From an uncultured Ruminococcus sp. (GTDB taxonomy: Bacteria > Bacillota > Clostridia > Oscillospirales > Ruminococcaceae), in the NCBI GenBank assembly GCA_934463425.1, contig CAKSJP010000011.1:1-64000 (forward strand): a stretch of DNA of 64,000 nucleotides, given 5' to 3'. The translations under genes were made by a program, and so were the position numbers. Of this stretch, positions 1 to 64,000 are shown one piece after another (position 1 is the first letter of the stretch; the number at the start of each line of letters is the position of its first letter). The notes beneath the pieces are model-generated. The model was not told the origin of the DNA. It saw only the letters and a program-made list of their open reading frames with translations, and searched no databases.

Positions 1-70
1 AAACTATAGGGCTCGAACCTATGACCCTCTGCTTGTAAGGCAGATGCTCTCCCAGCTGAGCTAAGCTTCC
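1..70 (-). tRNA. tRNA-Val (anticodon TAC), 3' end cut by window edge
   Basis: Read on the minus strand, the sequence folds as a tRNA: acceptor 5' strand GGAAGCT at 70-64, D-arm with AGCTCAGCTGGGAGAGC, anticodon stem TCTGC/GCAGA enclosing loop CTTACAA, and a T-arm with GGTTCGAGCC. The anticodon is TAC, which reads valine codons. The 3' acceptor strand runs off position 1, so the last two or three bases and any encoded CCA lie outside. A strong promoter sits just upstream at 120-148. Confidence 0.95.
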
Positions 71-119
71 ATTCCATGTCGTTTTCGGTGTTTTTGTTTT
101 CCTCACCGGCGACTATTAC

Positions 120-148
120 AGTATATCACATTGCAAGGGCTTTGTCAA
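120..148 (-). promoter_or_regulatory. Promoter of tRNA-Val
   Basis: On the minus strand, TTGACA (148-143) is separated by 17 bases from TATACT (125-120). The start site would fall about 45 bases before the tRNA 5' end, leaving a short leader to be removed by RNase P. Confidence 0.75.
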
Positions 149-249
149 GCGTTTTTTTCAAAAAAATCGAAAAAAAGCGCAGTTTGTGATATTTGTACAG
201 TTTCAACAACGACATATATTGCAAATTATATACTCCCATAGGAATGCTG

Positions 250-2295
250 TCAATTTCTCCCGTTTTCCCCGCTCCGCTGAAACAGGCGCATCACTTCCAG
301 TCCCAGCGCGCCATGTTCCGGTGCAGAAAGCAGCGGATCTTCTGCAAGAATTTTTTTTGCAGTTTCCTGCACTTCATGCAGCAGTTCCGTATCGTGTGAC
401 AAGTCCGCAATCTGCAGCGGCGGCAGTCCATGCTGCCGCTGTCCGAAAAAGTCTCCCGGACCGCGCAGCTTCAGATCTGCCTCCGCAATCTGAAAGCCGT
501 CATTGGTGCGGCTCATGATCTGCATCCGGGCGCGGCATTCCTCCGTGACATGATCTGTCATGAGGATACAATAGCTCTGTGCACTGCCCCGTCCCACCCG
601 GCCGCGGAGCTGGTGCAGCTGTGACAAACCGAACCGTTCTGCGTTCTCGATCAGCATAACGGTTGCATTGGGCACATCAACGCCCACTTCGATCACCGTC
701 GTGCTCACCAATAAGTCCAGTTCATGGTCGCGGAACGCATGCATGACACTATCCTTTTCTGCCGGTTTCATACGCCCGTGAAGCAGTCCCACCCGAAACT
801 GCGCAAACGCGCCCGCCTGGATCTCCTCTGCATAGCTGGAGACTGCCTGCAGCTCACTCTCGTCCCGGTCATCGATCATGGGACAGACGATATAGCCCTG
901 ATGTCCCTGCTCCAGCTGCTGCCGGATAAAATTATAAGCGCGCTGGCGCAGCTTTCCCGTCACGGCAAACGTCTGTACCGGCAGTCTTCCCCGGGGCAGT
1001 TCCTTCAGGACAGAAATATCCAGATCTCCGTAGATCATCAGCGCCAATGTCCGCGGAATCGGTGTGGCAGACATAACCAGCTTATGAGGGCAGCCGCCCT
1101 TGTCCGCCAGAAGCGTCCGCTGCGCCACGCCAAAGCGGTGCTGTTCATCTGTCACCACCAGTGCCAGCCGTGCAAAGGTGACATCCTTCTGGAAAATGGC
1201 ATGCGTCCCCACCACCATTTGCATTGAGCCATCCGCCAGTGCCCCATAGATCTCCCGGCGTTCGCCGGCGCGGACAGAACCGGTCAGCAGCCCCACCGAA
1301 ACGCCTAATGGCTCCAGAAACTGCTGCATGGTGTGATAATGCTGCGCCGCCAGGATCTCCGTCGGCGCCATCAGTGCACACTGCATGCCATTCTGCACGG
1401 CAAAATAGCATGCCGCCGCCGCAACCGCCGTCTTGCCGCTGCCTACATCCCCCTGCAAGAGACGATTCATGGGAACATCGCCGCAAAGATCTGCCGTAAT
1501 TTCTTCCACTGCATGCCGCTGCCCGTCCGTCATGGTAAAGGGCAATGCCGCATAATAGGGAGACAAGTCTGTGTCCCGGCGCATGGGATACGCCGAGTGT
1601 GTCCGGTTGTCCGCCCGACGCAGCAGCATACCCAACTGCAATTGCAGCAATTCATCAAAGGCAAGCCGCCGCCGCGCCGTCTCCATCAGCGCCGGGCTGG
1701 ACGGAAAATGCACCTGTTCCAACGCCGTCGAAAGGGGCAGCAGGCCATGCTCCAGACGCATCTGTTCCGGCATCCAGTCGAAAGGCTGCGCCTGCATCAG
1801 CGCCATTGCCTGCTTGACCGCATGCACCAGCACATTGGCTGTAATGCCGCTGGTCAGCGGATACGCCGGATAGATCAGCTCCTTGCTGTTGTCCGCCAGC
1901 ACATGGGGCGCATGGATCTCCCGGCGCAGCAGGTTCCCCTGTATCTTTCCGGACATCCGGTACCAGCTTCCTGGATGCAGTGCCTGAAAGCCGTACTGGT
2001 TATTGTACATGACCACTGTCACATCGCTTATGCCGTCAGTCGCCACTGCCTTGAAGATGGTCATGCCCCTGCGGATAAACTGCGGTGCAAGCTTATGGGC
2101 GATCTGCACCCGAATCACGCAGGTTTCTCCGACAGTCGCCGCTGCGACCGGCACCGGGTGGCTGTAATCCAGATAGCTCCGGGGAATGTGGTACAACAGA
2201 TCATAGGGTGTCTGTATCCCCAGTTTCGCCAATGCTTCGGCGCGTTTTGCGCCAATCCCCTTGAGATTGGCGACCGGCTGAAAAAGCGCATCCAT
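250..2295 (-). CDS. recG: ATP-dependent DNA helicase RecG
   Basis: RecG is the SF2 helicase that reverses stalled replication forks and branch-migrates Holliday junctions. The 681-residue product has the usual family length. It starts with the helix-hairpin-helix-like segment LKGIGAKRAEALAKLGI, followed by the OB-fold wedge domain. Helicase motifs follow in order: Walker A GDVGSGKTAVA near residue 285, DEQHRFGV, the motif III segment SATPIPRTLAL, and the motif VI region QLRGRVGRG near 565. A GGGAGG ribosome site precedes the ATG, and an extended -10 promoter lies at 2397-2425. It is transcribed toward tRNA-Val. No clear terminator was seen between its stop and the tRNA promoter. Confidence 0.97.
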   Translation of the reverse strand: MDALFQPVANLKGIGAKRAEALAKLGIQTPYDLLYHIPRSYLDYSHPVPVAAATVGETCVIRVQIAHKLAPQFIRRGMTIFKAVATDGISDVTVVMYNNQYGFQALHPGSWYRMSGKIQGNLLRREIHAPHVLADNSKELIYPAYPLTSGITANVLVHAVKQAMALMQAQPFDWMPEQMRLEHGLLPLSTALEQVHFPSSPALMETARRRLAFDELLQLQLGMLLRRADNRTHSAYPMRRDTDLSPYYAALPFTMTDGQRHAVEEITADLCGDVPMNRLLQGDVGSGKTAVAAAACYFAVQNGMQCALMAPTEILAAQHYHTMQQFLEPLGVSVGLLTGSVRAGERREIYGALADGSMQMVVGTHAIFQKDVTFARLALVVTDEQHRFGVAQRTLLADKGGCPHKLVMSATPIPRTLALMIYGDLDISVLKELPRGRLPVQTFAVTGKLRQRAYNFIRQQLEQGHQGYIVCPMIDDRDESELQAVSSYAEEIQAGAFAQFRVGLLHGRMKPAEKDSVMHAFRDHELDLLVSTTVIEVGVDVPNATVMLIENAERFGLSQLHQLRGRVGRGSAQSYCILMTDHVTEECRARMQIMSRTNDGFQIAEADLKLRGPGDFFGQRQHGLPPLQIADLSHDTELLHEVQETAKKILAEDPLLSAPEHGALGLEVMRLFQRSGENGRN

Positions 2296-2396
2296 GTGAG
2301 AGACCTCCCTTCTTGTTCCAGATTTATTTCGCCGCCGTGCGGAAAATGCATTTTCGTATGGCTTTCATTCCTGTTCTATAGGATCATAATTACTTT

Positions 2397-2425
2397 ATTA
2401 TAGCATATTTCCCCGCAAAAGGCAA
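2397..2425 (-). promoter_or_regulatory. Promoter of recG
   Basis: Minus strand TTGCCT (2425-2420), 17-base spacer ending in TGC, then TATAAT (2402-2397). It has the TATGCTATAAT extended -10 form that recurs in this window. The leader is about 100 bases. Confidence 0.65.
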
Positions 2426-2427
2426 CA

Positions 2428-2463
2428 AAAAAGCTTTCCCGTTCAGAAACAGGAAAGCTTTTC
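2428..2463 (-). terminator. Rho-independent terminator of the sugar-binding lipoprotein gene
   Basis: The arms AAAGCTTTCC and GGAAAGCTTT form an inverted repeat. On the minus strand the hairpin is followed by a run of T. It lies about 30 bases after the stop of the lipoprotein gene and directly before the recG promoter. Confidence 0.8.
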
Positions 2464-2494
2464 ATTTTTTCAACGTGTTTGACGAAAACGCATT

Positions 2495-3961
2495 TTACTT
2501 GTTGTTATAGCCGTCGATCACTTCGTCAATCACAGAAGACCACTCATCACGCAGAACTGCCCAGGAGTCCTTGTCGCCGTTCAGCAGTGCAGAGGTCAGG
2601 TTGTTCATGACACCTCTGGTCTCATAGGTGTATTCGCCGTCACCGTACATTCTGCTGCCCATGCCGTAGCCGAAGTCAAATACCGGTGTGATGTTCTTCG
2701 GATCCTTGTAATCCTGGAGCGCATCATACTGTTCCTCAGTCACATAGGACTTCAGCTTGCCCTGTGCATTAACTTCCGGAATAATTGCCTTTTCCTTGGC
2801 TGCATCCTGATATTCATCGATCATCGCTGCCAGGCGCTCACACTTGATGTATGCTGCAACAGCCGCACCCTTGTCGGAATTCTTGACCAGCATCTTTGCG
2901 CCGAAATTGCAGTTCAGATAATACTCGTCGCTGCCCGGCTGCTTCGGGAACGGCACGATCATCAGATCGTTTTCTTCGACAAAGCCGTCGTCCTCATAAT
3001 CCGGCTTCGGGTCAGCCTTGACGTTGGATGCGCCCAGCGCCCAGTCTGCCATGCCGAAGAACAGGGTCGAGCCGTCGTCCGGCAGATAGCCGTACCAGGT
3101 CGGGTCGTACAGACCCAGGCTCATGATCTCTTCCATCACGCCCTCTGCCTCTTCAATTGCCGGGCTGCTGATGTTGTTGGAGAACTTCGTGCCGTCATAC
3201 TTGACGAAGGTCTCACCCGTGGACTGCACCATTGCCTGGCCAAACCAGCCGTTGATGCCATAGCGTGTCTCGCCGTCCTTGGCGTTGGAGACGAATGTTT
3301 TCATCATATCCATGAAAGCATCCCAGTCCCACTTGTCCTTCTTGTACAGCTCATACGGGTCATCCAGACCGTTTTCCTCACAGAGAGAACGGTTATAGGT
3401 GATGAGCAGCGGGTCAGACAGGCAGTACGGTACTACATAGTGCTTGTCCTTATACTTGAACATCTCAATAACGTCCGACATATCCGACCAGATATCGTCG
3501 CTCAGATCCAGATAGTCATCCAGCGGCTGATACTGTTCCTTGGTAACGCCGTTCGGCACAGCATCCCACTCATACGGGAACATATCCACCGGATCACCGC
3601 CCAGAATACGGCTTGCCAGTGTATCAAACTTGGTGTCAGAGGTGCAGGAAACATACTCCACCTTTGCGCCATACTTATCCTCAAACAGCGACAGCGCAAC
3701 GCTTCTGTCCTGGTTGTTCTTCGGGTTGATGTCATAGTCTGCCAGCCAGTAGATGGTCTGTCCCTTGATGTCCGGGTCATCCTTGACCATATCATCCACC
3801 AGAGAAGCGTCTACCGCAACGTCATCCTTTTCCTTATAGGCAGATTCTGCCTCAGAGGAGGATGCGCTCTTCGAGTCATCCGAACCGCTTCCGCAAGCGC
3901 CCAGCGCGCCCATCATTGTCAGCGCCATCAGCGCAGCCAGCATACGTTTTAAAGCTTTCAT
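2495..3961 (-). CDS. Extracellular solute (sugar)-binding lipoprotein of an ABC transporter, family 1
   Basis: The 488-residue product starts with a lipoprotein signal peptide whose lipobox is LGAC (cysteine at about residue 23), followed by a Ser/Asp-rich linker. It should be anchored to the outer face of the membrane. The remainder resembles cluster B / family 1 solute-binding proteins for oligosaccharides: a segment reading YEWDAVPNGVTKEQYQPLDD near residue 125 and many aromatic residues suited to sugar stacking. No permease or ATPase gene is adjacent, so it must work with components encoded elsewhere or sense sugars. Transcription starts from a strong promoter with a palindrome just after the start site, suggesting control by a sugar-responsive repressor. 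The substrate cannot be told from the sequence. Confidence 0.85.
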   Translation of the reverse strand: MKALKRMLAALMALTMMGALGACGSGSDDSKSASSSEAESAYKEKDDVAVDASLVDDMVKDDPDIKGQTIYWLADYDINPKNNQDRSVALSLFEDKYGAKVEYVSCTSDTKFDTLASRILGGDPVDMFPYEWDAVPNGVTKEQYQPLDDYLDLSDDIWSDMSDVIEMFKYKDKHYVVPYCLSDPLLITYNRSLCEENGLDDPYELYKKDKWDWDAFMDMMKTFVSNAKDGETRYGINGWFGQAMVQSTGETFVKYDGTKFSNNISSPAIEEAEGVMEEIMSLGLYDPTWYGYLPDDGSTLFFGMADWALGASNVKADPKPDYEDDGFVEENDLMIVPFPKQPGSDEYYLNCNFGAKMLVKNSDKGAAVAAYIKCERLAAMIDEYQDAAKEKAIIPEVNAQGKLKSYVTEEQYDALQDYKDPKNITPVFDFGYGMGSRMYGDGEYTYETRGVMNNLTSALLNGDKDSWAVLRDEWSSVIDEVIDGYNNK

Positions 3962-4003
3962 TTCTGTGAAAAACTCCCTTCCAAATTATATCGCACCAAA
4001 AAT

Positions 4004-4020
4004 GATTCGTTTCACGAATC
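4004..4020. promoter_or_regulatory. Operator-like palindrome downstream of the lipoprotein promoter
   Basis: GATTCGT-TTC-ACGAATC is a perfect 7+7 inverted repeat. It starts a few bases after the inferred start site of the solute-binding gene, a position where repressor binding would block transcription. It does not match the common LacI-type consensus, so the regulator is unknown. Confidence 0.5.
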
Positions 4021-4030
4021 CAACACTTGT

Positions 4031-4059
4031 ATTATAGCATAAAAAGCGGCACAGGTCAA
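4031..4059 (-). promoter_or_regulatory. Promoter of the solute-binding lipoprotein
   Basis: Minus strand TTGACC (4059-4054), 17-base spacer ending in ATGC, TATAAT (4036-4031). Near-consensus vegetative promoter. Confidence 0.8.
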
Positions 4060-4125
4060 GCTTTTCAGCCAGGCAACTTGCACAAATTGTGAGTTTGATT
4101 TTTGGCGTAATCAAAGAAAATGCAG

Positions 4126-4154
4126 TTGCACTGTCCGGCAATTTATAGTATAAT
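4126..4154 (+). promoter_or_regulatory. Promoter of rnhA
   Basis: TTGCAC (4126-4131), 17-base spacer, TATAAT (4149-4154). It is divergent from the lipoprotein promoter; the leader to rnhA is about 25 bases. Confidence 0.75.
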
Positions 4155-4186
4155 AGAAACCAGATACATCACACAGGAGGAAATGT

Positions 4187-4624
4187 ATGAAAACAGTAGA
4201 GATCTTTACGGACGGCGCATGCAGCGGCAACCCCGGACCGGGCGGCTGGGGCGCGATCCTGCGCTACGGCACAGCCGAAAAGGAGCTTTCCGGCGGCGAA
4301 CACGAGACCACCAACAACCGCATGGAGCTTTCCGGCGTGATCGCCGCGCTCTCCGCCTTAAAAGAGCCCTGCCATGTACTCCTCACCACAGACAGCAAGT
4401 ATGTGGTGGACAGCGTCACAAAGGGATGGGTCTATGGCTGGCAGAAGCGCGGCTGGGTAAAGTCTGACAAAAAGCCGGCGCTGAACGTAGACCTGTGGAA
4501 GCAGCTGCTGCCCCTGCTGGAAAAGCACCAGGTCACCTTCCACTGGGTCAAGGGGCACGCCGGGCACCCGGAAAATGAACGCTGTGACCAACTGGCGGTC
4601 ATGCAGCGCGATCAAAACGCGTAA
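4187..4624 (+). CDS. rnhA: Ribonuclease HI
   Basis: This enzyme cuts the RNA strand of RNA/DNA hybrids, clearing R-loops and primers. The 145-residue protein has the full type 1 RNase H fold. The DEDD catalytic set is visible: Asp in [14 protein letters not shown] (about residue 9), Glu in NNRMELSG (about 47), Asp in LTTDSKYV (about 69) and Asp in ENERCDQLA (about 133). The HWVKGHAGH motif of the basic/His loop is also present. The ATG at 4187 follows an AGGAGG at ideal spacing. It is a single-gene unit ending in a strong hairpin at 4638-4670. Confidence 0.97.
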
Positions 4625-4637
4625 GCTTGTAAAAACG

Positions 4638-4670
4638 GAAAAACCCTCACTCTTTCGAGTGAGGGTTTTT
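4638..4670. terminator. Bidirectional terminator between rnhA and the wall-anchored protein gene
   Basis: ACCCTCACTC-TTTC-GAGTGAGGGT with A-run on the left and T-run on the right. It serves the convergent genes rnhA and the Asn-rich surface protein. Confidence 0.9.
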
Positions 4671-4734
4671 CCTGTATTATAGGGGTAAAAATGAAAAAAT
4701 GAGATTGTCTAAAATAATAGATTCCAGAAATCGA

Positions 4735-5619
4735 TTACTTCTTCTTTCTGGTGATGGTGTATGCGCCTGCGCCCAGAGCTGCGGTTGCTACTGCACCCAG
4801 TACAACTGCTGCAATGCCGAAGTCACCAGTCTGAGAGGTGGTTGCATTGTTTGCAGTGCTGCTGTTGCCGGAGCTGCTGTTGCCCTTGGAGCTGCTGTTG
4901 TTATTGCTGGAATTGTTGTTATTGTTGCTATTGTTGTTGCTGTTATTATTTGCTGCAGCCGTGGTTGTCTCATCAGACTTCTTCTCACCGTCGGGAGCAG
5001 TGGTTGTGCCATCGGTCGGAGTAGTAGTGTTATCACCGCCGCCATTAGAAGCTTCACCAGTTGTAATGGAATCTACAGTACAAGTAATGCCGCAGTCCTT
5101 TGCAGTTGCCGGATCTACACCATTCTGATAGATGTTGATATTTGTCTGGAGGAACAGGCACAGAACCGTGTCAGCTGCTTCCTCACCGCCAGTCAAATTG
5201 AAGGTAACAGTGTATGTGCCGTCGCCAGTGATTGCAACTGTGCTGTTTTCTACATTGCTGCCGTCACCGTCCGGACCCCAATAGCTGTAATTACCGATCG
5301 TACCGCCCAGATATGCGTAATAATCATCGGTCTTGTTGCCCGCATCATCTACATTGTAGCTTCTCTGCAAACCAGAAATTGTAAAAGTAACATTAACAGC
5401 CTTTTCAAAAGAGCCGCTCGGATTGATATCCGTTACCTTATTGCCCCATGTATTATAGATGTTCAGACGGAAAAATTTACCCTCATTATCTGTGCTGTAT
5501 GCATCTGTACCAGAGCTATTGTAAGCAATGTCTGCTGCAGAAACGCTCAGAGTTGCCATAGAAACCGTTGCTACTGCTGCTGCAGCTGCAACAGCTGCCA
5601 TCTTCTTGAAAAACTTCAT
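4735..5619 (-). CDS. Secreted, wall-anchored surface protein with Asn/Ser-rich linker
   Basis: The product is 294 residues and has no family I can name. The N-terminus is a classical signal peptide (KKMAAVAAAAAVATVSMATL, cleavage near SVSA-ADIAY). A beta-rich globular region follows (about residues 30-165). Then comes a low-complexity Thr/Asn/Ser linker with long runs of Asn. The end has SQTGD, a hydrophobic helix (IAAVVLGAVATAALGAGAY) and the basic tail TRKKK: the layout of a sortase sorting signal, although the motif is a TGD variant rather than LPXTG. It should therefore be covalently attached to the wall, perhaps binding glycans. It is transcribed alone from 5682-5710 and ends at 4638-4670. 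Confidence 0.75.
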   Translation of the reverse strand: MKFFKKMAAVAAAAAVATVSMATLSVSAADIAYNSSGTDAYSTDNEGKFFRLNIYNTWGNKVTDINPSGSFEKAVNVTFTISGLQRSYNVDDAGNKTDDYYAYLGGTIGNYSYWGPDGDGSNVENSTVAITGDGTYTVTFNLTGGEEAADTVLCLFLQTNINIYQNGVDPATAKDCGITCTVDSITTGEASNGGGDNTTTPTDGTTTAPDGEKKSDETTTAAANNNSNNNSNNNNNSSNNNSSSKGNSSSGNSSTANNATTSQTGDFGIAAVVLGAVATAALGAGAYTITRKKK

Positions 5620-5681
5620 CGTAAACTCCTCCTAATTTCACACGCTGCCGCCGAACAGCAGGTGTCACATTCTTATATTGT

Positions 5682-5710
5682 ATTATAGCACATTTCCAAA
5701 AGGCTGTCTA
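5682..5710 (-). promoter_or_regulatory. Promoter of the surface protein gene
   Basis: Minus strand TAGACA (5710-5705), 17-base spacer ending in TGTGC, TATAAT (5687-5682). The leader (about 5675-5620) contains a GC-rich stem-loop around CTGCTG/CAGCG before the AGGAGG. Confidence 0.65.
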
Positions 5711-5756
5711 TGCACATTTTGCCTAAATCTCAGAATAAAATCCGTTGATTTCGCCG

Positions 5757-5780
5757 AAAACCGCACAAAGTTGCGGCTTT
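5757..5780 (-). terminator. Probable weak terminator after mfd
   Basis: On the minus strand CCGCA-ACTTTG-TGCGG is followed by TTTTC about 20 bases past the mfd stop. The stem is short, so termination may be partial. Confidence 0.4.
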
Positions 5781-5800
5781 CTTCCAGGCAGTTTCCTGCA

Positions 5801-8800
5801 TCATTTGATAGTTTTCCCGGATTTTTCCAATATTCCCAGTACCTCCCGGAGCAGTTCCAGCGGCGGTTCTTCGGCAAGCTTTACCCCAAGATAGGGCTTT
5901 CCTACTGTACCGAACTGCACCCGTCCCCGGTATTTCTGAGACAGCGCCCCGATCATCTCCGGCGTAGGACGCTCCACATAAAACAGCATGCTGCCGCCGC
6001 GCTGATTGATCTCTGTGATACCCAGCTGTGCCGCTGTATTCCGCAGCCGGGAGACCGTCAGCAGTCCCATGACCTCTTTCGGCGGCTCGCCGTAGCGGTC
6101 GATGAGTTCGTCCAGCAGATCCATTTCGTCCTCCTGGTTCTGCACGCTGGCGATCTTCCGGTACATATCCAGGCGCTGGCTGAGGCTTTCCATATAGCTT
6201 TCCGGTATATGCGCGTCGATCTGGATATCCACGGTGCATTCCGCCGTCTCCTGGATCGGTTCGCCCTTTGCCTCCGCCACGGCTTCGCCCAGCAGCCGCA
6301 GGTACATGTCATAGCCCACCGCTTCCATATGGCCGTGCTGCTGTCCGCCCAGCAGACTGCCTGCGCCGCGTATTTCCAAATCGCGCATGGCAATATGAAA
6401 GCCGCTGCCGAACTGGGTGAATTCCCGCATTGCCGCCAGCCGCCGCGCCGACTCGTCCCGGAGCACCTTGTCTCGCTGGAAGGTGAAATAGGCATACGCC
6501 CGGCGGTTGGAGCGCCCCACACGTCCCCGGAGCTGATACAGCTGGGACAGCCCGAAGCAGTCCGCATTCTCAATAATCAGCGTATTCACGTTGGGAACGT
6601 CTACACCAGTTTCAATGATGGTAGTGCAGACCAGGATATCCGCTTCGTGTTCCACCAGCTTGCGCCAGATCTCTGACATCTCCGCTTCCCCCATCCGTCC
6701 GTGCGCCACCAGGATGCGGGCATCCGGCAGGTATTTTTGCAGCTTGGATGCGGTAAACTCAATGGTATCCACGCGGTTGTGGATGTAGTACACCTGACCG
6801 CCGCGCTTCAGTTCCCGCTGGATCGCCTGAATGAGCATGGGCTCGCTGTATTCCATCACATAGGTCTGCACCGGATAGCGATCCTGGGGCGGCTGAGAGA
6901 TGACGGACATATCCCGGATGCCGCTCATCGCCATGTTCAGCGTCCGGGGAATGGGCGTTGCAGACAGGGTCAGCATATCCACGCCGGCGAACATCTGCTT
7001 GAATTTTTCTTTGTGCGCCACGCCGAACCGCTGCTCCTCATCCACGACAGCAAGCCCCAGGGCGTGAAACTCCACATCCTTCTGCACAATGCGGTGGGTG
7101 CCGATGATGACATCCGCCTTGCCGCTTTTGATCTCCTTGAGGATCTCCTTCTGCCGCTTTGCCGGAACAAACCGGGACAGCATCACCACATTCACCGGAA
7201 AATGCTCAAACCGCCGCAGCGCCGTCTGGTAGTGCTGCATGGCGAGCACCGTTGTGGGCACCAGAATGGCACACTGCTTTCCGCTCATGACGCATTTCAT
7301 TGCAGCACGAAGTGCCACCTCTGTCTTGCCGAATCCCACGTCGCCGCAGAGCAGCCGATCCATGGGACGCTCCTGTTCCATGTCGTGCTTGATCTCGTCG
7401 ATGCACGCCATCTGATCCTCCGTCTCCACATAGGGGAAGCGTGCCTCAAAGTCGCGCTGCTCCTGCGTATCCGGCTCAAAGGAAAAGCCCTTGGTCTTTT
7501 CCCGCTTGGCATAGAGCGCCAGCAGTTCATCTGCCATATCCCGCACCGCACGGCGCACGTTGTTCCGGGTCTTTTGCCACTCCGGCGAAGACAGCCGGCT
7601 CAGCTTGACGTTAGCGTCCTCACGAGGGCCGATATACTTGGACACCATATCCAGCTGTGTGACCGGCACATAGAGATTTTCCTTGCCGGCATACTGGATG
7701 GTGATATAATCCTTGGTCACGCCCTCCAGCTCCAGCTTGCGGATGCCCAGAAAGCGCCCGATGCCGTGGAGCGCATGCACCACCAGATCTCCCGGCGTAA
7801 TGTCTGCCAGTGTGCGGATTTCTTCGCCCCGGCGGTGCTGCTTCCGGCGGCGTTTTCCGGCACGGAGCGTCCGTGCCTGGGTGATCAGCGCCGTTTTGAT
7901 CTCCGGATAGGCGAATCCGCCGGAAAGGCTTCCGGTGCGGAGATAGACCATTCCGGCCTGCCACTCGCTGTCCTCCTTTGCCGTTTCGCAGCGAATGCCG
8001 CTCTCCTGCAAGTCCTGCTGCAAAATGGGCAGCGTTTTCTCACTTCCGGCGCAGAGCACCGTGCAGTAGCCCTGCTCACAGTACGCATTCAGATCCTCTG
8101 TCAGCTGCCGCAGTTCGCCGCCCCAGGGCGCATTCTGCACTGCCTGAACGCTGAGCAGCTTCTGAAACTCCACATGCTCGCCGCCCTGTAAAAAGTTGCT
8201 GAGATATACCTGAAAGCGTTTGTCCAGCTGTACCGCCACCGCCGCCGGATCCTGATAATAACCCTCCAGTCCCCGGCAAAGGCTGCCCTCTTCCAGAAGC
8301 AGCTTGCAGTCCTCCTGGTACTGCGCCATCAGTCCGCGCTGGCTCTCCACAATTGCGCCGTATTCGCTCCAGCAAACCGTCTGCATGCCGTAATCATAGA
8401 GCATCGACGGCTTTTCCCGGAGCAGCGGCGCATATTTGTCCAGATGCACCGGGAGCATTCCGGCTTCCAGATGGTCAGCATCAGCGTACAGCTTTTCCCG
8501 CGCCAGATCCGCCCGGCGGCTGCGCAGGGATCTCCCCAGTTTCCGGATCTTCTCCGCCAGTTCTGCCGGATCGCACAGCGTTTCCCGCGCCGGCGGAATG
8601 CGCACTTCGTCAATGGCATCCGTCCGGCGCTGGGTCTCCGGATCAAACAGCGACATGGTGTCGATGGTGTCATCCCAGAATTCAACACGCACCGGCGCAG
8701 CCATCTGCACCGGGAATACATCCAGAATATCCCCCCGGACAGAGAACTGTCCCGGCCCGGAGACGCTCTCTCCGCGGACATAGCCGCAGGCGGACAGCTT

Positions 8801-9262
8801 CTGGGTCAGTGCCGCCAGGTCTGCAGTACCGTCCCGGCGCAGCAGGGTGGTGTTTCCCTCCAGCTGTTCCGGCGAAAGCGTCGGCTGCAAAAGCGCCTCA
8901 ACACTGGCAGCTGCCACGCGGCACTGTCCCGTATGAAGCGCCGTCAGTGCCGCGATCCGGGCGTGTTCATAGGCAGTGGTGATGCCCTCTACCGGCGTCA
9001 GCACCACTTCTTTTGCCGGAAACATCCACGCCGCGGTCTCATCCAGCATTGTGTTGATATCATCGCAGAGCCGCCGCGCTTCTGCTTCATCGGCAGTAAC
9101 CACCAGCACCGGCGCAGACTTCCGGCACAGGGCTGCCAGCAGATGTGCCTTGTGGATCTGAGAAACGCCGGTGAATGAAATAGGCGTCACGCCTTCCTGC
9201 TGTGCCTGCACCAGTTCCCGGTATGCGGTCAGTTTTTCCAATGTTGCTGCAAAAAACTGCAT
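5801..9262 (-). CDS. mfd: Transcription-repair coupling factor Mfd
   Basis: Mfd is a DNA translocase that removes RNA polymerase stalled at lesions and recruits the UvrABC excision machinery. The 1153-residue protein has the normal length and order. A UvrB-homology module binding UvrA comes first. The CarD/RNA polymerase interaction domain lies around residues 490-560 (GDLVVHALHGIGRFLGI). The RecG-like helicase core has Walker A CGDVGFGKTEVALRA near residue 640, DEEQRFGV, SATPIPRTLNM and QLRGRVGRS. The TRCF C-terminal domain closes the protein. The ATG follows AAAGGAG. It lies 34 bases after pth and is probably co-transcribed with it; pth-mfd linkage is common in Firmicutes. Confidence 0.97.
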   Translation of the reverse strand: MQFFAATLEKLTAYRELVQAQQEGVTPISFTGVSQIHKAHLLAALCRKSAPVLVVTADEAEARRLCDDINTMLDETAAWMFPAKEVVLTPVEGITTAYEHARIAALTALHTGQCRVAAASVEALLQPTLSPEQLEGNTTLLRRDGTADLAALTQKLSACGYVRGESVSGPGQFSVRGDILDVFPVQMAAPVRVEFWDDTIDTMSLFDPETQRRTDAIDEVRIPPARETLCDPAELAEKIRKLGRSLRSRRADLAREKLYADADHLEAGMLPVHLDKYAPLLREKPSMLYDYGMQTVCWSEYGAIVESQRGLMAQYQEDCKLLLEEGSLCRGLEGYYQDPAAVAVQLDKRFQVYLSNFLQGGEHVEFQKLLSVQAVQNAPWGGELRQLTEDLNAYCEQGYCTVLCAGSEKTLPILQQDLQESGIRCETAKEDSEWQAGMVYLRTGSLSGGFAYPEIKTALITQARTLRAGKRRRKQHRRGEEIRTLADITPGDLVVHALHGIGRFLGIRKLELEGVTKDYITIQYAGKENLYVPVTQLDMVSKYIGPREDANVKLSRLSSPEWQKTRNNVRRAVRDMADELLALYAKREKTKGFSFEPDTQEQRDFEARFPYVETEDQMACIDEIKHDMEQERPMDRLLCGDVGFGKTEVALRAAMKCVMSGKQCAILVPTTVLAMQHYQTALRRFEHFPVNVVMLSRFVPAKRQKEILKEIKSGKADVIIGTHRIVQKDVEFHALGLAVVDEEQRFGVAHKEKFKQMFAGVDMLTLSATPIPRTLNMAMSGIRDMSVISQPPQDRYPVQTYVMEYSEPMLIQAIQRELKRGGQVYYIHNRVDTIEFTASKLQKYLPDARILVAHGRMGEAEMSEIWRKLVEHEADILVCTTIIETGVDVPNVNTLIIENADCFGLSQLYQLRGRVGRSNRRAYAYFTFQRDKVLRDESARRLAAMREFTQFGSGFHIAMRDLEIRGAGSLLGGQQHGHMEAVGYDMYLRLLGEAVAEAKGEPIQETAECTVDIQIDAHIPESYMESLSQRLDMYRKIASVQNQEDEMDLLDELIDRYGEPPKEVMGLLTVSRLRNTAAQLGITEINQRGGSMLFYVERPTPEMIGALSQKYRGRVQFGTVGKPYLGVKLAEEPPLELLREVLGILEKSGKTIK

Positions 9263-9296
9263 GGCTGTCTCCTTTCTGTCGTTGTTCTGCCTGTGC

Positions 9297-9947
9297 TCAA
9301 TGACTGTACAGATTCATTGCACCGTTCATATCGCCGCCGACGATCTTTTTCGCCGCATCTGCCGCATGCTCCAGCGCCGGCTGCAGGGCGGTCATGTCCT
9401 CTTCGCTGAACTTCGACAGCACCCAGTCTGCCAGATCATACTGGGGATTGGGCTTTGCGCCCACGCCCACCCGGATCCGGGGAAATTCCTCTGTACCCAG
9501 CTGTGCAATGATGCTCTTGATGCCGTTGTGTCCGCCGGCGCTGCCCTTTCGGCGCAGGCGCAGCTTTCCCGGCGGCAGAGAGATGTCATCATAGATGACC
9601 AGCACCTGCTCCGGCGGGATCTTGTAAAAGTTTGCCGCAGCTGCAATGGCATCGCCGCTGAGATTCATGTAAGTGGTGGGCTTCATCAGCAGACAGCGCA
9701 CCTCTCCCAGCATCGCCTCACAGCAGTTGGATTTGAACTTCATCTGATCCGGCTTTACACCGCACTGCTTCGCCAGTTCTTCCACTGCCAGAAAGCCGGC
9801 GTTGTGCCGGGTGTTCTCATATTCCAGACCGGGATTCCCCAGTCCGGCAACGATCCAGGTCAGCTTGCCGTGCACATTTCCGGCAGAACCCGACTCGATC
9901 TGCTTGAACAAATCAAAAATACCCATTTTCTCTTTAACCTGCTTCAT
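9297..9947 (-). CDS. pth: Peptidyl-tRNA hydrolase
   Basis: Pth releases peptides from prematurely dissociated peptidyl-tRNA so the tRNA can be reused. The motifs are clear: VAGLGNPGLEYENTRHNAGF with the catalytic His and key Asn, KPTTYMNLSG, YDDISLPPGKLRLRRKGSAGGHNG, and the C-terminal FSEED region. The product is 216 residues if the first ATG is used, about 30 residues longer than typical before the VAGLGNPG strand. A second ATG at 9926 (MGIFDLFKQ) is an equally likely start; neither has a strong ribosome site. It is followed by mfd after 34 bases and preceded by a palindrome-rich spacer and a MITE that separate it from glmU. Confidence 0.95.
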   Translation of the reverse strand: MKQVKEKMGIFDLFKQIESGSAGNVHGKLTWIVAGLGNPGLEYENTRHNAGFLAVEELAKQCGVKPDQMKFKSNCCEAMLGEVRCLLMKPTTYMNLSGDAIAAAANFYKIPPEQVLVIYDDISLPPGKLRLRRKGSAGGHNGIKSIIAQLGTEEFPRIRVGVGAKPNPQYDLADWVLSKFSEEDMTALQPALEHAADAAKKIVGGDMNGAMNLYSH

Positions 9948-10039
9948 GCGGCACCGGAAACGCCCGATGCCGCATGAATCCTTTCGTATTTCAAAAAAGC
10001 TGTCCCCATAAGCCTATGGCTTTTTGCAACAGGGGAATG

Positions 10040-10067
10040 ACACCGCACAGACAGATTCGTGCGGTGT
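10040..10067. repeat. Stem-loop in the glmU-pth spacer
   Basis: ACACCGCAC and GTGCGGTGT form a perfect 9-bp stem with a 10-base loop. No T-run follows on either strand, so it is not a standard terminator. Together with a CCATA/TATGG palindrome at about 10007-10020 it makes the 9948-10075 spacer unusually dyad-rich. I saw no gene in this stretch. Confidence 0.55.
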
Positions 10068-10075
10068 TGTCTTTA

Positions 10076-10247
10076 GGCAATACCGCACAAAGATTGTGCG
10101 ACAGATGCGTCGTCAAATTTTTCGTCAGATGAAACAAAAAGCGGAGTGAATACTTGATGTATTCACGAGCATTTTTGTGAAATATGACGGGAAATTTGCA
10201 AGCAGATGGCGTGCAAAGTCGCCAGACGCTCTTTGTGCGGTATTGCC
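10076..10247. mobile_element. MITE-like element, 172 bp, 17-bp perfect terminal inverted repeats, TTTA target duplication
   Basis: The ends are GGCAATACCGCACAAAG (10076-10092) and its exact reverse complement (10231-10247). TTTA flanks both sides (10072-10075 and 10248-10251), consistent with a 4-bp target duplication. The interior has no ORF but is quasi-palindromic, with GTGAATAC/GTATTCAC in the centre and matching AAATTT/CGTCA segments on both arms, so a transcript would fold into one long hairpin. The right duplication contains the glmU stop codon. Related ends occur at 33897-33912 and 37897-37929. No transposase is in the window, so it must be moved in trans. Confidence 0.8.
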
Positions 10248-10248
10248 T

Positions 10249-11643
10249 TTATTTCTTTGCGCCGTCCTCCGGGAAGAGCTTGCTCTTCAGCTTTTTCAGG
10301 CTGTAGCCCTCCTTGACCTTGAGGTCTGCACGCTCTACCGCCAGAGCATAATCCGGCACGTCCTTCGTTACAGTAGTACCTGCGGCAGTATATGCGCCCT
10401 TACCCAGTTCCACCGGTGCGATCAGATTGGTATTGCAGCCGATAAAGCAGTTGTCGCCGATGACGCAGCGCTGCTTTTTCAGGCCGTCATAGTTTACGGT
10501 GACTGTGCCGCAGCCGAAGTTTACCTTCTTGCCCACATCGCTGTCACCCACATAGGTGAGGTGCGCAATCGCAGTCTGCTCCCCTACGGTAGAGTTCTTG
10601 ACCTCTACAAAGTCGCCGATCTTGACACCGTTCTTGAGGTGAGAATTGGGGCGGATATGTACAAACGGCCCTGCCTTGACAGCATCCTCGATCTCGGACT
10701 CAAACGCCTGAACGTAATTCAGCGTCACATGGTCGCCGATCCTGCAGTCCTCAATGAGACAGTTCGGCCCGATCACGCACTTTGCACCGATCTTGGTTTT
10801 GCCTCTTAAAATAGTACCCGGCAGAATGGTCGTCTCCGCGCCGATCTCCACATCATTGCCGATGATAATGCCGTCCGTATTGACAAAGTTGACGCCATTG
10901 TCCATGTGCTTTTCCAGCACGCGCTCCTGCGCCACCTTGTTCAGATGCAGCAGATCCTTTCGGGTATTTGCGCCCAGGATCACATCCGGATTTTCGCTCC
11001 GGCATGCGCTCGCCTTCCAGCCCCGTTCCAGTGCCAGACCAACGGTGTCAGTCAGATAATATTCGCCCTGTGCATTGGACTGGGACAGACCGCCCAGCAG
11101 TTCCAGCAGCGCCTTGGTCTTGAACCAGTATGCGCCGGAGTTTACCTCGCGGATCTCCCGCTGTGCTTCGGTGGCATCCTTTTCTTCCACAATGGCGGCG
11201 ATGCCGGTCTCACTGCGCAGGATTCTGCCATAGCCCTTGGGCTGTTCCAGTTCTGCGGTGATGACGGTCACGGCGTTGTCCTGTGCCTCATGGAGCTTCA
11301 GCGCATTGGAGATAGTTTCGCTGTCCATAAACGGCGCATCGCCGCAGAGCACCAGGGTGTTGCCGTCAGTAAATTCCTGCATGAACTTTTCTGCCTGCAT
11401 CACCGCATGACCGGTACCCAGCTGTTCCGCCTGGAGCGCCGTGCGGTAGCGGCTGCCCAGATACAGCTCCACATACTGCGCCTTATAGCCGGTGACCACA
11501 CAGATCCGGCTCAGACCTGCACCCTCACAGGCGCGGATGACCCATCCCAGCATGGGAACGTCCAGTACCTGGAGCATGGGCTTCGGGATGGCTGCCTTCA
11601 TACGATTGCCGTGTCCGCCGGCAAGAATAACAACTTGATTCAT
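10249..11643 (-). CDS. glmU: Bifunctional UDP-N-acetylglucosamine pyrophosphorylase / glucosamine-1-phosphate N-acetyltransferase
   Basis: GlmU makes UDP-GlcNAc for peptidoglycan. The start was placed at ATG 11643 (MNQVVILAGGHGNRMK) because AGGAGG lies just upstream and this matches the family N-terminus; upstream in-frame sequence is leader. The 464-residue product has the nucleotidyltransferase domain first (AGGHGNRMKAAIPKPML, LVLCGDAPFMD, EVNSGAYWFK). The left-handed beta-helix acetyltransferase follows from about residue 250 (hexapeptides such as IGNDVEIGAETTILPG, the catalytic HIRPNSHLKNGVKIGDFVE and HLTYVGDSDVG). The stop codon lies in the target duplication of the adjacent MITE. It probably heads a glmU-pth-mfd transcription unit. 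Confidence 0.96.
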   Translation of the reverse strand: MNQVVILAGGHGNRMKAAIPKPMLQVLDVPMLGWVIRACEGAGLSRICVVTGYKAQYVELYLGSRYRTALQAEQLGTGHAVMQAEKFMQEFTDGNTLVLCGDAPFMDSETISNALKLHEAQDNAVTVITAELEQPKGYGRILRSETGIAAIVEEKDATEAQREIREVNSGAYWFKTKALLELLGGLSQSNAQGEYYLTDTVGLALERGWKASACRSENPDVILGANTRKDLLHLNKVAQERVLEKHMDNGVNFVNTDGIIIGNDVEIGAETTILPGTILRGKTKIGAKCVIGPNCLIEDCRIGDHVTLNYVQAFESEIEDAVKAGPFVHIRPNSHLKNGVKIGDFVEVKNSTVGEQTAIAHLTYVGDSDVGKKVNFGCGTVTVNYDGLKKQRCVIGDNCFIGCNTNLIAPVELGKGAYTAAGTTVTKDVPDYALAVERADLKVKEGYSLKKLKSKLFPEDGAKK

Positions 11644-11784
11644 TTTCGGATCCTCCTGATAAAAATATATCCTGTCCGGCATCCCCGGACAAAAGCGATC
11701 TGCTTTTGCAGTGTGCTCTCTCCGGATACCCCATCCGGGAAAAGCCCCTTTATACATTATGACAAAATCTTGAAAGGATTGCAA
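11644..11784 (-). promoter_or_regulatory. Promoter and three-hairpin leader of glmU
   Basis: Minus strand TTGCAA (11784-11779), 17-base spacer, CATAAT (11761-11756). The leader of about 105 bases contains three consecutive stem-loops: CCGGAT/ATCCGG (11722-11738), CAAAAGC/GCTTTTG (11690-11708) and TGTCCGG/CCGGACA (11673-11691). The last two overlap by two bases, so they could be alternatives. No known riboswitch class was recognised. The upstream part of this 354-base gap carries the divergent ppdK promoter. Confidence 0.55.
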
Positions 11785-11888
11785 GGCTTTTTTCAAAAAA
11801 AGTTCGGCTATTGTGATTTTTGTATAACTTGCCACAAAAAAGGGCGTAATTTTTTCTTGAAAAGTGTATAGTATTTTCATGGGAAATA

Positions 11889-11897
11889 TGCTATAAT
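11889..11897 (+). promoter_or_regulatory. Extended -10 promoter of ppdK
   Basis: TGCTATAAT at 11889-11897 gives a TGN-TATAAT extended -10. No good -35 lies at 17 bases. The leader to ppdK is about 95 bases. Confidence 0.55.
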
Positions 11898-11997
11898 AAT
11901 AATGAGCCGGTTGAGAAGAGGGGATTTGCCAGATTCCCTCAAATGCAATCACGCAGCCGGACATACAATCGAAATCAAAAATTGGAGGTATTTACCA

Positions 11998-14634
11998 ATG
12001 GCAAACAAATGGGTTTATATGTTTAGCGAAGGCGACATGACCATGCGTAATCTCCTCGGCGGTAAGGGTGCAAACCTGGCTGAGATGACCAGCATCGGTC
12101 TGCCGGTACCGCAGGGCTTCACCATCACAACTGAGGCCTGCACACAGTACTATGAGGACGGCCGCAAGATCAGTGACGAGATCATGGATCAGGTTATGGA
12201 CGGCGTCAAGAAGATGGAAGAGATCAACGGCAAGAAGTTCGGCGATCTGGAGAACCCGCTGCTGGTTTCCGTTCGTTCCGGTGCGCGTGCATCCATGCCG
12301 GGTATGATGGACACCATCCTGAACTTGGGTCTGAACGACGACGTTGTAGCTGCTATGATCAAGGGCAACCCGGATCCGGCTTTCGAGCGCTTCGTATATG
12401 ACTCCTACAGACGTTTCATCCAGATGTTCTCCGACGTTGTTATGGAAGTCGGCAAGAAGTACTTTGAGCAGCTCATCGACAAGATGAAGGAAGAAAAGGG
12501 CGTACAGTTCGACGTAGAGCTGACCGCTGCTGATCTGAAGACTCTGGCTGAACAGTTCAAGGCAGAATACAAGAATCAGCTGGGCACTGACTTCCCGTCT
12601 GATCCGGTTGAGCAGCTGAAGCTGGCAATCGAGGCTGTATTCCGCAGCTGGGACAACCCGCGTGCAAACGTATACCGTCGCGACAACGATATCCCGTACA
12701 GCTGGGGTACCGCAGTTAACGTAATGCCGATGGTATTCGGTAACCTGAACAACGAGTCTGGTACTGGTGTAGCATTCACCCGTGACCCGGCTACCGGTGA
12801 AAAGAAGCTGATGGGTGAATTCCTGATCAACGCACAGGGCGAAGACGTTGTTGCCGGCGTTCGTACTCCGATGCCGATTGCACAGATGGAACAGGAATTC
12901 CCGGATGCATACAACGAATTCATCAAGGTTTGCGAGACTCTGGAAAACCACTATCACGACATGCAGGATATGGAATTCACTGTTGAGAACAAGAAGCTGT
13001 ACATGCTGCAGTGCCGTAACGGTAAGAGAACCGCACAGGCTGCGCTGCAGATCGCTTGTGACCTGGTAGATGAAGGACATAAGACAGAAGAAGAAGCAGT
13101 TCTGATGATCGACCCGAGAAACCTGGACACCCTGCTGCACCCGCAGTTCGATGCCAAGGCTCTGAAGGCTGCTACTCCGATGGGCAAGGGCCTGGGCGCT
13201 TCTCCTGGCGCTGCATGCGGTAAGGTTGTATTTACTGCTGACGATGCAGAAGCTTGGAACGCAAAGGGCGAAAAGGTTATCCTGGTTCGTCTGGAAACCT
13301 CTCCGGAAGACATCACCGGCATGAAGGCATCTCAGGGTATCCTGACTGTCCGCGGCGGTATGACTTCTCACGCTGCCGTTGTTGCTCGTGGTATGGGTAC
13401 CTGCTGTGTATCCGGCTGCGGCGAGATCAAGATGGACGAAGAGAACAAGAAGTTCGAGCTGGCTGGAAAGACCTTCCACGAGGGCGACTACATCTCCATC
13501 GACGGTTCTACCGGTAACATCTATGACGGCATCATCCCGACTGTTGACGCTTCTATCGCTGGCACATTCGGCCGCGTAATGGGCTGGGCAGACAAGTACA
13601 GAACTCTGAAGGTTCGTACCAACGCTGATACTCCGGCTGATGCAAAGAAGGCTCGCGAGCTGGGCGCTGAAGGTATCGGTCTGTGCCGTACCGAGCACAT
13701 GTTCTTCGAGGCTGACAGAATCGCAGCATTCCGTGAAATGATCTGCTCTGACACTGTAGAAGAGAGAAAGGCTGCTCTGGCTAAGATCGAGCCGATGCAG
13801 CAGGGCGACTTTGAGGCTCTGTACGAAGCTCTGGAAGGCAACCCGGTTACCATCCGTTTCCTGGATCCGCCGCTCCACGAATTCGTTCCGACCGAAGAAG
13901 AAGATATCAAGAAGCTGGCTGATGCTCAGGGCAAGACTGTAGATCAGATCAAGGCTATCATCGCTTCTCTGCACGAGTTCAACCCGATGATGGGTCACCG
14001 TGGCTGCCGTCTGGCTGTTACATATCCGGAAATCGCTGAGATGCAGACCAAGGCAATCATCAAGGCTGCAATCAACGTGAAGAAGAATCACCCGGATTGG
14101 ACCGTTAAGCCGGAGATCATGATCCCGCTGATCGGCGATGTCAAGGAACTGAAGTTCGTAAAGAAGGTTGTTGTAGAAACTGCTGACGCTGAGATCGCTG
14201 CAGCTGGTTCTGACCTGGCTTACGAAGTTGGTACCATGATCGAGATCCCGAGAGCTGCTCTGACTGCTGACGATATCGCGAAGGAAGCTGACTTCTTCTG
14301 CTTCGGTACAAATGACCTGACTCAGATGACCTATGGCTTCTCCCGTGACGACGCAGGCAAGTTCCTGGGCGCTTACTATGACGCTAAGATCTTCGAGAGC
14401 GATCCGTTTGCGAAGCTGGATCAGACCGGCGTTGGCAAGCTGATGAAGATGGCTATCGACCTGGGCAAGCCGGTTAACAGCAAGCTGCACTGCGGTATCT
14501 GCGGTGAGCACGGCGGCGACCCGACATCTGTTGAGTTCTGCCACGAGATCGGTCTGGACTATGTTTCCTGCTCTCCGTTCCGTGTGCCGATCGCAAGACT
14601 GGCTGCTGCACAGGCTGCAATCAAGAACAAGTAA
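11998..14634 (+). CDS. ppdK: Pyruvate, phosphate dikinase
   Basis: The enzyme interconverts pyruvate + ATP + Pi and PEP + AMP + PPi, and serves PPi-linked glycolysis or PEP synthesis in anaerobes. The start at MANKWVYMFSEG was chosen for its upstream TTGGAGG and family match. The 878-residue product is full length. It has the ATP-grasp domain (GGKGANLAEM, RSGARASMPGMMDTILNLG), the phosphohistidine domain with the catalytic His in GGMTSHAAVVARGMG near residue 460, and the TIM-barrel PEP-binding domain (GLCRTEHMFF, MMGHRGCRL, CGICGEHGGDP with the catalytic Cys). Codon choice is strongly biased (many GCT, GTT, GGT), unlike its neighbours, as expected for a very highly expressed gene. A terminator follows at 14754-14796. 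Confidence 0.98.
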   Translation: MANKWVYMFSEGDMTMRNLLGGKGANLAEMTSIGLPVPQGFTITTEACTQYYEDGRKISDEIMDQVMDGVKKMEEINGKKFGDLENPLLVSVRSGARASMPGMMDTILNLGLNDDVVAAMIKGNPDPAFERFVYDSYRRFIQMFSDVVMEVGKKYFEQLIDKMKEEKGVQFDVELTAADLKTLAEQFKAEYKNQLGTDFPSDPVEQLKLAIEAVFRSWDNPRANVYRRDNDIPYSWGTAVNVMPMVFGNLNNESGTGVAFTRDPATGEKKLMGEFLINAQGEDVVAGVRTPMPIAQMEQEFPDAYNEFIKVCETLENHYHDMQDMEFTVENKKLYMLQCRNGKRTAQAALQIACDLVDEGHKTEEEAVLMIDPRNLDTLLHPQFDAKALKAATPMGKGLGASPGAACGKVVFTADDAEAWNAKGEKVILVRLETSPEDITGMKASQGILTVRGGMTSHAAVVARGMGTCCVSGCGEIKMDEENKKFELAGKTFHEGDYISIDGSTGNIYDGIIPTVDASIAGTFGRVMGWADKYRTLKVRTNADTPADAKKARELGAEGIGLCRTEHMFFEADRIAAFREMICSDTVEERKAALAKIEPMQQGDFEALYEALEGNPVTIRFLDPPLHEFVPTEEEDIKKLADAQGKTVDQIKAIIASLHEFNPMMGHRGCRLAVTYPEIAEMQTKAIIKAAINVKKNHPDWTVKPEIMIPLIGDVKELKFVKKVVVETADAEIAAAGSDLAYEVGTMIEIPRAALTADDIAKEADFFCFGTNDLTQMTYGFSRDDAGKFLGAYYDAKIFESDPFAKLDQTGVGKLMKMAIDLGKPVNSKLHCGICGEHGGDPTSVEFCHEIGLDYVSCSPFRVPIARLAAAQAAIKNK

Positions 14635-14753
14635 GATTCGTTTGCGTAATATTTCCAATCTTACATTTGCATAAATCGATAAAGTGAATGTACCCGGCGG
14701 ACAAGCCGCAGACACCGCACTTTTCAATGATTCCCGAAAATTTTTTCAAATAG

Positions 14754-14796
14754 AAAAAAGCCGTTTCCATCGGACGTGATGGAGACGGCTTTTTTG
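14754..14796 (+). terminator. Terminator of ppdK
   Basis: AGCCGTTTCCATC and GATGGAGACGGCT pair with few mismatches around a short loop, followed by TTTTTT. Confidence 0.85.
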
Positions 14797-14818
14797 CGCG
14801 CCCGGCGCAGCAATGCAT

Positions 14819-14977
14819 AAAAAAAGACCCGGATCCAAAGAACCGGGCAGAGAAATAAAATATAGAACAAAAGAAAGGAGACAACAAAACGAGTGATAAA
14901 ATAAACGGAGCACGGATAAAAACAAAATAGGAGGGTTTTTATCTCACATATAACTCCATAGCAGTAGTTTTATCACC
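14819..14977 (-). ncRNA. Candidate small RNA with an anti-Shine-Dalgarno loop (about 159 nt)
   Basis: A near-perfect promoter (14984-15012) would start a minus-strand transcript at about 14977. It would end at a GC hairpin CCCGG/CCGGG followed by seven T (14819-14825). Between them no ORF or ribosome site exists. The RNA can fold as a nested rod: GTGATAAAA (14976-14968) with TTTTATCAC (14901-14893), GGAG with CTCC, and GATAAAAAC (14943-14935) with GTTTTTATC (14923-14915). The 11-base apical loop reads CCTCCTATTTT, directly complementary to Shine-Dalgarno sequences. A second CTCCTTTC lies in the unpaired stretch before the terminator. C/U-rich anti-SD loops are typical of Firmicutes trans-acting sRNAs. 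A divergent 6S-type RNA is a weaker alternative. The remaining bases of this 614-base gap (to 15248) hold nothing else I recognise. Confidence 0.65.
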
Positions 14978-14983
14978 TTCCCT

Positions 14984-15012
14984 ATTATACACAATTCCAG
15001 AGATTCCGTCAA
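14984..15012 (-). promoter_or_regulatory. Promoter of the candidate small RNA
   Basis: Minus strand TTGACG (15012-15007), exactly 17 bases, TATAAT (14989-14984) with TG at the extended position. No protein-coding gene follows on this strand for kilobases, so the promoter is unexplained unless it drives an RNA. Confidence 0.75.
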
Positions 15013-15248
15013 GGGAAAATCTCCAGAAAATACAGTATCCTTTTGCTTTTTGTAGAACTGCACAAAAAATGTGTTTTGCATTTTGCAATTATTATGTAAA
15101 AAAACGTCGTGTTTGGATGAAATTTTGTCGAATTTCCACGAAAATCGCGCCTGTATAGATTCCCAAAAAAATGGGCATACTACCTCTGTGCAGCCGTAGG
15201 AAACGGACAAGTATTTTTACAAATGCTGCAGGAAAAGAGGTGTATGTT

Positions 15249-15470
15249 ATGTGGGATAAGATCGCATTGATCCTACTGATCATCGGCGGCGTTAACTGGG
15301 GACTCGTCGGTGTGTTTGAATTTGACCTGGTGGCATGGCTTTTCGGCGGTTCTGCCTCATTTATCAGCCGTGCCGTTTATATTCTGGTGGCAATCGCAGC
15401 ACTATGGTGTATGACCTTCCTCTTCCGGCAGGAAGCACTGACAGAACCGGCAACGGCAAAACAGCGGTAA
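15249..15470 (+). CDS. DUF378 family small membrane protein
   Basis: The 73-residue product starts at MWDKIALILLIIGGVNWGLVG, a typical DUF378 N-terminus with the GGxNWGLVG signature. It has a second membrane helix around VYILVAIAALWCMTFLF. Two membrane helices are predicted. The start was set by the GAAAAGAGGTG ribosome site; the in-frame upstream extension lacks one. Function is unknown for the family. It is a single-gene unit closed by a hairpin at 15497-15529. Confidence 0.85.
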   Translation: MWDKIALILLIIGGVNWGLVGVFEFDLVAWLFGGSASFISRAVYILVAIAALWCMTFLFRQEALTEPATAKQR

Positions 15471-15496
15471 CGCCTTCAGCAAAAATGGTTGAACGT

Positions 15497-15529
15497 AAAA
15501 AAGTCTGCCCGCACAGGACAGACTTTTTT
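15497..15529 (+). terminator. Terminator after the DUF378 gene
   Basis: AAAGTCTG and CAGACTTT arms with a GC-containing loop, followed by T-run. Confidence 0.8.
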
Positions 15530-15585
15530 GCATATCAGAAAGCACCCGTGCATAAACTGTTAAAAAAGCCACAGGAGGCGTTTCT

Positions 15586-16185
15586 ATGGAAAAAACTCCC
15601 GAACAGTACCAGGCTGAGCTGATGCAGCTCTACCGCACCGTGCAGACATCTGCGCCGCCGGCTTCTCCTGCCCCGGCGCAGCAGCCGCCAAAGCCAGAAT
15701 CTTCGCCGGAACCTATGGCAGAAGCTGCCCCGGCAGTCCCCCCGCCGCCAGAGCCGGAACCGCCTCAGCTGGAGGTGGAAGAAACACTCCAGGAACAGCC
15801 TGCCATCGGCTGGATCCAGGTCATCACCCGCAGCGCCGGAAACGCCCGCGCTATGCCGGGCGTGTCGGTGCGCATCACAAACGGCACGCCGCAGCAGGCG
15901 AGTTTGGAACATACTGCTGTCACCAATGAATGCGGAGAAACCGAAAAAATCCCGGTCCCTGTTCCGGCAGCTTCGCTCTCTCTGGACAGCAGCAGTACGC
16001 AAAAGCCCTACAGCACTTATCATATCAGCATCCACGCAGACGGCTTCTACCGCCAGATCAGCGAAAGTGTTCCGGTTTTTGCTGACACAACCTCCAGGCA
16101 GATCTTTTCCATGATCCCGCTCCCCATCGATCTCCAGGAGCCGCCGAAAGCCATTGTATACCGAAATACAGAACCGCAGCTATAA
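15586..16185 (+). CDS. SleC N-terminal-like protein with Pro-rich linker and carboxypeptidase-regulatory-type fold
   Basis: The 199-residue protein starts after an AGGAGG. Residues 1-25 are helical, and 20-75 are a Pro/Ala/Glu-rich linker. The rest (about 80-185) is a beta-sandwich resembling carboxypeptidase-regulatory-like domains (GWIQVITRSAGNARAMPGVS, ending YHISIHADGFYRQI). As I recall, the same domain forms the N-terminal prepeptide of the clostridial spore cortex-lytic enzyme SleC. Here it is a separate gene 10 bases before the SleC-like catalytic/wall-binding gene, so SleC appears split in two. It has no signal peptide, as expected for proteins made inside the mother cell. It heads a three-gene operon. 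Confidence 0.65.
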   Translation: MEKTPEQYQAELMQLYRTVQTSAPPASPAPAQQPPKPESSPEPMAEAAPAVPPPPEPEPPQLEVEETLQEQPAIGWIQVITRSAGNARAMPGVSVRITNGTPQQASLEHTAVTNECGETEKIPVPVPAASLSLDSSSTQKPYSTYHISIHADGFYRQISESVPVFADTTSRQIFSMIPLPIDLQEPPKAIVYRNTEPQL

Positions 16186-16195
16186 GGAGGCAGCC

Positions 16196-17593
16196 ATGCC
16201 AGTCGGAGAACCATACATTCCACGGGATATCACTGTACATCTGGGACGGCCAGACGAAGCCGCAAACAACGTCACCGTCTCCTTCCCGGATTATATCAAA
16301 AATGTAGTATCCAGCGAGATCTATCCCACCTGGCCGGAAAATGCCATCCGCGCCAATATTTACGTCATTGTCAGCTTCACCCTGAACCGGATCTATACCG
16401 AATGGTACCGTGCACGGGGTTATCCTTTTGATATCACCAGTTCCACCCAATTTGACCAGAAGTACACCTACGGCAGGGAAATTTTTGAAAACATCGGACA
16501 GCTGGTGGATGAGCTATTCAACTCCTACGTCCGCCGGCAGGGCAACGTAGAGCCGCTCTTCACCGCCTTTTGCAACGGAACAACCGTGACCTGCGACGGA
16601 TTATCCCAGTGGGGCACGGTTCCTCTGGCGCAGCAGGGCATGACACCCTATGAGATCCTCACTAGTTTTTACGGCAGCGATATCGATATTGTGACCAATG
16701 TCCCGGTTATGACCAACACGCCATCCTATCCGGGATTTGATCTGACACTGGGGCTTTCTGACGATCCGGTGCGCACCATTCAGGTACAGCTGAACCGCAT
16801 CTCCCGGAACTATCCGGCGATCCCGAAGATCGGAGAAGCAGCCGGTGATTTTGATTACATCACGCAGGATGCCGTGATCGCCTTTCAGGAAATTTTCGGA
16901 CTGCCGGCAACCGGCGTGGTAAACGAAGCCACCTGGTATCAGATCGCCTATATTTTCACCAGCGTGAAGAATCTGGCTGAGCTGAACTCCGAAGGATTGA
17001 CGCAGCAGGATATTGAACCCCAGTACACCGAAGATCTGCACATCGGCATGCAGGGAAAGAACATCCGCGCTCTGCAATACCATCTCGCCGTGGTAGGCGC
17101 ATACTATGCCGCTATCCAGCCCGTAGAGATCACCGGCTATTTCGGTGAACAGACAGAAACCTCTGTCAAATCTCTGCAGCAGGTATTCGGGCTGCCCGTC
17201 ACCGGTACTGTAGATTTTAACACATGGCACGCCCTCTATGACGCATACATGGGCATCCTGGACTCCATTCCACTGGATACTTCCGTCAATGATGTGGTGC
17301 TGTATCCCGGCGTTGTGCTCCGAGAGGGCACCACCAGTGAGTATGTCCGGCTGATGCAGCAGTACCTCACCTATATCCACGGCACTTATCCGGAAATTCC
17401 TGTGGTAAACGCCACCGGATATTTCGGTCCTATGACAAAATCTGCCGTTATCGCATTTCAGGAACTCTTCGGCTATCCTCCATCCGGCGTAGTGGGAGTT
17501 GCTGTCTGGAATGCCATTGTCAGCTTGTACTCCGACCTGAAATACGGCTATGACAAACAGCCGTTTCAAGCGCCGGGCTATATCATCACATAA
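16196..17593 (+). CDS. SleC-like spore cortex-lytic protein with three peptidoglycan-binding repeats
   Basis: The 465-residue product starts at MPVGEPYIPRD (AAGGAGG at 16184-16190; the annotated-length ORF upstream is leader). Residues 1-190 match the SleC/SpoIID-like core: SSEIYPTWPENAIRANI, SFTLNRIYTEWYRARGYPF, ITSSTQFDQKYTYGREIFEN, CDGLSQWGTVPLAQQGMTPY. In SleC this region hydrolyses spore cortex glycan during germination. Three PG_binding_1 modules follow (about 195-265, 290-355 and 380-450), each with a GxFxxxTxxAVxxFQxxFGLPxTGxV pattern, against the single one I expect in SleC. No Csp protease gene is adjacent. The catalytic assignment is by family resemblance only. Confidence 0.7.
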   Translation: MPVGEPYIPRDITVHLGRPDEAANNVTVSFPDYIKNVVSSEIYPTWPENAIRANIYVIVSFTLNRIYTEWYRARGYPFDITSSTQFDQKYTYGREIFENIGQLVDELFNSYVRRQGNVEPLFTAFCNGTTVTCDGLSQWGTVPLAQQGMTPYEILTSFYGSDIDIVTNVPVMTNTPSYPGFDLTLGLSDDPVRTIQVQLNRISRNYPAIPKIGEAAGDFDYITQDAVIAFQEIFGLPATGVVNEATWYQIAYIFTSVKNLAELNSEGLTQQDIEPQYTEDLHIGMQGKNIRALQYHLAVVGAYYAAIQPVEITGYFGEQTETSVKSLQQVFGLPVTGTVDFNTWHALYDAYMGILDSIPLDTSVNDVVLYPGVVLREGTTSEYVRLMQQYLTYIHGTYPEIPVVNATGYFGPMTKSAVIAFQELFGYPPSGVVGVAVWNAIVSLYSDLKYGYDKQPFQAPGYIIT

Positions 17594-17605
17594 GGAGGTG
17601 TGTCT

Positions 17606-18121
17606 ATGGCATATACGGAATCCCAGAAACAGCAGCATATTCGAGAGCTGCAGAGCTATCTCCACAGCATTTCTCATACCAATTCCCTGCCCCAGATCAT
17701 ACCGGACAGCGTTTACGGCGAAAGCACCGCAGAGGCCGTCCGGCAGTTCCAGCAGCAGAACCAGCTGCCGCCCACCGGTGAGACCGACACCGCCACCTGG
17801 AACGCTGTTGTGCAAGCTTATTTACAGGAAAAGCAGCCGCAGCAAATGCATGTGGAGCTGTTTCCTGCCGGCATTACAGCCTACGCTCCCGGCGACAAAG
17901 GCAGCGCCGTCTTTCTGATCCAGGGACTCCTGCAGGCGATCCGGGCAATGTTCCCGGAGATTCCGCCGGTAGAAAGCAGCGGCGTCTATGACAGCGCCAC
18001 CCAGCATGCGGTGCGGCAGTTTCAGACATATACGCCTCTTCCGCCAAGCGGTATTGTCAACACCGAGACCTGGAATCATTTGGTTGCGGCAGTGCAGACA
18101 GAACGATCCCAGTCAAACTGA
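17606..18121 (+). CDS. Protein of two peptidoglycan-binding domains
   Basis: The 171-residue product contains two PG_binding_1 modules (about 10-75 and 95-165, both ending in PxSG/TGxxxTxTWN) and nothing else. The ATG at 17606 sits 7 bases after AAGGAGG; a GTG two codons earlier is less likely. It follows the SleC-like gene by 12 bases and is closed by the hairpin at 18134-18168. It may tether or guide the SleC-like enzyme on cortex. No signal peptide is seen, which again fits deposition from the mother cell. Confidence 0.75.
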   Translation: MAYTESQKQQHIRELQSYLHSISHTNSLPQIIPDSVYGESTAEAVRQFQQQNQLPPTGETDTATWNAVVQAYLQEKQPQQMHVELFPAGITAYAPGDKGSAVFLIQGLLQAIRAMFPEIPPVESSGVYDSATQHAVRQFQTYTPLPPSGIVNTETWNHLVAAVQTERSQSN

Positions 18122-18133
18122 CCGCCAACAAAA

Positions 18134-18168
18134 AAGGAGTTGCCCTGCTCAAAGCAAGGTAACTCCTT
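18134..18168. terminator. Terminator between the SleC-like operon and ykgJ
   Basis: AAGGAGTTGCC and GGTAACTCCTT form an 11-bp stem, with A-rich left and T-rich right flanks. It serves the convergent units on both sides. Confidence 0.8.
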
Positions 18169-18171
18169 CTC

Positions 18172-18651
18172 TTATTTCACTTGTAAAAATCGATACTGCG
18201 CCGAATAGGGCTTCACATGTGCCGGATGCTGTTTGGCATATGCCAGAAGCTGTTTGCCCAAACCGCTCTTCTGCAGAAACATCTCCAGCTGTGCATCAGA
18301 ATAGCCTTCCATGCCGGGGCAATAACCTGCCACTGCAACACGTACTTCGCCGGATGCGTCACGCATCATACGAAACGGCCAGACCTTACAGTCAAAGGGT
18401 TTCTCCGCACCCATGGTGCAGCCCGTTTCACACAGCATGGGACAATAAAACAGCTCGTCTCCGCGAAGCGGCGGCGCGGCAAATGTTTCCTCTGTTCCTG
18501 CCGGCGTCAGCTCTGGCGAAACACCCATGCGGTGCATGGCATCTACCGTTTCCGGCGGCAGCACCGGAAACTCCCAGGTATCCGTGCAGTCAAATCCGCA
18601 GCAGAGCCGACAGGCTGCACAGGTTTCGGGAGAAAGGATCTCTCGCAGCAT
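18172..18651 (-). CDS. YkgJ-family cysteine cluster protein
   Basis: The 159-residue protein has the CxxC-rich pattern of the YkgJ family, thought to bind zinc or an iron-sulfur cluster: CAACRLCCGFDC near residue 11, CPMLCETGC near 70, CKVWPFR and GYCPG later. The function in the cell is not established. It begins 2 bases after the ilvE stop and is translationally linked to it. Confidence 0.8.
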   Translation of the reverse strand: MLREILSPETCAACRLCCGFDCTDTWEFPVLPPETVDAMHRMGVSPELTPAGTEETFAAPPLRGDELFYCPMLCETGCTMGAEKPFDCKVWPFRMMRDASGEVRVAVAGYCPGMEGYSDAQLEMFLQKSGLGKQLLAYAKQHPAHVKPYSAQYRFLQVK

Positions 18652-18653
18652 GC

Positions 18654-19724
18654 TTAGTCAATCGGAACGATCCAGCCGAACTCATCCGGGATCTTGCCCC
18701 ACTGGATGCCAGTCAGGGTATCGTAGATCATCTGAGAAACCGGACCGATCTTGTTGTTGTTGATGGTCATGACCTTGTCGCCCCACTTGAGGTGACCTAC
18801 CGGGGAGATAACCGCAGCAGTACCGGTACCAAATACTTCGGTCAGCTTGCCTGCATCATAAGCATCAGCGATCTCCTGGATGGTGATGCGGCGCTCTGAA
18901 ACCGGAATGCCCTTAGAGCGGCACAGTTCCAGTGCGGACTTTCTGGTGATACCGGACAGGATAGAACCGGTTTCCAGAGACGGTGTTACCACTTCGCCGT
19001 CGATGACGAAAGCGATGTTCATAGCGCCGACTTCTTCGATATACTTCTGCTCTACGCCGTCCAGCCACAGAACCTGGGAATAGCCCTGGTCATAAGCATC
19101 CGCCTGGCTGTGCAGAGAAGCCGCATAGTTACCGCCGGTCTTTGCATAACCCATACCGCCGCGGACGGTACGGACATACTTGTTTTCTACATAGATATTG
19201 ACCGGATCCAGACCGGAAGCATAGTACGGGCCGGACGGAGACAGAATAATCATGAACAGATAGTGTTCACCCGGATGTACGCCCAGGAACGGATCTACTG
19301 CAAAAATAAACGGACGAATGTACAGGGATGCACCCTCTGTGTGCGGAACCCAGTCCTTTTCCACAGAGATGAGTTCCTTCAGGCACTGGAGACCCAGTTC
19401 TTCCGGCAGCTCCGGAATGACCAGACGCTCGTTGGAGCGGTTCAGACGCTTAAAGTTTTCGTCCGGGCGGAACAGCTGTACACCGCCGTCCGCACGACGA
19501 TAAGCCTTCAGACCTTCAAATACGGTCTGACCATAGTGCAGGCACATTGCAGCCGGGCTGAGGGTGATGTCACCATAGGGCATAATCACCGGATCGTGCC
19601 AGCCCTGACCCTCATCATAGGGCATTACCAGCATATGGTCAGTAAAGATATGGCCGAATCCCAGCTTGCTCTCGTCCTTGGGTTTTTCTTTCGGACAAGT
19701 CGTCAGTTGTTTTTTGATTTCCAT
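18654..19724 (-). CDS. ilvE: Branched-chain amino acid aminotransferase
   Basis: This PLP enzyme transfers the amino group in the last step of valine, leucine and isoleucine synthesis. The 356-residue product is the longer BCAT class. It has QTVFEGLKAYRRADGGVQLFRP, RPFIFA, the PLP-lysine segment GMGYAKTGGNYAASL, the VEEVGAMNIAFV-like stretch and the phosphate-binding EVFGTGTAAVISPVG. It is preceded by a GAGG ribosome site and an extended -10 promoter at 19789-19799 and followed by ykgJ. The leader shows no T-box. Confidence 0.97.
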   Translation of the reverse strand: MEIKKQLTTCPKEKPKDESKLGFGHIFTDHMLVMPYDEGQGWHDPVIMPYGDITLSPAAMCLHYGQTVFEGLKAYRRADGGVQLFRPDENFKRLNRSNERLVIPELPEELGLQCLKELISVEKDWVPHTEGASLYIRPFIFAVDPFLGVHPGEHYLFMIILSPSGPYYASGLDPVNIYVENKYVRTVRGGMGYAKTGGNYAASLHSQADAYDQGYSQVLWLDGVEQKYIEEVGAMNIAFVIDGEVVTPSLETGSILSGITRKSALELCRSKGIPVSERRITIQEIADAYDAGKLTEVFGTGTAAVISPVGHLKWGDKVMTINNNKIGPVSQMIYDTLTGIQWGKIPDEFGWIVPID

Positions 19725-19788
19725 GTCAAAAACCTCTTTTTTGATAGTTTTGCCGCAAATCGCTGTGCGGTTGGACGGCTCTGATACT

Positions 19789-19799
19789 ATTATAGCACA
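19789..19799 (-). promoter_or_regulatory. Extended -10 promoter of ilvE
   Basis: Minus strand TGTGCTATAAT. It overlaps the stop codon of the upstream hypothetical gene. The -35 is poor. Confidence 0.5.
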
Positions 19800-20143
19800 T
19801 TTTTCTGCATTTTGGAATAGTTTTTTGAAATTTTTTTTGGAGTTTGAGATTCTTTTTTATGGTGCGGGACAAAAGTTACTCTGCAAAGTGGCGTTTTCTC
19901 CCTGCTCTTGTCCCTAAAATACGGTTCCAGTTCCACTTCCGAGTCAATATAGACAGCATCGATATAGTTGCTGTTATGAACTGTAATTATTTTTCCACTT
20001 ATAAAATACTGCTGTGTCAGCGAGCCGTCCACATCTTCTAATAGTTCGCCTTTGACTAAATGCGGGAGATGCGTTTCCAGTGCCCTGCACTGTTTCTGAA
20101 AAATCACTTCGTCTGCAATTGTGCAGATACTGTAATGGTACAT
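19790..20143 (-). CDS. Hypothetical protein, AT-rich
   Basis: The 117-residue product is not recognised. It is acidic in the middle, with a Lys-rich C-terminal tail (KKESQTPKKISKNYSKMQK). It contains no signal peptide or membrane helix. The ATG lies 9 bases after GGAGG, and a TATAAT (20168-20163) sits just upstream, giving a very short leader. Its codon use is more AT-rich than neighbouring ilvE, which suggests acquisition or weak selection. Confidence 0.55.
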   Translation of the reverse strand: MYHYSICTIADEVIFQKQCRALETHLPHLVKGELLEDVDGSLTQQYFISGKIITVHNSNYIDAVYIDSEVELEPYFRDKSREKTPLCRVTFVPHHKKESQTPKKISKNYSKMQKNVL

Positions 20144-20183
20144 TGCATCTGACCTCCATACTATTATAATGTATCACAGCACT

Positions 20184-20336
20184 TCAGGAGCATTCCACCG
20201 CCGGATTCCCACGAATTTTATCTGCATAAGGATAATATTCCTGTAGAAAGCCCCAGAAAATCATCTGCACCGCCCACACCAGAAAAAGCAGTCCCAGAAA
20301 CGCAGCAATCCCAACTAGAATTTGCAAAAAGAACAT
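20184..20336 (-). CDS. Small single-span membrane protein (50 aa)
   Basis: The start was placed at ATG 20336 (MFFLQILVGIAAFLG) after GGAGGG; the longer in-frame upstream ORF crosses the terminator of the next gene. One strong membrane helix (residues 2-30) is followed by a short polar tail YPYADKIRGNPAVECS. No family was recognised. Confidence 0.55.
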   Translation of the reverse strand: MFFLQILVGIAAFLGLLFLVWAVQMIFWGFLQEYYPYADKIRGNPAVECS

Positions 20337-20357
20337 GTTCTTTTCCCTCCGTATCAA

Positions 20358-20392
20358 AAAATCTCCGCACCCCAGGGGCACGGAGATTTTTC
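20358..20392 (-). terminator. Terminator of the VanY-like carboxypeptidase gene
   Basis: On the minus strand AAATCTCCGTGCC and GGTGCGGAGATTT pair across a short loop, followed by T-run. Confidence 0.85.
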
Positions 20393-20415
20393 ACACATGT
20401 TTGTTCAAACGAAGC

Positions 20416-21435
20416 TTACCCTTCCCAAGGCCCTGCATATTCCGACTTTACGCCCAGATATTCCTCCAGCGAAACACCCAGCCGGTCGATCTCCTTTGCG
20501 GTATCCACGCCCACATAGCGGATATGCCACGGTTCGTACTGATAGCCGGTGATATCCTCTTTGCCGTCCGGGAAGCGAATGATAAAGCCATAGTCTGCGC
20601 AGTGCGCCGCCAGCCACTTTGCCTCTTCGGTTTCACCGAAATCATCATCAATGGTGTTGCAGTCGATGGTCAGTCCGGTCTGATGCTCCGAATACCCCGG
20701 ACGTGCGGAGAAGGTATCTGCCATCTCCCAGCCGTACAGATCGTTATAGTTATTATAGATCTTCACCTGGTACGCATAATCCCGGAAGTCCGAGCCGATG
20801 TACAGATTCAGCCCTTCCTTTTCCGCGTCTGCTTTCATCTGGTCAAAGGCCGCCTTTGTAGTGGCATCCAGACCCGGATCATAGCTTTCCGGCAAGCCGT
20901 AGCTCTTGTTCACAATGAGAATGCCGTCTACATAAGTGCAGCCGTCCTTCTGCTCCAGATGGCGCACTGTCACCGGAACAGTCTGGGCGATAGCGTCGTT
21001 GCCCTTTACGGAAACCGTGATCTCGCACTTGCCGGCTTTCACGCCGGTAACATTGCCGGACGCATCCACGGCAGCAACAGCCTCATCACTGCTGCTCCAG
21101 ACCAGATCGTCTGCGGCAGCTTCGCCTGTGGTGGACATATTCACCGCAATAGACGCTGTGCCGCCCTCCAGTACTGCCAGATAGGTCTTGTTTGCCTTCA
21201 AGTCTACAATATTTTCATTGGTCGTCGCAGCCTCGGCGGAAGATTCTGCAGAAGTTCCCTCTGCCGAAGCGATCACACCATTTCCGTCCGGAATGATGCT
21301 TGTGCCGCGCTCATCTGAAAAGAACAGCAGCCGCGCCGCAAATCCCAGTATAATAAACATCACATATAGCAGCACAAGGATCACGCCCAGTCTGGAAAAC
21401 TTGTCCCAGAAGCCATTTTTGGTTCGATTCGCCAT
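20416..21435 (-). CDS. D-alanyl-D-alanine carboxypeptidase (VanY/M15B) with N-terminal anchor and Big2 domain
   Basis: The start at MANRTKNGFWDK was chosen over an upstream TTG because of AAAGGG at the right spacing. The product is 339 residues. It has a membrane helix near residues 17-40 (VILVLLYVMFIILGFAARLLFF), a Ser/Ala/Glu-rich stalk, and a bacterial Ig-like (Big2) domain at about 80-160 (WSSSDEAVAAVDASGNVTGVKAG). The M15B metallopeptidase domain has the zinc motif SEHQTGLTIDC and the downstream EPWHIRYVG. It would trim the terminal D-Ala of wall pentapeptides outside the membrane. There is no van regulatory or ligase gene nearby, so it is a housekeeping wall enzyme rather than a resistance gene. 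Confidence 0.88.
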   Translation of the reverse strand: MANRTKNGFWDKFSRLGVILVLLYVMFIILGFAARLLFFSDERGTSIIPDGNGVIASAEGTSAESSAEAATTNENIVDLKANKTYLAVLEGGTASIAVNMSTTGEAAADDLVWSSSDEAVAAVDASGNVTGVKAGKCEITVSVKGNDAIAQTVPVTVRHLEQKDGCTYVDGILIVNKSYGLPESYDPGLDATTKAAFDQMKADAEKEGLNLYIGSDFRDYAYQVKIYNNYNDLYGWEMADTFSARPGYSEHQTGLTIDCNTIDDDFGETEEAKWLAAHCADYGFIIRFPDGKEDITGYQYEPWHIRYVGVDTAKEIDRLGVSLEEYLGVKSEYAGPWEG

Positions 21436-21553
21436 AGTTTTTCCCTTTCTCTCACAGATCGTTTTTTCTCTGCCGATCTTTCTCTTTTTCTCCAAATTGT
21501 AATAATTCTAACAAGAATCCATCCAATTCTTACAAAGCGGTTACATCTACTGT

Positions 21554-21582
21554 ATTATACCACACTTTCTCGCCTTTGTCAT
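21554..21582 (-). promoter_or_regulatory. Promoter of the VanY-like gene
   Basis: Minus strand ATGACA (21582-21577), 17-base spacer ending in TGG, TATAAT (21559-21554). The leader is about 110 bases. Confidence 0.6.
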
Positions 21583-21613
21583 TTGGCAATTTCAACAAAC
21601 CTAGAGATTCTAA

Positions 21614-21683
21614 TTTGTGCATTTTTAAGCACTTTGTGCATTATGTCACAAAATTGCTCTCGCAACCAGATGAAATGCACAAA
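21614..21683. promoter_or_regulatory. Three TTTGTGCATT boxes upstream of the xyloglucanase promoter
   Basis: TTTGTGCATT occurs at 21614-21623 and 21633-21642, and inverted (AATGCACAAA) at 21674-21683, all upstream of the -35 at 21709. The spacing between the direct copies is 19 bases, close to two helical turns. A transcription factor site is plausible but not matched to a known regulator. The rest of this 384-base gap holds only the two divergent promoters and leaders. Confidence 0.4.
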
Positions 21684-21708
21684 AATTTCGTAGAATGTGA
21701 TTTCATTC

Positions 21709-21737
21709 TTGAAAAAACACACAACCCATGCTATAAT
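21709..21737 (+). promoter_or_regulatory. Promoter of the GH74 xyloglucanase
   Basis: TTGAAA (21709-21714), 17-base spacer ending ATGC, TATAAT (21732-21737). The leader (about 75 bases) contains the stem GCGGCTC/GAGCCGC at about 21768-21789. Confidence 0.75.
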
Positions 21738-21819
21738 AAATAAGAAATAAAACCAAGCCGAAAAGGCGGCTCTCCCGAATGAGCCGCAAATCCGCTTATT
21801 TTTAGAAAGGGGAACCTTC

Positions 21820-24612
21820 ATGAACAAAAAGAACAAGATTCTTTCCGTGATCACCGCAGCGACACTGCTGTGCACGGGAATCGGCACTGCCGGAATCGCT
21901 GTACCGCTTCGCGCATCAGCAGCTGATTCCATTGAATCCTCCATGGACTGGGATACGCTGAACATTGCCGGCGGCGGCTTTGTCTCCGGCATCATCACCG
22001 GCGACGACCAGATGTACGCCCGTACCGATGTAGGCGGCGCATACCGCTATGATTACGAGCAGAAAAAGTGGGTACAGCTGCTGGGCTTTCTGAACGATGC
22101 AGACAGAGGCTTTCTGAGCGTAGATGCCATGTGCATCGACCCCAATGACGATGACACCCTGTACCTGCTGTGCGGCTGTGCATACTTCAGCGACGCACGG
22201 ACGGCGATCTTCCGCTCTCACGATGCCGGAAAGACCTTTGAGGAGATCGATGTCACTGACATGATCCAGGTACACGGCAACGGCTATGGCAGACAGTGCG
22301 GCGAATCCATCGCAGTCGATCCGGACAATCCGGACATTATTTACTGCGGCGGCGATGTCACTGCCGGCGATTCTGCCCTCATTATGAGTAAAGACGGCGG
22401 CGACACCTGGAGTCCGGTCATGGGCTATGACAAGCTGGGACTGTTTGAATACAGCATCAAATGGCCGACCTGGACCGATCATATGGCAAGATCCGTAGAG
22501 GATGCGGAATACGGCAACGTCAACGGCGTTTCCACCATCCAGATCACAGACGGCAAGGTCTATGTCGGCACTTCTGTCAAGGGCAAGGCAAATCTCCATG
22601 TGGCCGAAGTCGGCAGCGACGATTTCAAGCCCCTGAGCGAGGAATTGCCCACCGAACAGATGCCCTCCAGAATCAATCTGGATGCAGACGGCAACCTGCT
22701 CATCACTTATGTAAACGGCTTGATGTTCGACCGCGGCACTGGCTATGCCTATAAGTACAACCCTAAGACTGATGAACTGAAAGACATTACCCCGACCGAA
22801 GGCAGCGGCAGCAATGCGAAAAAGCTGAACGTCGGCTATGGTGCAGTGACAAGTGATAAAAATGATGCCAATAAACTGGTAGCGACCACCTGTGCACAGT
22901 GGTACTCTCAGTCCTGGACAGAAGATGCCTGGGATCGGGATGCCATCGCCTGGGGTGACCGCTTCTTCAAGTCCGAGGACGGCGGCGAGACCTGGACAGA
23001 AATGACACCGGGCAATCGTGCCACCTGGGGCGGCCCGCTGATCGCAAACTATCTCCAGGACGGCGGTCACAGCTGGATCCGGGACAAGGCGATCCACTGG
23101 TCCGGCTGCATCGCGCTGGATCCGCGGAACAGCGACCAGTTCTGGGTGGTTTCCGGTAACGGCGTATTCACCTGCGAGGACACCTGGGCAGAATGCCCCA
23201 CCATCCGCTTTGCCGCAGACGGCATTGAGGAAGTGGTATCTCTGGACTTCATCAGCCGTCCGGGCAAGGATCCGGTTTCCGTCATCGGTGACTATGACGG
23301 CTTCTACCACAATGCAGATGGTACAGCGACCCAGCTGACTCCCAGTATGGCAAAGCTGACCACCACAACTGCATCCACCGGCGGCATCGCATACTGCCCG
23401 GCAAACCCGGATGTCATGGTTCGTCTGGCAGAGGGCTCTGCGATGGGTTACTACACCACAGACGGCACTACATGGCAGGAACTGCCGAACGTCCCCTACT
23501 CCGGCGCAAAGGCAGCCATCAATCAGCTGGAAGATGGTTCATACCGCATCCTGCTGAGCAGCAGCGGCAAGATCTCCTATACCGATGACTTCGGCAAGAC
23601 CTGGAGCACCGCCTCCACCAGCGACAGCCTGTCCAGCACCATCTGGATGTGCGTAGATGAAAAGAACCCCCAGTATGTCTATGCATACGGCTACTACTAC
23701 AACCAGTACTATTTCTACAGCAAGCCGAAGGCCGATATCACCGATGCCCGCTACATCCTGATGGTCAGCGATGACTACGGCAAGACCTTTAAGAACAACC
23801 AGACCGTTTGCCAGTACGACCAGTGCGACGGCGCATACCGCATTGCTTATCTGGACGAGGGCACATTCGCCATTGCAGCCGGCTACTACGGTGCGTACCT
23901 GGTAACAGACTACGGCAAGACCGTCACCAAGATGGACGGTGTCAGCTACTGCAAGACCATGGGCTACGGCGCAGCACAGAAGGACGGCGACCCATATACC
24001 CTGTATATGTACGGCAAGCCGGCAGACTCCGATCCGGAGGGTATCTATCGTTCTACGGACTGCGGCAAGAGCTGGGTGCTCATCAACCAGAATCACCTGT
24101 ACGGCGGCACCGGAAACGGTAACTATGTTGTCGGTGATATGAACACCTTTGGCACGGTTTATATGTCCACCGTTGGCTGCGGCATCGTTGTCGGAAAGGT
24201 CACCGGCTCGGAAGACCCGAAGCCCGTCACCACAGGAACTACAGCGGGTACAACCGCAACCACCACAAAAACGACCACAACCACCGGCAAAATAACCACA
24301 ACCAAGGAAACACCCACCTCAACGCTTCCTGATACAACCACTTCTTCTGCAGATACGACGACTTCCGGAAACGGAACCACCGTCACACAGGAACCGTCTG
24401 ACGTTCTGTTGGGTGACACCAACCTGGACGGCAGAGTGGATGTGACCGATGCCGTTCTGCTGAACAAGGCAGTTGCCGGCGCAGTTACACTCCAGGCACA
24501 GGCACTGCTGAATGCAGACTGTGACGCAAACGGTGAGCTGGGCAGTGCGGATGGTATCGCACTCCTGAAGTTCCTGGTACACACCATCGACAGCCTGCCG
24601 GATGTCGGCTAA
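21820..24612 (+). CDS. Secreted GH74 xyloglucanase with C-terminal type I dockerin
   Basis: The enzyme should cleave the beta-1,4-glucan backbone of xyloglucan in plant walls. The 930-residue product has a signal peptide (cleavage near RASA-ADSIE). The GH74 tandem seven-blade propeller spans about residues 42-785, with YARTDVGGAYRYD carrying the likely catalytic Asp70 and repeated FRSHDAGKTFE, SKDGGDTWSP, SEDGGETWTE sialidase-type Asp boxes. A Thr-rich linker covers about 790-860. The dockerin at about 862-925 has two EF-like calcium repeats (GDTNLDGRVDVTDAVLLNK and ADCDANGELGSADGIALLK). The dockerin implies incorporation in a cellulosome through a cohesin scaffold not in the window. It is convergent with the GH9 gene. 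Confidence 0.95.
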   Translation: MNKKNKILSVITAATLLCTGIGTAGIAVPLRASAADSIESSMDWDTLNIAGGGFVSGIITGDDQMYARTDVGGAYRYDYEQKKWVQLLGFLNDADRGFLSVDAMCIDPNDDDTLYLLCGCAYFSDARTAIFRSHDAGKTFEEIDVTDMIQVHGNGYGRQCGESIAVDPDNPDIIYCGGDVTAGDSALIMSKDGGDTWSPVMGYDKLGLFEYSIKWPTWTDHMARSVEDAEYGNVNGVSTIQITDGKVYVGTSVKGKANLHVAEVGSDDFKPLSEELPTEQMPSRINLDADGNLLITYVNGLMFDRGTGYAYKYNPKTDELKDITPTEGSGSNAKKLNVGYGAVTSDKNDANKLVATTCAQWYSQSWTEDAWDRDAIAWGDRFFKSEDGGETWTEMTPGNRATWGGPLIANYLQDGGHSWIRDKAIHWSGCIALDPRNSDQFWVVSGNGVFTCEDTWAECPTIRFAADGIEEVVSLDFISRPGKDPVSVIGDYDGFYHNADGTATQLTPSMAKLTTTTASTGGIAYCPANPDVMVRLAEGSAMGYYTTDGTTWQELPNVPYSGAKAAINQLEDGSYRILLSSSGKISYTDDFGKTWSTASTSDSLSSTIWMCVDEKNPQYVYAYGYYYNQYYFYSKPKADITDARYILMVSDDYGKTFKNNQTVCQYDQCDGAYRIAYLDEGTFAIAAGYYGAYLVTDYGKTVTKMDGVSYCKTMGYGAAQKDGDPYTLYMYGKPADSDPEGIYRSTDCGKSWVLINQNHLYGGTGNGNYVVGDMNTFGTVYMSTVGCGIVVGKVTGSEDPKPVTTGTTAGTTATTTKTTTTTGKITTTKETPTSTLPDTTTSSADTTTSGNGTTVTQEPSDVLLGDTNLDGRVDVTDAVLLNKAVAGAVTLQAQALLNADCDANGELGSADGIALLKFLVHTIDSLPDVG

Positions 24613-24634
24613 TGTGAAACCAGTATAAAAACAT

Positions 24635-24683
24635 AAAATCCCCTGCTTCTGCGGCATAACACCGTGGAAGCAGGGGATTTTTC
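24635..24683 (+). terminator. Terminator of the GH74 gene
   Basis: AAATCCCCTGCTTC and GAAGCAGGGGATTT form a 14-bp stem, followed by TT. Confidence 0.9.
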
Positions 24684-24819
24684 ATGCCAATCTGCCTATG
24701 CCTTTTCATATAGAGAAACATGGTTCTCCAGTATTTATCCTTTGTTTTGGGTACGGCATTGTTGAAAATCTGCCCTGACAAAAAAGTTCCTTGTATACAG
24801 CGCACATACCCCCCACAAA

Positions 24820-24871
24820 AAACGCCCCCTGTCTTCCACGGTAAAATACCGCAGAATCCAGGGGGAGTTTT
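24820..24871 (-). terminator. Terminator of the GH9 gene
   Basis: On the minus strand CTCCCCCTG pairs with CAGGGGGCG, with a secondary inner stem GCGGTA/TACCGT, then a T-run. It lies 30 bases after the stop. Confidence 0.8.
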
Positions 24872-24900
24872 GTATTACGCTATGCTTTTACGGGAATCTG

Positions 24901-27597
24901 TCAGCCCTTATCGGGAATCGAATCCAACAGATGTACCAGGAACTTCAACAGAACGACAGCATCGTTACTGCCCAGTTCGTTGTCTGCGTCACAGTCTGCA
25001 TTCTGCAATGCCTGTGCCTCCAGCTTCACTGCGCCGGCAACTGCCTTGTTCAGCAGAACGGCATCTGTTACATCCACTCTGCCGTCCAGGTTGACATCAC
25101 CATAGAGGACATCGCCTGTTGCAGAGGAGGAAGTTGCTGTAGTTGTTGTGGTTGTGGTGACAGATGAAGTTTCTGTTGTATTCTCGTGATCTTCAACAGT
25201 CACCTTGAAAGAAACCTCGGCAAAGGACAACCGGTAGTTCAAGATCAAATCCGAGCTTGCTTTCACACGAATGGTATATGTGCCCGGCTTGGAGCTGTCA
25301 AATTCCGAAGTGTCTATGGTGAATTTATCCGGATAATCGGCAGGCGATACCTTGTCATAGATCACATCGCAGCTGTCTTTTCCGTAATAGTACTTCAGGG
25401 AAATTCGCAGTCCGGTGAGATCCAGATCTTCCCCAACACGATAGATCAGCTTCTCCGGCTCGTCATCCAGCAGAAGCGCACCCGCGGATTCATAGGTAAT
25501 TGCGGTTGTCATCATTGTAGCTTTTGTCGTCGTCGTGGTAGTGGTAGTCTCTGTGGTTGTCGTAGTAGTCGGTTTGGTTGTAGCAGGTGTGGTCACATCC
25601 GGCTTGGTGCCGTCCGGTTCAACACCCCAGATCAGGGTATCGCCGTCATACATGGTAATGTGATCGGTTACCGCCATAGCATCTTCGCCGCCCTGCTCCA
25701 GACCGGCATAGGAATAGTCGTTTGTGGGATCCCATACGCCCTGGATATTGTCCGGGATGGAGATGCGGAACTGGCACTCGCTGCGGTGCTCCGACTGACC
25801 GGTAGGCATCACCACGCTGCCGTCTGCAAAGGACAGCTTTACATAGTAGATATTGCCGTCATACTGGATCGGATCAGAAATGGAGATCTTGCCCTTGTCG
25901 CTGCTGTGCTGGTCATAGCCGATCTTCACAGAAACGTCGTTGATGGAATAGCCTGCGTCTACCAGTTCGCTGATGTCGAAGTAGTAGTTGTAGGACAGGT
26001 TCTTGATGGTTCTTGCCGGCCATGCGCTGTGGTTCATGGCAAATACCTTCAGCTCGGTATAGCTGGAAGCAGACTGGTTGACAGAAGCCTTTACCAGAAA
26101 TTCATCCCACTTCGGTGTCTCTGTGGGCGGAAAATCCGGGTCGGATGTGCCGCCGTACTTGTCTACCATCGCACAGAGCGCTGCGGTATAGCCTGCGTTA
26201 TAGTCGATGGCAACCTCAGTGTACTGATAGTCGCCGATTTTGTCAGAATAGCCGTCCTTCTGATCCGGGCCGCCCACCAGCGCGCCGTACAGAACATGTG
26301 CATGAGGCTTCGCATCCTCGCCCTCAGTCTGACCGATGTTGCTCCACTTGTCATTCCATGCGCCGCTGGAGGTTCTGTGGTGCCATGCCTGGGGATAATC
26401 CTCACCCATGCCGACCACATAACTGAAATTCTTGGAGTTGTCGCCGAAGCAGTAGTTCATGACATTGTCAGCGAACTTGGTATACTTTTCTGTCTTGGCT
26501 GCGTCGTCCTGGTACAGCTGATCGACTGCTACATAAGCCAGGAAAGCGGTGGTTGTGGCGTGGCGGAGCGAACCCCACTGGAACAGCCACGGCAGACCGT
26601 CCGGCGTATAGGTGATCTGCTTGCCGCCATAGCCGGTCGTCCAGTATTCCAGATGCTTGGTGAACTGGTCTTTCCACTGGGAGTCTCCGGTGTTGATGGC
26701 ATACAGCAGTATGCCGCCCTGCATCACATCATCCCAGCACATGCCCCAGGTATACTTTAACTCGCTGGACTGCTCTTCCTTGCCCAGGTTCGGGATATAA
26801 TCGGTCTTGCACAGATCCAGATACTTCTGCTCACCGGTGGCCATATACAGCCAGTTTGCCGCATAGAACAGATCATCATAGAATGTGGTGATCTTATAGT
26901 AAGACTGTTCCTCCGGGTCATCGCCGATGGAACGCAGCTTGTCGGCACGGTCGAACAGATCGATAGCGTGCTCCAGGTATTCCTTTGCCTTCTCCGGCTT
27001 GGAATCCTTGAAGTTCAGATAGCCGGTAGCAAGCGCCGCCGCCATATCTGCTTCAATACAGCTGTCCTCACAGGTATAGTACGGACGCTGGGTCTCGCCC
27101 TTCATCAGTTCGTACTTGTCCATGTACACTTCGGCAGAGCCCCACCAAACGTGGTCAAAGGAGCCTTCGCCGATCATATAGACGATATTGTCGCCCTGGT
27201 CGCAGCCCACCAGATAATCCAGTGCAAACTGGAGATTGTTCTCATACATGGTGCGCTGTCCTGCCTTGTCTACGCCGTCACCGTAGTTCAGCAGACCCCA
27301 GCCCAGGAGCGCTGCAGAATAGGCATTGGTCAGGGTGAACTTCAAATGGTCGCCGGCATCGAACCAGCCGCCCGGCACATAGTCGTTGGTCATACAATCT
27401 GAGCGCCAGCTGACTTCGTTCCAGTCCGGCTTCACGCCGCTCTGCTGCACCTCATAGAAAAACATCGACTTCTGGAGTGCCTCTCCATAGTTGTACTTGC
27501 TGTTGTCCTCTGCGGTGACCGACACCGCCGGAACAGACGAGGCAAGCCCCGTAACCGCGAGGACTGCGGCAGAGATCGCCGCCATCCACTTCTTCAT
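24901..27597 (-). CDS. Secreted GH9 endoglucanase with CBM3, Ig-like domain and type I dockerin
   Basis: A cellulosomal cellulase of 898 residues from ATG 27597; a TTG two codons earlier is unlikely. It has a signal peptide to about residue 29. The GH9 (alpha/alpha)6 barrel covers about 33-480, with the catalytic Asp pair in PGGWFDAGDHLKF, the His motif AWHHRTSSGAW and the acid Glu in YTEVAIDYNAGY. A CBM3 (c-type) module covers about 495-650 (YNYYFDISELVDAGY, WDPTNDYSYAGLEQGG). A Thr-rich linker follows, then an Ig-like domain at about 700-800 (LDLTGLRISLKYYYG), a second Thr/Ser linker and a dockerin nearly identical to that of the GH74 partner. The GH9-CBM3c layout is typical of processive endoglucanases. 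Confidence 0.96.
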   Translation of the reverse strand: MKKWMAAISAAVLAVTGLASSVPAVSVTAEDNSKYNYGEALQKSMFFYEVQQSGVKPDWNEVSWRSDCMTNDYVPGGWFDAGDHLKFTLTNAYSAALLGWGLLNYGDGVDKAGQRTMYENNLQFALDYLVGCDQGDNIVYMIGEGSFDHVWWGSAEVYMDKYELMKGETQRPYYTCEDSCIEADMAAALATGYLNFKDSKPEKAKEYLEHAIDLFDRADKLRSIGDDPEEQSYYKITTFYDDLFYAANWLYMATGEQKYLDLCKTDYIPNLGKEEQSSELKYTWGMCWDDVMQGGILLYAINTGDSQWKDQFTKHLEYWTTGYGGKQITYTPDGLPWLFQWGSLRHATTTAFLAYVAVDQLYQDDAAKTEKYTKFADNVMNYCFGDNSKNFSYVVGMGEDYPQAWHHRTSSGAWNDKWSNIGQTEGEDAKPHAHVLYGALVGGPDQKDGYSDKIGDYQYTEVAIDYNAGYTAALCAMVDKYGGTSDPDFPPTETPKWDEFLVKASVNQSASSYTELKVFAMNHSAWPARTIKNLSYNYYFDISELVDAGYSINDVSVKIGYDQHSSDKGKISISDPIQYDGNIYYVKLSFADGSVVMPTGQSEHRSECQFRISIPDNIQGVWDPTNDYSYAGLEQGGEDAMAVTDHITMYDGDTLIWGVEPDGTKPDVTTPATTKPTTTTTTETTTTTTTTKATMMTTAITYESAGALLLDDEPEKLIYRVGEDLDLTGLRISLKYYYGKDSCDVIYDKVSPADYPDKFTIDTSEFDSSKPGTYTIRVKASSDLILNYRLSFAEVSFKVTVEDHENTTETSSVTTTTTTTATSSSATGDVLYGDVNLDGRVDVTDAVLLNKAVAGAVKLEAQALQNADCDADNELGSNDAVVLLKFLVHLLDSIPDKG

Positions 27598-27664
27598 AGA
27601 CAATCATCCTTCCTTTCCAAAAAACGCTTGTGCATATCACACATATTATTGTCCAATTATTTTT

Positions 27665-27693
27665 ATTGTACCATATCAAATGCGTGATGTCAA
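27665..27693 (-). promoter_or_regulatory. Promoter of the GH9 gene
   Basis: Minus strand consensus TTGACA (27693-27688), 17 bases ending TGG, TACAAT (27670-27665). The leader is about 60 bases. Confidence 0.8.
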
Positions 27694-27806
27694 GAATTTT
27701 TGTATAACCTGTCGGCGTTATCCTCAAAAATCTGCTGAAAAGGCATGGGGAAAAGATATGAAACAGACGCTCAGAACAAGCCTTGTGCGAGGTTGCAATA
27801 ATGCTT

Positions 27807-28583
27807 TTATTCTGTGCAGTCAAAAATTTTGGAAGACAGGATACTGTCAAAATGAGAATCGCTTCCGTTTTTTATTTGATTATAGTCGTTCTCATCATAA
27901 ACATACATATATAATACAATTGCGCCGTCAATTTGCGTTAAATGATTTTTCAAGTCATCAAGCTCTTCAGACAAGTTTTCATGCTGCATATACTCTGATT
28001 CTGGAATCATCAGATGAAAACAGGCCGCTAATTTTCTATCCTTTGAAGTCAAGGAAATAAATGCATCCGCGGTGAGATCTGTAGCATATTCCGACGGAAA
28101 GCATATTTCCGTACAACTGTATTCGATTAAATGATCATGAAAATCGGCTTGTAATACATATGGTTCTATCCACTGAAGCATTTTGTCTTCCATGACTTTT
28201 CCATAATAGGATTCATTTTTTACATATAGCTCTATTTTTCCGTTTACTCGTTTTCCGTACACCTCAGCATTGCACATGGTATAATCCGCACCGTCTGTAA
28301 TGCTGACCGTCAAATTGTAATATCGTTCTGCTGACGGATCCGGTCCCAAAAAGACTCCTCCCGCAATAGTCTGATCGGTGACAACGGCTTGTACATCATA
28401 TTTTTCCTTAAAATATGCCTTTACAACAGCATCCACATCCCCCTCGAGCTGCTCCAATTCCGTTTCAGAAATATGCGCTGCATCTCTGCTTCCGTTCGTA
28501 TTCAGGCAGCCTGTAAAACCAGTGAGGCTCATTGTGATGAATCCAAAAGCCAACAACATGCTGAATAAAAAATTCCGCTTCAT
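27807..28583 (-). CDS. Hypothetical lipoprotein
   Basis: The 258-residue product has a lipoprotein signal peptide (lipobox FTGC, cysteine near residue 26) and an otherwise unrecognised, acidic, mixed alpha/beta body. The coding sequence is AT-richer than its flanks, suggesting foreign origin. It is expressed from a consensus promoter 170 bases upstream with a long leader (28584-28757) that contains a CTCC/GGAG stem-loop and a CG-rich segment. No function is assigned. Confidence 0.7.
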   Translation of the reverse strand: MKRNFLFSMLLAFGFITMSLTGFTGCLNTNGSRDAAHISETELEQLEGDVDAVVKAYFKEKYDVQAVVTDQTIAGGVFLGPDPSAERYYNLTVSITDGADYTMCNAEVYGKRVNGKIELYVKNESYYGKVMEDKMLQWIEPYVLQADFHDHLIEYSCTEICFPSEYATDLTADAFISLTSKDRKLAACFHLMIPESEYMQHENLSEELDDLKNHLTQIDGAIVLYMYVYDENDYNQIKNGSDSHFDSILSSKIFDCTE

Positions 28584-28760
28584 ATCATACCCTCTATTTC
28601 ACATCATATTGAGAACCTTTCTTCACAAGAAACATGTATGGATTTTCCAGCATAATTTTATTGCTGACAAGGCAAAAACACGCAGGCAGGCTGCCGGCCG
28701 CAATCCATCCTAGTGTGACACTCCTTTGTTCTCAGGCAGGAGCGGTACAGTGTTGACCTC

Positions 28761-28789
28761 ATTGTATCATGCCTTGTACAAAATGTCAA
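28761..28789 (-). promoter_or_regulatory. Promoter of the hypothetical lipoprotein
   Basis: Minus strand TTGACA (28789-28784), 17 bases ending TGA, TACAAT (28766-28761). Confidence 0.75.
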
Positions 28790-28809
28790 GATTTTCCGAA
28801 TCCGTTACC

Positions 28810-28838
28810 GAAAAAAGCTGCCGCAAAACGCGGCAGCT
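28810..28838 (-). terminator. Terminator of the CotF-like pair
   Basis: AGCTGCCGC-GTTTT-GCGGCAGCT (28838-28816, minus strand) followed by TTTTT. Confidence 0.85.
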
Positions 28839-28851
28839 CTTTGTGTCTGCA

Positions 28852-29103
28852 TCAGCCCTGCATGGACTGGAACTTTTTCTTGACCGCCTGCACCTTCGTC
28901 ATTTCTGCGCGATCCGCAGGATACCATCCCTTTGCCGCCATCTTATCATATAAGGTGTCCTGCATGACCAGCGAATCACTCAGCGCCCGGCTGAAGGTCT
29001 GGTGTACATTGCCGGTGCAGGACTCAATGGCGCCGTGCAGATACAGGTCGCACACGCCCTTTTCCAGCAGCAGAATATTTTCCATTACGTTCTTGTCATC
29101 CAT
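28852..29103 (-). CDS. CotF-like spore coat / ferritin-fold small protein
   Basis: The 83-residue product (ATG 29103 after AGGAG) resembles the CotF family of spore coat proteins: an all-helical protein with LLLEKGVCDLYLHGAIES, ALSDSLVMQDTLYDKMAAKGWY and a Gln/Lys-rich end. It lies 14 bases after a similar 57-residue gene, and the two share a terminator. A role in sporulation is inferred from family membership only. Confidence 0.7.
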   Translation of the reverse strand: MDDKNVMENILLLEKGVCDLYLHGAIESCTGNVHQTFSRALSDSLVMQDTLYDKMAAKGWYPADRAEMTKVQAVKKKFQSMQG

Positions 29104-29117
29104 GTTGCATTCTCCTC

Positions 29118-29291
29118 TCAAAGCAGCCCGTAAAATGTCCGGAACAGCTGACGGTGCTTTTCCGCCATCTGCATCACACACTGCTTCAGTTCCTCGTCCT
29201 GGATCTGTGCCGCAGCCTCACTGCACTTGGTCTGAAAATACTTTTCATGTCCCAGTGCGTCCTCTACATAGAGCAATTCCTTGCTTGTCAT
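29118..29291 (-). CDS. Small CotF-related protein (57 aa)
   Basis: Translation from ATG 29291 gives MTSKELLYVEDALGHEKYFQ and continues to a TGA at 29118-29120. GGAGGTGATGGAGA precedes the start. The all-helical sequence with HEKYFQTKCSEAA and a Gln/Glu-rich helix resembles the N-terminal half of CotF/ferritin-like coat proteins. It is the first gene of a two-gene unit with the 83-residue CotF-like protein. Confidence 0.7.
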   Translation of the reverse strand: MTSKELLYVEDALGHEKYFQTKCSEAAAQIQDEELKQCVMQMAEKHRQLFRTFYGLL

Positions 29292-29463
29292 TCTCCATCA
29301 CCTCCAAAGCTATCTTTCCCCGCAAAGAAAAAATTATACACAGCTTCGCCCCTGCTTTCCACAGAAACCGCCTTATAAAAAACATCAGGAGGCGTTTGGT
29401 GCGGCATTGTCCGGAATCTACACCAATTCCACAATCTCGTGAAAAACCGCCCATACAATTCGA

Positions 29464-29492
29464 TTGCATTCCCAAAGAATTTGTGCTATAAT
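29464..29492 (+). promoter_or_regulatory. Promoter of aguAB
   Basis: TTGCAT (29464-29469), 17 bases ending TGTGC, TATAAT (29487-29492). Confidence 0.75.
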
Positions 29493-29521
29493 ATTCTTGC
29501 AATTCAGAGAGGAGCGATCCC

Positions 29522-30637
29522 ATGCACATTTTACATACCACACCCAAAACAGACGGCTTTGTCATGCCGGCGGAATTTGACCGGCACCAGGGCTGCCTGA
29601 TGATCTGGCCGGAACGGGGCGATTCCTGGCGCAGCGGCGGCTGGCCGGCACGAAAGGCATTCACTGCGGCGGCTTCTGCCATTGCGCAGTCCGAAGCAGT
29701 CACCATGCTGGTCTCGCCGGAACAGTACGAAACCGCCCGCGCCATGCTGCCGCCGGAGATCCGGCTCGTCGAAATGAAAACAGACGATTCCTGGGCAAGA
29801 GACATCTGCCCCACCTTCGTCCGCCGCGCCGACGGAACCGTCCGCGGCATCGACTGGGGCTTTAACGCCTGGGGCGGTCTGGTGGACGGGCTGTATTTTC
29901 CCTGGGATCAGGACAACCACGCCGCCAGAAAAGTCTGCGACCTGTTCCAGACAGACTGCTACGACAGCCGGGACTTCATCCTGGAGGGCGGCAGCATCCA
30001 CAGCGACGGCGAGGGCACGATCCTCACCACCGAGAGCTGTCTGTGCAGCGCCGGACGAAATCCGGAAATGTCCAAAGAAGCCATTGCGGACAAGCTCTGT
30101 GCCATGCTGGGCGCGGAAAAAGTCCTCTGGCTGCCGCGCGGCATCTACGGCGACGAGACCAACGAGCATGTAGACAACATCTGCGCATTCACCGCGCCCG
30201 GAAAAGTCGTACTCGCCTGGACAGACAACCAGAATGATCCGCAGTATGCCCTTTCCAAGGCATGCGCCGACTATCTGGCGCAGCAGACTGACGCGAAAGG
30301 CAGAAAGCTCCAGGTGACACGGCTTCCCATTCCGGAAACGCCGGTGTGCGTCACAGAAGCGGTTTGCAGCGAACTGGATCTCTGGGACGGCGAACCCACC
30401 CGGACACCCGGTGAACGGCTCGCCGCATCCTATGTCAACTTCTACATTGCCAACCAGAGTGTGCTTGTGCCGCAGTTCGGCGACCCCATGGACAAGACCG
30501 CCTGCGACATCCTGCAGGAAGCATTCCCGACCAGAACTATCATACCCATTGACGCCGGAGAAATTCTGCTGGGCGGCGGCAATATCCACTGTATTACCCA
30601 GCAGATCCCTGCCGAAAGGAGCGCAGACCATGCGTAA
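29522..30637 (+). CDS. aguA: Agmatine deiminase
   Basis: The enzyme converts agmatine to N-carbamoylputrescine and ammonia. The 371-residue product has the complete guanidino-group-modifying fold: MPAEFDRHQGCLMIWPERGDSW, DDSWARDICPTFV, LEGGSIHSDGEGT, GDETNEHVDNICAF, and the C-terminal catalytic cysteine in LGGGNIHCITQQIP. GAGAGGAG precedes the ATG. Its end overlaps aguB by 8 bases, so the two products are co-translated and complete putrescine formation. No speA is in view. Confidence 0.97.
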   Translation: MHILHTTPKTDGFVMPAEFDRHQGCLMIWPERGDSWRSGGWPARKAFTAAASAIAQSEAVTMLVSPEQYETARAMLPPEIRLVEMKTDDSWARDICPTFVRRADGTVRGIDWGFNAWGGLVDGLYFPWDQDNHAARKVCDLFQTDCYDSRDFILEGGSIHSDGEGTILTTESCLCSAGRNPEMSKEAIADKLCAMLGAEKVLWLPRGIYGDETNEHVDNICAFTAPGKVVLAWTDNQNDPQYALSKACADYLAQQTDAKGRKLQVTRLPIPETPVCVTEAVCSELDLWDGEPTRTPGERLAASYVNFYIANQSVLVPQFGDPMDKTACDILQEAFPTRTIIPIDAGEILLGGGNIHCITQQIPAERSADHA

Positions 30638-31529
30638 AGTTACCGTTGCCGCCATTCAAATGGCATGTACCCCGGATGCTGCAGAAAACCGCCGCACCGC
30701 AGAAGAAATGATCCGCCGGGCAGCTGCCCAGGGCGCGCAGATCATCCTGCTGCCGGAACTGTTTGAAACGCCGTATTTCTGTCAGGAACGCCGCTACGCC
30801 TCCTATGAGCTGGCGACGGCAGTCACCGAAAATCCTGCCATCGCCCAGCTGCGAAAGGTTGCTGCAGAACTACAGGTGGTGCTTCCGGTCAGCTTCTACG
30901 AAAAAGCCGGTACGGCGCTGTATAATTCCGTGGCGATCATCGACGCAGACGGCGCTGTCCTGGGCGTTTACCGCAAGACCCACATCCCGGACGACCATTT
31001 TTATCAGGAAAAATTCTACTTTACCCCCGGCGACACCGGCTTCAAGGTGTGGAACACCCGTTATGCCAGGATCGGCGTCGGCATCTGCTGGGATCAGTGG
31101 TTCCCGGAAGCCGCGCGCTGCATGGCACTGAGCGGTGCGGAACTGCTGTTCTATCCCACCGCCATCGGCTCTGAGCCGATCCTGGAGGTGGACAGCGCAC
31201 CCCACTGGCAGCGCTGCATGCAGGGACATGCCGCTGCAAATCTGATGCCGGTCATTGCGGCGAACCGCATCGGCACAGAGACCATCTCCCCCGACGAGGA
31301 GAACCAGAACCAGACCTCTGCCCTCTCCTTCTACGGCACATCATTCCTCACAGACGGCACCGGCGCAGTCGTACAGCAGCTGAGCCGGGATACGGCAGGC
31401 ATCGCAGCCCAGACCTATGATCTGGACGAACTGGAAGAAATGCGCATGAGCTGGGGCGTATTCCGGGACAGACGGCCGGAATATTATCGTGCCATCAGCA
31501 GTCCTGCAGCTGTGATTTTGCCGAAATAA
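30630..31529 (+). CDS. aguB: N-carbamoylputrescine amidase
   Basis: A nitrilase-superfamily enzyme that hydrolyses N-carbamoylputrescine to putrescine, CO2 and ammonia. The start at ATG 30630 (MRKVTVAAIQMACTP) has AAAGGAG inside the aguA end; longer upstream ORF sequence is an aguA shadow. The 299-residue product shows the Glu-Lys-Cys triad: Glu in LLPELFETPYFC, Lys in YRKTHIPDDH and Cys in GVGICWDQWFPE, plus AANRIGTE. No clear terminator follows; a TTGGATAT/ATATCCAA inverted repeat lies at 31554-31582. Confidence 0.96.
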   Translation: MRKVTVAAIQMACTPDAAENRRTAEEMIRRAAAQGAQIILLPELFETPYFCQERRYASYELATAVTENPAIAQLRKVAAELQVVLPVSFYEKAGTALYNSVAIIDADGAVLGVYRKTHIPDDHFYQEKFYFTPGDTGFKVWNTRYARIGVGICWDQWFPEAARCMALSGAELLFYPTAIGSEPILEVDSAPHWQRCMQGHAAANLMPVIAANRIGTETISPDEENQNQTSALSFYGTSFLTDGTGAVVQQLSRDTAGIAAQTYDLDELEEMRMSWGVFRDRRPEYYRAISSPAAVILPK

Positions 31530-31678
31530 CCATTTTGTTACCAACATTTCATTTTGGATATTCTAAATTTTGGGATATCCAAGCCTGAGAAATTGTGCAG
31601 AATGAGCGTATCAGCCCTTGCTTTTTTGTGCAGTGCGCCGAAAATTCGACACTTTTTTCAAACCAAGCGCCAAATTGA

Positions 31679-31707
31679 TTGACAGCCGCATCAAACATCG
31701 GTATAAT
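31679..31707 (+). promoter_or_regulatory. Promoter of the wall-binding C39-like protein gene
   Basis: TTGACA (31679-31684), 17 bases ending CGG, TATAAT (31702-31707): a full-consensus promoter. Confidence 0.85.
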
Positions 31708-31713
31708 AAATAG

Positions 31714-31872
31714 TGGATTCATGACAAATCGATTACAATCGGCAAAGGTTTTTTGTCGAATTGATACGAACGCAAAGAACAGCGGCAGCAAAGGAATCTC
31801 CTGAAGGCCGCTTCCAAGGACATGCCCGTTTCCGAACCAGGATGTCCCCGGACACGAAAGGACGTGAAACCA
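31714..31872 (+). promoter_or_regulatory. Structured 159-nt leader of the C39-like gene
   Basis: The leader can form at least three stem-loops: GACAA/TTGTC (about 31724-31758), AGCGGC/GCCGCT (about 31778-31810, with an inner AGGA/TCCT), and GACAT/ATGTC (about 31817-31846), the last followed by GTCC/GGAC before AAAGGACG. I could not match it to the cyclic di-GMP or cyclic di-AMP riboswitch consensus, though such switches often control wall proteins of this kind. Regulatory function is an inference. The stretch 31530-31678 before the promoter holds nothing else recognised. Confidence 0.4.
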
Positions 31873-33735
31873 ATGGCGCAACCAATGCGCAAACTATTCC
31901 TTGCGGCAGCAAGCGGACTGCTGGCATCGCTTCTGATCGGTGCTGTGTCTGTCTCCGCAGAGGAAACCAATGTGCAGGAAAGCTCCCTGCGTCTAAACCG
32001 ATTTATTGTCACAGACAGCGGCAACCGTGTATTGACCGGAAGCTGTGACGCAGACCAGATCACACAGACCGGCTGGTATGTTTCAGATGACGACAGCCTT
32101 TATTATTATTACAGCGACGGCAGCTGTGCACAGGAAGAGAGCACCCTGGAGGACGGCTTCACTTATTTATTTGCCTCTGACGGCGCGCTCCGCACCGGAT
32201 GGCAGACCGTAAACGGAAAGCGGTATTATTACGATGCCGAGGTAGGAAAGCCGGTTTTCGGCTGGCTGAACTATCATGACTCCCTGTACTATATCGATCA
32301 GAATATCGGCAAGTTGACAGGCGTTCAGACCATCGGCAGCACACCGTATACCTTCGATGACTACGGCTGTGTTCAGACCGGATGGATCTCTTATGAGGAT
32401 GGTTCGCTGTATCTCTACAATGAGGACGCATCCGTTTATACCGGATGGCAGACCACCGATGCCGGCACTTATTACTTCACTGCCGACAAGGGCGCTGTTT
32501 CCGGTGTCAACACCATCGACGGAAAGCTCTATGACTTCTCCGCGGACAAGCTGCTCCAGACCGGATGGATCACCACCGATGCCGGCACTATGTGGGCTGA
32601 CGCAGACGGCGTCATTGCCACAGGCATGACCGTCATCGACGGAAAGACCTATTGCTTTACCAGCCAGGGCATCCTGCGAAGCGGCACTTTCACAGAAAAC
32701 GGTGCCATTTACCTCGCCGGAGAGGACGGGGTTCTGCGAACCGGACTTCAGGCAGTGGGCAGCGGATTCAGCTACTTCGATCCGGAAACCGGCGCAATGC
32801 AGACCGGATGGGTCACCGTCGGAAGCACACGCTTCTATTTCGACCCCAGCAACGGCATGCTCCGCACAGGCTGGATGGACACAGAGGAAGGTACACTGTA
32901 TCTCACAGAGCGGGGTGTCCTCACCGGTGTACAGAACATTGACGGCGTTGTCTATGGCTTCGATCCCACCACAGGCGTTCTGCTGAAGGAATGGCAGACC
33001 CTGAACGGAAAGCTGTATTATTTCAGTTCCACAGACGGCAGCGCACTTTCCGGCTGGGTAAACCGGGATGACAGCAAGATCTATCTGACAGAATCCGGCG
33101 CAGCAGCTTCGGGACTGACAGAGATCGCCGACAGCACCTATTATTTTGATCCCACAACATTTGCCATGCAGACCGGATGGATCACCATCGGCGATACATC
33201 CCGCTACTTCGATCCGGAAACCGGCATCCTCAAGGAAACCGGACACGAACCGGTTCAGCTGAATGTGGTAGATTACAAGCAGTTTGACTCCAAATGGAGC
33301 AATAAGGTCATCAACTATTCCACCATCGGAAAGGTCGGCTGTGTTACCACGGCACTGGCAATGAAGTATTCCTACCAGACCGGCACAAACACCACACCGG
33401 ACAAGATGGTGTCCAAGCTCACCTACAGCAGCGACAACCTGATCTGGTCTTCCTGCGAAAAGCTGGGCTATCAGGTGGATACCCTGAGCTGCAGCATTTC
33501 TCAGAGCATTATGCAGCAGATCTACGATCAGCTGCTGAACAACACACCGGTAGTAGTCGGTGCAAAGAAATCCAACGGCAGCCAGCACTATGTCCTGGTT
33601 ACCGGATATACCGGCTCGAAGGGCACATCCTTCTCTGCCGAAAACTTTATCATCAACGATCCGGGTTCCAGCAAGCGCACAAAGCTCAGCGAATACCTGG
33701 CGCTGTTCCCCACACTCTACAAACTCATCTATTAG
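31873..33735 (+). CDS. Secreted protein with cell-wall-binding repeats and C39-like peptidase domain
   Basis: The start was set at ATG 31873 (MAQPMRKLFLAAASG), preceded by AAAGGACG, because it begins a signal peptide (cleavage near VSA-EETN). The product is 620 residues. Residues 60-470 are about 18-20 imperfect repeats of the choline/glucan-binding type (pattern TGWQTVNGKRYYYD, TGWITIGDTSRYFDPETG). The C-terminus (about 475-620) is a C39-like cysteine peptidase domain, with the Cys in IGKVGCVTTALAMKY, the His in NGSQHYVLVTGYTG and the Asp in FIINDPGSSKRT. It likely acts at the cell surface on peptides or peptidoglycan-linked substrates. It is a single-gene unit with its own strong promoter and structured leader. 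Confidence 0.85.
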   Translation: MAQPMRKLFLAAASGLLASLLIGAVSVSAEETNVQESSLRLNRFIVTDSGNRVLTGSCDADQITQTGWYVSDDDSLYYYYSDGSCAQEESTLEDGFTYLFASDGALRTGWQTVNGKRYYYDAEVGKPVFGWLNYHDSLYYIDQNIGKLTGVQTIGSTPYTFDDYGCVQTGWISYEDGSLYLYNEDASVYTGWQTTDAGTYYFTADKGAVSGVNTIDGKLYDFSADKLLQTGWITTDAGTMWADADGVIATGMTVIDGKTYCFTSQGILRSGTFTENGAIYLAGEDGVLRTGLQAVGSGFSYFDPETGAMQTGWVTVGSTRFYFDPSNGMLRTGWMDTEEGTLYLTERGVLTGVQNIDGVVYGFDPTTGVLLKEWQTLNGKLYYFSSTDGSALSGWVNRDDSKIYLTESGAAASGLTEIADSTYYFDPTTFAMQTGWITIGDTSRYFDPETGILKETGHEPVQLNVVDYKQFDSKWSNKVINYSTIGKVGCVTTALAMKYSYQTGTNTTPDKMVSKLTYSSDNLIWSSCEKLGYQVDTLSCSISQSIMQQIYDQLLNNTPVVVGAKKSNGSQHYVLVTGYTGSKGTSFSAENFIINDPGSSKRTKLSEYLALFPTLYKLIY

Positions 33736-33773
33736 TTTTTTGAACACCATCGATTTTACAATATAACTTCTTT

Positions 33774-33896
33774 TGAATCTGCCGTCACCACAGGGGTGAC
33801 GAGCTCCCGGTTCGGGAGTGACACTACATCTTCGTATGACACAACAATGAAATAACAGCATTGTTCCTCGCGGCGTTACGTCTGCGGGGATTTTTG
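33774..33896 (+). ncRNA. Candidate structured RNA of about 120 nt downstream of the C39-like gene
   Basis: A promoter-like pair TTGAAC (33740-33745), 16 bases, TATAAC (33762-33767) begins 4 bases after the C39-like stop. Downstream five stem-loops follow each other closely: CGTCACC/GGTGACG (33783-33801), CTCCC/GGGAG (33804-33818), CAT/ATG inside GTG/CAC (33818-33842), AACAATG/CATTGTT (33842-33864), and a GC-rich terminator stem followed by TTTTT (about 33866-33895). No ORF or ribosome site is present. It could instead be an elaborate 3' UTR of the C39-like mRNA. No known RNA family was recognised. Confidence 0.45.
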
Positions 33897-33912
33897 TTTG
33901 TGCGGTATTGCC
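33897..33912. repeat. Solo terminal repeat of the MITE family
   Basis: TTTGTGCGGTATTGCC is identical to the inner-to-outer sequence of the right end of the element at 10076-10247. No matching left end was found nearby. It sits directly after the terminator of the candidate RNA. The rest of the gap to 34131 holds an imperfect CTGTCC/GGACAG palindrome and the oad terminator. Confidence 0.65.
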
Positions 33913-34037
33913 TTTGTCCTGCTGCCGCAAAGTCCAGGACAGAAAAGATTGCCTTTTATAGTGCATCGCTCAGGATGGGCAGAATCGTCTCTGTCAGCGC
34001 TTCTGCATGTCAGCCGTGTCTTTTCCCTGCCCATAAC

Positions 34038-34083
34038 AAAATCGCCCGATACAAGCCATATCATGCTTGTATCGGGCGATTTT
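34038..34083. terminator. Terminator of the oad operon
   Basis: AAAATCGCCCGATACAAGC pairs perfectly with its reverse complement around an 8-base loop. It can act on both strands; oadB ends 49 bases away on the minus strand. Confidence 0.92.
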
Positions 34084-34131
34084 CTGAAAGCCTATTTCAT
34101 ATGGATGATACGAAACAGCCTTTGCGGTATT

Positions 34132-35358
34132 TTACTTAAACACTGCCAGCAGGAAACCAGCTGCAATTGCAGAGCCGATAACGCCTGCTACGTTCGGACC
34201 CATTGCATGCATCAGCAGGAAGTTGGACGGATTTGCCTTCTGGCCAACCTTCTGGGAAACACGGGCAGCCATCGGCACTGCGGATACACCAGCAGAACCG
34301 ATCAGCGGATTGACCTTACCGCCGCTGACGATATACATCACCTTGCCGCCCAGCAGACCGCCGACTGTAGAGAAGCAGAATGCCAGCAGACCCAGAACCA
34401 CGATCTTCAGGGTGTCCAGTGTCAGGAACGAAGATGCAACAGTAGTTGCACCAACGGAGATGCCCAGGAATACGGTAACGATGTTCATCAGCGCATTCTG
34501 TACGGTGTCGGACAGACGCTCTGTCACGCCGCATTCCCGCCACAGGTTACCCAGCATCAGGCAGCCGATCAGCGGAGCGGTGGACGGCAGCAGCAGGATA
34601 ACCACCAGAGAAACCACGATCGGGAAGATGATCTTCTCGGTCTTGGAAACCTGACGGGTCATTTCCATCTTGACTTTCCGTTCCTTTTCGGTAGTCAGCA
34701 GCTTCATCAGAGGCGGCTGGATCATGGGGATCAGCGCCATATAGGAGTATGCTGCAATGGCGATCGGTCCCAGGAGTTCCGGAGCCAGCTTACTGGTCAG
34801 GAAGATCGCTGTCGGGCCGTCTGCACCGCCGATAATACCGATGGATGCTGCCTGATTGCCGTCAAAGCCCAGACAAACCGCACCAAAGAACGCCAGGAAA
34901 ACACCCATCTGTGCCGCTGCACCCAGCAGCAGATTCTTCGGACTGGACAGCAGCGGACCAAAGTCGGTCATAGCACCGATGCCCAGGAAGATCAGGGACG
35001 GATACAGACCGGACTTGACACCAATATAAAGGATATCCAGCAGGCCGCCGTTTGCCATAATATGTCCGTAGCTGTGATAATACTCGCCGCCTTCTTTCAG
35101 GAACTCGCTCCACAGCTCCGGATGGTACAGCGCATTCGCAGAGCTTGCGCCGTCTACAAAGAAGTTGGAGACATTGACCAGCAGACAGCCGAAAGCGATG
35201 CCTACCAGCAGCAGCGGTTCAAACTGCTTTTTGATGCCCAGATACAGCAGCAGACAGGAGACTGCGATCATAACCAGGTTCTTCCAGCCGCCGTCGGCGA
35301 AAAAGCTGACGAAGCCGGAGTCATTCAGCAGGTTCTGAAGGGTTTCAAGCATGTTCAT
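34132..35358 (-). CDS. oadB: Na+-pumping oxaloacetate decarboxylase, beta subunit
   Basis: The membrane subunit that decarboxylates carboxybiotin and exports Na+. The 408-residue product has 9-11 hydrophobic helices and the family signatures GGADGPTAIFLTSKL (with the Asp essential for Na+ transport) and GNLWRECGVTERLSDT. The end reads MHAMGPNVAGVIGSAIAAG. It is the last gene of oadA-oadG-biotin carrier-oadB. The operon would remove CO2 from oxaloacetate to give pyruvate plus a sodium gradient. Methylmalonyl-CoA or glutaconyl-CoA decarboxylases share this subunit; the pyruvate-type alpha subunit upstream points to oxaloacetate. Confidence 0.93.
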   Translation of the reverse strand: MNMLETLQNLLNDSGFVSFFADGGWKNLVMIAVSCLLLYLGIKKQFEPLLLVGIAFGCLLVNVSNFFVDGASSANALYHPELWSEFLKEGGEYYHSYGHIMANGGLLDILYIGVKSGLYPSLIFLGIGAMTDFGPLLSSPKNLLLGAAAQMGVFLAFFGAVCLGFDGNQAASIGIIGGADGPTAIFLTSKLAPELLGPIAIAAYSYMALIPMIQPPLMKLLTTEKERKVKMEMTRQVSKTEKIIFPIVVSLVVILLLPSTAPLIGCLMLGNLWRECGVTERLSDTVQNALMNIVTVFLGISVGATTVASSFLTLDTLKIVVLGLLAFCFSTVGGLLGGKVMYIVSGGKVNPLIGSAGVSAVPMAARVSQKVGQKANPSNFLLMHAMGPNVAGVIGSAIAAGFLLAVFK

Positions 35359-35371
35359 GAATACCCCTCCT

Positions 35372-35767
35372 TTACGCCAGTACGATCAGCGGAGAGCCTG
35401 TTTCTACGGTAGTACCCTTGGAGACAACGACCTGTGCAACTGTGCCGTCGTGGGGTGCCAGGATCTCGTTTTCCATTTTCATTGCTTCCAGAACAACCAG
35501 CAGCTGACCTGCCTTGATCTGTTCGCCCTCCTTGACCTCAACGCGAAGGATGTTGCCGGGCATCGGGGAATTTACCGGTTCGCCTGCCTTCAGGTCTACC
35601 TTAGCTGCCGGAGCCGGAGCGGGCGCAGCGGCAGCCGGAGCAGCTTCTGCGGCAGGGGCAGCTGCCGGAGCCGGAGCGCAGGCTTCATATTCGTCCAGCA
35701 GGACAGCCTTTCCTGCCTCGACCTCTACTTCATATACTTTGTTATTCAGCGTAACTTTATACTTCAT
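35372..35767 (-). CDS. Biotin carboxyl carrier subunit of the decarboxylase
   Basis: The 131-residue protein (start at MKYKVTLNNKVYEVEVEAG) has a short N-terminal beta domain, a long Ala/Pro hinge (about 32-58) and a C-terminal biotinyl domain with the biotin-accepting lysine in LEAMKMENEI near residue 97. The swinging biotin carries CO2 from the alpha to the beta subunit. It overlaps the preceding oadG by 11 bases and precedes oadB by 13 bases, indicating tight coupling. An in-frame upstream extension is excluded because it lies inside oadG. Confidence 0.93.
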   Translation of the reverse strand: MKYKVTLNNKVYEVEVEAGKAVLLDEYEACAPAPAAAPAAEAAPAAAAPAPAPAAKVDLKAGEPVNSPMPGNILRVEVKEGEQIKAGQLLVVLEAMKMENEILAPHDGTVAQVVVSKGTTVETGSPLIVLA

Positions 35768-36134
35768 CCTCTTTGACCTCCTTGATCGACACGAAGCGCA
35801 GTTCATTCAAAGGTGTGTTCAGCTTGTCAGCAACGATCGCCATGATCATGGCTGCTTCCTTATCCGGTACATCAAACCGCTTGATATGACCGGCAGAACC
35901 CGGTGCAAGAGGCTTTTCCGGCTCTGCTGCCGACGCTGCTGCCGGAGCAGCAGCCTTTTCCGCAGCTTTCAGCGCTTCCGCTTTCTTTGCCTTTGACTTG
36001 AACACTGCACCCATAATATACAGTACCAGCATCAGCAGGAGCAGTCCGACGAAAACGACAACATAACCGAAAATGGCGGTTACGCCTGCCTCGCCGATGC
36101 CCATATCTGCTGCACTCATTACATTCAGTGGCAT
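35757..36134 (-). CDS. oadG: Decarboxylase gamma subunit (OadG family)
   Basis: The 125-residue protein has one membrane helix (about 20-45, IFGYVVVFVGLLLLMLVLYIMG), a Lys/Ala-rich hinge and a C-terminal soluble domain (EAAMIMAIVADKLNTPLNELRFVSI). OadG anchors and assembles the alpha and beta subunits. It lies between oadA and the biotin carrier. Confidence 0.85.
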   Translation of the reverse strand: MPLNVMSAADMGIGEAGVTAIFGYVVVFVGLLLLMLVLYIMGAVFKSKAKKAEALKAAEKAAAPAAASAAEPEKPLAPGSAGHIKRFDVPDKEAAMIMAIVADKLNTPLNELRFVSIKEVKEDEV

Positions 36135-36146
36135 AGCTGTTCCTCC

Positions 36147-37547
36147 TTACATGGCCTCGATGGTATAAACGGCCTCGTTCTCCTCCTGTGCCTTCCGGTT
36201 TTCCAGGAACTTCATGGTCTGATCCGGATAGCAGATATAGCTCATGATATCCTCTTCCGAACGCGCCAGATCGCCCAGTGCCTTCTTGGCATCTTCAAAT
36301 TCCTGACCGGTGCGCTTCTGATCCTCGATGCGGCAGTCTACCGGCTTGCCGCCCTCGCCCAGAACCTTCTTCTGGAGCGCTTCGCTGACCGGAGCCGGCG
36401 CGATACCGTATTCACCCTTGATATAGTTCTGGATCTCCTTGGAGATCTGGCGATAGCGCTCGCCCACCAGAACGTTGGTAACTGCCTGGTTGCCCACCAT
36501 CTGAGACAGCGGTGTTACCAGCGGCGGATAACCCATATCGGCACGAACCTGCGGGATCTCTGCCAGAGCAGCGTCAAACTTGTCCATTGCCTTCATATCG
36601 GTGAGGTTTGCGATCATGTTGGACAGCATACCGCCCGGAACCTTGTAAACCAGTGCCTGTGCGTCTGTTCCCAGGCTCTTGGGGTTGATCTGACCGTTGT
36701 CGATATACTTCTGCTTGATAGGCTTGAAGTAGTCATTGACCTCATTGAGCAGCTTTTCGTCCAGACCAGTCTCAATGCCGTACTGCTGGCAGGCATAGAA
36801 CATGGTCTCGGTGGACGGCTGAGAAGTACCGCCGGAGAAGCAGGAGGTTGCAGTATCGATGACGTCGATGCCGGACTCGATCGCCTTGGTCAGCGTCATA
36901 TACGCCATACCGGTGGTGCTGTGGGTGTGGAGGATCAGCGGCATGTCGCCGACAGCATCCTTGATGCCCTTGATGAGGTGCTCTGCCTCATACGGGGTCA
37001 TGGTGCCTGCCATATCCTTCAGACAGATGGTCTGGAAGCCCATGCGCTTGAGCTCCTTGCACATTTCCACATACTTTTCTACGGTGTGCACCGGGCTCTG
37101 GGTATAGCAGATGCAGCCGGATGCAATGGTATTCTTGGTAGCATACTTCATGGTAGCGTTCAGCGCGGTCTCGCAGTTGCGGAAGTCATTGAGCGCATCG
37201 AAGATACGGATGATGTCGATGCCGTTCTTGATAGAGAGTTCGATGAACTTTTCCACAACGTCATCATGATAGTGCTTATATCCCAACAGATTCTGTCCGC
37301 GCAGCAGCATCTGCAGCTTATTGTTGGGCAGGTTCTTCCGCAGCTTCCGCAGGCGTTCCCACGGATCTTCGTTCAGATACCGCAAACAGGAGTCAAATGT
37401 TGCACCGCCCCAGCACTCAATGGAATAGTAGCCTGCCTTATCCATAACCGGCAGGATGTCTGCATAGTCCGCATAGGGCAGACGCGTTGCCATGAGAGAC
37501 TGGTTTGCATCACGCAAAACGGTTTCTGTAAACTGTACTTTTCTCAT
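36147..37547 (-). CDS. oadA: Oxaloacetate decarboxylase alpha subunit (carboxyltransferase)
   Basis: The start at MRKVQFTETVLRDANQS (GAGGAGG upstream) trims a long in-frame leader. The 466-residue protein is a pyruvate/oxaloacetate carboxyltransferase TIM barrel: TETVLRDANQSLMATR with the metal Asp, MLLRGQNLLGYKHY, the catalytic-lysine region CLKDMAGTMTPYEAE, and metal His in LILHTHSTTGMAY. The biotin domain is absent here and supplied by the separate carrier gene. It transfers the carboxyl group from oxaloacetate to biotin. It is first in the operon, with an extended -10 promoter at 37647-37656 and a leader of about 95 bases containing stem-loops. Confidence 0.94.
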   Translation of the reverse strand: MRKVQFTETVLRDANQSLMATRLPYADYADILPVMDKAGYYSIECWGGATFDSCLRYLNEDPWERLRKLRKNLPNNKLQMLLRGQNLLGYKHYHDDVVEKFIELSIKNGIDIIRIFDALNDFRNCETALNATMKYATKNTIASGCICYTQSPVHTVEKYVEMCKELKRMGFQTICLKDMAGTMTPYEAEHLIKGIKDAVGDMPLILHTHSTTGMAYMTLTKAIESGIDVIDTATSCFSGGTSQPSTETMFYACQQYGIETGLDEKLLNEVNDYFKPIKQKYIDNGQINPKSLGTDAQALVYKVPGGMLSNMIANLTDMKAMDKFDAALAEIPQVRADMGYPPLVTPLSQMVGNQAVTNVLVGERYRQISKEIQNYIKGEYGIAPAPVSEALQKKVLGEGGKPVDCRIEDQKRTGQEFEDAKKALGDLARSEEDIMSYICYPDQTMKFLENRKAQEENEAVYTIEAM

Positions 37548-37646
37548 ATAGAACCTCCTCGTCTTTCGACTGTTTTGTACCTGCTCCCGCAGGACCTTCG
37601 GCATACCGCCGTCCTTGAAAAGACACGGCATGACCTCAACATTCCT

Positions 37647-37656
37647 AGTATAGCAC
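37647..37656 (-). promoter_or_regulatory. Extended -10 promoter of the oad operon
   Basis: Minus strand TGTGCTATACT; weak TAGAAA at the -35 position. It is divergent from the TerB-BrxD-helicase promoter 200 bases away; nothing else is seen in this 416-base gap except the palindrome at 37897-37929. Confidence 0.55.
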
Positions 37657-37859
37657 AAAGTGATTTCTTTTTCTATAATTTTTCCAAAACTCTTTTCTTT
37701 CTTTTGTGTAAACGGTTTTTTTCCTTTGAGAACGAACCGGTTTTGGGGCGGCGGTCTGCCGGAGCTGCTTTGTCCCGTTCCTGTTTTGAAGCGCCTGTTT
37801 CCAGCATGCACAAACCGATTTTTGCCGCCGTTCTTTTTTTCATTTTTCCAGGATCCGGT

Positions 37860-37888
37860 TTGACTTTTCCACAGGAATGTGGTATATT
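37860..37888 (+). promoter_or_regulatory. Promoter of the TerB-BrxD-helicase unit
   Basis: TTGACT (37860-37865), 17 bases ending TGG, TATATT (37883-37888). Start expected near 37895, directly before the 33-bp palindrome. Confidence 0.75.
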
Positions 37889-37896
37889 GAAGTTAT

Positions 37897-37929
37897 GGCA
37901 ATCCCGCACAAAATTTGTGCGGCATTGCC
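37897..37929. mobile_element. 33-bp transposon-end palindrome with TTAT target duplication
   Basis: GGCAATCCCGCACAAA is followed by one base and TTTGTGCGGCATTGCC: two ends of the MITE family (10076-10247) back to back with one mismatch each. TTAT flanks both sides (37893-37896, 37930-37933). It lies at about +2 to +35 of the downstream mRNA, so the transcript would begin with a very stable hairpin. It may be a collapsed MITE (interior deleted) or a minimal mobile repeat. Confidence 0.75.
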
Positions 37930-37963
37930 TTATCGATATTTTTGCAGAAAGGAGACGGCTGCC

Positions 37964-39493
37964 ATGTCAGATATCATAGACCTGATCGCAGAGATCCTGG
38001 ACAATCCCAAGCTGAAAAGCACCTCAAAAAAACTGCAGAAAAAATACCAGGACGAACCGATCCTGCGCACAGCAGCGCAGATGATAAAACGTCTGCCGCA
38101 GCCGTTGGCGGATGCGAAAAAGATCGCATTCAGCCCATCCAAATACAACTATAATTTCCAGGAGCTGTTCTACCGGCAGGGCATGTTCCTGGCGGACTTC
38201 ACCGATGACTGCGCCGAGCGCGCCGAATTTTCCAAATATTACCCCACCTATCATGACATGACTGACAAGCAGCTCCGCACTTACTTCACCTGGCGCGCCA
38301 GCGTGCGCCGGGGCACTGTGGAAAAAGTATCCGCATCCTATGCTGTGGTGTATTGCTATGAGCTGCTCAATCAGATCGGCGTCCCCGACCCGGAGACGGG
38401 CTATACTATGCTGCTGCAGTTCCAGAAGGATTACAGCGCCGCTGCCCCCGAAAGCACATCTGCTTTCTTTTATTTTTCCCTCTGGATCCATGATTATGTG
38501 ATCCGCTATGGTCTGAGTCCGGCGCTTCTCCCGGAAAGCAACGGCACAGCGTCTGCATTGGGCGGCGCTCTGCCGGTTTTGGCTGCGCCGGACACACATA
38601 CCCCGGAAGCCGTCACCGAAGCGCTGACCGCCGTCTCCCGATACACGCTCCCGCGCTCCCGCTTTTTCCGGGAAAATACTGTACTGATGCAGGAGGCAGT
38701 GTTCCGCTGCTTCTGCGCCGTCAGCGCATATTTTAAAAAGCGGAAGGAAAAGCCCTATCTGGAATATCTCTTTGGGAAAAAGAAAACGCTCCCCTATCAT
38801 CTGTTCGGAAATGCCGTTTATTTTGAAAAAGAACCGAATCTGGAAGCGGATTATGTCATCAGCCCATATCAAGCATATCACTGCCGCCGCGGAATCTGGT
38901 ACTGTGAGCGCTATTTTGACAGCGAAAAGGGCACTTCCCGGGTGGGAGACCTCTTAAAAGCCATTGACCAGAAGCTGCGGCTTCTGACAGGCTATGCCCA
39001 TCCGCTGAAAGAACCGGAGCTGCCCAAATACATCCAGAAGCTGCTGGACAATGAGCTGGAAGCGCTTCTGGAGGAACAGCGCCGCGCCGCAGAGCCCGAG
39101 CCGGCCAAGATCGAGTTTGACCTTTCCCAGCTGCAGACCATCCGCCGGGCGGCAGATACCACACGGGACAAGCTGCTGGTGGAGGAGGAAGCGCCGGAAG
39201 CCGAAGCGGTTTTCCCGGATGCACCGGAAACCGCGCCGCCCGCACCAGAACCGGAACACGCCGGCGCACCGGACAGCCGGCTCAGCGAGACCGAAACCGC
39301 ATTTCTGCGCTGCCTCCTGGAGAAAAAGCCCTATGCCGAGCTGCTCCGGAAGAACGGCGTGATGCTGTCGGTTTTGGTAGATCGCATCAACGAAGCACTG
39401 TTTGACGATTTCAGCGATACGGTGATCCTCTTCGACGGCGACACACCGGAGCTGATCGAGGATTACGCCGAGGACATTGCAGCGATGCTGTAA
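37964..39493 (+). CDS. TerB-N/TerB-C domain protein of a BREX-like ATPase-helicase unit
   Basis: The 509-residue product starts at MSDIIDLIAEILDNPK after AAAGGAG. Residues about 60-230 show the TerB-N signature (YYPTYHDMTDKQLRTYFTWR, YAVVYCYELLNQIG). The C-terminal part from about 330, including an acidic Pro/Ala linker, resembles TerB-C (LSETETAFLRCLLEKKPYAEL, VLVDRINEALFDDFSDTVIL). No core TerB domain was recognised. Such proteins have been linked computationally to tellurite-type stress and DNA-processing neighbourhoods. Here it is first of three genes, 21 bases before a BrxD-like ATPase, suggesting an accessory or sensor role for the ATPase and helicase. It is GC-rich like the chromosome, so it is not a recent arrival. 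Confidence 0.7.
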   Translation: MSDIIDLIAEILDNPKLKSTSKKLQKKYQDEPILRTAAQMIKRLPQPLADAKKIAFSPSKYNYNFQELFYRQGMFLADFTDDCAERAEFSKYYPTYHDMTDKQLRTYFTWRASVRRGTVEKVSASYAVVYCYELLNQIGVPDPETGYTMLLQFQKDYSAAAPESTSAFFYFSLWIHDYVIRYGLSPALLPESNGTASALGGALPVLAAPDTHTPEAVTEALTAVSRYTLPRSRFFRENTVLMQEAVFRCFCAVSAYFKKRKEKPYLEYLFGKKKTLPYHLFGNAVYFEKEPNLEADYVISPYQAYHCRRGIWYCERYFDSEKGTSRVGDLLKAIDQKLRLLTGYAHPLKEPELPKYIQKLLDNELEALLEEQRRAAEPEPAKIEFDLSQLQTIRRAADTTRDKLLVEEEAPEAEAVFPDAPETAPPAPEPEHAGAPDSRLSETETAFLRCLLEKKPYAELLRKNGVMLSVLVDRINEALFDDFSDTVILFDGDTPELIEDYAEDIAAML

Positions 39494-39514
39494 GCATCAG
39501 TTCAGAAAGGAACA

Positions 39515-40840
39515 ATGACTATGAAAATACCAAAACGAATCGCATCTGCGGTCATCAATTCGCTGAAAGGCGGCGTCGTTCCGCGCATCGGGCTGCCTTA
39601 TATCACTGTCGGCAGAGAACAGGAGATCGACGCACTGCTCCATGATGTGGATATCATCGCAGACGGCGGCGCATCGTTCCGGTTTATCGTGGGCAAATAC
39701 GGCAGCGGCAAGAGCTTTCTGCTTCAGACCATCCGCAGCTATGTCATGGACCGGAACTTTGTGGTAGTGGATGCCGACCTCTCCCCGGAGCGGCGCCTGC
39801 AGGGCACAAAGGGACAGGGACTGGCGACCTATAAGGAACTGATCCGCAATATGTCCACCAAAACCAGACCAGACGGCGGCGCGCTGACGCTGATCCTCGA
39901 CCGCTGGATCAGCAACGTCCAGAGCGAGACCGCAGCGGAATCCGGGCTTTCCACAGAAGATCCCCAATTTCAAACAGCTGTGACGCGAAAGATCTACGAG
40001 GTCATCGGCGCGCTCCACGAAATGGTGCACGGCTTCGACTTCGCCAAGCTGCTGACACTCTATTATAATGCCTACTGGGACGGCGACGATGAAAGCAAGG
40101 CGAAGGTGGTCAAGTGGTTCCGGGGCGAATACACCACCAAGACCGAAGCCAAGTCCGAGCTGGGCGTAAACATCATCATCGGCGATGACGACTGGTACGA
40201 GTACATCAAGCTGTTCGCCATGTTCCTGAAAAAGGCAGGCTACAGCGGCATGCTGGTGCTCATCGACGAGCTGGTGAACATCTATAAAGTCCCCAACAGC
40301 ATCACCCGGCAGTACAACTATGAGAAGATCCTCACCATGTACAACGACACCCTGCAGGGAAAGGCGCAGTATCTGGGCATCATCATGGGCGGCACGCCCC
40401 AGTGCATCGAGGATACCCGGCGGGGCGTGTACAGCTATGAGGCGCTGCGCTCCCGGCTGGCAGAAGGCCGCTTCGGACGCGAGGGCGTAAAAGATATGCT
40501 CGCCCCGGTGATCCATCTGACGGCGCTGACCAACGAGGAACTATTGGTGCTGACCGAAAAGCTGACGGATATCCATGCCCAGCTGTTCGGCTATACACCC
40601 ACACTGACCCAGGAGGAACGCATCCAGTTTTTGCAGATCGAGTTCGGGCGCATCGGCGCGGACTCCCACATCACGCCCCGTGAAGTGATCCGGGACTTTA
40701 TCGAGCTGCTGGATATTGTCTATCAGAATCCGCAGCTGAACGTCTCCGAGCTGCTGCAGTCCGACCGTTTTTCCTACGCCAAGGCACAGCCGGAGGGCGA
40801 CAGCGAAGTCGCGCCGGAATTTGCCGAGTTTGACATTTAA
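39515..40840 (+). CDS. BrxD-like ATP-binding protein (DUF2791 family)
   Basis: The 441-residue P-loop ATPase has Walker A IVGKYGSGKSFLLQT near residue 65 and Walker B GMLVLIDELVNIYK near 250. It also has the DUF2791/BrxD-type segments RRLQGTKGQGLATYKELIRN, IIMGGTPQCIEDTRRGVYSYEALRSRL and ITPREVIRDFIELLD. BrxD is the ATPase of type 2 and related BREX phage-defence loci and usually lies beside the BrxHI helicase, as here. An AAAGGA precedes two in-frame ATGs (39515 and 39521); either may be used. The next gene starts 11 bases later, so the three form one operon. No pglX, pglZ, pglW or brxA homologue is nearby. Confidence 0.85.
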   Translation: MTMKIPKRIASAVINSLKGGVVPRIGLPYITVGREQEIDALLHDVDIIADGGASFRFIVGKYGSGKSFLLQTIRSYVMDRNFVVVDADLSPERRLQGTKGQGLATYKELIRNMSTKTRPDGGALTLILDRWISNVQSETAAESGLSTEDPQFQTAVTRKIYEVIGALHEMVHGFDFAKLLTLYYNAYWDGDDESKAKVVKWFRGEYTTKTEAKSELGVNIIIGDDDWYEYIKLFAMFLKKAGYSGMLVLIDELVNIYKVPNSITRQYNYEKILTMYNDTLQGKAQYLGIIMGGTPQCIEDTRRGVYSYEALRSRLAEGRFGREGVKDMLAPVIHLTALTNEELLVLTEKLTDIHAQLFGYTPTLTQEERIQFLQIEFGRIGADSHITPREVIRDFIELLDIVYQNPQLNVSELLQSDRFSYAKAQPEGDSEVAPEFAEFDI

Positions 40841-40851
40841 GAGGTTTCCCC

Positions 40852-43086
40852 ATGTCCATTTTTGACCGCTATGCGCCGTTTATTCAGGATTTCATCTATC
40901 AGAATGACTGGGAATCCCTCCGCGCCATCCAGGTAGCGGCAGGCGACGCCATTTTCAACACAGAGGAAAACGTCCTGCTCTCGGCATCGACTGCCTCCGG
41001 CAAGACCGAGGCCGCGTTTTTCCCTATCCTCACCCAGTTCTACGAAGATCCGCCCACTTCTGTGGGCGCGATCTATATCGGGCCGCTGAAAGCACTCATC
41101 AATGACCAGTTCCTCCGGCTGAACGATCTCTGTGCCGAAGCAGATATCCCGGTGTGGCACTGGCACGGCGACGTTTCCCAGTCTCACAAAGCCAAAATGA
41201 TGAAACACCCTTCCGGCATTTTGCAGATCACGCCGGAGTCTCTGGAGGCGATGCTGCTCCACAAGCATGCTGCCCTCACCAAGCTGTTTCACGATCTGCG
41301 GTATATCGTCATCGACGAAGTACACTCTCTCATGCGCGGCGACCGGGGCGGTCAGACCATGTGTCTCATCGAACGGCTCTGCCGCATGGCAGGTGTCAAT
41401 CCCCGGCGCATCGGGCTGTCCGCCACCATCGGCGACCTGGAAACTACAGGCGCTTTTCTGGCTGCCGGCACCGGCAGAGGGACTGTGATCCCGCACATCG
41501 AAAGCAAGGGCGTGCGCTGGCGGCTGTCTATGGAGCATTTCTATGTGCATGACCAGCAGGCTGCAGCAGAGCATCCGCCGGAACAGGCACTCCCGGAGCT
41601 TGCGCCCAGAACAGACACTGCCCCGGAGCACGCCGACCCCGGCATGGGCTATATCTTCGAGCACACCCGCGGGAAAAAGTGCCTGATCTTCGTCAATTCC
41701 CGGGAGGAGTGCGAAGCCGTCACCACTACTCTGCGGCAGTACTGTGAAGCCAACCACGAGCCGGATCGCTTTCTCATCCATCACGGCAATCTGTCTTCCG
41801 CTTATCGGGAGACCGCAGAGACCGCCATGAAGGACGAGAGTCTCTTTCTGACCACCGTCACCACCGCCACTCTGGAGCTGGGCATTGACATCGGCAGACT
41901 GGAACGGGCATTCCAGATAGACGCGCCCTTTACGGTCTCTTCCTTTTTACAGCGCATGGGGCGCACCGGACGGCGCGATCTGCCGCCGGAAATGTGGTTT
42001 GTCATGCGGGAAGATCCGCCGGAAGCACGGGCGCTTCTGCCCACCACCATCCCGTGGAAGCTCCTGCAGGGCATCGCCCTGGTCCAGGTCTATCTGGAAG
42101 AGCGCTGGGTCGAACCGCCCCGGCTGAACCGTCTGCCCTACAGCCTGCTGTATCACCAGACCATGTGCACCCTGGCATCCTGCGGCGAAATGACACCGGC
42201 GGCGCTGGCATCCCATGTGCTGACCCTCAGCTATTTCCGCCGGGTCTCCCAGGAGGATTTCAAGCTCCTGCTGCGCCACCTGCTGGAGATCGACCACATC
42301 CAGCGCACCGAGACCGGCGGTCTCATTGTGGGCATCGCCGGAGAGCGGCTCACCAGCTCCTATAAATTCTACGCCGTGTTCCAGGAAAATGTGGAGTACA
42401 CCGTCCGCTGGAACTCCCAGGAGCTGGGGACGATCGTACAGCCGCCGCCTGTGGGCGAAAAGATCGCCATTGCCGGACACGTTTGGGTGGTAGACGAGAT
42501 CGACCACAAGCGGCACACCGTATACTGCGAACAGATCAAGGGAAAAGTGCCGGCATATTTCGGCGAATGCCCCGGCGATATCCACACCCATATCTTAGAG
42601 CGCATGAAGCGTGTACTCCAGGAGCAGAAGCAATATCCGTATCTCATGCAGAATGCGGCGGCGCGGTTACAGCTGGCGCGGCACACGGCGCAGAACTCCG
42701 GGCTGACGGAAGAGCCGCTGATCTGTCTGGGCGGCGATATGTGGTGCTTGTTCCCCTGGCTGGGGACATATGCCTTTCTCGCCATGGAACGCTTTCTCAA
42801 GGTGCGCTGCGCCGGCGCGCTCACCCTCACCGGACTTTCTCCGTCCAGACCGTACTTCATTCAGTTTAAGATGAAAGCCGACAGGCGTACCTTTTTCCGG
42901 GTGCTGCTGGAACAGGAGCGCAAACCGCTCGACCCCATGGAACTGGTCTATCCCAAAGAAGTCCCCATGTTTGAAAAGTATGACGAATATCTGCCGGAGA
43001 TCCTCATCAAAAAGGGCTTTGCCTGCGGCGTTCTGGGCATTGATGAAATGCGGGAGCGCATCCGCGGCTGGGAAAAATACACATGA
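40852..43086 (+). CDS. Lhr/BrxHI-like SF2 DEAD/DEAH helicase
   Basis: The 744-residue protein has a complete SF2 core: motif I LLSASTASGKTEAAFFP near 45, IYIGPLKALINDQ, motif II VIDEVHSL, motif III LSATIGD, and motif VI QRMGRTGRRD near 370. A long C-terminal region (about 400-744) carries the winged-helix and beta-barrel features of Lhr-type helicases. It probably translocates on single-stranded DNA under control of the BrxD-like ATPase. Between the two helicase lobes is an insert rich in Ala/Pro/Glu (about 240-265). This is the last gene of the unit; no good terminator was seen before the next promoter at 43150. Confidence 0.85.
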   Translation: MSIFDRYAPFIQDFIYQNDWESLRAIQVAAGDAIFNTEENVLLSASTASGKTEAAFFPILTQFYEDPPTSVGAIYIGPLKALINDQFLRLNDLCAEADIPVWHWHGDVSQSHKAKMMKHPSGILQITPESLEAMLLHKHAALTKLFHDLRYIVIDEVHSLMRGDRGGQTMCLIERLCRMAGVNPRRIGLSATIGDLETTGAFLAAGTGRGTVIPHIESKGVRWRLSMEHFYVHDQQAAAEHPPEQALPELAPRTDTAPEHADPGMGYIFEHTRGKKCLIFVNSREECEAVTTTLRQYCEANHEPDRFLIHHGNLSSAYRETAETAMKDESLFLTTVTTATLELGIDIGRLERAFQIDAPFTVSSFLQRMGRTGRRDLPPEMWFVMREDPPEARALLPTTIPWKLLQGIALVQVYLEERWVEPPRLNRLPYSLLYHQTMCTLASCGEMTPAALASHVLTLSYFRRVSQEDFKLLLRHLLEIDHIQRTETGGLIVGIAGERLTSSYKFYAVFQENVEYTVRWNSQELGTIVQPPPVGEKIAIAGHVWVVDEIDHKRHTVYCEQIKGKVPAYFGECPGDIHTHILERMKRVLQEQKQYPYLMQNAAARLQLARHTAQNSGLTEEPLICLGGDMWCLFPWLGTYAFLAMERFLKVRCAGALTLTGLSPSRPYFIQFKMKADRRTFFRVLLEQERKPLDPMELVYPKEVPMFEKYDEYLPEILIKKGFACGVLGIDEMRERIRGWEKYT

Positions 43087-43149
43087 TCCCCGATTATGCA
43101 GCATATCCGGTAAAGTTTTCAAAAAATACACAATCCCACTGCATTCCTA

Positions 43150-43158
43150 TGCTATAAT
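43150..43158 (+). promoter_or_regulatory. Extended -10 promoter of the zinc-ribbon membrane protein gene
   Basis: TATGCTATAAT pattern; no consensus -35. The leader is about 40 bases with AGGAGGAA. Confidence 0.55.
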
Positions 43159-43205
43159 TTTCTTCATAGAAACAAAACAAAACCGATACAACAGGAGGAA
43201 TCCCT

Positions 43206-44357
43206 ATGGCAAAAAAGAAATCGAAAACCACAGCAGACACCGCTGCCGAAAGCACAGCAAAACCGGCAAAAAAGCCCTCCCGCGCCGGTGCAGTGTTCGG
43301 GTTGATCCTGCTGTTTTTGCTGACACTGCTCTTCGGCATCTGTCTGCTGCTGAGTATCACGCTGCATACCATCGTGCCGCAGAACGCCCTTTCCAAGGCG
43401 GTCTCCCAGATGGATCTGTCCCAGGCACAGCTCTGCGATGACGGCAAAATGCAGCCGCTCGGAAAATGCATGTATGACTGGTATTTCTGGAATGCTCCCA
43501 ATCTCTCAGAGGAATACGCCAATGTTCTGGTACAGCAGCCGGAATTCAACACGCTGCTCTGTGACTATCTGGATGACCTCAGCGGCTATTTGTCCGGCGA
43601 CATCGCCGAACTGCCGGAAGCCAGTGTCACCGATATTGCAGACCTGATGCAGAATGACCTGGGCAGCATCATGCAGGAAGAAACCGGCGTGATCTTCGCC
43701 GAAGCAGACCGCCAGGCACTGGAATGGACGATGGGCGACGATGTAAATGACTGGAACCATACGCTGAAGCACACCATCGGTTCCGGCTTCGGCAAGTTTC
43801 TGGCGCGGATGCTGTGCAGTATTTCCGGCATCATTGTTTTCGGCATCATGACCGCGGCATGCTTCGTGCTGTGGCTGATTCTCGCTGTCAGAGGGCACTG
43901 GCGCAAGGGCAGAATGCTCACCGCCTATGGCTGTGCCGTCGCCATCCCCAGCCTTCTGGTGCTGGCAGGAAGCGGCATAACAGCGCTTCTGGTCGAGGCG
44001 TTCCATGTACCGGATGCGCTGCTCTTTACCAGAAACGGCTTGTCCGTCCTTCTCATCCCGGTGGTGCTGTCCAGTCTGACCGTTGCCCTGAGCGGCATGA
44101 TCGTGGCTTCCATCGGCATCTGCACCAACGCCGTTGTCAAGGCAAAGGCAAGGAAAAAGGCTGCGGCTGCAGCTGTGCCGGAAAAGACCTCTGCGCCGCT
44201 GCCCTCTGAGCCGGAGTTCCGCTATACAGAAGCGGACGGTCAGGATCACACAAAAAAGACAGACGACACACCCACTGTAAAGTTCTGCCCGCACTGCGGC
44301 GCAGAAAATCCCCTGGACAGCATGTTCTGCGGTTCCTGCGGCGAAAAAATGCAGTAA
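43206..44357 (+). CDS. Multi-pass membrane protein with C-terminal zinc ribbon
   Basis: The 383-residue product has a Lys-rich N-terminus, a first membrane helix at about 30-54, an outside domain of about 150 residues, and three further helices at about 205-230, 238-266 and 275-305. A cytoplasmic tail ends in a zinc ribbon (FCPHCGAENPLDSMFCGSCG). The closing ribbon is common in Firmicutes membrane proteins of unknown role. No specific family was recognised. It has its own promoter and a strong terminator at 44396-44438. Confidence 0.7.
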   Translation: MAKKKSKTTADTAAESTAKPAKKPSRAGAVFGLILLFLLTLLFGICLLLSITLHTIVPQNALSKAVSQMDLSQAQLCDDGKMQPLGKCMYDWYFWNAPNLSEEYANVLVQQPEFNTLLCDYLDDLSGYLSGDIAELPEASVTDIADLMQNDLGSIMQEETGVIFAEADRQALEWTMGDDVNDWNHTLKHTIGSGFGKFLARMLCSISGIIVFGIMTAACFVLWLILAVRGHWRKGRMLTAYGCAVAIPSLLVLAGSGITALLVEAFHVPDALLFTRNGLSVLLIPVVLSSLTVALSGMIVASIGICTNAVVKAKARKKAAAAAVPEKTSAPLPSEPEFRYTEADGQDHTKKTDDTPTVKFCPHCGAENPLDSMFCGSCGEKMQ

Positions 44358-44395
44358 TACAGATTTGTCGGCACAGGGATAAAAGCTACATAGAA

Positions 44396-44438
44396 AAAAC
44401 GCCGCTGCGGTACCTTTCACAGTACCGCAGCGGCGTTT
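44396..44438. terminator. Bidirectional terminator
   Basis: AACGCCGCTGCGGTAC and GTACCGCAGCGGCGTT form a 16-bp perfect stem flanked by A-run and T-rich sequence. It separates the zinc-ribbon gene from the convergent small membrane protein. Confidence 0.93.
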
Positions 44439-44461
44439 TGGTTTTGCCTTAAAAATCGATT

Positions 44462-44830
44462 TTACTCCGGCAGCTTTTCCGAGGCGACCTGACAATAGGT
44501 GTCCAGATACGCCAACATGCCGAATGCAGTCAGCACGAGCACTGCTCCGTGGACATACAGCATCGCCGCCATGAGGCCATCAGGCATAATGCACAAGATC
44601 TGTGTCAGAAGCACCGAAAGCGCCGTCATGAAAAAAGCACCGGCATAAATAGCACACAGCATACCCGCAGCAGATCGAAACTGCTCTGTATCATAAACCT
44701 TTCTGCCGTCCGGCTGCACGGGGTTTCCTGCCAGCAGAAACGGCCACGGCGACAGATTCAGCTTAACGGAAAATACAGTATCCGCAGCGCCCAGCAGAAC
44801 AAAACAAAGAAATGGAATCCATCCGCTCAT
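44462..44830 (-). CDS. Small membrane protein, hypothetical
   Basis: The 122-residue product starts at MSGWIPFLCFVLLGAADTVF (AGGAGGTG at ideal distance; an ATG three codons upstream is less likely). Three hydrophobic helices are visible (about 5-20, 58-78 and 88-110). It starts 24 bases after the glgP stop and is probably co-transcribed with malQ-glgP. No function is assigned. Confidence 0.6.
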   Translation of the reverse strand: MSGWIPFLCFVLLGAADTVFSVKLNLSPWPFLLAGNPVQPDGRKVYDTEQFRSAAGMLCAIYAGAFFMTALSVLLTQILCIMPDGLMAAMLYVHGAVLVLTAFGMLAYLDTYCQVASEKLPE

Positions 44831-44854
44831 TTTCAGCACCTCCTGTGCCTTCTG

Positions 44855-47217
<2,363 letters not shown>

Positions 47218-47221
<4 letters not shown>

Positions 47222-48813
47222 GACTTCTTCTCCCTTTTTCTCAGTTTCATCGATGCATTCACTGCATCCGCTTTTTCTGCAGCCTTCGCTGCTGCCTTCT
47301 GCCGCTTCTTGGAGATCGGCTTTTCCTTGGACTTTTCCGGCAGCCGGTTGTACAGCTCATTCAGCTGATAGATCCGCTTCGCCAGTCTGGGATTAAAATC
47401 GCTGGTCAGTGTGCGGTACTGCCAGTTGCCGCCTGTTGTAGACGGTGTATTCATCCGTCCCTCCGGCCCGGCATCCAAAAAGTCCTGCATCTGCGCCACT
47501 GCAAGCCGGGCGGTGCTGCTCCAGGTGAGCCGCAGGATCGCTGCCGGCAGATCGTTTGCACTCCGGCAGTGGAGATAGCGCTTCGCAAAGGCGATGGTCT
47601 TGGACGGCGAGCCGTGGATCCATCCCCGCAGCGTCATGTTGTCGTGCGTCCCGGTATAGGCAACACAGTTGGGTGTCTCAAAGTTCTGCGGCAGATAGGT
47701 GCTTGCCGGATCATTGTCAAAGGCAAACTGCAGCACCTTCATGCCCGGATACCCGGAATCCTGCAGCAGCTGACGCACCTCCGGTGTCACAAAGCCCAGA
47801 TCCTCTGCAATAATCGACAGGTCGCCCAGCGCCTCCTTCACCGCATGGAACAGATCCATGCCCGGACCCTTGCGCCATTCGCCCACCTCTGCGGTCTTTT
47901 TGCCGTAGGGAATGGCATAAAAGCTCTCAAAGCCCCGGAAGTGGTCAATGCGCACCGTGTCATACAGTGTTGCTGCGCTCTTCAGACGGTCGATCCACCA
48001 GGCGAATCCGGTCTCCTTGTGATAGCTCCAGTCATACAGCGGATTGCCCCACAGCTGACCAGTAGGTGAGAACACATCCGGCGGACAGCCTGCCACATCC
48101 ACTGGCTTGCGCTCCTTGTCCAGCAGGAACAGCTCCGGGTGTTCCCAGACATCCACGCTGTCATATGCCACATAAATGGGAATATCCCCCACAATGGAAA
48201 TGCCGTTTTCGTTGCAGTACGCCTTGAGCTCGCCCCACTGCTGATAGAACCAGTACTGCAGCACACAGTAATAGTCGATCTCGTCGGCATACTGCTCCCG
48301 TGCCGCTTCCAGCGCCTCCGGCTCACGCATTGCCAGATCGGTCTCCCACTGATACCAGGGCTTTCCGGCGTGGGCATCCTTCAGCGCCATAAACAAAGCA
48401 TATTCCGGCAGCCAGTTCTTTTGTGCTTCACAAAATGCCAGATATTCCGGCGCATCCTTCTGGAATCGGTTATACGCGGTCCGCAGCACGTGGAAGCAGT
48501 AGTTGTATACCCGTGCATAATCCACCCGGCGCGGATCTTCACCCCAGTTGATGTTCTCATAGTCCGGTGGTGCCAGATAGCCTTTTTTCTCCAGACGCTG
48601 AAAATCGATGAAATACGGATTTCCGGCATGGACAGAAAAGGACTGATACGGCGAATCGCCATAGCTCGTAGGAGAAAGCGGCAGGATCTGCCATACCTGC
48701 ATGCCGCAGTCCCGCAGGAAGTTGGCGAACATATACGCCGAATCTCCCAGCTTGCCGATGCCAAACTCTGACGGCAGGCTGGAAATGTGCATTAAAATAC
48801 CACTTTTTCGCAT
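47218..48813 (-). CDS. malQ: 4-alpha-glucanotransferase (amylomaltase) with Lys/Ala-rich tail
   Basis: MalQ disproportionates maltodextrins. The start was placed at MRKSGILMHISSLPSEFGIG after AGGAGG. The product is 531 residues and contains the GH77 motifs: YQSFSVHAGNPYFIDF, IYVAYDSVDVWEHPELF, the nucleophile Asp in DTVRIDHFRGFESFYAIP, the acid Glu in IIAEDLGFVTPEV and YTGTHDNMTLRGW. The last 40 residues (KSKEKPISKKRQKAAAKAAE onward) are a very basic extension that the usual amylomaltase lacks. It is first gene of the malQ-glgP pair. Confidence 0.96.
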
Positions 48814-48864
48814 GATAATACCTCCTATATGCCGCATGTCACATATTGCATACGGCTTTTTTTG

Positions 48865-48912
48865 ATACAGCTGCGTCTGTCATTCCGCGGCAGACGCAGC
48901 TGTATATTTTTT
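48865..48912 (+). terminator. Strong plus-strand hairpin and T-run between malQ and the next gene
   Basis: ATACAGCTGCGTCTG pairs perfectly with its complement (48891-48905) around 11 bases and is followed by ATTTTTT on the plus strand. No plus-strand gene ends here; upstream on this strand lies only the antisense of malQ. It might block antisense transcription or act as an attenuator for the membrane protein at 48959. Confidence 0.6.
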
Positions 48913-48958
48913 GCATTTCCGCACAGACTACAGGCAGCAAGAAAAAAGAGGTGATTCC

Positions 48959-49360
48959 TTGAAACTGCATCACAAGCCCTGTGAACTCTGCTGGTTCTTT
49001 CTGCTGGGGGCTTTTGTCTATAGCCTGCTGGAGATCGCTTGCCGGGGCTATACCCACTGGACCATGACGCTCACCGGCGGTGCCGCCGCAGTGGGGCTCT
49101 ACCTGATCCATGCTGCTGCACCGCCCCGGACTCAGCTGCTGCAGTATGGATGCGGCGCAATACTCATCACTGCCCTGGAATTTACCGTGGGTGTCGCAGA
49201 CAATCTCGTCATGGGCTGGAACGTCTGGGACTACAGCAGCATGCCGCTGAACCTGTACGGTCAGATCTGCCTGCCGTTCACCGGTCTGTGGTTTCTGCTG
49301 TGCATTCCGGCATTCGGCATCTGCCGCATCGCAGAAAAGCGGTTTCACCCTGTTTCCTGA
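48959..49360 (+). CDS. Small four-helix membrane protein (putative CmpB/ABC-transporter type IV family)
   Basis: A TTG start at 48959 is favoured because AAAGAGGTGATT lies at the right distance. An ATG at 48911 has no ribosome site and would place a polar stretch before the first helix. The 133-residue product has four membrane helices and the pattern CELCWFFLLGAFVYSLLEIA, NLVMGWNVWDYS, LNLYGQICLPFTGLWF, resembling the family called putative ABC-transporter type IV (CmpB). A role is not established. Confidence 0.7.
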   Translation: MKLHHKPCELCWFFLLGAFVYSLLEIACRGYTHWTMTLTGGAAAVGLYLIHAAAPPRTQLLQYGCGAILITALEFTVGVADNLVMGWNVWDYSSMPLNLYGQICLPFTGLWFLLCIPAFGICRIAEKRFHPVS

Positions 49361-49402
49361 AGGATGTGCATCTCCGGAAACTACAGCAGCTTCTTCCTCC
49401 TT

Positions 49403-49431
49403 AGTATAGCACAAACCCGATCTTTGTGCAA
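49403..49431 (-). promoter_or_regulatory. Orphan minus-strand promoter with embedded palindrome
   Basis: Minus strand TTGCAC (49431-49426), 17 bases ending TGTGC, TATACT (49408-49403). GCACAAA-CCCGATC-TTTGTGC (49409-49429) fills the spacer. Transcription would run antisense to the membrane protein at 48959 toward malQ; it may be the distal malQ-glgP promoter with a long leader or an antisense RNA promoter. Confidence 0.45.
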
Positions 49432-49506
49432 GAGGAATCATAGAAAATAAACCGGTTTTGTGAAAAAATAGTACGATTCAATCATGAAATCGAAACATAT
49501 CTGTGC

Positions 49507-49545
49507 AAAAAAGCATCATTTCCCGATTGGGAAATGATGCTTTTC
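49507..49545. terminator. Terminator of pyrB
   Basis: GCATCATTTCCC-GATT-GGGAAATGATGC (49513-49540) with A- and T-runs on both sides. Confidence 0.92.
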
Positions 49546-49577
49546 TGTATTTTCCAGGAAATTGTCCCCAAAGCAGC

Positions 49578-50663
49578 TTAGTGCTCCATCAGCAGACGCT
49601 CGTTGCAGAACTCACATTCCAGCAGCGAGTTGCCCAGCGGAATGAAGCTCTTCGGCAGATAGGTCTCAGTGCAGGTGATGCAGTTGGGGTTCTTGCAGGC
49701 TGCGCCGGGGAATGTCTTGCCGTGCAGCAGTGTGGTGTGGGCGTCCAGATTCAGCATGGTGATAATCAGCGCCATGCGGACGTACATGCCGTACTTTGCC
49801 TGCTTGAAGTACATCGCCCGGGGATCATCGTCCAGAGCCACCTCGATCTCGTCCACACGGGGCAGCGGATGGAGCACGATCAGATCCTTTTTCGCTGCCT
49901 GCATCTTCTTGACGGTGAGGATATAGGTGTCCTTCTGCGCCAGATATTCCTCCCGGCTGGCGAAGCGCTCCTGCTGGATCCGTGTCATATACAGCACATC
50001 CAGCATCGGCAGCGCCTCTTCCAGAGAGGCGATCTCTTCATACTCGCAGTTGCTGGCATTGAGAATATCCTTTACATAGGACGGCAGCCCCAGTTCCGGT
50101 GTGGAGATGAGGATAAAGCGGTTGCCCTCAAAGCAGGACATGGCCTTCAGCAGCGAGTGCACCGTTCTGCCGTTGATGAGGTCGCCGCAGAGACCGATGG
50201 TCAGGTGATCCAGTCTGCCCTTTTCGCATTTCAGCGTCAGCAGGTCGGTCAGGGTCTGGGTGGGGTGGAGGTGTCCGCTGTCACCGGCATTGATGACCGG
50301 ACAGTCTGCGGACAGCGCCGCAGCCTTTGCCGCACCGGCAACCGGATGGCGCATGACCAGGATATCCGCATAGCCGCTGACGATCTTGGTGGTATCTTTC
50401 AGTGTCTCACCCTTGGAAACGGACGAGTTTGCCGGATTGTCGAAACCGATCAGTCTGCCGCCCAGACGCAGCATTGCGGTCTGGAAGGACATCTGGGTAC
50501 GGGTAGACGGCTCATAGAACAGGGTCGCCATGATCTTGTTGCTGCAGGCGCCTGCGTAGATCTCCGGGTGATTCTTGATCTGCTCCCCCAGGTCTACCAC
50601 CTGCTTCCACCAGGAAACAGGATAATCGTTCAGGTCGATCAGATGCGGATACGGTGAAATCAT
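49578..50663 (-). CDS. pyrB: Aspartate carbamoyltransferase catalytic chain fused to a PyrI-type zinc domain
   Basis: This is the second step of pyrimidine synthesis, joining carbamoyl phosphate and aspartate. The 361-residue product has the carbamoyl phosphate loop FYEPSTRTQMSFQTAMLRLG, the SSVSKGETLKDT lysine loop, MRHPVAGAA, NAGDSGHLHPTQTLTDLLTL and VLHPLPRVDEIEVALDDDPR. After the normal end (about residue 310) comes CKNPNCITCTETYLPKSFIP and then CEFC: the CxxxxC...CxxC zinc knuckle of the regulatory chain PyrI. The nucleotide-binding half of PyrI is absent. The zinc domain may hold trimers together without allosteric control. Confidence 0.95.
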   Translation of the reverse strand: MISPYPHLIDLNDYPVSWWKQVVDLGEQIKNHPEIYAGACSNKIMATLFYEPSTRTQMSFQTAMLRLGGRLIGFDNPANSSVSKGETLKDTTKIVSGYADILVMRHPVAGAAKAAALSADCPVINAGDSGHLHPTQTLTDLLTLKCEKGRLDHLTIGLCGDLINGRTVHSLLKAMSCFEGNRFILISTPELGLPSYVKDILNASNCEYEEIASLEEALPMLDVLYMTRIQQERFASREEYLAQKDTYILTVKKMQAAKKDLIVLHPLPRVDEIEVALDDDPRAMYFKQAKYGMYVRMALIITMLNLDAHTTLLHGKTFPGAACKNPNCITCTETYLPKSFIPLGNSLLECEFCNERLLMEH

Positions 50664-50752
50664 GATATTGTACCTCCGTTGTTTTCTCCGAAGTCATGCA
50701 TTGACTCCGGGAATCTATGGCAATGCCGCCGGTTTTCAGCGGTCTTGTCGGC

Positions 50753-51421
50753 TTATAAAATATTGCTGCCGTTGATGTACATCTTGAACTTTTTGTCAAA
50801 GAACAGCGCCGCGCGCTTGGACAGCAGCATGCGCTCCATGAAGATCTCGAAATATTCCAGCACAGAAGAGATCTCTGTGTCAATGGTCAGATCCAGCACA
50901 ATGGATCTCTGGTCGTCGCTGAAATGCAGGTTGGAATATTCCACCGCATAATTCACGCGGTCGTGGATATCGAAGGTCATAAAGTCGGTATTGCGCACAC
51001 GGCTGCGGCGCACATCAGTCTTGTCGGCAATAATCAGCGCCGCCGAAATGGCATCCACCGGCTGTGCCGTCCCCTCATCGTGGTTACCGATGGCGGAGAT
51101 GATGGAGCAGATCTCATCCACCGGCATTTCCAGACGGTCGAGAAGCCGGAACGCCATGACTGCGCCGCTCTGGGCGTGGTCGTTGCGGTTGATGACATTG
51201 CCGATATCGTGGAGAAAGCCGGCGATCTTCGCCAGTTCCACCTGGCGCGCCGGATACTGCAGCGTCTCCAGGATCATGGCAGCGTTATGCGCCGCCTTTT
51301 CCACATGGGCAAAGGAATGTTCGGTATAGCCGATGGCCGCCAGGGACATATCGGCGCGGCGGATATACTCCCGGATGTCGGGATTCTGCCGGATATAAGC
51401 ATAGGTTACATGACTTGCCAT
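50753..51421 (-). CDS. HD-domain phosphohydrolase
   Basis: The 222-residue protein has the HD metal motif: His in HSFAHVEKAAHNAAMI, FLHDIGNVINRNDHAQ with the HD pair near residue 70, NHDEGTAQPVDAI and the distal Asp in LIIADKTDVRRSRVR. Such proteins hydrolyse nucleotides or phosphoesters. The substrate is not known. The C-terminal part (about 150-222) is a small alpha/beta extension. It lies 18 bases after asnB and 90 bases before pyrB on the same strand, so asnB-HD-pyrB may be one transcript. Confidence 0.8.
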   Translation of the reverse strand: MASHVTYAYIRQNPDIREYIRRADMSLAAIGYTEHSFAHVEKAAHNAAMILETLQYPARQVELAKIAGFLHDIGNVINRNDHAQSGAVMAFRLLDRLEMPVDEICSIISAIGNHDEGTAQPVDAISAALIIADKTDVRRSRVRNTDFMTFDIHDRVNYAVEYSNLHFSDDQRSIVLDLTIDTEISSVLEYFEIFMERMLLSKRAALFFDKKFKMYINGSNIL

Positions 51422-51439
51422 TTGTTTTCAGCCGCTCCT

Positions 51440-53314
51440 TTATGCGCCGCATGCCTCCGGGAAGTAGATCTGATACCATACCAGGAACATATACAGCGTC
51501 CAGATCTTTCGGCTGTTGTCTGCCTTTCCGGCACGGTGATCGTCCAACAGGTGCACCAGCTTTTCGGTGTGGAAAAAGCGGTTTGCCTCATCGCTCTCAA
51601 AGCGCTCCCGGACAATGCTGTAGTATTTCTCTTCTTTCAGCCAGACACGAATGGGCACCGGAAAGCCTAGCTTTTTCTTGGCTGCGGTTTTTGCCGTCTG
51701 GGGCGGAGTGTCCTTCTTGGCAGCCAGGCGCATGGCATACTTGGTGATATACGGGGTCTTTTCGTCGGTGACCGCCTCCCGTGTCACACGATAGCGTGTG
51801 GGGATCTGCTCTGCCAGCTCCATGACCTTTTTGTCCAGGAACGGCACGCGCAGCTCCAGAGAGTTCGCCATGCTCATCTTGTCGGCTTTCAACAGGATAT
51901 CCCCTGCCATCCACATGTGGAGATCCAGGTACTGCATCTTGGTCACGTCGTCCTGATCCTGCACCTTGTCATAGAAAGGCTTGGTGATCGCCATGGGATC
52001 GGGCGCATTGGTGCGGATCTTCAGCAGTGCCTTGCGCTCCTCCGGCGTAAACATATAGGCGTTGCCGATAAAGCGCTCTTCCAGATCCTTGCCCTTGCGC
52101 ACCAGGAAGTTTCTGCCGCGGTGCGCCGGCATTTTTTCTGCAATGTGACCGATGCCGCGGCGCAGTCCCCGGGGCAGCTTGTCATAAGCAGACCCGCCCG
52201 GTTCGCTGTAGACGTTATAGCCGCCGAAGATCTCGTCTGCGCCCTCGCCGGACAGCACTACCTTCAGCGACTGAGATGCCAGATTGCACACGAAATACAG
52301 GGCGATGGCTGCCGGGTCTGCCAGCGGTTCGTCCATGTGATACTGGATCATAGGCAGCTTTTCCCAGTATTCCTCCGGGGTGATGACCTTGTTGTAGTTC
52401 TTCTTGCCGATGGCCTCAGAAAAGCCCTTTGCCCAGCCGATCTCGTTATAGCGCTCTTCTGTGCCAAAGCCGACGGTAAAGGTCTTATCCACATCGGCGA
52501 TGGCTGCCACATAGCTGGAATCCACGCCGCTGGACAGGAACGAGCCGACTTCGACATCGGCGATCTTATGCGCCTTTACACTGTCGTGGAAGGTATCCGA
52601 AATGCGGTTGACCCAGGTGTCCAGATCAGGCTTCTGGTCTGCCTTAAAGTGCACATCCCAATAGCGCTTCATCTCGAACCTGCCGTTCTGATAGGTGAAA
52701 TAATGTGCCGGCGGCAGCTTATACACCCCCTGGAAAAAGGTCTCGTCACAGGGCGAATACTGAAAGGTCAGATAGTTTTCCAGCGCCGCGGTGTTCAGCA
52801 CCTTTTTGAAGTGCGGATGACACAAAAAGCTCTTGATCTCCGAGCCGAACAGGAAGGTCTCTCCCATCTGGGCGTAATACATCGGCTTGATGCCGAAATA
52901 ATCTCTTGCGCCGAAGAGCTTTTTCTCCCGCTTATCCCAGATCACAAAGGAGAACATGCCGCGGAGCTGCTGCAGCAGGTCTGCACCGTACTCCTGATAA
53001 CCGTAGATCAGCACCTCAGAGTCCGTCTGGGTGGCAAAGTGATAGCCTGCCTCCATCAGACGGGCGCGGATCTCCTGATAGTTATAGATCTCGCCGTTGA
53101 ACAGCAGCGCCAGATTGCCGTCCTCGCTGTACAGCGGCTGTGTGCCGGCATCCGAAACGTCAATGATGCTCAGCCGGCGGTGCCCCAGAGCAATGTCCTC
53201 GTCAATATAAGTACCCTCTGCATCCGGACCGCGGTGCTTGATCTTGTCCAGCATCTCGCCCAGGACAGCGTTCGAGTTGTCAATATGATTGGTGAATCCT
53301 ACAAAACCACACAT
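51440..53314 (-). CDS. asnB: Asparagine synthetase, glutamine-hydrolysing
   Basis: AsnB amidates aspartate with glutamine and ATP. The 624-residue protein starts at MCGFVGFTNH with the Cys2 nucleophile of the glutaminase domain (about 1-210), including LSIIDVSDAGTQP and LLFNGEIYNYQEIR. The synthetase domain has the pyrophosphate loop SFLSSGVDSSYVAA near 260 and LSGEGADEIFGGYNVY near 350. An AGGAG precedes the start, overlapping the 14-bp palindrome at 53326-53339. The HD hydrolase gene follows closely. Confidence 0.96.
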   Translation of the reverse strand: MCGFVGFTNHIDNSNAVLGEMLDKIKHRGPDAEGTYIDEDIALGHRRLSIIDVSDAGTQPLYSEDGNLALLFNGEIYNYQEIRARLMEAGYHFATQTDSEVLIYGYQEYGADLLQQLRGMFSFVIWDKREKKLFGARDYFGIKPMYYAQMGETFLFGSEIKSFLCHPHFKKVLNTAALENYLTFQYSPCDETFFQGVYKLPPAHYFTYQNGRFEMKRYWDVHFKADQKPDLDTWVNRISDTFHDSVKAHKIADVEVGSFLSSGVDSSYVAAIADVDKTFTVGFGTEERYNEIGWAKGFSEAIGKKNYNKVITPEEYWEKLPMIQYHMDEPLADPAAIALYFVCNLASQSLKVVLSGEGADEIFGGYNVYSEPGGSAYDKLPRGLRRGIGHIAEKMPAHRGRNFLVRKGKDLEERFIGNAYMFTPEERKALLKIRTNAPDPMAITKPFYDKVQDQDDVTKMQYLDLHMWMAGDILLKADKMSMANSLELRVPFLDKKVMELAEQIPTRYRVTREAVTDEKTPYITKYAMRLAAKKDTPPQTAKTAAKKKLGFPVPIRVWLKEEKYYSIVRERFESDEANRFFHTEKLVHLLDDHRAGKADNSRKIWTLYMFLVWYQIYFPEACGA

Positions 53315-53325
53315 AAGTTTTCTCC

Positions 53326-53339
53326 TTTATCCGGATAAA
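53326..53339. promoter_or_regulatory. 14-bp perfect palindrome at the asnB ribosome site
   Basis: TTTATCCGGATAAA lies 12-25 bases upstream of the asnB ATG, touching the ribosome site. It may be an operator or form a small hairpin in the mRNA. Confidence 0.4.
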
Positions 53340-53362
53340 TTCCGATACGCGCAAAATAACAC

Positions 53363-53391
53363 TTGCAAAATGCTGCATTATCCCTTATAAT
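53363..53391 (+). promoter_or_regulatory. Promoter of the 57-residue membrane protein gene
   Basis: TTGCAA (53363-53368), 17 bases, TATAAT (53386-53391). Confidence 0.7.
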
Positions 53392-53433
53392 AGTAACTGA
53401 AATGCAAAAGCCTTCAGAAAGGAGTCCTGCATC

Positions 53434-53607
53434 ATGCGCAAAAAACAAAAGCAGCTGCACCGGATCGATGATATCCACAAGCCAAAGCCGTTTCTGCGCT
53501 TCCGGCTGCGTGTTGTGATCGCTTTTTTCATTATATGTATGCTCGCCTGTCTGGTGTACTATATGATCCTCGCCAATGCAGACGCAAGCCATATTATCAC
53601 AGGCTGA
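53434..53607 (+). CDS. Small membrane protein (57 aa)
   Basis: Translation from ATG 53434 gives MRKKQKQLHRIDDIHKPKPF, a basic cytoplasmic segment, then one membrane helix (VVIAFFIICMLACLVYYMIL) and a short outside tail ending HIITG. AAAGGAG lies upstream with a good promoter. It converges on the Imm33-like gene with only 2 bases between the stops. No family was recognised. Confidence 0.7.
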   Translation: MRKKQKQLHRIDDIHKPKPFLRFRLRVVIAFFIICMLACLVYYMILANADASHIITG

Positions 53608-53609
53608 TG

Positions 53610-53948
53610 TCAGATCTCCGTCGGCACGTCCTCCGGGTATGCGGTGGGACGATAGCCGGCGGTTTTTTCGTCATAGGCATATGCCGCCTTCTGCGGCGGT
53701 GTCTCTGCGGCCAGAAGCGGCGCGAGCTTCGGCTCGATCTCCAATGCCCGTGCCACAGAGACCAGCAGACTGTTCCCCGGATTGGACAGCTCCAGCCCGG
53801 TCTCGCTGCCCTGAAGCAGCTGCCAGCCAGTGTCCTTTTCCGCGCAGACATGGTCCGTCCGCAGCAAAAGCCGGATCTCTCCGGTCTCATAGGCGCGGCG
53901 CGTCAGATAGACCAGCCGGCATTCTTCTGAAGATGGGTTTTGTTGCAT
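53610..53948 (-). CDS. Imm33/DUF2185-like protein
   Basis: The 112-residue product starts at MQQNPSSEECRLVYLTRRAY (GAGGAG upstream). The pattern RRAYETGEIRLLLRT, DTGWQLLQGSETGLELSNPG, LLVSVARALEIEP resembles the Imm33/DUF2185 family, some members of which are immunity proteins of polymorphic toxins. No toxin gene is adjacent, so it may have a housekeeping role. It is soluble, with no signal peptide. Confidence 0.65.
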   Translation of the reverse strand: MQQNPSSEECRLVYLTRRAYETGEIRLLLRTDHVCAEKDTGWQLLQGSETGLELSNPGNSLLVSVARALEIEPKLAPLLAAETPPQKAAYAYDEKTAGYRPTAYPEDVPTEI

Positions 53949-53998
53949 AACGGTCTCCTCTCTTTCCTGCATAGCCGCAGGTGTTCTGTCGATATACT

Positions 53999-54027
53999 AT
54001 TATATCGCAGTTCTGTCAAAATTGCAA
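53999..54027 (-). promoter_or_regulatory. Promoter of the Imm33-like gene
   Basis: Minus strand TTGCAA (54027-54022), 17 bases, TATAAT (54004-53999). Confidence 0.65.
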
Positions 54028-54120
54028 GCCGGCAAAAGAGATTGCCGGGCAAAATGGCAATATGCACAAAATTCACATTGGATTTCCTCTGAAAATCGAA
54101 AAAAAACTGCGGATTTCGGC

Positions 54121-54150
54121 TTGACATTTCACACGATTCTGTGGTATAAT
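54121..54150 (+). promoter_or_regulatory. Promoter of rplM-rpsI
   Basis: TTGACA (54121-54126), 18 bases, TATAAT (54145-54150), with A-tracts upstream that may act as an UP element. Confidence 0.8.
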
Positions 54151-54157
54151 AATTCTT

Positions 54158-54263
54158 GTACTGTCAGAGAGACCGGTTATAATCTTGCGCAATGCCGGCA
54201 GTGCAGCCTGACCCAGCTGCCCTCTGCCTGATCCCGCTTTCGGGCGGGGTCGAGATTATTTTT
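54158..54263 (+). promoter_or_regulatory. rplM leader with terminator-like hairpin (candidate L13 leader)
   Basis: The leader has GGCAG/CTGCC pairing (about 54197-54219) followed by GATCCCGC/GCGGGGTC (54230-54251) and a T-rich tail. The arrangement suits an attenuator or a ribosomal-protein autoregulatory site; L13 leaders upstream of rplM-rpsI are known in Firmicutes. Exact match to that family could not be tested. Confidence 0.5.
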
Positions 54264-54291
54264 GATAGAAGTTTCAATGGAGGAATTGACT

Positions 54292-54720
54292 ATGGCAACA
54301 ACTATGCCGAAGGCTGGCGAAGTAGATCGCAAGTGGTATGTGCTGGACGCTGCCGGCAAGCCGCTGGGCCGTGTCGCTGCAAAGGCTGCACACCTGCTGC
54401 GCGGTAAGCACAAGCCCACATACGCACCGCACGTTGACTGCGGCGACAATGTAATCATCATCAACTGTGACAAGGCAGTTCTGACCGGCAACAAGCTGGA
54501 GAACAAGTACTACTACTGGCACACCGGTTGGATCGGTGGTCTGAAGAAGACACAGTATAAGGTTATGATGGAAGAAAAAGCAGATGAAGCAATGATGATC
54601 GCTGTTAAGGGCATGCTCCCGCACAATACCCAGGGCGCAAACCAGCTGAAGCGTCTGCGTACCTATAAGGGCGCAGAGCACAAGCAGGCGGCTCAGAAGC
54701 CGGAAGTTTGCGAGTTCTAA
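54292..54720 (+). CDS. rplM: 50S ribosomal protein L13
   Basis: The start at MATTMPKAGEVDRKWYVLDA (GGAGG upstream) gives 142 residues, the normal length. AAGKPLGRVAAKAAHLLRGK, DCGDNVIIINCDKAVLTGNK and MLPHNTQGANQLKRLRTYKG are diagnostic of L13. It is followed by rpsI after 18 bases, the conserved L13-S9 pair. The codon use is the biased type of highly expressed genes. Confidence 0.98.
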   Translation: MATTMPKAGEVDRKWYVLDAAGKPLGRVAAKAAHLLRGKHKPTYAPHVDCGDNVIIINCDKAVLTGNKLENKYYYWHTGWIGGLKKTQYKVMMEEKADEAMMIAVKGMLPHNTQGANQLKRLRTYKGAEHKQAAQKPEVCEF

Positions 54721-54738
54721 GGGAAAGGAGCAGAAAAG

Positions 54739-55140
54739 ATGTACGAATCTAAGGTTAAATACTATTATGGCACCGGCAGACGGAAGCACTCTGTAGCAAG
54801 AGTTCGTCTGTATCCGGGCAACGGCAGCATCACCATCAACGGCAGAAGCATCGACGAATACTTCGGTCTGGACACCCTGAAGCTGATCGTTCGTCAGCCG
54901 CTGAATCTGACGGACAACATGGACAAGATGGATGTTATCTGCACCGTTACCGGCGGCGGCGTTACCGGCCAGGCTGGTGCGATCCGTCACGGCATCTCCC
55001 GTGCGCTGTTGGTTTACAGCCCGGAACTGCGTCCGGTTCTGAAGAAGGCTGGCTTCCTCACTCGTGACCCGAGAATGAAGGAACGTAAGAAGTACGGTCT
55101 GAAGGCTGCACGTCGTGCACCGCAGTTCTCCAAGAGATAA
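54739..55140 (+). CDS. rpsI: 30S ribosomal protein S9
   Basis: The 133-residue product contains [40 protein letters not shown] and the C-terminal RRAPQFSKR that reaches the P-site tRNA. It follows rplM closely. The mobile element begins right after its stop codon; the gene is intact. Confidence 0.98.
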
Positions 55141-55146
55141 GGAAAC

Positions 55147-55216
55147 ATCGATTTTTTATCGATATTGCGTTATTTCTTTTGTTTCAGAAGTCCATTTGGA
55201 CAACTTCTGGACAACT
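55147..55216. promoter_or_regulatory. Candidate left attachment region: core palindrome and integrase arm repeats
   Basis: ATCGAT-TTTTT-ATCGAT (55147-55163) lies 7 bases after the rpsI stop and could be an integrase core or a remnant terminator. TGGACAACT is directly repeated at 55197-55205 and 55208-55216 (11-base period), as expected for arm-binding sites of tyrosine integrases. Confidence 0.4.
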
Positions 55217-55227
55217 AAAAAGTATTT

Positions 55228-55262
55228 TAAAATCGCTCTGTGTTTTGCAGAGCGATTTTTTT
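55228..55262. terminator. Terminator between rpsI and the integrase
   Basis: AAATCGCTCTG and CAGAGCGATTT around a short loop, followed by T-run; suited to the convergent rpsI and integrase genes. Confidence 0.88.
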
Positions 55263-55283
55263 ATGTTGCTGTAACTTGTATTT

Positions 55284-56423
55284 TCATTCAGTCAGCTTTT
55301 TCTCAATAGAATCTGCCAACACTTTTCGTGTACTGCTAAGCACATCTGCATAAATATCAGCTGTGACATTGATGTCACAATGTCCTAAATGGTCACTGAT
55401 GATTTTGAGATCTACGCCCATATTCAAAAGCATAGTAGCATTGCAATGTCTTAACTTGTGTAACGTCATATGCTCAAATTCTGTGCCTTTGGTAAAGCGT
55501 TTCAGCGAAGTCAAAACAGAACTTCTGTCACGATAATTGCCGTTTGCTGATGGAAATACCATTTCTGGATGTGCATAACTATCACCAAGAGCAATTTTCA
55601 AATCATCGGTGTACTTTTTCTGTTCTTGAAATATATCAGCAACAGTTTTACTCATACCGATTGTTCGGATACTCTTTTTCGTCTTTGGCGGTGTCAATTC
55701 ATGCTTTCCGCCTATATCATTCAGGGTATGCTTGATTGAAATTGACATATTCTCAAAGTCAACATCTTCCCAGCGTAGTGCAAAGCATTCTCCCGAACGC
55801 ATTCCCGTATAAAGCAGCACTCTGATGATACGCTTAACATCTTCATCGCATGGCTTTTCATTAAGCATTTTCACAAAGCGTTTTAATTCATCTTCTGTAA
55901 GAGCCATAACTTTGTGCTGTTCCTTATTCTTTGGAAGAATAACATTATGGCAAGGGTTATCACGCAGAAATCCTTGTTCCATACCACGTTTGAAAATAGA
56001 CTGAATAATGACATACAATTTTCTGACAGTCGCAGGATTTAAATTGTATGATTGCATTACCTGTGTCAGTTTCGGCGTTGTAATATCTTTTAATTTCATG
56101 TTACCGAGAACAGGTTTAATATGTTTCTTATACTGTCCAGTATAGGTATAAACTGTCGATGCTTTTAGTTCTACCGGTGCAAAGTTGGTGAAATACCAAT
56201 CTGCAAGCTCTGAAAATCTCATATTTTCATTGAAACTGATATATCCTTTGCATTGACGTTCAAACTCAAAAGCGAACTCCTGAGCAAGTTTCTCAGCCCT
56301 TTTCGGTGTTGTATCTGTCGGCGGAGTGAATGTTGTGGACTTCATAATCTTCTTGCCATTCGTATCAGTACCAACGAAAACTCTGATTCTGAATGTATTT
56401 CCACGTTTATCGATTGCAGCCAT
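55284..56423 (-). CDS. int: Tyrosine recombinase / site-specific integrase
   Basis: The 379-residue protein has an N-terminal arm-binding domain (about 1-60, RIRVFVGTDTNGKKIMKSTT), a SAM-like core-binding domain (about 65-160) and the catalytic domain with Arg in LLYTGMRSGE, Lys in PPKTKKSIRT, the HKLRH box, His in SDHLGH and the nucleophile Tyr in TADIYADVLSS. It catalyses excision and integration at the rpsI junction. A Tn916-like subfamily is likely. The AGGAGG lies 14 bases from the ATG, a rather long spacing. It is transcribed toward the chromosome boundary. Confidence 0.95.
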   Translation of the reverse strand: MAAIDKRGNTFRIRVFVGTDTNGKKIMKSTTFTPPTDTTPKRAEKLAQEFAFEFERQCKGYISFNENMRFSELADWYFTNFAPVELKASTVYTYTGQYKKHIKPVLGNMKLKDITTPKLTQVMQSYNLNPATVRKLYVIIQSIFKRGMEQGFLRDNPCHNVILPKNKEQHKVMALTEDELKRFVKMLNEKPCDEDVKRIIRVLLYTGMRSGECFALRWEDVDFENMSISIKHTLNDIGGKHELTPPKTKKSIRTIGMSKTVADIFQEQKKYTDDLKIALGDSYAHPEMVFPSANGNYRDRSSVLTSLKRFTKGTEFEHMTLHKLRHCNATMLLNMGVDLKIISDHLGHCDINVTADIYADVLSSTRKVLADSIEKKLTE

Positions 56424-56501
56424 AGTGCTGTATGTTACCTCCTGAAATATTATAGTTTTTGTCCTTGGACTTTGTGGGTTTCCTGTACCTTCTTGTGATT
56501 A

Positions 56502-57206
56502 TCACCAATTAACAGGAATACTGTCTGGTGATTTTGCCCTTGAAACCTTAATATATGTCTCTGAACTTTCTGTACTTTGTGGCTTTTCTTCCTTTTTATA
56601 TTCATCAAGAAATCTTTTCATCTTATCAACTACCCACTTCCATTCAACCTTTTCTTCATTTGAAAATTGCTGAATCCAACCAAGCGAAAATTCCTCAGCC
56701 AAGGAATAGTGCTTCAAGGCGTATACAAACCTTTCATCAAGCTGATAATTCTCAGGAACATAGTCCATTCTCGGTGGTTTCAAGGTTTCATACCATTCTT
56801 TCACAAACCACCAGTAGTCATGTATCGTCTGATATGCTTCCTGTTCCCATTTTTCAAAGCGTTCACGTTTCTTTCTCTTAATCTTCTGAATCTCAGCAGC
56901 TTCTGAATATTTCGGTTTATGATATTCTTTTTCATAACCAAAGCTGATACCGAGGTTAAAATCATCATTCAGCTTTTTGACAGCATCAATAGCAGATAGT
57001 CCGAACAATTCCATAACAAAACCTAAAATGTCATAATGCACATTACAGGTGAAGCAATGGAACGAATTGGGATATATGTGTGCAGAGGGGTGGTGATCGT
57101 CATGAAATGGGCAGAGACAAGTGTTATTACGCTTGATTTCAATTCCGTAACGCTCTGCAACTATCCGTATGTCAAGACGATTTCGTATTTCTTCAAAACA
57201 GTTCAT
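56502..57206 (-). CDS. CHC2 zinc-finger primase-like protein
   Basis: The 234-residue product has the DnaG-type CHC2 zinc finger at residues about 5-75 (RLDIRIVAERYGIEIKR, CLCPFHDDHHPSAHIYP, FHCFTCN). The TOPRIM catalytic domain is not present; the C-terminal half is helical, charged and unassigned. Such short CHC2 proteins are common in IMEs and may load or prime replication of the excised circle. Its start shares one base with the stop of the small HTH gene upstream. Confidence 0.8.
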   Translation of the reverse strand: MNCFEEIRNRLDIRIVAERYGIEIKRNNTCLCPFHDDHHPSAHIYPNSFHCFTCNVHYDILGFVMELFGLSAIDAVKKLNDDFNLGISFGYEKEYHKPKYSEAAEIQKIKRKKRERFEKWEQEAYQTIHDYWWFVKEWYETLKPPRMDYVPENYQLDERFVYALKHYSLAEEFSLGWIQQFSNEEKVEWKWVVDKMKRFLDEYKKEEKPQSTESSETYIKVSRAKSPDSIPVNW

Positions 57207-57478
57207 CAGACTTCAAAAACTTTGAGGAGTTCTTCTTTATTAATGAGGATTTTTCCACGCTTGCCCTGACCTGTGCGAATGTATTTGACCTTGTTCTGTG
57301 CCACCAGCTGACGAACAGTGTGTTCGCTGAGTCCCTTTATCACTTGGGTACACTCTTTGATTGTAAGCATCTCAACGGACTTCTTTCTGGTTGTTTCCTG
57401 TGTTGTCTCCTCATCAGTGAGCTGAATGAGGAGTGCCATAATATCATCAACGATTGCATTTTTTCTTTCCTGTGTCAT
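57206..57478 (-). CDS. Small helix-turn-helix protein (excisionase/helix-turn-helix 17 type)
   Basis: The 90-residue product ends in a winged-helix segment typical of excisionase-like DNA-binding proteins: LTIKECTQVIKGLSEHTVRQ, then KYIRTGQGKRGKILINKEEL. The N-terminal 35 residues are a helical extension. It overlaps the CHC2 gene by one base and follows the relaxase gene by 12 bases, so mob-HTH-primase form one operon. It may direct integrase toward excision or regulate the operon. Confidence 0.75.
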   Translation of the reverse strand: MTQERKNAIVDDIMALLIQLTDEETTQETTRKKSVEMLTIKECTQVIKGLSEHTVRQLVAQNKVKYIRTGQGKRGKILINKEELLKVFEV

Positions 57479-57490
57479 AGTAAATCTCCT

Positions 57491-58693
57491 TTACTCTAAT
57501 TCGTGATTTTTTGTGTTTGATTTGTATTTGTGAAATTCTTCTGTAAGTCCATTAGCTGAAATGAATGATTTTGCTTTTTGCAAGTCAGATCTTAACCTCT
57601 CCTTTTCAGAGGTCTCCTTTGCACTTTTTATAAGTGCTTTGACTGATATTGTTGCAGGTTTCTTATATTCGGCAAGTTCAGCCGCCTGCTGATTTATTGT
57701 ACTTTTTAATTCTGTATTTTCTTTGCTAAGTTGCTGATTAGTCGCAATAAGTTTTCTGGTTTGTTTTATGCTGACCACTTCTTTTTCAGCAAGAGCTTGA
57801 AGTTTGTCATAATCATTTTTATCAAGGGTAACCTTGTTTCCAAAAATGGTCGGCTTAACCGCAATGCTCCCAATATCAACAAGCTGAACCTTTTTCTTAT
57901 TTGCCTTTTCAAGCATTGCTTTTGTTTCAGCAAGTTCACGAGAAATATCCTCATTTTCGCTTTTGAGTTGGACATTTTCAGATTTAAGTTTATCTGCTTC
58001 TTGCCTTGCTTCTTTGTATTCCTTAACTGACATAGAACCTCTTGACTTTTCAGGTTCCAAAGGTCTGATACCGTGTGCAAGACAGATTTGATTCAGTATT
58101 TCAATTTCTGATTTTCTCCAACGTGCAATTGCATCTTTTCCACTTCCGAATCCCATTTCTTTTAAGGCTTGAGCAATGCCGTTTTGTGTATCCTGTCCAC
58201 GCTTGTAATGACCAACAGGAATATAGTCAATATGTAAATGCGGTGTGGCTTCGTCCATATGAAGCACCGCGTTGAATACTACGAAATTCGGATTACGCTG
58301 CTGATATCCTGCCATATACTCTTTCAGACACGTTGCTACAAGCTGTGCATCTTCTGTATCCACTCCGGAATCTTCTTTTTTACCTATCTGAACAACATCT
58401 TCATAAAAACTTTTTCGCTTATCGGCAGCTGTCACAACAGAATTGGACGGCTTCTGATGAAACAAAGATTCATAATATGTACCATGAATTTTTCTGTCAT
58501 TGCGTTTCTGTTTGGCGTTGTAACGCTTTGTTGATTCAGCAAATAAATGCTCATACACGCAGCCAATATCTTTCCTGATAAATGTATAGTTATTTCTCAT
58601 ACGGCAGCGGTCAACATTTTCTGCGATGAAGTCTCTGTTGTTGTGTGTTAATGAGCCTTTTCCCTGACAAAACGAAATGCGTTTTTCTTTCAT
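57491..58693 (-). CDS. MOBV-family (Pre/Mob) relaxase
   Basis: The 400-residue protein nicks oriT for conjugative mobilization. The diagnostic metal motif HMDEATPHLHIDYIPVG is near residue 148. The N-terminal region (HNNRDFIAENVDRCRMRNN, YEHLF) matches MOBV motif I. From about residue 230 a long coiled coil follows (KLKSENVQLKSENEDISREL, repeated heptads), ending with a Lys-rich tail. The oriT-like palindromes at 58739-58850 lie just upstream, the usual layout in this family. Confidence 0.92.
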   Translation of the reverse strand: MKEKRISFCQGKGSLTHNNRDFIAENVDRCRMRNNYTFIRKDIGCVYEHLFAESTKRYNAKQKRNDRKIHGTYYESLFHQKPSNSVVTAADKRKSFYEDVVQIGKKEDSGVDTEDAQLVATCLKEYMAGYQQRNPNFVVFNAVLHMDEATPHLHIDYIPVGHYKRGQDTQNGIAQALKEMGFGSGKDAIARWRKSEIEILNQICLAHGIRPLEPEKSRGSMSVKEYKEARQEADKLKSENVQLKSENEDISRELAETKAMLEKANKKKVQLVDIGSIAVKPTIFGNKVTLDKNDYDKLQALAEKEVVSIKQTRKLIATNQQLSKENTELKSTINQQAAELAEYKKPATISVKALIKSAKETSEKERLRSDLQKAKSFISANGLTEEFHKYKSNTKNHELE

Positions 58694-58738
58694 CTATTCT
58701 CCCTTCTCGAAATTCATTTGCTCTACCAGTTTGGACAA

Positions 58739-58850
58739 TGTCACCGAACAATCAGAGGATTGCGGTGACAAGTTTCAGAACGATAGAATACAATCGCTGA
58801 AACAATACGGTGCGGAGCACCGATTTTACAACAGGCATTATGCCTATTGT
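58739..58850. other. Palindrome-rich oriT candidate
   Basis: Four inverted repeats follow each other: TGTCACCG/CGGTGACA with an inner CAATC/GATTG (58739-58770), TTTCAG/CTGAAA (about 58773-58801), CGGTGC-GGA-GCACCG (58808-58822) and a near-perfect repeat around AGGCA-TTA-TGCCT (58826-58850). The region lies between the relaxase and DUF3987 genes and has no ORF. It is the only such tract in the element; oriT and perhaps a replication origin are the likely roles. Confidence 0.6.
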
Positions 58851-58889
58851 AACGCCATAGTATATATGACAGCCCTTTGGCAAGTTCTA

Positions 58890-60428
58890 TCATATATACA
58901 GGCGCTCTGCCGAGGGCTTTTTGCTGACTGATGTCAGATCAGCTGTATCCTCAAATACTTTCGCATTTACAAAAACATAAATTGCAGATTTATGGTTGCC
59001 TGTTTCTCTTTCATCGAAAGCAACATAACCATATTCTTCAAGCAGTTTGAGTGCCTTGTAAAAGTCATCAGGTTCAGGAAAGATTTTATTTCGGCATTTC
59101 TTCAGCAACGCCGACTGAAACCCTTCTCTTATTTGCTTTGCCCTGATAATTTCAAGAGCTTTTTCTGCCCTCAAAATTTCATTATCTACGCCACCAATAC
59201 TGAAAGCATATATTGCCTGTTCCTTGTAGTAGTCAGCAATATCAATCGCATTGCAAAGTGTGTTTACATCAACAAGGACATCCTCAGGACACTTACCTTC
59301 AATAGTACATTTTACACAATGGATAATGCAACAAAGGCGAAGTATTTGACCATGATATTTACCGCCCCAGTCTTTGCAATTTACAAACTCTGTGAGCTGA
59401 ATTTTCTCAATATAATTGTTATAGTAATCGGTGAAATCTTGCTGTGCTGTTTCATCAAATTTCAGAAATTTTTCCTCTGTGGGCTTTGCATTGAATTTTC
59501 TTGTAAGAAGAATGTCAATAAGCCTGTTATAGTTGTCAACAACAATCGGATCAATTGATTTTGAATCATATCGCCTTGTACCGACTTTACTTTTGGGAAA
59601 GCAATAGAAAAATCGTGCAAGCAGTCCACTGGTTCTGAATACAGAATTAGAAATCATACTATCCCATAAGTAAGGCTGTCCTGCAAGACTAATTGACAGG
59701 CATGGATTGGAGATCTGTATAGATTCTTTTGTTGCTCTGTCGCAAAAGAAACTTTCGCCACTCCATGCTTTCAAAATCATATCCATATTAGGTATGTTGT
59801 TATTGGAATATCGTCCTGTAAAGTTTCCGAGCATACCTGCTTCATCAGAAATCATCAGTAAAGATTTATTCTTTCCCATCAATTGAATCAACGATTCAGG
59901 AGTAATATCCTCTACAGTAATTCGTCTTTTGCCCACGTCACCTATTTGTTCTGCCTGTGTTTTCAGCTTTGCGATTTGATCAACGTCTTTGCTTCCCTCT
60001 TTTTCAAGCTTATCTGCTTCAAAAAGAAGTTTCTTTTTCATCGCCTCAATTTTGTGAAATCCCTCGGCGTGTTCTTGATTATATTTCAGCTCAAAATCAA
60101 CAAATGGCTTTTTGATGAACTTTACAACAGGTGATTTTCGCTCTGATGGTTCAGCAACAATGAAACTATAAATCATAGGCGGTTCTGAATGGTCGGCTTT
60201 ACCCTGCATTCTATATCTGTTTGTAAAGCAATAGCTAATTGCTGATAAGATCGAAGTTGCTGCCATTGCTGGATCTGTGCCTGTGGTTTCAGCGATGCCG
60301 ATTACCATTTCACGAAGAATTGGAGGTAATGCCTTGATTGGAAATTCTCTTTGTGGTGAATCGTCACGAAGTGGAATTATGGGGTTAAATTCAGGCGGAA
60401 GATTTGGAACATCACCTTTTTCTTTCAT
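58890..60428 (-). CDS. DUF3987 (YfjI-like) replication-associated ATPase
   Basis: The 512-residue product starts at MKEKGDVPNLPPEFNPIIPL after AAAGGAG. It shows the DUF3987 pattern: FPIKALPPILREMVIGIAE, YSFIVAEPSERKSPVVK in place of the Walker A loop, LLMISDEAGMLGNFTGRY as Walker B, and LSISLAGQPYLWDSM. DUF3987 proteins are found in many mobile elements and are thought to be helicase-like replication factors. The segment ERKSP instead of GxGKS suggests a P-loop variant. It ends beyond the oriT-like region and may be expressed from minus-strand signals in 60430-60600. Confidence 0.8.
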   Translation of the reverse strand: MKEKGDVPNLPPEFNPIIPLRDDSPQREFPIKALPPILREMVIGIAETTGTDPAMAATSILSAISYCFTNRYRMQGKADHSEPPMIYSFIVAEPSERKSPVVKFIKKPFVDFELKYNQEHAEGFHKIEAMKKKLLFEADKLEKEGSKDVDQIAKLKTQAEQIGDVGKRRITVEDITPESLIQLMGKNKSLLMISDEAGMLGNFTGRYSNNNIPNMDMILKAWSGESFFCDRATKESIQISNPCLSISLAGQPYLWDSMISNSVFRTSGLLARFFYCFPKSKVGTRRYDSKSIDPIVVDNYNRLIDILLTRKFNAKPTEEKFLKFDETAQQDFTDYYNNYIEKIQLTEFVNCKDWGGKYHGQILRLCCIIHCVKCTIEGKCPEDVLVDVNTLCNAIDIADYYKEQAIYAFSIGGVDNEILRAEKALEIIRAKQIREGFQSALLKKCRNKIFPEPDDFYKALKLLEEYGYVAFDERETGNHKSAIYVFVNAKVFEDTADLTSVSKKPSAERLYI

Positions 60429-60455
60429 TTTTGACTCCTTTCTTTTATTATAAAC

Positions 60456-60568
60456 TTGACTTTGCACTAAAAATATGGTACAATAGACGCATGAAGATAG
60501 TGCAGCTTAAAGTGTAATTTCAATAAAGTTGAATATCACTGAACAGTTCTATATAATACAACTTTATT
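60456..60568 (+). promoter_or_regulatory. Double promoter with operator-like inverted repeat before the XRE regulator
   Basis: Promoter 1: TTGACT (60456-60461), 17 bases, TACAAT (60479-60484). Promoter 2: TTGAAT (60529-60534), 17 bases, TATAAT (60552-60557). AATAAAGTTG (60522-60531) and CAACTTTATT (60559-60568) are perfect inverted copies that overlap the -35 and follow the -10 of promoter 2, so a bound dimer would close it. Autoregulation by the XRE protein is likely. Confidence 0.65.
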
Positions 60569-60654
60569 GATTTACATCATACATCAAGATAGGACAATTG
60601 TCAATAGCTTGCTTATTATTTCTACTTTCTGCACAAACAACAGGAGTGCTATTT

Positions 60655-61344
60655 ATGAATTATGACGCTTTCAAACAAAAATGCAAAGAAAAAGGCTACT
60701 CAGCAAGCAGCCTTGTAACCGAACTTGGAATAAGTAAGAGTAACATAACCAACTGGAAAAACGGCGGTAATCCGAGTTATGAGATATTAATAAAAATGGC
60801 TCAAACTTTGGAATGTAGCGTGGGTTATTTGCTTGGCACAGAAGATGATAACCATGGCGCAGGTGCTACGGTAAGTCAGGCGTTACGGAGCATTAAGGCA
60901 ACTCCTGCAAGAACAATCTCACTTAAGAGTAGTAAAAATTTACAAGATAACTATCTGAATGAAATAGCTGCATTTGCAAATAGCAGCATACTATTTCTTT
61001 GTGGAAATGAAAAAAAGTTTACTGCAACTGAGCCAGATAGAAAAATTGCTAATATAAGTGAACGTGGCAGAGATAAAATGATTGAGGTATTTGATAATGT
61101 CAATAATAATCCTATTATTGCAAATATTCAAATGCAACTTAGCAGAATTATTCTTCATAATCTGGATATCACATCAGCAGAACAGGTTTCTGATGAATTC
61201 TTAAGTTCCAAGGCAGATTTTATCCTTAATGATAAAAAACACAAGGACAGTCTTAGAAACTATCCTTTCAATCTTTCTGACTTGCTTACTCTGGGAGATT
61301 TATTTGATAAGAGCATTAAATTTATGATTTCGGGTGTGGAGTAA
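60655..61344 (+). CDS. XRE-family transcriptional regulator
   Basis: The start at MNYDAFKQKCKEKGYSASSL follows CAGGAG; the longer upstream ORF lacks a ribosome site. The 229-residue product has an N-terminal lambda-repressor-like HTH (about 8-65: LVTELGISKSNITNWKNGGN, LECSVGYLLGTEDD) and a 150-residue C-terminal part that is not recognised and lacks the Ser-Lys motif of LexA-type repressors. It probably controls the divergent element genes and/or the restriction cassette downstream, acting at the inverted repeat in its own promoter. Confidence 0.85.
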   Translation: MNYDAFKQKCKEKGYSASSLVTELGISKSNITNWKNGGNPSYEILIKMAQTLECSVGYLLGTEDDNHGAGATVSQALRSIKATPARTISLKSSKNLQDNYLNEIAAFANSSILFLCGNEKKFTATEPDRKIANISERGRDKMIEVFDNVNNNPIIANIQMQLSRIILHNLDITSAEQVSDEFLSSKADFILNDKKHKDSLRNYPFNLSDLLTLGDLFDKSIKFMISGVE

Positions 61345-61395
61345 GAAAACCCACAAAAGACACGAAGTCCGAGGACAAACATTTTGAGGTATGGA

Positions 61396-62439
61396 ATGAA
61401 AAGTTACAATGCAATAGATTTATTTTGTGGTTGTGGCGGATTATCATGTGGATTTGAAAGGGCAGGAGTAAACATACTTCTTGGCATTGATAATGATAAA
61501 ATGGCATTAAACGTTTTTGAACACAACCACAAGAAAGCAAAGTCAATATGTGGTGATATTACTGAACTTAATTATTCAGATATAAAAAAAGTAATTGGCG
61601 ATAAGAATATAGATTTAATAATAGGTGGACCTCCATGTCAGGGAATGTCTCTTTCAGGTCCAAGAAAATTTGACGATCCAAGAAATAAACTTTATTTATC
61701 ATACATTCACTTTGTTGAACAAATAAAACCTAAGGCTTTTGTTATTGAAAATGTTCCAGGACTTGTCAGTTTATTTAAGGGACAAATTAAGGAAAGCATT
61801 ATTGAACGTTTGACTGCACTTGGATATAGAGTAAAATATCGCATCTTATGTGCAGCGGATTATGGAGTACCACAAAACAGAAAAAGAGTCATATTTGTTG
61901 GCTTAAAAGACAAAGATTTTAATTTCGATTCCATAACAAAAAAAGAAATGGTAACCTGTAAAATGGCTCTTTCTGATCTTCCACCACTTATCAATGAACT
62001 TGGTGAAGATCCAGCTGAATATGAAACAGAGGTTCAGAATGAATACCAGAAAATCATGAGAGAGAATTCTGAAAAAGTAAGAAATCATATAGCAGCGGCT
62101 CATTCAGAAAAAGTAAAGCATATTATTTCATTAGTTCCTGATGGCGGAAATTATAAAGACTTACCTGAAGAATATATAAAATCGCGAAATTTTCACGTTG
62201 CTTGGACAAGATTTTGTAGTTATAAACCTGCCCCCACTATTGATACTGGTCATAGACACCATTTTCATTATAAATATAATAGGGTTCCAACTGTTAGAGA
62301 ATGTGCGAGATTACAATCGTTTCCGGATGATTTTGTATTTGAAGGCAACAAAACACAACAATTTCGACAAGTAGGAAATGCTGTTCCGCCATTAATGGCT
62401 CAAGCAATCGCAGAAGCTTTGCTAAAATATTTGGAGTGA
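61396..62439 (+). CDS. DNA (cytosine-5) methyltransferase
   Basis: The start at MKSYNAIDLFCGCGGLSCGF (GAGGT upstream) gives 347 residues. The m5C motifs are in order: I DLFCGCGGLSCGFERAG, IV GGPPCQGMSLSG with the catalytic Cys, VI VIENVPGL, VIII PQNRKRVIFVG, IX RECARLQSFPDDF and X QVGNAVPPLMAQ. It is AT-rich like the element. Its end overlaps or abuts the nuclease gene. It should protect one strand of the restriction site. Confidence 0.95.
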   Translation: MKSYNAIDLFCGCGGLSCGFERAGVNILLGIDNDKMALNVFEHNHKKAKSICGDITELNYSDIKKVIGDKNIDLIIGGPPCQGMSLSGPRKFDDPRNKLYLSYIHFVEQIKPKAFVIENVPGLVSLFKGQIKESIIERLTALGYRVKYRILCAADYGVPQNRKRVIFVGLKDKDFNFDSITKKEMVTCKMALSDLPPLINELGEDPAEYETEVQNEYQKIMRENSEKVRNHIAAAHSEKVKHIISLVPDGGNYKDLPEEYIKSRNFHVAWTRFCSYKPAPTIDTGHRHHFHYKYNRVPTVRECARLQSFPDDFVFEGNKTQQFRQVGNAVPPLMAQAIAEALLKYLE

Positions 62440-62447
62440 TTATACAT

Positions 62448-63869
62448 ATGAAATACCACATACCAGATGACCTATACTTTAGAATTCATCACGTTAGACC
62501 ACGTTTTAAAAATGATGTGGAAAATGTTCTTGTCTATATGGCAACAGAAATATCTAAGATGAATGAAGCACATAAAGAAAAATTTGCAGATCTATTAAAC
62601 GAAGCAATTCGTCGTTATCCTGGTAATGCAGTTAAAGAATTAAAAACCATCAACAATTGGAGAACCGAAATCTCCTCTTTATTTGGTTTTCTTGAATACA
62701 ATGGTGATATCGTAAAGCCTGGAAGAAGGGCAATTGAATTAGCTCAAAAAGAAGATCTGGTTGAGTTTTTCAAATATTATCTTTATAACTTTCAGTACCC
62801 TGGAGCCCATTTAAAAGTTCAAGAAATTGCTAAACAAATTGGTGCTGGAATTCATTTTAAGCCAGCACAGTATATTTTATCTGTTTTGAAATATGCCGAG
62901 GAAAATACAGGCTCTCGTCAATATCTTACAAAAGCTGAGGCTTGCCATTGTATTTTTAACGATTTACGTTGCACAAGAGATAATGAAGCACCTGAAAAAG
63001 TTTGGAAGCGTATAATTGAAAATAGAGAGAATGATGTTGAGTATGATGAGACAGGTGATGTTATTCGCTATGCCGGGGATATCCTTGATTATATGGAAAT
63101 AGCCAATTTGCTTATTGTGTATGGTGGAAAGAATTTTTACATAAACAAGTTAGAAAACGAAGCTGTTTTGAAATTTACTAATTCAACTGAATGGTTTAAT
63201 CAATATGATAGGTTTATTCAAAATAGATATGCTACATATGAAGAAATAAAAGAATGTTACGATGAGTGGTTTAAATTTGTAAATCGTGATATTAAAGAAA
63301 CTGATTTCGAAACGGACATTCTTGCATTCATTGCAAATGATGTGGAGGAATATCAAGAGTTAAAGAAACAGAGTTATGCACTTTATGATAAAATACTCGA
63401 AAAATCTGATGTAATTAAAACAAAAGATATTGGAGACATGGGTGAAAGTCTTGTTCATTCGCATGAATGTCAACGTGTGAAAATTGGTGGACGTGAAGAT
63501 CTTATTCATCTTATAAAACGCATCCCAACACAATTTGCAGTTGGATACGATATTCAGTCTGTTGAACTGGATGAACGCAAACGCTATATAGAAGTAAAAA
63601 CAACGATTAGTTCTAAGCCATTACATTTTAACAAGGTTCATCTTACGCCAAATGAGTGGAATACAGCAAATACAATGCGAGATAGATATTTTGTTTATCG
63701 TTTGATGATAAGCAAAACTGAGAAGAAATTGTTTCTTATACAAGACCCTGTTGGATTGTATAAGCGAGACTTAATAGATATGATTCCAAAAGACGGAGCA
63801 GATATAACATTTAGCACAACCAGAGCTGAAGTAGGTAATTTTGAGGAGTTATTAACATGGACAAATTAA
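62448..63869 (+). CDS. Predicted restriction endonuclease with C-terminal DUF3883-like nuclease domain
   Basis: The 473-residue product is set between two m5C methyltransferases. The start at MKYHIPDDLYFRIHH is favoured over a GTG four codons upstream. The N-terminal 330 residues are not recognised. The last 130 residues resemble the DUF3883 domain with a PD-(D/E)xK site: Asp in VGYDIQSVE and RYIEVKTTISS (Glu and Lys), followed by LTPNEWNTAN and YFVYRLM. The nuclease role is inferred from domain and context. The last 13 bases overlap the next methyltransferase. Confidence 0.75.
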   Translation: MKYHIPDDLYFRIHHVRPRFKNDVENVLVYMATEISKMNEAHKEKFADLLNEAIRRYPGNAVKELKTINNWRTEISSLFGFLEYNGDIVKPGRRAIELAQKEDLVEFFKYYLYNFQYPGAHLKVQEIAKQIGAGIHFKPAQYILSVLKYAEENTGSRQYLTKAEACHCIFNDLRCTRDNEAPEKVWKRIIENRENDVEYDETGDVIRYAGDILDYMEIANLLIVYGGKNFYINKLENEAVLKFTNSTEWFNQYDRFIQNRYATYEEIKECYDEWFKFVNRDIKETDFETDILAFIANDVEEYQELKKQSYALYDKILEKSDVIKTKDIGDMGESLVHSHECQRVKIGGREDLIHLIKRIPTQFAVGYDIQSVELDERKRYIEVKTTISSKPLHFNKVHLTPNEWNTANTMRDRYFVYRLMISKTEKKLFLIQDPVGLYKRDLIDMIPKDGADITFSTTRAEVGNFEELLTWTN

Positions 63870-64000
63870 AAGTTGCATCCCTTTTTTGTGGCTGTGGTGG
63901 AACTGATGTGGGATTACTTGGCGATTTTACATTTTTAGACAAGTATTATCCGAGCAATAATATGGAAATCGTTTATGCCAACGACATAGACGATAATGCT
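63857..64000 (+). CDS. Second DNA (cytosine-5) methyltransferase, cut by window end
   Basis: Only the first 48 codons are visible: MDKLKVASLFCGCGGTDVGL (motif I) and later IVYANDIDDNA, the motif II acidic turn. GAGGAG precedes the ATG, which lies inside the end of the nuclease gene. This is a different protein from the methyltransferase at 61396. Two m5C enzymes in one system usually mean an asymmetric target with one enzyme per strand. Confidence 0.9.
   Translation, partial: MDKLKVASLFCGCGGTDVGLLGDFTFLDKYYPSNNMEIVYANDIDDNA

Follow-up and report, generated by a model that had tools for sequence, protein, structure and literature searches.

A small RNA gene between ppdK and a DUF378 gene

The window, i.e. 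the whole stretch of 64,000 nucleotides analyzed here, carries a gene for a small RNA (sRNA) of a new family. The family has an almost invariant core resembling the anti-Shine-Dalgarno (anti-SD) sequence and a likely link to Hfq, and its core is shared with viral contigs. The gene lies on the minus strand from approximately position 14977, as placed from the promoter, to 14819, the end of the terminator. It is situated between ppdK (11992-14634), which adjoins it on the downstream side, and a DUF378 gene (PF04070; 15249-15470). The locus seems to be a genuine gene for a small regulatory RNA, presumably expressed, that occurs in gut bacteria of the Ruminococcus type and is absent from catalogues. 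A search of the whole window against Rfam 15 yielded only a tRNA, and at E values up to 5 the locus gave only matches below the cut-off. Searches of the open-access literature, including by the letters of the core, returned no report of this sRNA and nothing on trans-acting RNAs in the Ruminococcaceae, a family of major fibre degraders in gut and rumen.

The original prediction of a new sRNA gene with an exposed anti-SD sequence is borne out by a locus that is conserved, covaries and has no Rfam match. The near-consensus promoter TTGACG-17-TATAAT is present at 14984..15012 (minus strand, as all elements of the gene given below), agrees with the consensus in 11 of 12 letters and is kept in the homologues. 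Two promoter-like sites were seen in 2 kb compared to 1.9 expected from shuffled sequences; the promoter alone is therefore not significant and its weight comes from its conservation in the homologues. The GC hairpin followed by seven T was also found by sequence and fold (14848..14819), as an intrinsic terminator that a general pattern scan did not list. The predicted fold of the 159-nt RNA has an energy of -33.1 kcal/mol (z = -4.2), and none of 200 shuffled sequences was equally stable. Within this fold the 5' arm (14968..14977) and the 3' arm (14892..14901) form an outer stem with the apical loop CCCTCCTA at 14928..14935. The 3' arm is directly followed by an unpaired 28-nt core, CGTTTTGTTGTCTCCTTTCTTTTGTTCT (14864..14891).

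Conservation and distribution of the core

Relatives were fetched via the neighbouring gene, and the closest was Ruminococcus callidus ATCC 27760 (92% identity of that protein). In three of these relatives (L003, L005 and L006) the RNA was found at the same position beside DUF378. The promoter, the terminator and the unpaired segment after the first hairpin were kept there, the apical loop was not. The taxonomic family of the R. callidus genome, which we take to be the Ruminococcaceae, was then sampled with 297 genomes. When up to 3 mismatches were allowed, a 23-nt pattern was present in 87 of them, a number that includes a few chance matches (L024, L025 and L053), compared to 4 matches of the reversed control.

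Homologues were found among these related genomes, and their conservation extends beyond the promoter. Out of the 28 positions of the core, 27 were invariant in all 86 homologues (window included) and the remaining one was kept in 85 of 86. Since 19 of the 28 letters lie inside the search pattern, for which at most 3 mismatches were allowed, conservation at these positions is partly selected. The last nine letters lie outside the pattern and were invariant as well, with the exception of L081, which was left out of the set. Further rows were dropped as chance matches (L022 and L060), for not passing the 28-nt filter (L024, L025 and L053), as duplicates (L014-L016), for a cut contig (L058) or for lack of a terminator according to the script (L100). 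A script detected a hairpin before a T-run at 87 of 88 loci; some few of these hairpins are weak. In the bacterial copy L081 (genome G214) the core is truncated after CTCCTTTCTTT, and the terminator follows immediately.

When the search was widened to the order (22 of 394 genomes), a second subtype, TTTTTAGTTGTC, came to light, whose 5' stem is different. Accordingly, the core common to both subtypes comprises 22 nt, i.e. the last 22 nt of the 28-nt core (14885-14864). With up to 2 mismatches this 22-nt core was found in 94 of the 297 family genomes, 91 of them exact. A second, inexact match was present in five genomes, and the sRNA usually occurs as one copy per genome. Two of these five second matches are gene start regions with one mismatch each to the complement of the 22-nt core: a GntR-type regulator in G255 (L293, position ~1444) and an ABC-transporter-like gene, named by eye, in G109 (L267, position ~1500). 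Class-wide, the 22-nt core was detected in 5 of 391 genomes, namely four known carriers and G894, where the match looks like chance.

Diverged members were found in G134 and G016, with little kept beyond TCTCCTTTCTTTTT. They were weak matches (E 0.013 and 0.026, respectively) of a covariance model with stricter filters (R2; 80 genomes) and were recovered independently by the pattern search; an earlier model, R1, contained no base pairs and was not used. Matches in G024 (E 0.0028, better than both diverged members) and G075 as well as two second R2 matches were judged to be chance, with no promoter-core arrangement seen.

The DUF378 gene was found near the sRNA at 41 of 88 loci (40 of 87 without the window), some of which have little flanking sequence. 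It is mostly located upstream on the same strand, whereas it is divergent in the window and in R. callidus. The exact 23-nt string of the apical loop was absent from all genome contigs searched, and a 17-nt string of the loop matched two viral contigs.

Covariation of the outer stem

The three nested stems of the original prediction were seen in the fold as described, but only the outermost was found conserved. This outer stem of the sRNA covaries, while the inner hairpin is replaced by unrelated sequence in other homologues. The base of the stem is fixed in position: its 5' side starts six nt after the -10 box and its 3' side ends immediately before the core. With the arms placed by these distances alone, 281 of 336 cells paired (42 distinct arm pairs) compared to 245 after permutation of whole arms (sd 5.5, maximum 264, 2000 permutations). 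Pair 1 was composed of G-C in 16 cases, A-T in 12 and G-T in 10.

In an alignment of 57 sequences 88.6% of the cells paired, compared to 75.1% in shuffles (0 of 500 reached this value), and 71 cells showed a double change compared to 13 in shuffles, counts that refer to sequences and not to independent events. Slid registers reached at most 52% pairing. Among five measures of covariation, the number of pair types was not above the shuffles (108 of 500). Eleven rows of this alignment belong to subtype 2. It was made without sequences over 125 nt, without identical ones and also without the window, L050, L066, L076, L089 and L109, for which a stricter script gave no terminator.

In the RNA of the window both CCTCCTA in the apical loop and the second element, CTCCTTTC, were predicted to be unpaired, as proposed originally. 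CCTCCT precedes the core in 3 of 86 homologues only (the window, R. callidus L003 and L017) and other sequence takes the place of the inner hairpin elsewhere, so that the apical loop is not supported as the working part and was rejected as the seed. The second element fared better: CTCCTTTC is predicted to be exposed (mean unpaired probability 0.90) and belongs to the almost invariant 28 nt that separate the hairpin from the terminator. The anti-SD sequence is thereby predicted to be open between two stem-loops. Across 103 predicted RNAs the mean probability was 0.857, with 80 above 0.8 and 23 at 0.8 or below.

The anti-SD core and a proposed mode of action

Nine letters of the core, CTCCTTTCT (14872..14880), are identical to part of the anti-SD tail of 16S rRNA and would pair with AGAAAGGAG. 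This tail was recovered from 4 of the 12 genomes searched, where it reads GGATCACCTCCTTTCTA. Own promoter, intrinsic terminator, conserved structure and an exposed seed complementary to the SD sequence, structural features of a trans-acting anti-SD sRNA, are all present.

We consider it probable that the gene encodes a trans-acting, probably Hfq-assisted sRNA which blocks ribosome-binding sites by pairing with their SD sequence, and regard this as the most likely reading. The sRNA would be transcribed from its own promoter under the control of a class-I-like activator and end at its own terminator. The RNA would be capped by a 5' hairpin whose sequence is free to vary, with the almost invariant single-stranded core left open. 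The core copies a part of the 16S tail (CUCCUUUCU) and adds flanks; it would thereby be able to base-pair with (AACAAAA)GAAAGGAGA(CAA)-type ribosome-binding sites and deny access to the 30S subunit, with Hfq as a probable partner. Translation would thus be blocked in trans. The sRNA is a widely kept and mostly single-copy candidate with a sharp prediction, namely that genes carrying GAAAGGAG sites are controlled by it in an Hfq-dependent manner, and with a possible regulon site. The near-invariance over such a length exceeds the need of plain anti-SD pairing and counts against this reading.

Hfq was present in 91 of 94 carriers, as expected for an Hfq-dependent sRNA, compared to 65 of the 203 other genomes (297 family genomes; Fisher p ~2e-29, uncorrected for kinship). 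The 65 genomes with Hfq that lack the 22-nt core include the two with diverged members. The three carriers without an Hfq match (G240, G258 and G283) may be incomplete genomes. Two genomes were corrected by hand for these counts, G214 being added and G075 taken out, and the Hfq-negative status of 121 genomes follows from the tally.

The search for targets among start regions revealed no single conserved target gene in the carriers, but a weak signal of the flanks. When the real flanks of the core were compared with shuffled ones at the start regions of three carriers (400-kb samples), 0, 3 and 6 of 150 shuffles were as good (z 2.3, 2.0 and 1.7). A non-carrier gave a less clear result (16 of 150, z 1.2), and a smaller flank excess of the same sign was also seen in control stretches at -100 to -56. 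These comparisons are based on an alignment score used in place of duplex energy, a choice that favours the anti-SD reading. Duplex energies showed no gain from the real flanks (mean -15.0 compared to -14.8 for shuffled ones, sd 0.5) and were judged unreliable, as large loops inflate them and values for absent duplexes spoilt the internal control.

In 25 carriers a start-region pattern gave 32 extra sites and its reversed control 16, an excess that could arise with any SD-like pattern, and the sites examined precede different genes. A two-part complementary pattern was not above its control (46 extra sites compared to 56 for the reversed pattern in 80 carriers), and its start regions are accordingly leads only. 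In 26 of 27 inspected extra sites of this kind the start codon was positioned as in a start region. These leads comprise mreB-like genes (G124 and G200, weaker in G123) and ftsK-like genes (G237 and G256), both named by eye, a gene for a DUF4015 protein (G123, with a likely orthologue in G199) and a GntR regulator (G255).

The core in viral contigs

The exact 22-nt core was present in 10 viral contigs and 19 nt of it in 30 (L373-L402), compared to 1 for the reversed control. The sequences 5' of the core formed twenty clusters among the 29 contigs long enough to judge. Several clusters share a GCAGGCGG hairpin and some contigs are near-duplicates, which reduces the number of truly unrelated scaffolds. 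The occurrence of the same core in other 5' contexts suggests that the core is the functional unit. In L388 and L389 a promoter is placed such that the core would form the very 5' end of the transcript, followed by a hairpin and T6; in L388 this promoter is TTGACA-17-TATTAT, immediately before the core. The anti-SD sequence was predicted to be open above 0.8 in 15 of 28 viral copies (mean 0.71).

A tRNA follows 43-74 nt downstream of the core in 22 of the 30 contigs: 18 tRNA-Met (12 distinct sequences), 2 tRNA-Ser and 2 tRNA-Leu. None of the 18 tRNA-Met has a Watson-Crick pair at 1:72 (16 G1:A72 and 2 C1:A72). As the missing 1:72 pair is a mark of initiator tRNAs, these viral tRNA-Met appear initiator-like. 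Among the at least 79 tRNA loci listed, the core was found at the 4 known ones and at two more (L458 with 2 mismatches and L474 with 4 mismatches), and most were without it. Terminase genes were confirmed in both contigs tested (L379 and L384), and L379 also carries a portal gene. A search of seven viral loci against Rfam returned tRNAs only. The whole sRNA gene had no match in phage and plasmid records, a 31-nt core gave only weak, chance-level matches in phage records, and a piece of L379 matched other phages only via its tRNA.

From these sequences the best reading appears to be that phages have adopted the sRNA core. We tentatively suggest, as a possibility of rather low probability, that the core is a mobile RNA module steering translation initiation. 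Bacteria would use it as an Hfq-linked sRNA, and phages would have acquired it, on varied scaffolds, as part of a cassette that is close to the packaging genes and also contains an initiator-like tRNA-Met. One viral transcript would then carry both an imitation of the anti-SD sequence and a start tRNA and could shift initiation from host to phage messages. The viral copies would provide a natural experiment in which bacterium and virus share a short RNA core, often beside initiator-like tRNAs, and the influence of phages on start-site choice would become testable through it.

Alternative explanations

The main rival, which we hold to be unlikely, is that the core serves chiefly as a protein- or ribosome-binding module for Hfq, S1, cold-shock or KH proteins. 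It would titrate a protein or act on the ribosome, and anti-SD pairing would be secondary. Near-invariance over 22-28 nt with U-rich flanks would suit such a module, as would the use of the core on different scaffolds in hosts and viral contigs, the co-occurrence with Hfq and the lack of enrichment of the two-part target pattern. The identity of 9 nt to the 16S tail argues for pairing instead, as does the weakly better fit that the flanks show at start regions. An improbable explanation of the viral copies alone is that they are merely attP integration sites with the host gene as attB and hence say nothing on RNA function. Blocks of identity of the size of the core are usual in att sites, and an integrase gene is located ~0.8 kb from the core in L388 and L389, which are near-identical here. 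Against this stand the downstream tRNA in 22 of 30 contigs, the terminase genes beside the core in both contigs tested, the many viral copies with hairpins of their own and L388 itself, where promoter and hairpin with T6 enclose the core.

It is very improbable that, instead of a separate sRNA, the locus represents a 5' leader or an attenuator belonging to the next gene. Within 700 nt downstream, the longest frame shares the strand of the RNA at 65 of 103 loci, but lies on the opposite strand at 32 of 103. The downstream ppdK is convergent in the window, L006 and L079, and the hairpin before a T-run found at nearly all loci would end the transcript. That a protein-coding frame on either strand causes the conservation is hardly credible; such a frame was looked for and not supported. 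Read on the opposite strand, the core looks like an ideal start region and is followed by ATG or GTG in 87 of 87 subtype-1 loci, and among frames on the RNA strand that touch the core (median 52 codons) a single one reaches 300 codons. Frames on the opposite strand, however, have a median of 10 codons (maximum 76), a start codon is missing there in subtype 2, third positions do not vary within the core, and promoter and terminator point the other way. An sRNA that acts on ribosome-binding sites remains our preferred reading.

Comparison with known RNAs

The most similar RNAs are the csRNAs of the CiaRH regulon in Streptococcus, which are reported to have an unpaired anti-SD sequence between two stem-loops, strong promoters under control of the regulator and a conserved stretch (PMC3091779). 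The sRNA described here shares with the csRNAs the two stem-loops with a predicted unpaired anti-SD sequence in between, a strong promoter with a putative regulator site, the origin in Firmicutes and a conserved stretch of its own. The csRNA nonamer [A/C]UCCUAAA[A/C] was present in 0 of 86 homologues. While the csRNAs are diverse, the core of the present sRNA is near-invariant, usually occurs once per genome and is also found in viral contigs. Promoters of csRNAs are marked by the CiaR direct repeat; this repeat was present in 0 of 87 upstream regions of the sRNA, also when one mismatch was allowed.

LhrC of Listeria and RsaE/RoxS of Firmicutes likewise use unpaired C/U-rich motifs that pair with SD sites. 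They differ from the present sRNA in their UCCC-type motifs and in their structures, and the locus has no Rfam match. GcvB of enterobacteria, which is Hfq-associated and has many targets, also contains a long, highly conserved single-stranded segment, but this is G/U-rich instead of C/U-rich and belongs to another lineage and context. Similar to known phage tRNA genes, the tRNAs of the viral loci are phage-borne, including the initiator-like tRNA-Met. The opening parts of abstracts on phage tRNAs mention no anti-SD-like RNA directly upstream.

An activator-like site upstream of the promoter

An activator-like DNA site, TTTGTGCAGTTCTACAAA, is located at 15049..15066 (minus strand) with its centre 45 bp upstream of the -35 hexamer. 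The site TTTGTGCAA-N4-ACNAA was found with at least 10 of 13 letters in 64 of 85 distinct upstream regions, compared to ~2 expected from mononucleotide shuffles. As these sequences also served to derive the consensus by eye, the match count, but not the spacing, is partly circular. The centres lie 43-46 bp from the -35 box in 40 cases, 33-34 bp in 20 and elsewhere in 4. Two positions one DNA turn apart are as expected of an activator bound to one face of the helix, and the site would be that of the putative activator proposed above.

In the sampled DNA 16 such sites precede promoter-like sequences, two of them being the sRNA itself; the distance is 23, 33, 35, 44 or 45 bp for 11 of the 16 and a different one for the remaining 5. 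The window contains a second activator-like site at 31625..31642 (plus strand), with its centre 45 bp upstream of the perfect promoter TTGACA-17-TATAAT. The gene that follows (31822-33735) encodes cell-wall-binding repeats and a C39-like peptidase and is a possible regulon mate. A site in G119 precedes a gene for a SpoIID-like protein, and other sites precede unrelated genes. A cell-envelope regulon under the putative activator is only a lead. A mostly intergenic repeat around TCTGTGCAATCTGACGAA, which resembles the activator site, was seen in G123, G119 and, as a variant, G138, at positions 690 (L233), 2519 (L237), 8611 (L318), 15823 (L320), 15494 and 15673 (L327) and 9769 (L371).
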